This document shows, piece after piece, positions 1 through 64,000 of a stretch of DNA of 64,000 nt. The DNA comes from Brachyhypopomus gauderio. Lineage: Eukaryota; Chordata; Actinopteri; Gymnotiformes; Hypopomidae. The DNA lies in the NCBI RefSeq assembly GCF_052324685.1, contig NW_027506893.1:834501-898500 (forward strand), written 5' to 3'. A model generated the notes under the pieces. That model had not been told where the DNA came from and made no database searches. It saw nothing but the letters and a program-made list of their open reading frames with translations. The position numbers and the translations under genes are program-made. The first letter of the stretch is position 1. The number at the start of each line of letters is the position of its first letter.

Positions 1-11
1 GACGAATGTGA

Positions 12-4292
<4,281 letters not shown>

Positions 4293-6997
4293 AGACAGAC
4301 ACACACACTCCGCCACGTCTGATCTACAGATGCGTGGATGAACTCACTCACAGTACAGGCGCGGAACACAGGGAACGTCTCGCTGATGGAGCAGGACAAT
4401 TACCATTGTCTCCATCCAGGATTATGGGATCCAACATTGTACGTACACTTTGAGTGTCCCTTCCTCTCAAGTGCCGTTTATGTGTAAGCACCGGTTCACC
4501 TGAATCGTCACCGCCTCCTGTGAAACTACTGAGATGTCCCTCACGCTCGTGTTGATCCTCAAAGTCTCTTTGGTGGCTCTTGTGTTTGTTTTTTAATGCG
4601 CAAGGATGAAGGTCCCATTCTGTCTGGAACGTTCCCAAGCACAGATCACGGGCTGGTTATCTGGAAGCAGCCCGAACTGGATGAAGGCCTGGATGAGTCG
4701 CGGGCTCTGAAGTGAGCCTGAAGTATTTTGCAGTCATTCTTCGTTGTTCAGGTGGAACATTTGGAGGACGTCTTTGCTACCACTGCTCTGGAATTCATGG
4801 GCCTCACCACAGACCCTTTAGTCAGCCTGTGGACTCCTCAATGTTATGAAGTTTCAAAACAGTTTCCAACCTTAAATCCTCAATCAGAAATTGCCACACT
4901 AGCTCAGCATATTGCTAGTGTTAAGGGGCATAGTATTGTTGTTTGAATGGCTGTTGCTGAAGTACCAAAAGTCGTACCAATGGTAGCGAGTAATGAGTAG
5001 AGCTGCCCACACATTTTCTGCTGTCATCAGTTTGTAACCACTTCATGGGAATGTATTCTGAGTTTCAGATACTACACTGTGACTGTGACCAGGCAAAGAT
5101 TTCAGTCAGTTTTTATAATCAAAATAGTCATAGTCATACTTAGACAAATATTTCATTTGGAACTAGTGTCTTAAATTTTATACTGGGAGATGTTTGATAC
5201 AGATCCAAAGGTGTTTTAGGGGGTTTTCTTTGATTTAGAGGCTGGGTGTCCTGGGGGCCTCATCTATCCAACCAGGTCCCACTCCTGTTCAGCCTCATTT
5301 AAGGCTGAGGTACTGGTGTTTGCACTAAATTTCAAAGCAGGATTGGAGCTGTGGGCTATGTGCCCCACTTCAAATGCAAAACTACTGAGCACACAACCGG
5401 TGCCCTCAAGCAGCCCTGTACGTATCAGACATGTCTGTTTTACGATTAGGGGTCTGCGTTTGGTTTGAGAAGCTTCTGCTAGTATGATTTTAGCAGATGT
5501 CAATATAGAACTAAATATACACTAGAGGACAAAAGTATGTAAGAGCCAGTTTTCTAGACAAAAATCAATGTAATTGGAATGAATGTGATGATAGTCAGAT
5601 ACTGTATTTTAAGACTAAGAACAACGCTGTGGCCAACCATCGACAGTTCCGTCATCAGTCGAGCTCCTACAGGTTAAACTGTAACATACAGTGATAAATG
5701 AACAAGGATGAAGAACGTCCAAGCTTGGAAATACTACACCAGCAACTTACATGCTGAAACTTCATCAAAGGATGTTACAAATGTGCCATTAAATGTCATC
5801 ACTAAAGCAGGGTGTTTTGATTGTGTATTTTAAGAAACAGGTTTTGAATCCGTTCACTGAAATCCTTTTTGTATGTTTTTATCTTTTTAAGAAAAAAGAA
5901 ATTAGCCTTTTTTTCCCAAGATAATGCAACGTTTCCTCTAGTGTAAATAGCAGGAATATAGTCTTTTGGTTTAATTTTTGGAAACAATTTGCATTGAGAA
6001 ATTCCATGCCATATTATGCCATCTAATGCCTTTCTGATGGAGATTTGTGTACTTTTTAAAGGTGGTATTGCAAAATGAAAAACCCCACTGTAAAATATTT
6101 ATACACATGAACACACAAGACAGACATGGAGCTAGCATCATGCAGGACTGGGGAACTGCTGAACTGTCTAAACTGTAAGCTCACATTAGCCTTTACAAGG
6201 TTTTATCTGGCCACGCACTGGAGCCATGCTTTCCTTCACGGTTTACAGCATAACGCAAGTGTGAAATTTTACAACTTGTCTTTAAATACTAAAGCTACTT
6301 TTTTCTACAAAGAGAAACACACTTACCTTGGTTTACAGCTGTTCAACTTCCAAAGTACTTTTTTTTTTTTTTTTTTTTTAAGTCTTACAGTTCTGCATAA
6401 CTTAAAACACTAAGCAAATACCCCTAAAACCAAAGCCTTCACAAGCATTTGCTTATACATTGGTAGGAGTTCACAACAGTACACAAGTTCTCTGCCATTA
6501 TATTACTCTGAATTTATGCATTACAATTATTTTGACAGCAATTAAAAAAATAAAGTGACTCTTGACGTGGCATGTCCGATATAAAGCGTGCTTATTTCTG
6601 ACTCTTAATTTCTCCTGCATCTGCACATTCATGACAACTGTTACACAGCTCTGGGCATGTGTATTATTGTATTAAGTATGTAAAATGAGGACTGATCAGC
6701 TGAAGTACTCAATTAGGTTTCAAATGGTCAATTTTCAGTTGTTGGTGGGGGGTGGGGGGTGCGATTGAAACCCATGCCGGAAGATCAGTAGCTTTGATGG
6801 CACCCAACAGCTTTGGCCAATGTCCATGTGTACTGACTACATATTTTATGTTGATTTTAAAGTACTTGTATTGAATTGTGAACCATGTTTGTATCAGATC
6901 ATCAAAACAAATGGCTTCGATACCTCTAAACCTTACATTAGTATCTGGATCAATCTCCAAGCTGGATGGAACCACATTTCAACAAAACGAAGAGATC
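4293..6997. other. Intergenic, between ern2 and plk1 3' ends
   Basis: Convergent intergenic stretch that holds the 3' UTRs of both genes. I see no coding exon. It is AT-rich, with a 20-base T run near 6360-6379. A segment from about 5511 to 5760 (gaggacaaaagtatg near its left end) looks like decayed transposon sequence, but I could not find its termini. Confidence 0.5.
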
Positions 6998-7003
6998 TTT
7001 ATT
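6998..7003 (-). terminator. Candidate plk1 polyadenylation signal
   Basis: AATAAA on the minus strand, about 380 bases past the plk1 stop codon. It is the first canonical hexamer I noticed downstream. A 16-base G run (about 7127-7142 on the plus strand) lies between the stop and this signal, inside the proposed 3' UTR. Confidence 0.4.
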
Positions 7004-7384
7004 CATTTGAATTTGGTAAGTATAATAAAATCTCATTAACCAGTCGATATCTTTATGACTAAAGCTTTTATACAAAAGGACAGACAAAAGTAAGGAACAG
7101 TCCAGAAAATAAAATGTGTGAGGAAAGGGGGGGGGGGGGGGGACGACGACGACACACAAACGTATGTACATGATGCTGCACAGAGAGTATGAATCACATT
7201 AAGTTCTTCCCCACCCACGAGATAAAGGCAGGAAGTAGTAAACACCACAAAACCAGTAGGGCGACTAAGTGCATGGGCTCCGTCACCTTAAAAACAGCTG
7301 CTCGACTCAGCCAAGAACAGGGTGATGCCTGATTGGCTGTCGGCCATCACGCGATCTAACCGGTTAGCCGCAGGACCCGCCCGT

Positions 7385-11652
<4,268 letters not shown>

Positions 11653-11991
11653 CCTGGCAAAGTTTACTTATTTTACAAATACAGATTTTAAAAAACTAAA
11701 GTAAAATTAAAGTTGATTAAATATTAAAACGCAGCAGTTCAAACGCGTTTAGTGCACAGAGGGATCCACTCGAATCCGTTTCGACTGAATCATGCACGCG
11801 AAGTTCAAATAAAAACGAAATTTGTGGTGTTTTTAAAAAAATCCAAACAGCCTGGAGCGGATGTTATCCGATACCTTTCACGAAAGTAAGAAAAACTAAG
11901 CGTACAATAATAAAAAATATTGATTAGGTCGGTGGTGTCCCCGCGCGCCGTCCGCCTGCTGATCCGCTCTGACGCCACTGATCTCCGCTAC

Positions 11992-12048
11992 ATTTTAAAT
12001 CGTGACTCGATCGTTGGCGGCGCCTCTGATTGGCTCCCGCAGTTTGAA
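11992..12048 (-). promoter_or_regulatory. Putative plk1 cell-cycle promoter elements
   Basis: About 340-400 bases upstream of the plk1 start codon are a reverse CCAAT box (ATTGG at 12029-12033), a TTGGCGG E2F-like site near 12014, and two CHR-type hexamers: TTTAAA at 11994-11999 and TTTGAA (plus strand) at 12043-12048. CCAAT plus CHR is the usual G2/M (MuvB/DREAM) promoter layout. The function here is inferred. Confidence 0.4.
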
Positions 12049-12403
12049 TTCTGCAAAGCACCATGGGACGGAAACACGCAACTTTGGGGAAAAAAAACTT
12101 TATTCACATTCCAGACGAATTAAAGAGGTGATTTAAAAGGACAAACAAAACGGCTAGCTTCGAACTTTTTTATTTCTGTGCTCTGTAATAAGTTAATGAA
12201 TACGCAGTGGTTTAAGTTTAGTTACTCAAATAGTAGTTATATTAGTTTTCTTAGGATCGTTTAATGCTGGATTCTATGGATGATAATTAATTTGACTAAA
12301 CTCCTGAGCTGAAAATCCACCGTCCGAAATGTCCTGTTTCTTTGGAAATTGTGTGCTACACTGTTTATGTATTACTATTAATATTAGGACATCTCTCTAA
12401 TGT

Positions 12404-12437
<34 letters not shown>

Positions 12438-12534
12438 GTTTTGTTTTGTGTTTAAGAAGGTAAGAGGTGTCTCAAACGTCAGAGAGTAATATTCTCTCTA
12501 TATATAAAGAACTTGCCATTTTTGTTTTTCACCT

Positions 12535-12690
12535 AGAGCAGTGGGCTGCCCTAGTCCAGAGCCCAGGGAGCAGTTGGGGTTAAGTGCCTTGCTGGAAGAC
12601 ACTTATGTAATGGCCTAAGGCCTGGAAATCAAACCCACAACCCCCCAGTCAAACCCACAACAAAACAAAACCAGTTCCCTAACCACCACC
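12535..12690. repeat. Dispersed teleost repeat fragment
   Basis: Contains GGTTAAGTGCCTTGCTGGAA and a following segment ending in 'aaacccacaaccccccagtc', partly duplicated (tcaaacccacaac occurs twice). I recognise this as a sequence frequent in teleost intergenic DNA; the family name is uncertain. Confidence 0.5.
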
Positions 12691-12806
12691 AGACCATGAC
12701 CATTTATAAATTACATTATATAAATTTAAACAATACATTTACATATATAAACTGGTTCCTCCTATTTAAGCACATCAACACAGTTGATGAAGGACCCCTG
12801 ACACAT

Positions 12807-12834
<28 letters not shown>

Positions 12835-12843
<9 letters not shown>

Positions 12844-13020
12844 GCAGATAGAACAGCTTCAACTCTTCTGGGAAGGCTGTCCACAAGGTTTAGGAGTGTG
12901 TTTATGAAGTGCATGTCGTATACTGATGTTGGACGAAAAGACCTGGCTCTCAGTCTTGAATTCATCCCAAAGGTGTTCTATCGGGTTGAGGTCAGGACTC
13001 TGTGCAGGTCAGTCAAGTTC
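12835..13020. repeat. Dispersed teleost repeat, likely DNA-transposon derived
   Basis: Includes CTTCTGGGAAGGCTGTCCAC and ATCCCAAAGGTGTTCTATCG. From memory, this block recurs in many fish genomes. It adjoins a (CA)n(TA)n tract. No intact termini were found. Confidence 0.55.
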
Positions 13021-14590
13021 ATATATACACATATACACTTTGCATACAGGCTTTTATTTAGCAGATTTTTTAGTAGTTATTGCCCTAGTTGTGTTGTATA
13101 AGACTTTTATCACAACAAAATTGACTATATATATTTGGCCCTGTGTTAGTTAGTCAGGTACAATAGTTATTATTCATGTTTACAAGTACTAAAGAGCATC
13201 ACGATTGGGTTCCATGACAAAAGGACACAAGGTGATGAAGCTGAAGAAGGATGAAGCCACATCGTGTTAAAGGAGTCTTTATAACATGAAGGACTTCTTA
13301 ATGATAATGGTACCTATTTTATCACGCTAGCTATTTTAGCATGACTTTTATCCCTTTTCTGCTCACGACTTCTTCCAGCTACCTCTCGTGGTGTTGTTGT
13401 TGTTGTTTAGATGTAAATGCACTCACGTTTTCTCCAAAACACCCGTGGAATAGGCCGTGGAGTGGGTTGCCATAGCAGCAGGGTAATTTTAGTGCAAGAG
13501 GAAAGACGGGCTGCTCAGGCTGAATGGGAAAGAGCTCCATTTGTGCATAACACACAGACATGACGTGCGGTCCTCAGGAGCCACATTATACCGTCCCAGC
13601 GTTCACAACACAAACACCTGTGCCACGTGGGAAACGACCAGCTCGATTGGATAGATGTAAACTTTACAATAAAATGTGATTATCTGTATGTTATTGTTTC
13701 TGGATGATGAATGCTTGCAGGACTGTCCTTAAATTTTGAGGGGGAAAAACCTTGATTAAAGGAGCGTATGATTGTCACATGTTAATGCAGAACATTTGGG
13801 GATGTGTGTGTGTGTGGGGGGGGGGGGTGTTGGTGGTAAGGGGGCATTTCTAAATTTACTAATATTGAAAATAAATGTCATTAAGTGGTGATTGTTTGAT
13901 TTGTATAGGTTACATTTATGGACACAGAATTTAGATCATGCAAACCGTGCTGTTCCTCTAATTCTCTGTGATGTTCATAACTGAGGTTCAAAGAATGTCA
14001 TTCTCTGTGTCTCGTACATCCACCCCCATAAATTAACTAAATCACTATTAGCTCAATGTTTGCAAAACATGGAGAAGAATGGAATAACATTTAATGACAT
14101 ATATTTCACTTTTTAACCTGAGGTGAAGGGATGTCATTTGTAGTGGGTGAAGTGAGAGACGACCCCAGCATACCCCTCAAAGAACTTGTGCTTCCACAGT
14201 TCATGACTGTGTGTTTTAGGATGAATGACAGCATTTCTAATACACAACAACCATTTTTGATTCAAATCAAGTGAAAGATACTGAAAAGAAAAAGAAAAGA
14301 AAAGTAACATAAATTGTGTCATTAGATGATTGGTTGCAGTGACTGTTCTACTAGCTGGAATTAACATGGTATAAATAATGCAAGAGGACAATTAGAATAA
14401 TTTAATTTGTATGATTCTAGCTGGTCCTGATAGTTCTCATTCATAATAAACACTAAATACTAAGTTTTGGATGCATTATATCTTTTAGTTCTGTGTGCGT
14501 AACCTAAATTACAGTGCTGGTCAGGGGTTCTACTCTATGGAAGGTCATTAAGATTAAGGGACAACCACACCACGACTGAGATGCAATACA

Positions 14591-14596
14591 TTTATT
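14591..14596 (-). terminator. Candidate Ras-dva polyadenylation signal
   Basis: AATAAA on the minus strand, about 210 bases beyond the Ras-dva stop codon. Confidence 0.45.
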
Positions 14597-14804
14597 AATG
14601 TAAAGAGATTGTCACGTCATGCACAGAACAGTTCACTCACACATTCGTTCAGTCATGATTTTTTTCATAACAGTTTCAGCTTACAATGTGGTTTGGCCCA
14701 TAAACTGCCAAAGCACGAGTCCGTGGTCCTCTTGAGGACAGCATCAGTATGATGCATAAAACACATTAACTGTGTCTTGACCTGTCATTTAGGCCACGCG
14801 TACT

Positions 14805-15443
14805 TCAAGAGATGGCACAGCTGTTGTGTTTCTTCATTGGAGGTTTCTCTCGTGTCCCGCTAGTGTCCCTTGTCATCATTTGTCTGCGTCTGCGCAGCGC
14901 CGGACTTACGCGGCTCGGCAACTTCACCTGTTCGAGCAAGTCCCGAAACACCGCGACCACGTTCTCGCCGGTGCGGGCGGACGTCTCCACGAACCCCGCT
15001 CCCCATTCCTCCTCCACCGTGCGCATCACATCCGCGGAGGCCAGGCGACTCCTGCTCTCCAGGTCGGCCTTGTTCTCCACCACTGTGATACCCGTGAACG
15101 TCTCCCCCTTGATCTCCAGAACCTCGTCTCGCAGCCGCTGCACCTCCTCCAGCGAGTCTCGCTCCTCGGCTGTGTACACGAGGGCGAACGCGTCCGCGGT
15201 GCGGATGCACAGAGCGCGCATCGCCGGGAAGGCGTAGCTGCCGCTCGTGTCCAAAACCTCCACGCGGATTCGCACGCCGTCCGTGTCGTACTCAAGCGCG
15301 TGCAGCTCCTCCACGGTGCGCGTGTATTTAAAGTCGAACCGATCGTGCAGGAACCGACTGATCAGGGCAGTTTTACCCACACCGGCGGCGCCCAAGAAGA
15401 CAAAGCGCACGGTCCGCTGCTCCTGTACCGACAGAGACATCAT
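14805..15443 (-). CDS. Ras-dva family small GTPase (single exon)
   Basis: Intronless 212-residue Ras-like GTPase. G1 is GAAGVGKT (18-25), the G3 box is DTSG (65-68), G4 is NKAD (124-127), G5 is ETSA, and the C-terminus is a basic KKHNS stretch then the CAAX box CAIS, so membrane anchoring by prenylation is expected. The signature parts FLGAAGVGKTALI, DTSGSYAFPAMR and LPSRVSPALRRRR match the Ras-dva family (dorsal-ventral-anterior), which acts in anterior ectoderm and FGF signalling in Xenopus. The residue equivalent to Ras Gly12 is Ala20 and that equivalent to Gln61 is Ser69, so slow GTP hydrolysis is possible. The first of two adjacent Met codons was used. RASD1/Rhes is a more distant alternative. 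Confidence 0.9.
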   Translation of the reverse strand: MMSLSVQEQRTVRFVFLGAAGVGKTALISRFLHDRFDFKYTRTVEELHALEYDTDGVRIRVEVLDTSGSYAFPAMRALCIRTADAFALVYTAEERDSLEEVQRLRDEVLEIKGETFTGITVVENKADLESRSRLASADVMRTVEEEWGAGFVETSARTGENVVAVFRDLLEQVKLPSRVSPALRRRRQMMTRDTSGTREKPPMKKHNSCAIS

Positions 15444-15610
15444 CGGAGAAACGAGATGTCTTAAGATGTTTCTTTCTTGAGGAGATGCGTTCTCTTCACT
15501 TAAACAGCAGATGGTCTACAGGTGGTCTTGATCATTCAAGAGCTTGAAAGAATCGTCCGTCCAACTATAACTCCGTAAGTTACTGGACTGTCGTGGGTTG
15601 CAAGCGAACG

Positions 15611-15623
15611 CGACCTTATATTA
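15611..15623 (-). promoter_or_regulatory. TATA-like box upstream of Ras-dva
   Basis: TAATATAAGG on the minus strand, about 175 bases upstream of the start codon and in the same orientation as the gene. Confidence 0.4.
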
Positions 15624-18092
15624 GCCGAGCAGCTCCAGCGTGGGCAGGACTGACCAATAACAGGTGACGCCCTAGACTCCGAGAGCTCAGATAGAGATTA
15701 TTGCATTTGCGGTTTGGCAAACAGTTTCTGTGCGCCGCGAGCACCCATGCAAGTTAATTATTAAGCTTATGTGTGAACAAGCCTATTATGTGAATTAATG
15801 CTGAATAAATCTTGACAGTATAGCCTTTTGAAGAAGGTCCTTACGAATACAGTATCTCCCCATTTAATATCATGACACAACCTATTTATTTCGTCATAGA
15901 TTTTAACTTTATCAGACATGCATGCGTGCACGTATATGCAACGCACACTGATATTGAAAAGGTGCTTTAAATGACTTACTGCATTTTACCTAGTGCACAT
16001 CACAGGGTCAGATCGACCTAGTTATATGAAATGATGACCCACTTTATTGGAAGCCTATTTCATGTGTACATTTAGAGCGTATCTAATACCAGACACCATA
16101 ACTAGTGTTGGTCACCCTCCAACATTAATCAACGGTCTGTTTCTGACCGCAGGACGCATGTTGGGTGGCTATTTTTCTATGGTTCTCAATCTAGCAGAAA
16201 CACGTGTAACTGTGTCCGGTACTCTCTCCTGCAGACAGTCTTAAACCAGGCTTTAAGAGCGCACGAGTTTCGCACGCGGGTGCAGAGCGCGGTGAAACAG
16301 TGGCGCGCGCTTGATGCGAACGCATTCCCGATGCTGTAACGCCGAGCGCACGAGCTCCGCCAACGCGACACGACTGCAGTTGCTTTTATTTTTGTGGCGC
16401 TCTTTGTGTAAACAAAAACAACACTCTTGCGAAGAAGAAAGTGGTCAGTGTGTACAGCTGTTATGACCTTATGGGTTAAAGTCACTGCGTTTTCATCTCG
16501 TTTCAGGTCATTTTTAATCCCTCAATCGTGGTCATCCGCAAAGTTCACTTTTGTTGTTATTGGTTAAATTACTGAATTGCTTTGCATAAAAAAATCATTC
16601 TGAGCCATGTCAGATTAACTAATTTTGAATTACAGTGTGGACATTCACCCAGTTCAATGGCACAAAACTGGAAAAAAATATTTCTGACACTGATAAAGAA
16701 TTTCCCCTGTAATTTTCCCACAGGCATGTCTCAAAGGCCACAGTTGACCGGAAACTACACTTACAGGACCCAAGAGAAGGTACCAAAAATTAACAATTAA
16801 ATATTGTGCAATGCAGCTAATACAGTGACACAGTTCTCAGCCAATCCAGGTGATTTCAGCGTTATGAAGTGCCCGATGAAGTCAAAGATCTACCTGAAAT
16901 GTAACTTTACATTTCAAAAAAAGGAAAAGTAGATGCTAAAACTCTCCCAATTAAGCAAAACAAAAAAAGAAATAAGAGATAAGACTTCATCCAGTAAAGA
17001 CCTCGCAGAGTGCTGGCAAATCAAACACGGACTACTGGAATGTCATTGCACATGAATATATATATATATGGAAAATGTACACAATAAGGTCTATAATCCA
17101 GGAACGCCACACCCCCAAAACAAACAAACAACTACAGGGCATAAATTAATTTAAACTCAAATCATTGGCAGAACGAATGCTAAGGGCTGTGAGATTTTAA
17201 TGTCAACATCATCACCACTTTGGTCTTTGAATGACCGATGAATCAACGTCTGAGTGTTTAGTAGGTAAGTACAGACCAGTTTGACCCGTTTCCAGCACCC
17301 AGGTGATCTGGAGGTTTTCACAAGCAGTTCTGGCTCAGAAGTCCACCGTGACCTTAGCATGCGGTCTGCTGCTCCTTATTTTCCTCTTTTCAAATGACCT
17401 TATCTGCTCTTGGTGCCAAGAAGCACAACTGTTGTTTTCTCCTCCCATCCCATCAGCAGGGAGTCCATTAGTTTTTCAGATTAATTAATATTTAAAAATG
17501 CACCCAAGAGTAGGCATGGCAACATGAAGTAAGCTCAGCCCAGCCTCTTCCATATGAGTGGACGCTCTCGGCACAGCTAACCTAATTTGGCTCTGTTTAT
17601 CTTTTACAAGAGCGCGCTTTCGTCGAGGGTTATAGCCTACTGCATGCTGATTGGCTGAGCTGTCAGAGAATAACACTATAAATTATTTTATCCGAGATTT
17701 TTATTATTGCTGAAGGTGCACAGATTGATGTGGATCCCTGCATGTTTCATCATCAGGGGAACGTGGTGTGTGCACTAAAAACCCTCTTGCAACATTTGTA
17801 CTGTTTGCACTCCATCTCTGACATGGGAACATGACAATCAGTTCAATTGTTGGCTTGTGAAACCCGTTTTATGCAGACAACACGTTTATAACCATTTGTT
17901 CTCATCGTGTTACGGGTCAAACCCCACGCAGTGCGTGGATAATCTCGGATGCAGTATGCATGTGTACGGAGTTAATATATTTAAGGGCAGCGGTTAATGC
18001 GTTTGTGGGCGAGAGCATTAATATGTGACTCACGGCTGGTTATGTGACAGGAAGCCTTTGGCGGTACAACAGCCGAGATGACCTGTCCTCGG

Positions 18093-18110
18093 TTAATCCT
18101 CATGGATTAA
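18093..18110. promoter_or_regulatory. Paired TAATCC homeodomain palindrome
   Basis: TTAATCC-TCAT-GGATTAA is a perfect inverted repeat with 7-base arms and a 4-base spacer. TAATCC is the core site of K50 homeodomains (Otx, Pitx, Gsc). Further TAAT cores lie at about 17970-18025. It is 2.65 kb upstream of the Ras-dva start. Confidence 0.4.
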
Positions 18111-18545
18111 TGTACGGGTGAGATGTCCTTACAGTGTGCCCGCACACACCTTTTCCATAACAACAAAGTCAGCGCCATGACATAATAAAAAAAAACGTTT
18201 GTACCCTTACTACCTACACAAACGTCACCGCCATCAACGGCATCCGGCATCTTCTGCAAATGTCTGCTCGCGTGGAAAGACTCTCTGAACTTCTTTCTGG
18301 TGGTTCCTCATAACTGAGAGCCATTGGGAGGTCAGTGGAAGTCTCTGGGAGGAGACACGTTTCTCTGCCATGAATATGCAAAGGTACTTGCACAAATTCA
18401 ATACGTGTAAGTTGAAGATAAGGTCATTCGCCAGCTGATTTTAGTTTTAATTACTGGGAGTGTACATGGATATGAAAGAGCTTGTCCTGAACTGCTACAT
18501 CGACCCTCCACCTGCTGTGGCCTGAACAGGAGGAGGAAGACACAA

Positions 18546-18808
18546 GGTGTGTGGAGGTCAGCAGACTCATGTGCTCCAATACTCAGTGGTGTGTGGAGGT
18601 CAGCAGACGCATGTGCTCCAATACTCAGTGGTGTGTGGAGGTCAGCAGACGCATGTGCTCCAATACTCAGTGGTGTGTGGAGGTCAGCAGACGCATGTGC
18701 TCCAATACTCAATGGTGTGTGGAGGTCAGCAGACTCATGTGCTCCAATACTCAGTGGTGTGTGGAGGTCAGCAGACGCATGTGCTCCAATACTCAGTGGT
18801 GTGTGGAG
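18546..18808. repeat. 42-bp tandem repeat, about 6 copies
   Basis: The unit begins GTGTGTGGAGGTCAGCAGAC and ends CCAATACTCAGTG. Copies differ by single bases (actcat/acgcat; one aatg for agtg). The period is a multiple of three and the unit has no stop in several frames, which explains the overlapping spurious reading frames on both strands. Confidence 0.9.
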
Positions 18809-19657
18809 TATTTATTCTGCATTTTCACACTTCACTTTTGGTTTATTTTGACTTGTGGGTAATGTTTTTGGAAAAATTAAAGATGTTTGAAAAGTGTGAA
18901 AAGAAATTTTAGACTTGAAATATCTTGTGTAATTGATGATGATGATTATGATGATGATGACGATGACGCTGACAACGATGATGATGATGATTACTATTAT
19001 TATTAATAGTAGTACTGTATATACAGTGACTAACACCAGTACATTTAACACAGTTTGCTAGTATATGTAACTAGCTAGCCTACAGACAGCATCATGAAAT
19101 TTAAATAAACATTCACATAATTCAGATTTGCAACTATTACAATAATTAGTGGTTAAATATAAGTGGATAAACACCTAAACGTGTTAGAGAAATTATCTTC
19201 ACATCATTAGACTTCTTTTCAGCTTGGGGGGGTTTCCCTGCTCACACCACCCAGCCCAACACACCATATCAGTGGTATGAGCAGAAATGATTGGGGGGGG
19301 GCATGTGGTTTGGGTAATGCTCATTACAATTGAGAGTCATCTGGAGAAGATTCCCCATCAGTCACAGGATTCTTCTCCATTGGCTCCTCCAGCCATTCCA
19401 CCCTCTGACTGATCCCAGGTCAGGTTTCCTGCCTTTACTAACCCCCAGCACCTGCTGACTTCACCAGACCCTTACTATCAGCCCTTAAGCACACACGCTG
19501 ATTTAGCAACAGCTCTCCGTTCAGCACAGTCTCGCTCTTGCCATAGTACAGTACAGGACGCAAGTGTGACCTGTGCGATTACGACGTGCTTTTTTTGTTT
19601 GACTGCGATACGACGTGTGACATTAGTGATATTACCTGACCTGCGCACACACACACA

Positions 19658-19694
<37 letters not shown>

Positions 19695-20724
19695 CTGGTT
19701 TAAACCAGATGGCTCTGTGCACTCACAAACGAATGGGTGCCTATTCATTAAATATGCGCAGAGATGTTTAAAAAGCATGTTAATTTTTCATCAAGTGATT
19801 CATAATCATTACTGTCTTGCTCAAAGTGATATACTAGTTTAACCACAGTAAATGCTGCATTTATAGTCCAGAAATAACAAAAAAAAAAGCCCAAGGCCAC
19901 ATGGTTGTCAATACTAGTCACATTGTAATTTAAGAGCAAATTTAAAATATGCTATGTAATGGACCCATTATGCCATTTTAAGCAGGTGCGTTTCCATAAT
20001 TTAATTATGAGTGCTCATCCTTTTTTTTAACTAGTGGACAAGACAGTTGTCAACATAATATGACAAACAGGCTTTATGGTCTTTGGCTAGATAAGAACCA
20101 ACCTGCAAGGATATTTTATTGAATGTACACATGACCATGAACATGCCACACACCCCAACGTGACATCTGTTTAGCCAGAATTAAAGGATATGTGTAATAT
20201 TCAGCTCGGATTCCAATAAGATGTCTGCATTGAACTTAGTTGTTATATTATATTGTCTTACATTATATTGTTATATTGTTACAATATGGCGCCACACTGC
20301 GTGGAACTGTAAGTTGCTTTCTGCAGCAATTGTCATACAATGAGAGGAAACCAGTCAGAGCTGCAGGTTCCCAGTTTCCTCCTGGAAAACTGATAAGAAT
20401 GCACTGGGTGATGAGCGGGTGGAAACACATCACAGGCACATGGCCATGACTCCAGTGTGGAAAACACATTACGCAGTGGGACAACAAGACCACGGTGCAG
20501 TAATTAAAGTTGGGAACAGACAGCAGTGAAATTAGTACTGGGGAGCAACCTCTATGCTAACAGTATAAAACTGCATGTGAAGACTGTATGATGAATCAGG
20601 GGTCTGGACTTTTACTGTGGAGGACTGGACATTATAATGGGTCTTTGCTCACAAATATGGCATGTCTGTTCGACCTGATCCTCACTGTTGCCAACCAGAA
20701 GCTCGTGTTAGCTGCCATGACAGA

Positions 20725-20865
20725 AAGTAGGGCAGTGTTGTAGTAATCCTGAGGTCATGAGTTCAGTTCCCAGGGAGCACATGTATATATGCATTATCCT
20801 GCATAAATATGCAAGTTGCTCTAGATAAGACCATCTGCCAAATGTTGTAATTGTATCTTACTAAA
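20725..20865 (+). repeat. tRNA-derived SINE-like fragment
   Basis: A degenerate Pol III B box (gagttcagttccc) is followed by the fish SINE-type tail motif 'agttgctctagataagacc', then 'atctgccaaatg'. The A box is not clear, so this is probably a truncated or decayed copy. Confidence 0.5.
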
Positions 20866-21680
20866 CAGTGTGTTGTGGGCAGGGTGATGACTGTGTTGCA
20901 GGCTGCACCAACCACTGCAGCAGCTGTAAACTTGTATCTGTACCGCACTAATTCAACAGGCTGAACGTGGTGTGTTTGGTGGAGAAGGCTGATTTAACGC
21001 CCCCTAGTGGTACTACACAGATTTACAGCTACTCGCTTTGGAACTAGTGCTGCTTCAGAAAACTTTACTTCAGAAAACTTCACCTAAGATATGAATATCC
21101 ACTTCATCTTAAAAGAATGACAGAAGGAGGATTATCTCCACCGAGTTTCACCAACTATGCGAGTAAAAATCACATATAAGGCATCACGGCATGAGTAACG
21201 AAACATCGTTCATTTTCATTTGGTTTCACATGTTTGACGACAATGATCCAACGTTTTATACCGAATAATACTACATATACTACACATGCGCCTAATACAA
21301 ATATAGACTGACGCAGGTACAAAAGGAAATAACTTTTAAAAAGACAAGGAACAAAGTATTATATAAATCTATATTCTGTCATCTGGTATCTATTACTCTT
21401 GCCTGCTGGCTAAACTCGCGGGAGATTTGTTGTGGTTATCCGAGTAGAGACCAAAGAGTTCGTCTGCAATTCTGTTACGAACATTATTCGGATCTGCGAC
21501 CAAATAGCTGACATTTCTGTCACGATATATGGTCAGGACTCTCACTAGGTAAAGCAGTTATATGTTTTTTGCTAAATATTTCCACAATGACCTTCATTAC
21601 GACGTTTCTAAGACACACAGGTGCCCAGTACCGTGCAAGCTGAAACTGAATTTATGTGAATTACAGGTGATCTTGTCATA

Positions 21681-24600
21681 ATGTCAGAGGAGAGGTTCAC
21701 GGGAGAAGATAAAGAGATAGTAAGTCTTCATGGCATTAAGTATCGCTCACCTAGGTTGTGATAATGTCACATCAGTCACGCATCCATCTACACTGCGGGT
21801 TTGCAGTATTTCAACACATGTATACACACTATACGGTTGCTGGACAAGTCGTTATATACATATATCTTGTGCATATTGTGTTGGTTTCTTGTGCATGAAC
21901 GAACGTCACTATTTCCCTTAAAGCTGAAGAGGCGCCTGGTGCTCCTGCAGAGGGAGTATGAGAGGACGGCACTGAGACTACAGGTGAGCCGCACCTGGGC
22001 GGGCTGTGGCTGACCCATACAGCAGACCCATACAGCCCAAGACTCGAGTCCCTGACCTTGATCTGTCTGAACACGTGTTTGTGCAGCGTGCAGAGCGGCG
22101 CGAGGCTGTACGTCGCTACGTGCACAATAAAATCTCTGGACAGAACCAGCTGCTAGAGGTCACCGTGTCCGGCAGCTCCGACCAGAGCCAAGCCTGCTCC
22201 GCTGTGTCCAACTCGGATGTGTCGGTTAATCAAACCCCGCTCTTGGAAACCGGTGAGTGACCTCATCAACCTCAGTCAGATCAGATTAATTCAGCCCCCG
22301 TTACGAATTATTTGCAAATATAAAAATGCTTTAAAGCATAATGTAAACAAAATGTAAACAAATTCTAGTATTATAATATTATACTTTAAAATGGGGGATA
22401 GGAACACACTAAAATACCGCTTAAATAATTCATAACAATTGTTATTCTGAATAATACCTCTGAGAGCACAGGTTCACATGAAACGTGATATTTCTGACAT
22501 TCATTTTCAATTCAGTATGAAATCAATTTAATGCCTCAATATTGTGAAATGCACTTCATCGACTATATAAAGATTAAACTTTCTGACACCTGTCTGGTTC
22601 TCCCTCAGCTAAGAAGGTTCCCCAGGTTCAGTTCCTCCTCTCTGAGGGGGTGGACGTGTCTCCTTGCTCCAGCCCCACAGGCAGCCACAGCCCCGCCCAC
22701 CGCCTGCGCTCTAAACGCAGCCGTCTGCGTCTGCAGACCAGGGAGAGGGAGTCCGACACCGAAGACAACCGAGAGAGAGTGAGAGAGGGAGTGGAGAATG
22801 ACGAGACATCAGGACGTGATGAGACATTGGGACGTGATGAGACGTCAGGACGTGACGAGACGTCGGGACGTGACGAGACGTCGGGACGTGACGAGACGTC
22901 GGGACATGACAAGACGTCAGGACGTGACGAGACGTTGGGATGTGACAAGATGTCGGGACATGACAAGACGTCAGGACGTGATGAGACGTCGGGACGTGAC
23001 GAGATGTCGGGACATGACAAGACGTCAGGACATGACGAGACGTCGGGACGTGACCAGACGTCAGGACAGGAAACGGTTGGTGAGCAGGCTGAAGGGCAGG
23101 ATTGCAGCTTGGAGGTGGAGTGTGTTGAAGAGAAAGAAAACAGAGATAATGCCTCAGGGCAGAGTGACGAGGCAAAGAACCAGAAAGGATGGCGAGAGAA
23201 AGAGGGCGGTGGGGAGGTGGGAGAGGAGACGGTCTTGAGGGATGGTTTAAGTGAAAGAAACACTGCAGTGGATCACCAGAGAAGTGCAGAAGAACAGAAA
23301 GCTCGTCAGAAAGGGGGATTTTCAGAGAGCCAATCAGCTGCAGAAATCTTTCCAAGTGACCAGTTGGAAGTCAAGATCTCTCCTGCTGTCCAATTAGCAG
23401 GCAGCACCTCATTGTCAAGCTCATCTCTCACTGACCAGTTATTAATGCAGACAAAGTCCAGCCAATCAGCTGTTATCTTTAACCAACCAAGGGAGGGACT
23501 GTGTCAGCTCACCCATTTACAGTCAGTCGTGGAAGAAACAGTTGGTGTTGGTGTCTCATGCTCCTCTGGAAACAGGAGCTTTCTAGATTCCTGCACGTTA
23601 GTTGACGGTTTGCCTTTTCCAGTGGAGTATTACATTCGTACCACCAGGCGTATGACTGCAGCTCACAGCTCCGTGGATCTCAACGCAATCATTCACAGCC
23701 AGCTGTCAAAGGGGCGGGGCAGACGAAGGTCAGGCCTACCGCAGAGCCAAAGAGGAGGTCACATGACCTCAGAATCCCCCCAGCCGAGCAACCGACCACT
23801 TGACCAGCCCAGAAGCACAAGGCGTGGTCGTAGAGGCCGGAGAGGAAGCCGGCGAACACGGGCCACAAGGTCACAAGCATTATGCCTAGCAGGAAGTTCC
23901 CAAATGGAGCCGCCCACACAGTGTGACTCTGTTGAAGAGCTAGAGTCAGCCTCTCAACCTGAATGCCTCCTCCAATCACAGTCTTCCCTCCCAGTGGAGC
24001 CCCTCCCACAGACTCAGTCTGCAGCAGTCCAGTTACCTGGGCCAGCCTTACGTACCGAGCAACTGGTTGCAGAACACTTCAAACATCTTTCAGATTCTCA
24101 GCGTTACCTGGACTGTAAGAGCTTGCCTGATTCTGAAGTGTACCCAATCTTCAGGAAAAGGTGTGGCCAAGCAGAAGGAGCTCTGTCCCATTCTCAGATG
24201 CCATCAAGTGCGAACGGTGAGATCTGATGTTTAACACAATGTTTTATACTGCATAAAAGAAGGCTTATATCACTACTAAAAATCTGTTAATATTTGCTGT
24301 GTGGAAAATACATCCAACCTGTAATTTAGCTTTACGATTCTTTCAAAATCAAAAGTCTTTTCATATCAAAAATTTCAAAAGCTCAATTTCACAGTGTGTT
24401 TTTAAACCTTTGAACGTCATATATACACCAAAACCTCTTTAATGTATGTGTAAAGGTACGAATGTCTGTTTTCTTCTCAGACTGCACACCTCCCCTGCCT
24501 TCGATAGCTTCCCTTGCTCAAGCTTTGAGGAAGAAGGATGTTCAGAAACTCGGCCATCTGCTAGCAGCCTTTGACCTCCAGGACTTCCACCTGCCGGACG

Positions 24601-27600
24601 ACGTGTTTGGCCAGCTGAAGCTGGAGCGACTCCGTCTGTCCTGCGCGGGTGTGAAACCTCTGGTCCCACATCAGACAGCCTTTGATGCATGTCATGGCAA
24701 CAGTTGCCCTGGTATCAGTCACTATGACATTAGGAGCCGTATCGATGGCGACCATTTGGAAGTTCAGCCCCCGGAGAGGGAATGTTTCATTCCAGAGCCC
24801 TTGCCACCCAGTGCTTCCTTGGAAAACAGCCTTCCTCTGAGCCAGCTGATTCCCGCCAACCAGCTGCAGGTGGAGACGCAGAACACCGACCAATCAGAAG
24901 AACTCACAGAGCCTGCAAACCAATTACATTCTAAGACTGCTGCTCAGACTGTAGCCATCAAAATAGGACATGAAGAAGATCAAGGACGAGAGGATCATGT
25001 ACAGTTAAGCAACACTGAACAGTTACATAAATGTGCCACTGATGGGAATCAGTCAGAGACACCTGCAACAGAGTTACCTGATTCACAGACCCCATGTGCG
25101 GCAGACATGCTAACACCTGTGAACCGTAGCAACGAGGTTTTGGACCAGGGAACTGGCCAAGATGTTGGTGAACCACCCATATTTCAGATGGAGCCAAAAA
25201 TATGTCAGACCAATGAAGATGGCAGGCTGATGGATGAGGGCTACTTGTCCCCTGTGGTACCTGCCCTCAGCTTCCCCCTGACGTCACGTTCACAGCATGG
25301 TCCAGACTCTTCTCTCCCTTCTGTGGGTATCACCCCTCACCCTTCGACCCCTTCTTCACACTCATCTCCCTCCAGTCAGTGTTCTCCCCAGCCAGTTGAG
25401 CCGGAGCCTCTCCCAGTTATGGCACCCGGGATGGTGGCGATCGAGAGCCCCAACCCGAGAAAAGAAACTGGGAGGCAGGCCCAGGACACGTCAGAGGTTG
25501 GTCCTTGTGAAAAAGACCATCACTCGGAGGACATTCTTCTGGTGGAGTATCTTCCGCAAGACATCACTCAATCTGGGAGTATGGTTCTAAACATTTCTGA
25601 ACATGACATTCGTCCCCAAATAATGAGTGAGTCTTATCAACAAGCTGTACCCAACCCTGGTGGCCAGAAACACCTCAAAACCACATCTCCACCATGTTCT
25701 CTGGCCACAGATATTGATGGTGGTAGTAACACACTGCACTGTAAGCCAGGAGTTGTGTCAGGTGCCCCAGGCCACCAGAGAGAAGATGATGGTGCTGAGT
25801 TAGCTTCTGAAAGGGCTGAGCCCACTCAGACAGATGTGAAACACTCTCTGGAACCCATCAAGAACCCTCCTCAACTGGACATCCAGTCACCTGAAGCCAC
25901 AAAGAATCTCCCTCCCCTAGATGACCAATCACCTGAGGCTAAGAAAAACCCTCCTCACCTAGACAACCAATCACCTGAGGATATGAGGAACCTTCCTCAC
26001 CTGGACATCCAATCACCTGAGGGCATGAGGAACCCTTCTCACCTGGACATCCAGTCACCTGAAGCCACAAAGAACCCTCCTCCCCTAGATGACCAATCCC
26101 CTGAGACTAAGAAGAGCCCTCCTCACCTAGACAACAAATCACCTGAGCCCATGAGGAACCTTCCTCACCTGGACATCCAGTCACCCGAGGCCATAGAGAC
26201 CCATCCTCACCTGATCATCCAGTCACCTGAGGCCATGAGGAAGCCTCCTCACCTAGACATCCAATCACCTGAGGCCATTAGGAAGCTTCCTCACTTAGAC
26301 ATCCAATCACCTAAAGTCATGACTAACTGTCCTCACCTAGACAACCAATCACCTGAGGCCATGAGGAAGCCTCCTCACCTAGACAATCAATTATCTGATG
26401 TCATGAATACCCCTCCTCACATGGACATCCAATCACCTGAGGCCATGAAGAACCCTCCTCACTTAGATAATAAATTACCTGAAGCCTCGAATACCCCTCC
26501 TCACATGGACAGTGAGTCACCTGAGGCCATGAGGAACCGTCCTAACCTGGACATCCAGTCAGCTGAGGGGTTGTCTGCTCCCCAGAAGCAGCTCACAGAA
26601 ACCATGCGTTGCAGAGTCCATTCCCATGGATCACTTGAGAAGACTCATAGTTTCAAAGTAAAAATATTTTGTTTTGATTATTTGCAATTTTTCCAGTTTG
26701 GATTGAATCTCTTCAAACTGTAATAGCTGTAATTCCAATGTTCACCCATATCTAGTGGGTCAGTGGCACTGCCAGCACTGCCACTCACTGCATGCACTGT
26801 AAAATATCAGCTGCATGCTCTAGGATTCAGTACGGCTTGTTTGCCATCTTGATTCTGTTACTCTAAGGATGTTGCATAAACGTGTGTAAAGTTGTGTGTT
26901 TGCCTTCCTCTTCAGGCACTGGAGGCAGGGTGTGTGTTAGGTGTGTGTTTGGTTCGACGGCCATCTGAGGGGTGGTGTGTGTGTGTGGCTGGTGAGGGGT
27001 GTGTGTGTGTTTGGGCTCAGAAGATGGGAGTTGAGCAGTGGAATCTTTTACACACTTGGACATTTACACAGGTAAATCCACTCACACTCAATAATAGTAA
27101 TAACAGTAATGATAATAACAATAATAATAACAATAGTAATAATACATTATATAATTAAAACACATAATGAGCAGTATAACAATAATGATAATACATTAAT
27201 AGCATGATGAATGTATTATTGATATACTGTGATGTAGTAATTTATCTGAAGTTCACAGTCATGTCATGCATATCATACCGCTGATATAGTAATAGAATAT
27301 AGCTGTTGTCAAACCTGTTTTGATTATTTCATGCGTATATATTCACAAAAATGGCACAATATGTATTGTAATTTTATGTTTCGTGTCACCATTTTGGGTG
27401 AGGAAAAGTTTCAGCTTAAATTAACAATATACGTTTTATGTACTGTTGTGATACCTGCATGTCATGATGTGTTACTCACATTAAGAGTGTGTGCAGCACT
27501 GTGTGACTTTAATGTAAACATGTACGTCTAGAGAGTCATTTCCCTTCAAGAGGTTCCAGATTCAGCTGGATTGCTTTGTGTGTCGTTGGGGAGTCTGGAC

Positions 27601-28183
27601 ATCACAGAGGCGAGGCACATCACAGAGGCGAGGTACACATATATGATCTCAACCCTGAGAGAAGCTCTCGAAAACTACCTGCTGCATTTATACAGCCACA
27701 CCTGTCGATTGACCTGAAGTTACCAAAATGTAAATGTAAAGTCTTTTCACTCAGAAGTGTGGCAGTACACGTATCATTTCACAGTGCCTGCCTGTGTGTG
27801 TTTGGGTGGTGTTCATGCAGGATTGTTTTGGGTGGTGTTCATGCAGGATTGTTTTGGGTGGTGTTCATGCAGGATTGTTTTGGGTGGTGTTCATGCAGGA
27901 TTCTGTGCTGCCCTGGTGTGGATGGGCAGTTCTCTCAGGTGGAGGTGTGTAAAGGTGCCTGCCAGGCAGTGCTAGCCGTGTCTGACTGTAGAGTGGTGTG
28001 CTGCCCTGCTCCTGGAACCCAGAAGAAAACCACTGTGTTCACACTCAGTCAGGATGGCAGGTAAAACTAAATAAACACACACGCACACGCACTCACAGAT
28101 ACACACACACAGACACACACACACACACACACAGAGACACACACAGATACACACATGCGCAGATACACACACACATACACGCA

Positions 28184-28251
<68 letters not shown>

Positions 28252-31200
28252 TACACAGGTAAACAGTGTTCGTCCAGTGTTTTTCCCAAAGCTGCTAAGT
28301 GTGGCTAACTCCCGTGTTGCCCAGCAACCACAGATAGTATCCATCAATTGCTGCCCCATCTTTGCATTCATCTAATCAACATAATTAACATAATTAACAT
28401 TAAATAACAAATTTTTTTAGAGTTTCTTAATCTTTAGGCTTTTATAGAAAATCTTTAATTGCCATAAAACCTTTTGTAATATAAATACTACAGCTGTCAA
28501 TGTTCATGTTGGCTGTTATCGTGAATCCAGGAGATTACTGTTAAAGCTGTATTATGTACTTTTTCTCACTACAGACAAGTACATTTAAACAGGGTTCGTA
28601 CGGTCATGAAAAACCTGGAAAAGTTATGGAATTTGAAAATAGCAATTTCCAGGCCTGGATAAGTTTTGGAAAAACTAAAAATACTCAAATGTTTTGGAAA
28701 AGTCATGGAAATTTGCTTGACACAATAAATATATGTCGTTCCGATAACCGGAAGAAAAAATAAACATATATAATATAGCCATGTTTTTTCTTTGTGCGGA
28801 CCACTAACGTAACTTCACAGGTTAGTTCGCTGCGTTAACGTTGGACTCCAAGCGGAGCTGTAGATTGTACTTTGATGACGTGTAAATCTGCGTAATGCTG
28901 GTAAATGCCGATTCAACTATGGCTGCTTCAGTTGGACAAATACAAGCTATGGCTTGAGAAAGACAATGACACGGGGCATGCAAAATGTGCACTGTGTGGT
29001 TAACCAACTGGTTAACGTTGGGGTTAGAGACAACGTTACTTTTAGAGAAAGAGCGACCGCGTTGTCGAGATGGGCTGCGGTGGAGGCTGCGCTGCTTCAG
29101 CTTATCGTACACACCACTCCACTACACTCCACTGTGCTGCCACTGCACCTCCACGCACCGCGCGAAATTAAGAAAAGTCGGTCGTAACTCCGTCCGTCGT
29201 TAACCAGACCCGTCGGTAAAAGGGAACTCACCGGCTTTTAGCCCGGATACGGCTTATAGCTACAAAATTTTCCATTAAAAAAACTTAGATGCGGCTTATA
29301 TTGATATTGAAAATACGGTAAATGTTTATTTTTTCAATTAAACCATGTGTCTTTTCATTAATTGATGATATACTGTGGAATTTTAGCCTGGATTTTTTCT
29401 TATTTTTCGTGTCTACACATATGTTTAGAGAATGTACAGTCATTGAAATTTGTCTGAAAGTCATGGAAAAGTCATGGAAAAGTCATGGAAATTAGTTGTC
29501 AAAAAAGTGTATGAACCCTGTTTAAAAGGGAACTACTAACATACCTTCACCATTACTCTCACACTCTCCTCTGCAGGGTAGCAGGAACTCGCCCTCTGGT
29601 CTCTACCAATCAGAGCATTCGGAGTCTGGCAGCTGTGGAAGGGGAGAAGGACGCTCTGATTGGCTGGACTAATTGCAGGACCGTCCTCATATGGTGAGAG
29701 ATGTTCTAAGTCTTGTAGGAGAAGGTGCTGTGCTAGCTTCTGTCCAGCTGACTGGACCTTTATATAGAACCTGTCCTTAAATTAGCGGGCTGCAGAAGAA
29801 CTTGTAGAGCTCCTTTGATCTGACCAATTATCCTGCAACGTAATGGGAGTCATACTGGGCCTAAATGAATTGATTGGACATAATGATCAGAAGCACACAC
29901 CTGCCTAAGGTCTCCAACACGATGGTGTATGTCAGAGTGGAACATGAAGCCGTAAGTCGAGAGGCTCACTTGTATGGTGCCTGGGTACCGACCTGGGGTG
30001 AGTTTCCCGAAACGTTCTTAGCGCTAAGTACTTCTTAACCTCATACGTATCATACGAGGTTACGAAGTACTTAGCGAACGTTTCGGGAAACCCACCCCTG
30101 GACAAGAACAGTGTCCATCATTCTCAAATGTAAGACACATTCTTCCTACATATGAAGACAGACTGTGTAATCAGGGACATGGGGACTTGCTTGGACTCGT
30201 GACCATGAAGGTGGACACTTTGAGATCCACAGTTGGAACATGTAAGAACCCTACAGAAGGACAACCATCAGTGCAACACTCCACCAGTCAGTTATTTGTG
30301 GTAGAGTGGCCAGACAGAAGTCATTACTCGTCAAAACTCATGTTAGAGCCTACTTAGAATTTACCAAAAGTAAATTCTTTCTCGGACCATAAGAAGAAAG
30401 ATCCTCTGGTCTGACGATACAGTTGAACTATTTAGCCACAATTCCCAGATCTGGAAGTATCCTGCTAAGAAAACACAGGAGTGGCCTTGGGAAAACTATA
30501 AAAACTGACAAAAAACAGTCTTGGACTGGCCCAGCCAGAGCTCAGCCCTGAACCCAACAGAGCACCTGTAGAGAGGCACTTTCCATCCCAAACGTGAACA
30601 TTTCCCAAAGGTGATACTTATGAAGGGTCTAAATACTTATGCAAACAGAATATTAACATTTTTTTAACAAAAACCTGTTGTTTTTTCCACTAAGATATTG
30701 TTTGTAGATTTATGAAAAAATACGCGTTGAATCCATTTTAATATGAATCTAAAATACAAAAGGTCTGATAACCTGTATGTCCTGCATCTCTAGTAGTGAT
30801 TTGATGAACTTTTATACTGCAATCTTGGTCTGCATATTTTTTTACATATATTTACATACATATTTATATATATTTTATAATTTTTAATTGTTCCGCCAGA
30901 CACCAGAAATAAAAGTTTCTCCCGTTAACGTTTCAGTTAAACTAGTTCAGAAATTGTAACGTGTCTCTTATTTCAGGAACATGAAATCAGGTCAGCTGCT
31001 TCAAACCATACAGCTCGCTGAGACTGTGACCACGGCAACCTGTCTGAAGGGATATTCCTATAGGGTAGGGATGAAATAAATAAATACATCAAATACACTG
31101 TACCAACCCTGCAACTCTTTACTCTAGTATGCTAGTAATGTCCTAACGTGTGTGGTGTTTTTAAACGTGTGTGGTGTATTTAAATGTGTGTGGTGTATTT

Positions 31201-31614
31201 AAATGTGTGTGGTGTATTTGTTGTATGCCACCCCTAGGGGGCGCTGTGTGTGCTGTTTCAGAGTGCCAGTGTGTGCCGTAAGGGGATTGGATCTGCTTCC
31301 TTCACTCTTATAGCCACAAATCCAATCACGGGCAAGGCCCTCCCACTGTACTCCATCGGCAGCCCAGCTCCTCCCACAGCGAGGTGAGAGACACGCCCCC
31401 TGCAGTCACTCACATGACAGCTTCTTGGGTGACTGCAGTAATGTGACAGAGCCATATTACTCATTTTAAGCACCGGGCCGTGTGATAGGATACTTGGCTG
31501 GCCAGTAATATATGGGGTTGTATTGTGATTGGGGGAGTCAGAAGGAATAAATTAATATTTTAAAAGAATAATAAGTAGATACAACCAAGCAAAATGTAAA
31601 CAATGGGGAAAATG

Positions 31615-31654
<40 letters not shown>

Positions 31655-31891
31655 TCAAGGTTAGTAGATGGTGACGTTTGTCAGTCAAACCTTGTGGGAG
31701 TTTTCCAGTCAGGCCATTTGGCCATCTGGGATCTCAGAAGAGGCGTGGCCAGTGTCTTTGAAGGTGGAGTAACAGAGCTGTGTCGACTGGCACGGTGGGC
31801 GGGGCCTGACACTCTCCTCACGGGAGATCTACGTGGAGACATTAGTCTCTATCAGTATAAACCAACAGAAGCCACAGCCAGGTGTCATTAA
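21681..31891 (+). CDS. palb2: palb2, partner and localizer of BRCA2 (12 exons, complete)
   Basis: Scaffold joining BRCA1, BRCA2 and RAD51 in homologous recombination. Exons: 21681-21719, 21924-21983, 22087-22252, 22609-24216, 24481-26657, 26916-27071, 27553-27632, 27899-28060, 29577-29693, 30977-31064, 31238-31383, 31660-31891. The joined frame gives 1676 residues (human 1186). The N-terminus is the BRCA1-binding coiled coil (LKRRLVLLQREYERTALRLQ, 14-33). A chromatin-association motif core VEYYIRTTRRM lies near residue 427, followed by a basic stretch. A conserved LPDDVFGQLKLERLR segment matches the human LPDEDFGPLKLEK region. The C-terminal WD40 propeller (about 1350-1676) matches human blades in order: VCVSLGSLDI, LIGWTNCRTVLIWNMKSGQLL, GHLAIWDL, GDISLYQY. 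The extra length comes mainly from two repeat arrays (residues about 152-241 and 1084-1321). Confidence 0.95.
22799..23068 (+). repeat. 18-bp coding minisatellite in palb2 exon 4
   Basis: About 15 units of a degenerate 18-bp repeat coding (D/E)ETSGR-type hexapeptides (DETSGR, DKTSGH, DETLGC). All copies keep the frame. The product is a highly charged, probably disordered segment between the coiled coil and the chromatin-association motif. Confidence 0.9.
25857..26570 (+). repeat. 42-bp coding minisatellite in palb2 exon 5
   Basis: Seventeen in-frame units of 42 bp coding a 14-residue motif like MRNPPHLDIQSPEA. Units 1-4 and 5-8 share the same order of variants (LDDQ, LDNQ/K, LDIQ), showing a 168-bp block duplication. 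All units remain free of stops. Confidence 0.92.
28080..28250. repeat. (CA)n-rich microsatellite
   Basis: Interrupted (CA)n with GATA and GACA variants, just after the exon 8 donor of palb2. Confidence 0.9.
28590..29520. mobile_element. Non-autonomous hAT-like transposon in a palb2 intron
   Basis: Left end CAGGGTTCGTACGGTC and right end ...GTGTATGAACCCTG are inverted copies of CAGGGTTC. The element is 931 bp and is bounded on both sides by TTTAAA. Subterminal repeats of 'gtcatggaaa' occur at both ends. At about 28935-29000 a frame reads KYKLWLEKDNDTGHAKCALC, which resembles the start of a BED-type zinc finger, so it derives from a longer coding element. Confidence 0.8.
29992..30102. mobile_element. 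Palindromic MITE (foldback element) in a palb2 intron
   Basis: About 110 bp, almost entirely an imperfect inverted repeat. The left arm starts CCTGGGGTGAGTTTCCCGAA and the right arm ends TTCGGGAAACCCACCCCTGG, with a CATACGTATCATACG centre. This GTTTCCCGAAA-type foldback is familiar from fish genomes. Confidence 0.75.
30150..30790 (+). mobile_element. Decayed Tc1/mariner transposon remnant
   Basis: Broken transposase frames include WPSQSSALNPTEHL (typical Tc1 form: DWPSQSPDLNPIEHLW) near 30520-30570 and a decayed 'tctggtctgacgatac' segment near 30405. The 3' end has the Tc1-type 'gggtctaaatacttatgcaa'. Many stops and frameshifts are present, so it is inactive. Confidence 0.75.
31138..31220. 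repeat. 19-20 bp tandem repeat, about 4 copies
   Basis: Units of the form 'aaatgtgtgtggtgtattt', in the intron just before the 31238-31383 exon of palb2. Confidence 0.8.
31618..31650. repeat. (TC)n tract at the last palb2 acceptor
   Basis: About 33 bases of (TC)n form the polypyrimidine tract of the final palb2 intron. Confidence 0.85.
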
Positions 31892-32047
31892 TGAATCTTA
31901 ACATTCTCAGTTCAGTATATTTATTATTTAATTAACTTGTTAGTATTAATGTTTAAGTAAAATATACAGTTAAAACCCAAACCACAGTATGTTATTGTTG
32001 GTTACTGTGAAGAGGCTAACTCATAAATTTAAACACTCTTCAACAAA

Positions 32048-32053
32048 AATAAA
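32048..32053 (+). terminator. Candidate palb2 polyadenylation signal
   Basis: AATAAA about 160 bases after the palb2 stop codon. Confidence 0.5.
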
Positions 32054-33759
32054 TTTATGCAAGAGTTCATATGTCCTTCAAAAAAAGGAAACTGTTAAGA
32101 TTTTTGTGTTCTGTATTTGATGCAGTTTGACTGCAATAAGTTCGGTTTTATTTGCAAATTAAAATATACATTTTAATAGTCACAAACGTGAAGATGTGTT
32201 CTTGAGGGGTGAGCTCGGGTTAAAGTGTACATGCGTAAGCGTTGTGGAGTGAAACATGGGGGTGTGCATCCTTGCTTGAACACAACACTCACTTTATTTT
32301 TTTCTGAGCAACTTCACTGCAATGGGCAACAAATTATTATTATTTTAATAATAGTATTTGAAGTACATTTAATCAATAAGACATCAGGGATGTTGAAGGT
32401 ACTTTCATAAAATGTATTCAGGTGTGGAAATGTGGTGTTTAGGGGTTTTAGGCGCATATGTTGACCTGTATGGCAGGGTGTTCTTGCCAAACTGAAGTAC
32501 TGTGAGGGGAAACGTGAAATGTGGCACACGTGACATTACCTGTCAACAGCAAATGCACAGAATAGGTATCAGAATGACGAGGCCGACCCCTGTTGTATTG
32601 TCATCATGTCGGTCTCGGTGGAATGTGAACTGATTGCCTTTTTCCGCTGTTGTGATTTCTCTTCGGGATGTCCAGGTTTTCTCTGTAGACGTGCCCATAC
32701 CTAAATGCCGTTTGAATCATTCCTGTGGATTACCAGAAATAGTTTTTGTGGCTCAGTCTGGATTAGGATCGTCCTGTGTTATTAACTACACAGTTAATGA
32801 TTCATAAAGACACCTTAGTCCTGGGTTTGGTTAATCTGTGAGGAAAGAAAGCAGAAAAACTGATTAACATGAGCTGTCATCGCCCGGCAAAGTCAACCGC
32901 AAAGATCCCAGAGTTACAACGCTGTGCACTCAAATGCTTAGATCACAGCTATGCTAAATTAATAAGATGAGGACTGTATATGAACACAGCGCCATCTAGT
33001 GGAGCAGACCCGCGCTGGGCATGTTCAGAATCCTGCGGTTTGAGCTGCTCGTCTCATTTGCACATTTTCCCAGTGCTTCCATTACAGTTTTGTTTCACTG
33101 AATTTATTTAATTTCCATAATCTATTTACAGAGATGTTGATGTGAATGTTTGATGTGCAAAATGCATCTTATGTCTGTATCCTTAAGACTTTAAAATGTA
33201 CTTTAAAATATTTGAAAATGCGTTTTTCATAAAATTATTGAAGGATCTTTGAGTGTCAAAAGATCAGTAATAGTGTCCTGAAACTGCTGTCAGCAAAACG
33301 TGGGATTCAGCTGTCCCAGTGAAGTATGAAGTATGTTTTGAAGTATGAAGTATGGTTTGTGTAAACATTAACCCTCCCTGGACTCTTCACTGTGAGCCAC
33401 TGAACACACTGGCACAGACCCAGCGTGAAGAGAGCATGTTTGAGTGTGCTGCAGGTTCTAAGTAATGCGGATTATCTGAAAATATGTAAATCGGTTATAA
33501 AATGTCGGGCTTGTTTAGTCTCTGTGAGTTTAGTCTTAAATGTGTGAAATGGAGCTGTGGTAGACTGGTAGGTGTGGTGAAGGTTCGTGGAAGTTCCCTG
33601 TTTCCTCTTATGGATGCAAGCGGGAAGTCTGTGCAGTGTTTCCTTTTGAGGTGCCGTAAAATGATCCCCCTCTGTGTTTGTGTGACATTGGACATCCACG
33701 CGCTCTGCTCTCGCTGTGAAGATGAGAGGCTTAGGAGAGACGCCCCAAGCATTTCACGT

Positions 33760-33799
<40 letters not shown>

Positions 33800-33901
33800 T
33801 AGAGAGAGAGTGTGTGTGTGTGTATGTGAGAGAGAGAGAATGTGTGTGTGTGAGAGAGAGAGAAAGAGAGTGTGAGAGAGAGAGAGTGTGGGTGTGTGTT
33901 T

Positions 33902-33941
<40 letters not shown>

Positions 33942-34120
33942 AAGAGAGTGTGTGTGTGTGAGAGAGTGTGTGTGTGAGAGAGAGAGAGTGTGTGTGTGTG
34001 TGTCTATGAGAGAGAGAGAGAGAGAGAGAGTGTGTGTGTGTGAGAGAGTGAGTGTGTGTGTGTGTGTGTGAGAGAGAAAGTGTGTGTGTATGTGTGTGTG
34101 TGAGAGAGAGAGAGTGTGTG

Positions 34121-34158
<38 letters not shown>

Positions 34159-34170
34159 TGTGTGTGTGGG
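33760..34170. repeat. Compound (TG)n/(GA)n microsatellite, about 400 bp
   Basis: Alternating blocks of (TG)n and (GA)n. It produces long spurious reading frames on both strands (Ser/Leu/His/Thr-rich on the minus strand). Confidence 0.95.
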
Positions 34171-34802
34171 TGGGTGGGTGTTGGTGGGTACATGTGGGGG
34201 CTGTTTAACATGCATTATTTAAATTCTAGGTATGTCATTTTAGACTATAGTGTTGGTTGTACTAAACTTATTTGTACAGGGACTCAAATGTGTGGAATGG
34301 CCTGTAGTTTGTGTGCAGGCACATCCGGTGATTATAGATCGAATACGGTGCATTTTCTAAAAATACGTATCCAAGGCAACTTACAGTATGCTGTTATGGT
34401 GGGAGAATATCAGAATTCAGGTATCCGTGACAACTGGAAGTAAATCTATACAAACAAGTGGTCTGTGGTGCAAAATGTTTCTTCCAAAATATCTGACCAC
34501 TCTAAATCTTCGCCACGTCTTTTCCACACACGTGGCTTCCTCTAGATTACTCTAGTAACACAGTTTAGGTCGGTTAAGAAGGGAAATTGATGGAAAACAT
34601 ATCAGTGACTAATTTTAATTACAGAAAACCCAGTTCACTTTCCAACATGACCTGTCTGTCATGTGTGGTATGAATTTAAGTTAATGTGACTTTTAAACAT
34701 TGCATTGAGCGCAAAATAAACTTAGATGCTCTCTAGGATATAATGTCAAAATATTAGGATACCTTAGTTTAGCAGTTCCAATTGATCTTTTGTATTCATC
34801 AC

Positions 34803-34957
34803 CAGGGCCGGAGTGGGACACTTTTTCAGCCCGGGAGTTTCATGCCCAAATCCGGCCCAAAATTATTTCCCCCCCCCAATCGGCCCAAACTAGAGACTGA
34901 CATGAGCCGGCCCATCGGGAATCCTCCCGAATCTCCCGATTAGCCACTCCGGCTCTG
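34803..34957. mobile_element. Complete 155-bp hAT-type MITE with 8-bp target duplication
   Basis: Termini CAGGGCCGGAGTGG and CCACTCCGGCTCTG are inverted repeats with one mismatch. The direct repeat TTCATCAC flanks both sides (34795-34802 and 34958-34965). An 8-bp duplication is typical of hAT insertions. Related copies lie at 46297-46540. Confidence 0.92.
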
Positions 34958-35681
34958 TTCATCACTGCTAGTACTTTTTGGTCTAATTCAGATTCATAGT
35001 TATATTAATGAGAGGTTAAAGTTGAATGCACGGTTGTTAAATACATTATTTATAAATGTTGTATAAATACATAAGTTATTTTAGTAAACAGTGCCTTAAC
35101 TTTTAACTCAGGATTTAAAATCAGGGATTAGTGGTGTCAAAATCTCTTCAGGTGTTCTGGCTGTGAATGATGAGACCTGTGTGTGTTGCAAAGCATTTCA
35201 TGAATATTTGATGTTTCACGAGCAATGCGAATCTTTGACTTACCTATTGTTTGCACATAAACATACCGCATTTTAACCGTTAATCTCGCCTCTCTCTCGT
35301 TCGCCGTTAACCGTATCCGGCCTCAAGCTCCGGCTGCGAGCCCCTGAAGTGATGCGCTAATTGCAGGCAGATGGTTGCGCACTTTCCCCCCCGCGCAGCG
35401 CAACTCCGGCCTGGCGCGCGCACACGCACCACGCACACGTGCGTTTCATTTAGCGGACTTGCGCTACGCGTCCGCGGCGTTTCCGCTGGTGAGAGGCAGA
35501 GGCGCAGACACAGCTGTACGTGTACATATCTTACTGCCGATAGAGAGCCTGGACTTGGCGTGTCACAAACGATTAATCGGAGCTGTTGTTGGAGGCGACA
35601 GCAGCTTTCAGGGAGGTAAACATTTATTTATGGAAGTGACTCAGTGGACGCGTTTCTCACTGGAATGTTCCGTGTCACAAA

Positions 35682-36455
35682 ATGCGTCTTTTCGCCTATT
35701 GTTTCCTGTTTATTTTCATAACAGGTAAGTAAAATGAGTTTATAGATTGTAATATATATATATATATATATATATGCATAAAACCCTGTTAAAATATATT
35801 AAGATTATACTGTGACAAGCACAGTTCGTCCAGTTAAACCCATGAGAAATACGAGTAGATTATTCTTCACTCTTTTTCACTGCGTCTATACTTATATTCA
35901 ACTCTAGATAATATAGGGTGCTGAAACGTACTTAAAGCACGACAGATCTGTCGTTAAATGTTGTGTTTTTGTATAGGTAATGGGCTCTCAGAAGTGAACA
36001 GAGAGTGTGGCAGAAAAATAGACGTTGTTCGAGAGAGGAGCGGCTCTATTCGCTACTCCTTCCCCACCACTGTACCGACAAACAACGCTACACACAAGAT
36101 AGTGGACAACGGTGTTGAAAACCCGCTGGACGTTACTTGCGCTTGGACCGTCGACGCACGAGTGAACCAGACCGTGTGGATAGACGTCGTACACGTAGAC
36201 GAGCACGCGCAGCTCAGGATCACGTTTGGAGACCACACGGCTGTGAGGAGGCGCGCGAGCGGCGCGCGAGGGCTGTATTCGGGCACCGGGAGGACCACGG
36301 TGGAGTGGAGCTTGAGAAACGTCCAAGCACCGAGCAAATTAAACCTGAGTAAGTCTGATGCACAAATAATTAATACAGTCTTTTAATGTCTCCAAATTTA
36401 GATGTAGATCTAGTAATATATCGGCCCAGCAATATGGATATAGAATATAAAAAAA

Positions 36456-36509
<54 letters not shown>

Positions 36510-36636
36510 CAGTTCATGTGAATATCGCCTTAATGTATGGAGCTTGTGTGCCTGTCTGTGAGCATTTGAATCAGAGCATTTCCTTCAGCTGGAATTTGTT
36601 TGCAGTGAACATTCAAGGAATTTCTGGTTCCGTTAA

Positions 36637-36681
<45 letters not shown>

Positions 36682-39600
36682 CTCAGGATGGAACACGTCA
36701 GAAGACAGTAACGATCTAGCTCAGATCTCTTACACACACTCTGACAGCGACCCCGTGTCTCCCTCTCCGGACCCTCCGAACGGGGTGACCCGAACCTCAG
36801 ACATACTCGGGTTCGCGAGTGTGTCGCCTCGTACACACACGCGCTGGGGTGCGGGTGTACAACAGGGCGGAGTGTCTGGGCCTAACGATAAGAGCCGTCC
36901 CCCCTTTCCACAGGAAAACACACACAATGAGCAGGAAAGGTCTGGAGCCCTGATCCCTAACCTTACAAACACTGTCACACTGGCGCTTGCTGGCACACAA
37001 ACTCATTCCTTGGACTCTTATTCGTATACAAACGCACAAACTAGCCCTGCTTCGGTGCTCTCTAGGGCTGAACAAGTCTCCCGACACACATTGGCCCGAC
37101 GTCAAGATGTCGCCACAGTGAGAGGCGCGTATTTAAATACAGACGGTGACAATGCAGCGCACCAAATGACACACACAAGCGAGCTCGCACGAACGTCTGG
37201 CATGCGTATAGCTACAAAAATACACTCTCAAATGCACAATAGTTCAGGAAACGCTCCATTGAGTTCCACAGGTCCAGTGGCTAGCTCTCACACAGACAGC
37301 TCAGTTCACTCGGGCACAGACCAAGAGGCCTCGGACGCTGTCTCCAGTGTTCAGGGTGTTCACACTGTCACCTACAGAAGCGGCATCAAAATGACAGTGT
37401 CCACAGACGGTCGTGTCTTCAACGTAGCAGCCAATGGTGGCAAGAATCAGCCTCAGACAATTTTTACAGTCACACCTGGCAACAAAGCTTCAGGAGTTGA
37501 GACAGGCAGAACGAATCGCTACCCTAGATCAACTCACACGAACAAAAACACTTCTGATCAAATATATCCATCGGTGTTTCACGATTCAGGCACTATTAGT
37601 GGCGCTTCTGTTGCGATTTCACATAACCAGGCCAACAGATCTATGTTTAGTGATCAAGACAGCACTGCTCAGTCACAAACTGAAAGTCCAGTCACTGCAA
37701 ATAGCAAAGCCACAGAAAGATTACATTCAGTAGAACCTCACACACACAATTTATACGACACACACTCACCAAACACACACGCGCCACATAGCATCCATGC
37801 CACCCGAAAAGTGGACTCTCAGGACACCGCTAACACACACATCTCACACACCATCCAGAGTGAGCGCAGTACGACTGCTCTACAAACTAGTTCAACATTG
37901 CATCCCAAAACTACAAACCAATTAGGCCTGACAAAGACACTCAACCTTACCACTCACCATCGCTCTAACCCCTCTAGTGCCCCCAGGCCCCTCGTGGTTG
38001 CTACACCATCAGATTCGCCCGCAATTCTTGTTACGTCGCTGGAGGAGGAACCCGAGGACCATAAACCGTTCAGCTTCACTTCTTCCCCACGATCACCAAA
38101 CTCACAAAGCCAAGGTGGAGCGACAGAGGGTACGAATTCAGCCATGTTTCCATCTACCACCACCATTTCCTCAGTCCACACCAGCCGCCGAATTGATCCC
38201 ACTCCGATTCCCGAACTTTCATCCCAAGGCGCAGTTGCGACGGGAGTCTGGCGTGACGGCGCTAACGAAGAGCTCGGCGAGTCATACACACGCAAACGCC
38301 AGCAGGACCTGCCACGCACAATCGGCCCTCGCCGCTCGTCTACAGTAGCGCGCGGCGCTGAGATCAACACCACCGCGCCTCAGACCAGCCGTTTCTCTCC
38401 GACAGAGCACAGCGGTAGTGGTAACCATAGTAACTCCTTCCAGAGCGACGTTTCACTGGGTCCCACGACTCCCCGTAGCTTCTCTCTGCCTGACAGTAGT
38501 GGGACAACATCAATGGCGGTAACCCACAGTGTTGCGCGGACTCCTAGCAATGACCCCATGATGCCGACAGTTGCTAGCAATGTAGTTACTGTTAGCTCTG
38601 TGGGCAGCACAGCTGGAGAGGCTGTGAACACCTACAGACCTTTGAACGGGGACACAAACCAGAAACAGGTAACACGCTGCCCTGTAACAACTACGCCCAA
38701 ACCCACCCCAACACGGGACCCTGTAACAACTACCCTCAAACCCACCCCAACACGGCACCCAATAACTACCCCCAAACACACCCCAACACAGGACCCTGTA
38801 ACAACTACCCCCAAACCCACCCCAACACAGGACCCTGTAACAACTACCCCCAAACCCACCACTACATGGGACCCTGTAACGACTACCCCCAAACCCACCC
38901 CAACACAGCACCCTGTATCAACTACCCCCAAACCCACCCCAACACAGCACCCTGTATCAACTACCCCCAAACCCACCCCAGCACAGCACCCTGTATCGAC
39001 TACCCCCAAACCCACCCCAACACGGCACTCTTTTCCGAGCAGACATACTCCAGCCGTCCAAACACACGGTCCAATAGAGCAGCCAGGCACACACACCACA
39101 ACACAGCAGGTGAATACAGATTCCTCTGAGACTGGCGCACACACACCTTCCACAGCTGCCACGCCCAGGCTCCGCCCCTTCACTGTCAATCATGACAAAG
39201 ACTGGTCACATAAAGGGCGGGTCTTCATTGTGGAGGACCAACCGGCAATCATCAAAGGTGAGGTTTTCATTCTAAGGTCTATATCTGGGAGATTCTTCAA
39301 AGTGTAATAATATAAAGTAGCTGAATACGTTTTCTCTGTATATTCTGTGTTTTTTAGTGGAAACATTCCAAGTGCTTTTACAGGTGATCCTGGAACGAAA
39401 CTCTTCCTCCTTCATAGGGCTGACAGAGGTGATGAAAACTGTCATTTTTGCACCATGTCTGAACCTTAGACATAATATGCATAGACTAAGCCTGGAGTTC
39501 AGATTTATGCAGTTGCAATAAGCTTGAATAGTAAAGCTAAGAAACACTTTCAATTTGCCATGGATGCTCCATAAGCAGTAATAGCTCCATAAATTAATAC

Positions 39601-42600
39601 ACACACATCCATGAAATGGCTCATGCATTATCACTGCTTCTTTCATCAATAAGCTCAGCTGCCACTTGTCAGTATGAACAGCAGAGCATTAATCTTTTCA
39701 TGGACTTCCACGCCTTTATACTTCTTGGAGGGATGTTCTCTGATATGGTGAAGTCTAACATAGACTTTAGTGGAATCTGCACATAGTGTGCAATGCTGCA
39801 TACTAACATTTTGTTGTTTACCCTCCTGGGTGCAGGTTGAACCATTTCTACACAGAGTAGCAGGGTACCAGAACCAGCATCTCACCTGGCACAGGTAACT
39901 CTATTATATACAGGTGTGGTCAAAATTATTAGCACCCCTTATAAAACTGGAAAAACAAAAAGTCATCTCCGTGTTTCCGATGGTCAACTTCAGTCAGTCA
40001 AGGTCTTGCTTGGACAGAGCTCTCTGTGGATTGGCCAATGACCATTAATCCCACCATGATGAAGAACCATCACAGCAGTCTGTCTTCAGACGCTAAGAAG
40101 ACCAAAAGATGCCAGTTTAGCAACATCTGGGCTTCACAGAGATCTGGGCTTGTTGATAAATCTGATGATTTTCTTCACCAGTGTTTTTCAATCTTGTACT
40201 TGTCTTTCATATCATGCCCAGGTTTGTTTCTAACAGTCTCCTTGTACTTTGAGATAACGTTGTTTTGGATGCTTTGAAAGGCATTGAAATGGTAAAATGT
40301 TTTGCTACATTTATTGAAGGATTCCTTTGGGAACTAATAATTTTGACCACCTCAACATTCAATGTTTTACAGCAGTTTTGAAGATTGTTTTAAAAATACA
40401 AAATGTACTAAATAGGGGCCTTTATATTGATAAATATTTTACAGATTTCAGAGTTTAATGAATGACATTCACATTAGACAGAAATTCAGGAAAATGTCAC
40501 ATCACTTTGAGGGCTAGTTTTGCCTTTAAGAGACGAGACAAAGTAGCTGTTCTCTTGTCTGTTGGACTCATTAAAACTGCACTTAACTTATTAGATAAAT
40601 ACTTTTTAATTCCACTAGTTCCTTGACTGCTGATCTGATTACCAGACAAATATTAGTGGTTATGCAGTTTTGAAGTTTGCTTCATTGACTGGTGTGTTGA
40701 TGTTCAGCGGTGCAGTGATTCAGACAGTGGTCACGTTCCAGACCGGGGAGGCACGCTTCTGGCTGGGGAGGGCGGAGTCTCTTCTGTCCCAGGCAGGACT
40801 CAGTCCGCTCCCCAGGGAGGGGCTATTCGTAGGTGGTGTAAGGGTGAAAAACATCACTGTGGGAGGTGAGTTATCAGTATAGAGTACACCACAGCTTATT
40901 GACAGCTTATTGATGTGTATTGTTATGTCCTATTGTCAAATACATCTTATTTGTTATCTTTTATTCAGCAAATATGACATGAATATTGACAAACTTTCAA
41001 GTGTAGGATCAGGCTTATTTCTCTCTCTCTCTCTCTCCATCACACACACACACACACACACACACTTTTTTTCTCTCAGGCCTGCACTCTGACGTTTGCT
41101 CCTGGCTCTTCGAGTGCCCACTGGGTTTCCAGTGTGTGTCCTCCGTGGACAACGCCAGCTGCAGCTCGGTTTGCCGCTCCGAATACTGCAGGCACCACGG
41201 GATCTGCGTCCATCGGCCCGGCGAGCAGCCCGTCTGCCAGTGAGCCCCGCCCATCACGCTCGCATCACGCTCGCATTGGCTCACATCGGCTCACACCCCA
41301 GTGCTTAGCAGATCTGATGTGTGTGTTTCTTCAGGTGTCCCGTCGGGGAGGATTTCTGGTTCATGGGCCAGCGCTGTGACCTCCGCATGACCCGGCAGCG
41401 GTTGGTGGGCATGTGTGTTGGAGTTCTGGCTGTGGTGGCGGGCCTGATGGCGCTCTGCTCTTACCTGGCTGTACGTCGCTTTAAGAGCGTGGTGATTCAA
41501 GCCAAAGTGGACCAAACGCGAAGCAGGTACCACACACATGCACACACTTTCTATGTTTGTCTCTCACGCTGAGAAAATTAACTTTAGTTTGTTTAAACAC
41601 ACCTACACATTCCTGCAAAAGGTATTTTCCTGATTTTGTTATTGGAAAGCCTTGGCAGGAAATCGTGAGCCAGTTAAAACAAACCTTGCGTTTTGAGGAC
41701 AGAGCAGAGGGAGGGGCTGATGAAATAACACACACACCCAAGGTCAAGGTCATCAGCGTAATTCTCAACCTTTTTTTAGAAATAAATCTGATGACTGTGA
41801 TCGTCACACAGGAAGGTGATTGCTGCAGTGACAGAGAGACGTCTGTTTGGTCTGGTGGTGTGAGCAAATTTGCAACCCGACACACCTGAGTTGTGGTTCC
41901 TGACAGATCTGGGCTGAGACTGGGTTTGGGTGCTGCCAGATCTGGGCTGAGACTGGGTTTGGGTGCTGCCAGATCTGGGCTGAGACTGGGTTTGGATGCT
42001 GCCCTCAGCCTTACACCTACAAATGGTGTCAGAAATGGGATGACATCACGAGGCCGTCAGAATCAGAATCAATATTTTTATTGATCCCCAAGGGATCATT
42101 TTAAAATGATTTTTAAATGACACATGAAGTGAGGAGTGGTAGAGTTTGATGTCCACATGTAGGAATGACCTCCTCCCTTTGGGGTGGAATGAGTCTTTGG
42201 CTAACCCTGCATCTGTGTCTTGTACAGCGGGTGGGAGACACTGTCCATAATGGACTTCAGCTTAGACTGCGTCCTCCTCTGAGACACTGTGGTCAGGACA
42301 GTGCCCATGATCAAAGGCCTAATTTCTGCTTAGTTTCATATAATCTGTGGTCTATATCTTTCTTGGTATTGTCAAAAGAACACACACCATTTAGCTAGAA
42401 TCGACATTGAACCAAGCAGAGGTAAACAGCACAGAGGTCTGGCCACATTTCAGTTTGGTTGCACTCTGTGCATATGTGTGCACGTGTGTGTGTGCGTGTG
42501 CACGTGTGTGTTTGCTCGGGCGCGTTTGCGTGAAAGTTATCGCAGGTTTAACCACTTTGATGAGTTGTCGGCTCGTTTCTGGGGAAGGTCGTGGCCCGGG

Positions 42601-43326
42601 TCGGAGGACTCGCTAGATAACCCCACCTTCACCCGCTCTGACGAATTACTGCACATGAGGGCCCTGGATCGCACATGCTGTTACCATGACGACACACTCT
42701 CCATCGTCTCCACCTACCAGGGCAGCACAACACACCTCAGTACCGTATATCCTCACAGGTATCTATGACCTCCAGTTAAATAGCTGCTATACCATGTTCA
42801 GTTTGTGTGCTATGCTCTATGTAATATATAACCATGTATATCATATCCATACTTCAACACTTTCCAGTTGTTAAACCTGATAGTGTTTGTGTACATGTGT
42901 GAATGGGGGTGTGTTTTGTTTAGTTCTCAGTATCACTGGAACCTGAGCAACTACAGCTTAGCGGATTGTGTGATAGACTCGGGAAAGGCCAGTGATCTGT
43001 CTGTATGCAGCTGGCCAATCGAGCCAATTCAGTGGACACCGTTCCCCCTATTACAGCAGCTGAACAGAAACACTAATTCAGTAAGTCACGTTTGCCCACA
43101 TATAGACAGACAATACACATACACACACACACAAAATTCCTGCCCTGTTTTAAATGTAAATTACGTAAGTCTCACAGACTCCCACAAAAAACACACTTCC
43201 ATCCAAATCCCTTCCTTGTTGTAAGTGTTCAAGGTTTTCTTTGGCTCTCAGGTGAAGGTTTCACGTCCTCGTTCGTATTGTGAGGGCATGGAGCTGGTGG
43301 ACCTGGAGAAGAGCTGGACCGCATGA
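35682..43326 (+). CDS. Unnamed CUB-like/mucin/SEA-like/EGF transmembrane protein (11 exons)
   Basis: Exons: 35682-35724, 35977-36348, 36687-39257, 39358-39428, 39836-39894, 40708-40865, 41080-41239, 41335-41526, 42537-42758, 42924-43080, 43252-43326. All phases join into 1359 residues. In order: signal peptide (MRLFAYCFLFIFITG), a CUB-like module with only the first cysteine pair (about 25-135), a Ser/Thr-rich mucin region of over 800 residues mostly in one 2.6-kb exon with PVTTTPKPTPTQ-type repeats, a SEA-like module (about 985-1090; GAVIQTVVTF at the place of the GSVVV cleavage site), one or two EGF-like modules (CQCPVGEDFWFMGQRC), one membrane helix (about 1168-1191), and a tail of about 168 residues ending in EKSWTA. 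The EGF-TM layout resembles IMPG2 and membrane mucins, but the tail does not. Not recognised as a named gene. Confidence 0.85.
36458..36508. repeat. (TA)n microsatellite
   Basis: About 50 bases of (TA)n in the short intron before the mucin exon. A (GT)n tract at about 36637-36676 follows, close to the acceptor at 36685-36686. Confidence 0.9.
38679..39030 (+). repeat. 39-bp coding minisatellite in the mucin exon
   Basis: About nine units of 39 bp coding PVTTTPKPTPTQD or PVSTTPKPTPTQH, one unit shorter by a codon (PITTPKHTPTQ). These Thr/Pro-rich units are expected to carry dense O-glycans. Confidence 0.9.
39909..40355. mobile_element. Non-autonomous Tc1/mariner-like element
   Basis: The left end GGTGTGGTCAAAATTATTAG and the right end CTAATAATTTTGACCACC are inverted repeats about 445 bp apart, within an intron of the mucin-type gene. 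The interior has no intact transposase. TA dinucleotides adjoin the left end. Confidence 0.75.
41907..42003. repeat. 33-bp tandem repeat, 3 copies
   Basis: The unit starts AGATCTGGGCTGAGACTGGG. The third copy has one base change near its end. Located in the intron after the membrane-spanning exon. Confidence 0.9.
42058..42320 (-). mobile_element. LINE 3'-end fragment (RTE/Rex-like)
   Basis: Begins with a 'tttttattgatccccaaggg'-type tail, typical of the 3' ends of some fish LINEs, then continues into degenerate sequence (gtccataatggacttcagc) resembling the reverse-transcriptase 3' region read antisense. The family assignment is tentative. Confidence 0.5.
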
Positions 43327-43332
43327 AGAGGA

Positions 43333-43490
43333 AACAAACAAACAAACAAACAAACAACCAACCAGCTAACCATCTCACCCGTAAACCAACCAATCAACCA
43401 ACTATATGACTCACCAACCAACCATCCTATCCACAAACCAACCAACAAATCCACCAACCTACCCACAAACCAACTACCCCACCAACACCA
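43333..43490. repeat. (CAAA)n and ACCA-rich degenerate repeat in the 3' UTR
   Basis: Starts seven bases after the stop codon of the mucin-type gene: (ACAA)n, then a long run of degenerate 'aaccaacc' units. Confidence 0.8.
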
Positions 43491-43956
43491 AGATGGCCAA
43501 GACCAATCAAGGACTCCATGGCAGGTTTCGATGAGTCTTACACCATGACAAGTATTTCAAGTAGCATTTTTTCTTGAATATTTTATTAAATTAGTAATGG
43601 GGTTTGTGTTTTTTGAAATACTTTCATTAAATATAACTTGTGCAAATGCATGTATAACTTCACAGGGCAGGATTCCTTCAAGGTGTCTCCATGTGTCTCA
43701 TTGAAAATATTTAGCTGATTACAACTCCAGTCAAAATACTTACCTGTGGGTAACCAAGCTAAGAGGTTATAACACTGTAAGAAAACAAACCTGTTTTCAG
43801 GCTATTGTAGTAAATACCATATTTGGTACTAAGGTCTCTTATAGGCCAGACAGTTTATGTTCAGTTAATTAATAATGAAAAAACAAACTGGACCTTTATG
43901 TACAGAACAGTGTAGAATTTTGATCAATTAAAATGTGTGTGGCTTTGTCCATTTTT

Positions 43957-43962
43957 AATAAA
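43957..43962 (+). terminator. Candidate polyadenylation signal of the mucin-type gene
   Basis: AATAAA about 630 bases after the stop codon. An ATTAAA also occurs near 43626. If used, the transcript ends before the minisatellite at 44039. Confidence 0.4.
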
Positions 43963-44038
43963 GCTATGCAACACGGCTCTGAGAATCCCAGTCCCCTTGA
44001 GGGCTTGAGAAACACAACAATGGCCTATAGCTATACAT

Positions 44039-45065
44039 TACCACTGGACCAGAGGGACGAGGACATATATTACAGCTATACTTGTCTACTGGACCAGAGG
44101 GACGAGGACATATATTACAGCTATACATGTCTACTGGACCAGAGGGACAAGGACATATATTACAGCTATACGTGTCTACTGGACCAGAGGGACAAGGACA
44201 TATATTACAGCTATACGTGTCTACTGGACCAGAGGGACGAGGACATATATTACAGCTATACGTGTCTACTGGACCAGAGAGACAAGGACATATATTACAG
44301 CTATACGTGTCTACTGGACCAGAGAGACGAGGACATATATTATAGCTATACGTGCCTACTGGACCAGAGGGACGAGGACATATATTATAGCTATACGTGT
44401 CTACTGGACCAGAGAGACGAGGACATATATTACAGCTATACGTGTCTACTGGACCAGAGGGACAAGGACATATATTACAGCTATACGTGTCTACTGGACC
44501 AGAGGGACGAGGACATATATTACAGCTATACGTGTCTACTGGACCAGAGAGACAAGGACATATATTATAGCTATACGTGTCTACTGGACCAGAGAGACGA
44601 GGACATATATTATAGCTATACGTGTCTACTGGACCAGAGGGACGAGGACATATATTATAGCTATACGTGTCTACTGGACCAGAGGGACGAGGACATATAT
44701 TACAGCTATACGTGTCTACTGGACCAGAGGGACGAGGACATATATTACAGCTATACGTGTCTACTGGACCAGAGAGACGAGGACATATATTACAGCTATA
44801 CGTGTCTACTGGACCAGAGGGACGAGGACATATATTATAGCTATACGTGTCTACTGGACCAGAGGGCCGAGGACATATATTACAGCTATAGACTACTGGA
44901 CCAGAGGGACGAGGACATATATTATAACTATACATGTCTACTGGACCAGAGGGACGAGGACATATATTATAGCTATACATGTCTACTGGACCAGAGGGAC
45001 GAGGACATATATTACAGCTATACATGCCTACTGGACCAGAGGGACGAGGACATATATTATAGCAC
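44039..45065. repeat. 45-bp minisatellite, about 23 copies
   Basis: The unit starts TGTCTACTGGACCAGAGGGA and continues 'cgaggacatatattacagctatacg'. Variation is confined to a few positions (gac-gag/gac-aag, agg/aga, tac/tat), and one unit has a 3-base deletion near 44890. Because 45 is a multiple of three and the unit lacks stops, the array is open in at least two plus frames and one minus frame. The plus frame reads CLLDQRDEDIYYSYT; the minus frame reads CNICPRPSGPVDTYS. Confidence 0.95.
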
Positions 45066-46296
45066 CACTCAAACTGGACATTTTCAGGAATTAATCTTCC
45101 ATTTGATTTGTATTTACAACTTGTATTTACTTGTCAAACATCCACAGAGTATATACTCTCTCTCACACTTCATTTTTTATTTTTCTTTTCAAATAAAACA
45201 GAAGGAGAGGAGTAAAAATGTTATGTGCTTACAGGTAATGAACAGGTTTCACGTTATTCATATTATACGGGTCTTCATAATCGCTCCCATTAGGACACAG
45301 CACACACCCCAGATTGGCTGTGATAAGAACTGGAGTTCATATCTTCCAATAACATGCAGAATAGATGTAGCCCATTTGATGTTTCAGTAATGTCCATTAC
45401 AAAATACCCATAAAAACATACGACAGCAGTTCAAAAGGAGAACAATAATAACGATGATGTTTCCATAATGTAGCGGGTGGGTAGATATATTTGGCTTCAA
45501 ATTTGAAACTAGGAGATCTGCAAATGTAGAAACCAATAAGCAGGGGTTTCTTAGCTTTTTTGAACTTGGCTTGGTTTTTAACTAACTGAGTTTTGGCTGC
45601 TATAATTATTCTTGTTTTTTCTCCTTGGGTGGGTATAATTACAACACAACATACATCACATTGACATGGGTAGCCCTTACTAAAAATCACTGGTAAATTC
45701 ACTGATAAAACAAACAGACCCAACATTACGAACATTTGTCTTGTATTTGGGGTAATGGAATATAATTTGAAGTAGATCTGAGGACGGGATTATTTCAGGA
45801 GACTTTGGCTTTTTTTTAAAAACCTTTTGCGCCCCCCTTTGTCCATTTTGTGCATTGCACCAGAAAAAAGCCTCATGTACCTGGAGACCTTCAGTTCTCT
45901 ACTTTAGCAGCGCTTAACCACCAAGTTGTCTTCTGAGATACACTACAGACAACAATATTATAAAAAAATAAATGTCAGATTTGTAGAGAAGGTTCCAAAA
46001 CAAAAAGACCACTCTACAGCGCCCCTAGAGGACGTTCAGTGTTACCCAGGAAAGTTCTCTATAAATCTGTTACACAAACATGAAATATTTTTCCAGAAAT
46101 AATTGACGTCAATAATTGACGAAAGGAAGCAATCCTTTCACCCTTTCATGTCCCAGCAGGTGCGTTACTGGTATGACAGCCCTTTCTTACTGGTGTGGTG
46201 TCCTGTACTCATATTCCATATAATGAGCCCAGCTTGGCTAGAATGATCGGGACCATGTGGAGATCTGTCCATTTTTCCATAGTCTTTGGTCTTGTC
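45066..46296. other. Intergenic, right of the minisatellite
   Basis: No exon, RNA gene or recognisable element seen. AT-rich single-copy-looking DNA. Confidence 0.4.
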
Positions 46297-46540
46297 CAGG
46301 GCCGGAGTGGGACACATTTTCAGCCCGGGAGTTTCATGTCCAAATCCGGCCCAAAATTATTTTTCCCTCCCAATCGGCCCAAACTAGAGACCAGGGCCGG
46401 AGTGGGACACTTTTTCAGCCCGGGAGTTTCATGCCCAAATCCGGCCCAAAATTATTTTTCCCTCCCAATCGGCCCAAACTAGAGACTGACATGAGCCGGC
46501 CCATCGGGAATCCTCCCGAATCTCCCGATTAGCCACTCCT
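46297..46540. mobile_element. Two hAT-type MITE copies joined head to tail
   Basis: A first copy starts CAGGGCCGGAGTGG at 46297 and stops after about 95 bp. A second copy restarts with the same terminus at 46392 and runs to a truncated right end (CCACTCC) near 46539. Both match the 34803-34957 element closely. No perfect 8-bp flanking duplication is visible. Confidence 0.85.
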
Positions 46541-46691
46541 GTCTAAACAGTTTGTGTCGGGTCGTATATCCGTGTTGCATAGAAAACATTTGTCAAATAA
46601 TTCTCAGCGTGGAGGATCAACAGTTGCTTCAATATCTGTGTCATTAAGTATATGCTACATGAATTCGTTTACCCTGTAAACCCTTGTTCTT

Positions 46692-53531
<6,840 letters not shown>

Positions 53532-54276
53532 GGTTCTGGAGGACTTTCAGACACACCACACGCACTGTGGACGGCGTGGAGCGGACAAGCTGCTTTGCTG
53601 ACTTACACGTACAATTTAGTCGTGTATTCCAGTTCCCGTGGTCTCATTTTTAAGCCGTTACCGCCAAGAAAAGGACAAGCTTGAAACTTTTCGAGGGGAA
53701 GGTGAAAAGAATCTTCGATTTCCTCACATCAAAGGACATCACCTCACACTTCACATGAAGACACGATCTGTCCACATAACTGTCCTTTCACACTGTCCAC
53801 CAAATACGGATTATTCACTTGCCATCCCATTTAACAGTCCATTCATTTTGCAGAATATGACAGTAGACTTATAACATCCATAAAGTTGGTCAGCACTTTG
53901 GATAACTTACATTTGTACCTGAAAAAGCAAACATGTAGAAGGTTCATCATACTGCTGTAAAAGGATAAAATGAATCCCAAGACACTTTTTTCGTATGCAG
54001 TCTCTCTGGTGCAGTTGCAGGACTATTTGCTTGTGCAGCCTGGACCATTCCATCTGCACAATGACCGCCCTGCTTTACTGGTTCAATATAATGACTTAAC
54101 TGCCTCTGCGATGTCAATAGTCTTGTTCAGCCTGTGCATAAGTCCCTCAATGTGAAAGAGTGTACACATGTACACTTAAACATTTCCAGCATAGCAGAAT
54201 AGATACATGTTCACTTTAATAGAACTCTTTGATATATTCGGATTATCAGGATGAGGTTGTAATAATAATACATTAG

Positions 54277-54323
<47 letters not shown>

Positions 54324-57300
54324 GTTACTCTCTAAAACAACGTTATTATTAAAATAATCATTGCACAGCTCATCGTCAATCGGAAAACTAATATGAAGAA
54401 CATGGGGGAAAAAAACGTGAATTTTGGAGGACCTGGTCAAACAATAAAGAATTGTGTCAACACACATAGCTTTAGGCATCAATAAGAAGTAAAGACGACC
54501 CAATTAGACTGTGTGGAGAATCTAAATTATATTCATTTGAGACCTGAATCCTTGTTTCATGAATTTATTGCAATAGAACTAAGGAAAAGAGTCCAAAAAA
54601 AGGGACTCAACATAAATTAAGGAGAAAATTGGACACAGTTAAAAATATACTGTGTACATTACAATACAATGATGAACAAATCAGTAGTAATCAAGTACCT
54701 TCTGTTGACTATAAGCTTCCTGTTTGAAGAGGTTGCATAAATAAGCAAGACCTCTAGGAGCAAGAAAGGGGCATTTTGAATACATTAAGAATTGGAAAAT
54801 GTTGGAAATACACGTGGACAGTAGAAGTTACTGACAAAGATGTAGCCAATATACTGTATATCATATATGGAAAGCTATGCTGTAAATATAGACAAACATA
54901 TGTATATGTAACTAAAAATAACTGTCCCCAGTGTGTCACGAATAAATTAGTAAAATGAGTATTCCATAATTGGGAAAATACTTTTGGATACAAATTAAAT
55001 GATTCTACCTTTACAAACCTCCCTGTTTTGGCATCACATCACATGACATACCGTGCACTCAGCCATACGCACGCTCACACAAACGGATGAACACGTGCAG
55101 CTTTGGAAACGTCACCTTTAATTTGTCCTACATACGTACAGATGAAGGAACATGCAAAACATCACTGCCATCACCAGAGACTCCTCCTCCATCTCAGGCT
55201 GTAGACATGGCTCTCGTCTGAATGTAGTTTAGACTTGGTAGCTAGGTTGTTGACATGCATCTGTCTTGCATAGTAATAGTGTTTGACGGGGGGGGGGGGG
55301 GGGGGGTGTTGGTTGGTATAGGAAGCCCTTTGAAGCCTTCATTTATTACTAACACTCCAACATTAAACCCTTGCTGCGTTTAATCACGTTTCAAACTGAT
55401 GTGTGTGCCCTTGGCACACATGCAGAAAAGAAAGATAAAAAAATGTCTGTCCAGGCAGCTCATGAACCACCATCTCACTATGCTAATCCATGCTAGCAGA
55501 TGGAGAATGCTTCCTGTCATGATAACCACTAACTTGATTACAAGTTCCTGTAATCCAAACTTTTTCCCCTTAAACATTTTCCTATTGCTGTATTTTATCT
55601 ATTCATATTATCCTCCTTTCTCTGGTTCATTGCTCAAAGACAGTAGAAAACTCATCACTGATTACAGGACCACAATGATGTTTTTCCATATGGAAGACTA
55701 GAATGCATTATATATATATACACATTGTTTTAAATGCTGCATATCTATATACAAAGTTAAACAAAAAACATAGAAATAACTCTTTTGTTTTAACCCTTAA
55801 GGACCTAGGCTACAACAGATCCAATCACCATACTGACACATTTGGCAAATAGATAAACAGTTAAAAGAGCAATTGCTCTACCAGGCATGCATAGGGTGGC
55901 TGGAACTCCTTCAGGAGTCCTCTAGACACATGGCACATAGTGAGGTCCCCAAAACACTGCATACAACCTAAACACGTGTAATGTTACTAATGTCCCCAAA
56001 ACACTGCTTACATCCAAAATGTGTGATGTGCAATTTTTTCCAACTAAGGATTTGGTCATTTGATCTGTATTGAATGCAAATTTAAAACACACACGAACAA
56101 AGAGGAAAAAACACAAGTTTGGGTGAAGTGTTACATTTGAAACTTGTGTAAATGGCTTGAACCACAGTAGAACACACATCTGTTCTTTTCACTGTAAAGC
56201 TTGTCAACTAGACTCCAACTCAAACTTTATTAATAATGATTCTCACCACTGGTATATCAGATGCTTGAACCATGTGTTAGATTTTATGTCATGAAATAAA
56301 AAAAAAACCAGTTATTTTATAACGTAAGCACCTCAAATGACCTAAAACCAGCTCTCAGTTTATAGAGCAGTCTACATCTATAACAGACCATTACAGTCCT
56401 GTTTTAACAAGAAGTTCTCTGGCCGCATTTACATAATTTAAGAACGTTTTTTTGCTCACATCAGTAATATACAGCAGTGGTGTTTCTTATTAATCATTTG
56501 ACAGAGTGCATCACATGGAATTGTTCTAGAGGAAAATGTAAGGTAAAAATTTATAGAAAGTGCATGATATTTTTAATTAGAGCCTGTTACAATCACACGC
56601 TCTCACCAGCCACAGTAGTAACACCTACTGTAGGTGGCCCATGTGGGTGTAGAGTTAAGAATCAATAGCCCATCGAATGCCATGTACGGCTGATTGCCAT
56701 GTACGGTTGATTAGAAATAATCGAGCCTTCAATCAGTGGTCGACGTCTCACCACAGGACTGCGGCTGGACGGGTGTTGGGTTAGCAGTGCTCCTGTAGAA
56801 TGAGACCAGCCTGCAATGACTGGCCAGAGGACTGCGTGCCGAGGTCTACAATGGCAGAAGATACACTGCAGTGTGCAGACACACGCGTTTAAAACTTCAC
56901 AGGCCTATGCTACATAATGCGGACAAAGATCATAGACACTCACAAGACTAGCATGGGTACCATGTAACTGGTGAATATTAGTTGTGATGTGTAAAATGCT
57001 TCAAAACGAAAGCACGTTACAGTATACAAAGACAAAATGTACAAGGAGTAAAAAAAGCAAGAAAATAGATTTTTTACCAAAAAAAAAGAAAAAAGAAAGC
57101 AAAACCACAAACGGCTACATGTGAATCTGCACAAGAGCCAACTGTGTTGATTCGGTTAGAATGACTCAGTGGTTAGTGTGATTCAATAGTTCCACCATGG
57201 TCTCCTATGGCTGTATGCCATCCAAATTACTTGCTGTTTTCTGGGTCTGCAAATGAGCAAACCAGTATAAGAAGAAACAGTGGAAAGCCAGAAGCTCATA

Positions 57301-58548
57301 CTTTTGTTCCACTATGTGGGTGAAGGAATCGTTCAGAGCAGGTAAAAACACTTAAAATGCTCCATATGCCAACACCAACCGTTAACAATTTTAGATGCTA
57401 AGTGACGTACAAAGAGATATAAAGATAAATCAAAGATATTGTCCAAATACTTTTACAGTATTAAATGGTTCTCTTATGAAAACAAATGTATTGTCTGAAT
57501 CTTAATTACCATACTGCGCAATCAAGTTGCTTAAATTCTGATTATGGTTCATGGTCATGTGATATGTATGGAACAAATCAAAAACAAGTAAGGAGGAAAA
57601 TCAAACATTTGCATATGTAGAGTTCATGTTCTTACTGCACTAATATTCTTTTATAAACAGCAAAGCACTGCGCTGTGATCAGCAGCAGACGGGTAAGACA
57701 AATACTTAAGATCTTTTGTGACACTGCTCTTGCAGAGGCATGCCGGTGCTAGTCACCCTCTCACTTCACTGCTGCGAAGTGAGCAGTGGTGGTAATGAAA
57801 TGTAAGACTGCACTTGTGTTACTTTGAACTATAATCACAAATGACGTGTACGGGATGATTCCACTTTTACATTTTGCCTTCACGTCTGGCACTGCTGCTT
57901 ACCATTTTCCCTCCATTTCGTGTAATGGAGGATTCTCATAATGTCCAAGCAAAATTATATTCAGTCATTATAGCAATAGCAAGTTAATAGCTACATGTTA
58001 ATGTTAAGATTGCCTTTCTCAACTGATATGAATGTCGGTTCAATTTCCAATCAAGTACTATGGGCAAACTGGATGATTAGCAGAACATTAGCTTTTGGCA
58101 TTTCTAAATGGCGCAAGCCCAGTGGCACACATTGTAAGACCTTAAGAGCTTTGATGTCATTTCTTAAGGTTTTAAGTGATGCTTGAACATTCTTTGAAAA
58201 AGAAATACGATCAATCCTGACTTTGGTTCCATGCAACCTGACCTGGTCACACCAAACTGAACCTGTGGCATGGCTAATGTATTAGCATACTAGAACGACT
58301 GAGTGGCAAACAAGACAAAGAAATTCTCATGGAGATGACGAGACATTCTCATGGAGACGAACACCGTTGCCACTGCTCTGTCCTCCTGGTCCAATGTTGG
58401 AGACTCTGCTGAGACCGGTTGGGCTTAGAGCAAGTGCTGCAACAGGGAAGCTAGAACGTTGTAGAACTCCTCAAACCAGCCTCTCCCTGTCCCAGCTGAT
58501 GGGGGAACCACCGTGCAGCCGGAGAGGAGACGCCAGCTACGACTGGCG
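53532..58548. other. Intergenic, cacng3 promoter side to prkcb 3' end
   Basis: No coding exon seen. It holds a (TA)n tract (about 54279-54319), a 19-base G run (about 55288-55306), and presumably the long prkcb beta-I 3' UTR at its right end. A short direct repeat 'gccatgtacggctgatt'/'gccatgtacggttgatt' lies at about 56680-56712. Confidence 0.45.
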
Positions 58549-58701
58549 TTAAACCTGAATGATGAACTCTGGATTGGTGTAGGAGAAGCCTTGGAACTCG
58601 TTCTGGTCCAGATTCATAATGAAGAGTTTATCCGTTGGGGTGAGATCGACTGCCATTTTGGTAAACTCCTTATCGAAGTTCCCAGCATCACGTCGGTTTT
58701 T
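58549..58701 (-). CDS. prkcb: prkcb alternative last exon, beta-I C-terminus
   Basis: Protein kinase C beta, V5 tail of the beta-I isoform. The exon codes 50 residues from KNRRDAGNFDKEF through LTPTDKLFIMNLDQNEFQGF to SYTNPEFIIQV and a TAA stop. Human beta-I ends GFSYTNPEFVINV, an almost exact match. The turn motif (LTPTDK) and hydrophobic motif (FQGFSY) are present. Entry phase is 0 after a TTGTAG acceptor. The constant kinase exons lie beyond the right edge. Confidence 0.93.
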   Translation of the reverse strand, partial: KNRRDAGNFDKEFTKMAVDLTPTDKLFIMNLDQNEFQGFSYTNPEFIIQV

Positions 58702-59524
58702 CTACAAGACAGATTTCGAAGAGCAGAGTGAGAGAAAAGAAAACGGCTATTTGACACGTATTAAAAACGGACTACATTAGGTCTAGTCATAATTTGTTAT
58801 AGCACTACAAAAAGCATTAGGATTTCTCTTTAACCACAGACGTAGGCTTATATGTATTCACAGCACAGTCCAAATGTCCAAAAGAGTTCACTGGAGTTTT
58901 GTTGTAGCTTTGCACTGGGGCAGTTTTTCAACCCCTAGGATACGAGTTTAGTAGTTCTTCTCTGAATTTGATACAAACAACAAGTAACAAAGAAAATGCA
59001 AATTGGGGCAATCTCAGGCATTCGTTAAGGAGATGCCAACTGTGTAAGAAATGTCTGGGGCTATTTGTTAATATAAGCAAAGTTTATACGAATTCAACAA
59101 ATAGTGTGCACACGGTTTTTGAGAAAGTTCTCACAGCTATGAAAAAGTGTTAATGCATAATAATCAGTATCACCTGTTAAAAGTTAATATAAAAATATGA
59201 AATATATTAAAAGAAAACTTGTGATATTCAAATGTTGAAATGTTGGGTTCAGACATTTGGACACTCACTGCGTTTACATATATAACTACTGCTTACAAGA
59301 TGGTACAATTGTCTTAAGGTAATTTTCGCACATATAGCTGTAATATAATTCATAATAATTCCAGACATATTGTCAGCAATGTGCCAACAACATGCAAACA
59401 CACACTAATAAATGCAAATATTCTTTTGAGAAGAGCTTGCTAGTTGAGAGGTTGAGAGAGAGAGAAGAGAGAGAGAGAGGAGAGAGAGGAGAGAGAGAGA
59501 GAGAGGGAGAGAGAGAGAGGAGAG

Positions 59525-59596
<72 letters not shown>

Positions 59597-62500
59597 ATTG
59601 ATTTGACCTACTTGGGCAAGTACAGGAAAATGAATAAAAACACACACAAATTCTCTCATCATATAGTTCTTCACCATATTTATGGTGTGCCCTGTGCTGA
59701 GACATTACTGGTTTAAATGATTCAAACTAAATCTAGCACACAATGGTATATCCAGCCTATTCTATCAGTGAGTGATTATTCCTGAAGTAGATCCACACAA
59801 CACCCTCAGAGAGTGGAATACACCACTATTTCATGCGCACGTCTCAGGACTAAACAGGGAGAGTCAGTTTTGACGTAGTAGTCGTCAGGTTTTCTGGGTA
59901 AGGACGACATCGATGCATGCGCCCACACACATGCACACCAACAGATACCATCACAACTACTTCACCACACTCAGCATGAGGTTTGAGAGGGAAACACAGA
60001 GCTAGAAAGATCACAGAAGTAAGCTCTTCCTTTCTGACATGGAAGAGAGCACCACAGAAGATCAATGACACTGTGAACAAACAGAATAGTAACAGGCCGA
60101 CATGGCAGCACTGAGCATCAGCTGACAGGAGACCGACAGTTAGCAGCTAAGAGACACGGAGGCCATTTAACTGAATGGGGTCAGAAAACAAGAGTGAAGC
60201 AGCTAAAATAGGGAAAGTTGGAGGGTTAAGACCGTCAGAGGGGCAGAACACGCCGACAATCGAAAGAGAAGAGTCACAAAAAAGGACAGGCTATAACAGT
60301 TAACGGACCACAGTCAGACTCACATCAGACCCACTCCCCTTCACCGGGGCCACACACAAGAGCGTGTAGAGCACACAAGCAGGGCAGATAGCCCTGCTGA
60401 ATTTAGCAGACAATCGACGAGACAGGTCATGTTCTAGAAAGCATGAAATAGCAGGAGCAGCAGGACGGCAACGGTCACGGATGGCCCATTCTTTCCTACC
60501 TTCTCGCCGGGGCCCAGAGGAGTTCCCTCACCATGCATCCCAGCATGGGAGTGAAGGTCCTTGGGGAGGGGAGCCACTTGAGTGCCTGGTCCTGTAGGCC
60601 TACAGAGCAGCTGTACCATGGGCTTCTCTACAGGATCAGCACTAAAGGGGGTATCTCTTGCTTGCTTACATATACACACACATGCACACTCGCGCACGCA
60701 CATACACTCGCGCACGCACACACACTCACGCAGGCTCTCCAATGCCCTTTTCCAGTAGTCAACAATGTTTTTTTGTGAGCAATGCCCTAGGGCCTGTTTT
60801 GCCAAGTTAAAGTGTGTGTGAAGTGTGTGTGTGTGTAGGCACAGATGTATTGTAAATGTGTGGTCATTGGACAGCTTATATGGCTTGAAAATGCAGTTGT
60901 GCTTTGATTATGGTTTTATAATTTGATGCTGTTGACACCGCCCAAATTCTGCATCAGTTCGTTAAACGTTTGAAAATTCCTAGAATGTGCTGGTCACATT
61001 GCCCAAAATTTACATCAAATCATGAAACTTGCAAAACTATTCTGTATTATTATTTAATACGTTTCCAATGCAATTCTGATGACATCAGATGTGTAAATTG
61101 TTAAAATCTGTAAAATCTGACACAAAATGAAACATGTGAAAGGAATAATCCATAGAAATATTAAGATGGAAAAATGGTCTAAAAATAACAAATCTTTTCA
61201 TGAGACATGAAACATATTTAACCATTAATCTTCAGACCTTCATGAGTTTCTAGGACTGGACACATCATGGAGATGCTAGGCTAGTCATCTATTGAGATCA
61301 ATCCCAAATCACGTGTGTGAACAAACCTAGCTTAATGTATCCATGTCTTTATTTGTGCTCCAGGTGAACTGGCTAAATCAAGACAAACCCTAAATAATAA
61401 ATACCTGTATGAAAAAAAGTTGCATGACCACAGTATTCATCATGACCAATTTGTTTCCAGTTTATGGTAATTATTTGTGCTTTTGTACGCTTGAACAAAA
61501 AGGTAAAACATACAGATTATTAATATATTCTAAATATATACTGAAATGTCTTTGTATAGAAACAGTCCACCATTAAATACACAATTCTCTTCCAAATACC
61601 AGAGGGCACTGAAATTTGGTAAAACAAATTCACACACACACACCATAGATTTGGAAGAATGATCACAAAAAGATATATTCTCTTTTTCATAATAATGTCA
61701 ATGTCAATGATAATACCACTTTGGGAACTGAAATAAGTTGCAAAGTCCAACATAACCAAACAAGCTTTCTCAGGATCACGTGTGTTCATGCATAATGTCT
61801 AATGTTCCCACCACATGGCATGACAAAGCAACTCCTTCAAAATGTGCCAAAATCTAAACGTTCACCTCTGATCTCCAACTTGGCACAGATGTGTGTAGCA
61901 ACAGCATAGCTTGGTATCTACACCCTGCTGAACACACACCCAAAAGGCAAGAGAACAGACTGACCTAGTGAACATTCGGATCAATAACATTACACAGCTC
62001 AGCGCATCCAGCATGGCACTTTTAGAAGTGGTCATGAAAGGGCAAGATGTACATCATGTAAGCTACAAAATGCATCAATCGGACAAAGATTTGGCATTTG
62101 CTGTTGGAACTGTACCAGCTGCTGTTTTATTTTGCCTATCATTCGTTTTTTTTTTTTATAGAGTTTCTGGATTATGTGATCATAGTACAATAAAAGAATG
62201 TAAAAATAGACAAATTATATGTAAACATGGTATTCATAAGATCAAATACAAATGACTAGAAAGTACTTACTAGGTTGTCAAGACATTGCATCAATGTCAA
62301 CGGTGTTGAGAAATATGAGATAACAGCGCATGAAATACCACTGTTAAATGGTTGGATTTGAAAAGCCAAACCACGGTCATATGCTCTAGAATTCATTCAC
62401 TTCATAAGCTCAATTCTACTCAAAAGTGGATGATCGGTGTCTACGCATTACAATTTCGTTTGAACTTCCACTGATTAACCAGGATGAATTATATGAAATA

Positions 62501-62654
62501 AATGGGAGAGTGAATGTAGGTTCAAACTAGGTCCACTGACACTCTGACTTAATTTGACCCTGTTCTTGCTGTTGTGCTTGGTTCATTCATTCATGGTCGT
62601 TTCAAACTCTGCAACCTGATTGGTCCCCTTTTGTAAGTGCCATGACGACACTGG
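58702..62654. other. Sequence between the two prkcb last exons
   Basis: About 3.9 kb that acts as intron for beta-I and 3' UTR or intron for beta-II. It holds a (GA)n tract (59452-59594) and a CA-rich stretch (60668-60730). No other exon recognised. Confidence 0.5.
59452..59594. repeat. (GA)n microsatellite
   Basis: About 140 bases of GA-rich repeat with GAGG interruptions, between the alternative prkcb exons. Confidence 0.95.
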
Positions 62655-62810
62655 CTACTTGTATTCCTGAGCTGAGAAGTCTGCATTAATGTACGAGAAA
62701 CCCTGGAACTCGTCCTGGTCCAGGTTAACAATCACTTCCTGGTCGGGAGGGGTCAGGACTGGAGGATGACGGGTGAAAAAACGGTCAAAGTTCTCTGCTT
62801 CTCGACCACA
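62655..62810 (-). CDS. prkcb: prkcb alternative last exon, beta-II C-terminus
   Basis: V5 tail of the beta-II isoform: 51 residues from [15 protein letters not shown] through [20 protein letters not shown] to [16 protein letters not shown] and a TAG stop. Human beta-II starts [26 protein letters not shown], so the start matches closely and only the last dozen residues differ. Entry phase is 0, the same as the beta-I exon, so either can follow the shared kinase exon. In transcript order beta-II comes before beta-I, as in mammals. Confidence 0.93.
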
Positions 62811-64000
62811 CTGTGGAGAGGACGAGAGAAGAGAGGGATGGGAGGATGGAGATCCAAATAATAAACAAAAAAATTATGACAAAAAGTGATAAACATGGGA
62901 AAAGCAACATCGAGAGCCTTATATAGGAAGCGTAGAGAAAACAACTGAAACGGATTAAAACATTGAGATATTGCTGTAAAATACCCCATTGACAATAAGA
63001 TCCAACACTTTCCAGTCAGGATTAACAAGATTTTGGATTAGCAAGATTAATTGAATATGAATACTAACTTCTAATGTTTTAATCCCATATATTTGTCCAA
63101 TATAATACTGAAAACAAAAACTTAAATTCAACAAATGTTGAGGAAACATTTGTTTAATTAGGAGGTGGAAGATGTCTAGTTTCATTAGCGAAATCGATGG
63201 AGCGAGTGTGTGAGTGACATGCAGTGTTAGTGAAAAACACTCCACTTCACATCGGGCAGCACAGAGAAAAACCCATATCATGTATCCCTACATGATAACT
63301 ACCATTATATCCACATACTGTAAAAACCATATAACTACTGTTATATCCCTACACGATAACTACCATTATATCCACATACTGTAAAAACCATATAACTACT
63401 GTTATATCCCTACACAATAACTACCATTATATCCACATACTGTAAAACCCATATGACTACTGTTATATCCCTACACAATAACTACCATTATATCCATATA
63501 CTGTAAAACCCATATGACTCATACTGCTATATCCCTACACAATAACTACCATTATATCCACATACTGTAAAACCCATATGACTACTGTTATATCCCTACA
63601 CAATAACTACCAATATATCCACATACCGTAAAACCCATATGACTACCGTTATATCCATGCACAATAACTACCATCATATCCACGTACTGTAACCACCACT
63701 AAAATTAAGTTCTGAAGTTCCTTCAAGATAAAGCAGTAGCAAACAGTTCTCTTAAAAAAAATAAATCAGGTTTTTACATAACATAGGCACTACAGAGCAG
63801 CTCTGGAGGTATAGTCTAAAACAACTTACCTTCACACCAGTGGTGTCTGATATGATATACATTCTGTGATGTATGAGATCTGGCAGGAATGCCTTAACAG
63901 CCCAGAACAGATAAAGTTTCACACCCGTATTACAGGTGAACACAGAACCACTGTGCTTTGAGGACTCAATTTTGGACCTGATTAGATACTATGCAGCTAA
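62811..64000. other. prkcb intron upstream of the alternative exons
   Basis: No further prkcb exon is recognisable up to the right edge. It contains the 61-bp tandem array listed below. Confidence 0.5.
63286..63690. repeat. 61-bp tandem repeat, about 6.6 copies
   Basis: Start points at 63286, 63347, 63408, 63469, 63533, 63594 and 63655 (one step of 64, the rest 61). Each unit is itself two related halves: 'ataactaccattatatccac' and 'ataactactgttatatccct'. It lies in the prkcb intron before the beta-II exon. Confidence 0.93.

Follow-up and report, generated by a model that had tools for sequence, protein, structure and literature searches.

A mucin-like membrane protein gene between palb2 and cacng3 in Brachyhypopomus gauderio that appears distantly related to IMPG2

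Membrane mucins of the MUC13/MUC3/MUC12/MUC17 type consist of a signal peptide, a PTS region that is usually encoded by one large exon, SEA and EGF modules, a transmembrane (TM) helix and a tail, all of which have counterparts in the gene reported here, a SEA-like module taking the place of SEA; no CUB-like head is described for these mucins in the available part of PMC1552070. The same excerpt presents HEG1, like the present gene, as having mucin-like, EGF, TM and inner tail parts, and reports no SEA domain for it (PMC1552070). IMPG2 contains two SEA domains, the second of which carries the GSxxV sequence (PMC10558372, PMC9478142, excerpts) that is the motif of self-cleaving SEA domains (PMC9478142, excerpt). 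CUB modules are already known in membrane mucins from the mucin4-like proteins of sea anemones, which according to an excerpt of PMC9080433 have N-terminal CUB domains and a NIDO-AMOP-VWD core, the latter not being seen in our gene.

The window analysed here is a 64,000-nucleotide stretch (C49:834501-898500) of the B. gauderio genome, which comprises 796.5 Mb in 840 contigs. The gene lies on its + strand at positions 35682-43326 and consists of 11 exons that join into a single frame of 4071 nt (1356 codons plus stop); all 10 introns are bounded by GT-AG, the phases are consistent throughout, and a stop codon lies in the same frame at 35637, 5' of the exon 1 ATG. The encoded parts are, in order, a signal peptide, a CUB-like module, an S/T/P-rich region, a SEA-like module, EGF, one TM helix and a 165-residue tail; exon 1 (35682..35724) provides the start codon and a hydrophobic N-terminus, residues 1-19 or so of which are read as the signal peptide. 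Upstream lies palb2, an identity supported by a weak but named match (2.8e-4) to PALB2 in 2w18, the same query also matching a WDR24 chain (1.1e-5) over 19 residues; downstream, on the opposite strand, cacng3 is confirmed by one exon that matched the gamma-3 chain at 2.1e-30. Both the 11-exon structure and the two neighbours had been proposed in a preliminary description of this DNA and, with that difference in firmness between cacng3 and palb2, are borne out, as is its placing of the mucin part on one exon of about 2.6 kb (2571 nt).

That these exons belong to a decaying gene, or are unrelated pieces wrongly joined, could be argued from TH stretches in exon 3 that look like CA repeats and from the weak donor of exon 4 (gtgatg); we give this hardly any credence in view of eleven exons that share one frame without a stop, a 39-nt repeat that keeps the frame, exon phases that match those of other genes and a raised GC content at third codon positions in four of the five coding parts. 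The latter amounts to 62-84% in the CUB, SEA, EGF and TM-plus-tail parts and to 50% in the S/T/P part, compared with an overall GC of 29-46% in nine of the ten introns and 58% in the remaining one.

The closest kinship was found next to the membrane. Exon 7 (41080..41239, +, phase 1-2) encodes a short cysteine module and the first part of the EGF, and exon 8 (41335..41526, +, phase 2-2) its end, a single TM helix (about 41411-41473; residues 1171-1191 by hydropathy) and the start of the inner tail. Searched alone, the EGF passes its Pfam cut-off (23.4 against 21.5 bits), and within a longer query it scores 20.2, below that cut-off; among the modules named in the preliminary description the EGF thus stands, whereas CUB-like and SEA-like are fair names for parts that had no match in sequence searches. 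An approximate sequence of the end of human IMPG2, used as a query, retrieved from the same genome an impg2-like gene (L052; E 8.4e-15, on contig C23); L053 (0.41) and L054 (0.78) followed as weak rows. From EGF to TM, our gene aligns with L052 at a score of 126 (shuffle mean 30.4), a value reached by 0 of 1000 shuffles; this likeness had been overlooked in the preliminary description. Over five sequences of the genome, the corresponding scores are 126 for L052, 114 for the meprin-like L054 (119 with slightly longer ends), 105 for the impg-like L053, 87 for the FAT-like L010 and 57 for the MUC13-like L039, a sequence assembled manually from several reading frames. EGF domains in general beat shuffles, as the score of L010 shows, which makes such shuffles a soft control here.

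The gene and L052 further have in common a long low-complexity ectodomain exon, the SEA(-like)-EGF-EGF-TM order, an NPxF motif in the first inner exon and the intron phases at SEA|EGF (1), EGF|TM (2) and TM|tail (2). Because the phase-2 border at EGF|TM also occurs in L054, L053 and the MUC13-like L039, the EGF|TM part marks, to judge from these borders, a group wider than IMPG2; and because L054 shares the EGF intron at a nearly equal score, the EGF alone fails to single out IMPG2. Meprin-like L054 in fact has the same EGF type (C-x-V-G-x-x-W-x-x-G-x-x-C), but differs from our gene in what reads as a metalloprotease and a MAM-type ectodomain, with no mucin or SEA part seen. We base the kinship to IMPG2 on three features taken together: the EGF-TM score, the run of intron phases and the motif in the tail. 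Unlike IMPG2, the gene has a CUB-like head, a shortened EGF1 and one divergent SEA-like module with Ala; it also differs from L052 in an extra SEA intron and in its tail. Pfam gave no SEA hit for exon 2 either, exon 3 not having been sent whole. Searches of the genome for SEA-EGF paralogs, which score the best candidates only and did not have exon 3 among their queries, gave weak non-self rows (best E 0.57); one of these, L010, was set aside as a generic FAT-like EGF-TM.

The gene product seems distantly related to a proteoglycan of the retinal matrix, its front part and its inner tail being unfamiliar. At a probability of roughly 0.57, we favour a membrane-tethered mucin-like protein, a divergent IMPG2-type SEA-EGF-EGF-TM relative whose CUB-like head was either acquired or retained.

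The SEA-like module (exons 4-6, 39358..40865, +) is interrupted by a phase-0 and a phase-2 intron. Exon 4 (39358-39428, +) ends in phase 0 at the weak gtgatg donor, exon 5 (39836-39894, +) encodes the middle part, and exon 6 (40708-40865, +) begins one base before G-A-V-I; at 40709 the gene reads G-A-V-I-Q where self-cleaving SEA domains have G-S-x-x-V, with the SEA Ser replaced by Ala; the cleavage site is not present in every SEA-type membrane mucin. Exons 4-6 had no SEA match in Pfam or among PDB sequences, and a SEA search of the genome (E<=10) returned 21 matches, none inside the mucin gene. Chance matches to PDB sequences were rejected both for SEA alone (beta-lactam synthetase, 0.076; CD2-associated protein, 0.69) and for SEA-EGF-tail (beta-lactam synthetase, 0.44), the latter query also matching EGF chains with E from 0.14.

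Gene structure, on the other hand, supports the SEA assignment. It was compared over 12 loci, into which 15 of the 21 matches fall (L031, L032, L033, L035 and L036 were left out, and L034 (= L048) was dropped as not SEA-like by eye); anchors and strands were chosen by eye, and where a gene has several AG sites the one after a pyrimidine tract was taken, L042 and L046 having a nearer alternative. A phase-0 consensus donor ends all 13 of the other first-half SEA exons tested (12 loci, two exons in L038); exon 4 likewise ends in phase 0, though its donor falls outside the pattern used for those 13. Just before the G-S strand, a phase-2 intron is found in 6 of the 8 other SEA genes in which this strand was located (a count that leaves out L039, L040, L045 and L047), and exon 6 begins in the same way. 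Position, G-A-V-I strand and the two mid-domain intron phases would fit a SEA domain, despite the lack of a sequence-model match.

The SEA-like module counts against kinship to IMPG2, in that the phase-2 SEA intron is absent from L052 (as well as from L043) and the SEA-like module shows no likeness to SEA2 of L052 (score 25, shuffle mean 23.9, reached by 386 of 1000 shuffles). Since six non-IMPG SEA genes have this intron, the protein might instead descend from the MUC13/MUC3/MUC17 line of SEA-type membrane mucins, with an EGF that has grown similar to the IMPG/meprin subtype, a proposal also in line with the large single PTS exon and with the MUC13-like gene having an exon that starts in phase 2 at the last EGF part. 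We nevertheless consider this descent unlikely, as the EGF score against hand-joined L039 is 57, compared with 126 against the impg2-like gene; to the eye, the tail of L039 differs as well.

In the favoured IMPG2-type protein, the stem next to the membrane would consist of the SEA-like and EGF modules. With Ala in place of the SEA Ser, self-cleavage of the module is unlikely and the stem should remain one covalent piece, rather than being self-cleaved into two subunits; the substitution would offer a straightforward way of testing what membrane mucins gain from self-cleavage.

The inner tail continues from exon 8 through exons 9 (42546..42758, +), 10 (42924..43080, +, including the WPIEPIQWTPFPLLQQL stretch) and 11 (43252..43326, +, tail end and stop codon). 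Its 165 residues include 6 Tyr, 6 Trp and 5 Cys, and it is non-repetitive, as the preliminary description had it. Pfam returned no family for it, a YmjE row (E 0.12) being put down to chance, and the genome yielded no convincing second copy (weak non-self rows, best E 0.27), with L015 dismissed as a transposase frame. Two short motifs stand out: NPTF in exon 9 (42619-42630), paralleled by NPMF in L052 and NPVF in L053, where each likewise sits in the first inner exon, and DSGKAS in exon 10 (42976-42993), the one DSGxxS of the tail. By chance, NPx[FY] appeared in 122 and DSGxxS in 33 of 5000 shuffled tails. Downstream in L053, possibly a broken gene, two NPx[YF] occurrences were seen besides NPVF, both in frames interrupted by stops.

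NPxF-type motifs bind PTB/FERM adaptors and DSGxxS-type motifs bind beta-TrCP; among related architectures, the tail of HEG1 binds KRIT1. In the favoured protein, the NPxF would bind a PTB/FERM-type adaptor inside the cell, which would retain or sort the protein or tie it to the cortex, as happens with receptors. Such binding, and the cell type in which it would take place, are matters that we infer; the two motifs are no proof of the signalling or adaptor role suggested in the preliminary description, whose interpretation as a whole is partly supported.

A bolder version of the favoured reading would see here an unnamed vertebrate receptor-like mucin, namely an ancient third IMPG/SEA-EGF-TM branch that combines a CUB-like head, a stem that is never cleaved and a strongly conserved adaptor-binding tail, and whose gene would have stayed at its palb2-cacng3 address in fish and disappeared from mammals; we regard this as tentative and, taken in all its parts, doubtful. 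The titles and abstract starts returned by searches of the open-licence PMC literature contained no description of the gene and no paper combining CUB domain, SEA domain, EGF, mucin-like and cytoplasmic tail, while automated annotations of orthologs, we presume, may well exist. Should other vertebrates share the tail, the gene would stand for an unstudied receptor-like surface mucin with a fixed address and with relatives in a gene family linked to retinal disease; if confined to close relatives of the species, it would be one more divergent membrane mucin.

The most distal module is encoded by exon 2 (35977..36348, +, phase 1-1; residues ~25-138), which contains two cysteines only, that is one Cys pair, and whose pattern in our estimation resembles a CUB without the second pair. 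It had no match in Pfam and no other match in the genome, and its PDB sequence matches (dynein arm light chain, 0.35; antibody light chains, 0.56-1.5) were rejected as chance. An AlphaFold2 model of the 116-residue peptide, calculated without alignment, is all-beta and of poor confidence (mean pLDDT 54.9). When this model was compared with the PDB using Foldseek, 19 of the 50 rows listed out of 1257 matches were CUB-bearing chains, as judged by reading titles and chain lengths; the best E was 0.07, and none of the 1257 matches reached E<=0.001. The model hence gives at most a hint of a CUB fold.

If the hint is taken at face value, the protein may be seen as a receptor-like glycoprotein that works through its CUB-like head, with the S/T/P region serving as a linker, CUB and SEA being combined as in ADGRG6- or matriptase-type proteins. 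Along with those weak Foldseek rows, the low S+T of exon 3 would suit such a protein, which we hold to be improbable: reading of the gene reveals no protease, PTX or 7-TM part, nor did Pfam give such a row for queries that did not include exon 3 whole, and the putative CUB fold itself comes from a low-confidence model.

In the preferred IMPG2-type relative, an O-glycosylated S/T/P stalk would hold the CUB-like head off the cell. Exon 3 (36687..39257, +), the single 2571-nt exon that encodes this mucin-like region, is 39.5% S+T+P, and its S+T content of 20-36% per 100-residue window (17 overlapping windows over residues 141-1040) is low relative to a classic mucin. It includes an in-frame tandem repeat of 39 nt (13 residues) in about nine copies (38671..39024, +; PVTTTPKPTPTxx), as well as the aforementioned TH stretches, which are of low complexity. 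Lastly, the list of its SG sites contains EHSGSG (residues 712-717; 38405..38422, +), a possible glycosaminoglycan site according to the consensus.

Elsewhere in the B. gauderio genome, a near-identical pair of SEA exons lies ~2.5 kb apart at locus L038 (contig C30, 458500-468400) and looks like a recent tandem duplication. Three similar SEA exons are spread across 200 kb of contig C3 (20.40-20.60 Mb; loci L039, L045 and L047); since L039 reads as MUC13-like, these three may belong to an expanded family. The impg-like EGF-TM gene part at L053 (contig C17, 15513500-15523400) is possibly a decaying paralog, and a clean end of its TM exon was sought in this interval and not found.

Within the window, the mucin-like gene is flanked on each side by a short repeated stretch (34773-34943 and 46177-46532) whose translation is GRSGTxFQPGSFMxKSGPKLF, with two tandem copies in the downstream place. 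Also downstream of the gene is a minisatellite (44029-45063) composed of ~23 copies of a 45-bp unit with 95% matches; because 45 is a multiple of 3, the array has several open reading frames, on one strand as well as the other, and could be mistaken for a gene. Between stretches reading as cacng3 exons, two fragments at 50008-50523 and 52026-52842 (-) read like a non-LTR reverse transcriptase. Upstream of palb2, a single-exon ORF at 14805-15515 (-) reads as a small Ras-like GTPase, and its C-terminal CAIS would constitute a prenylation-type end.
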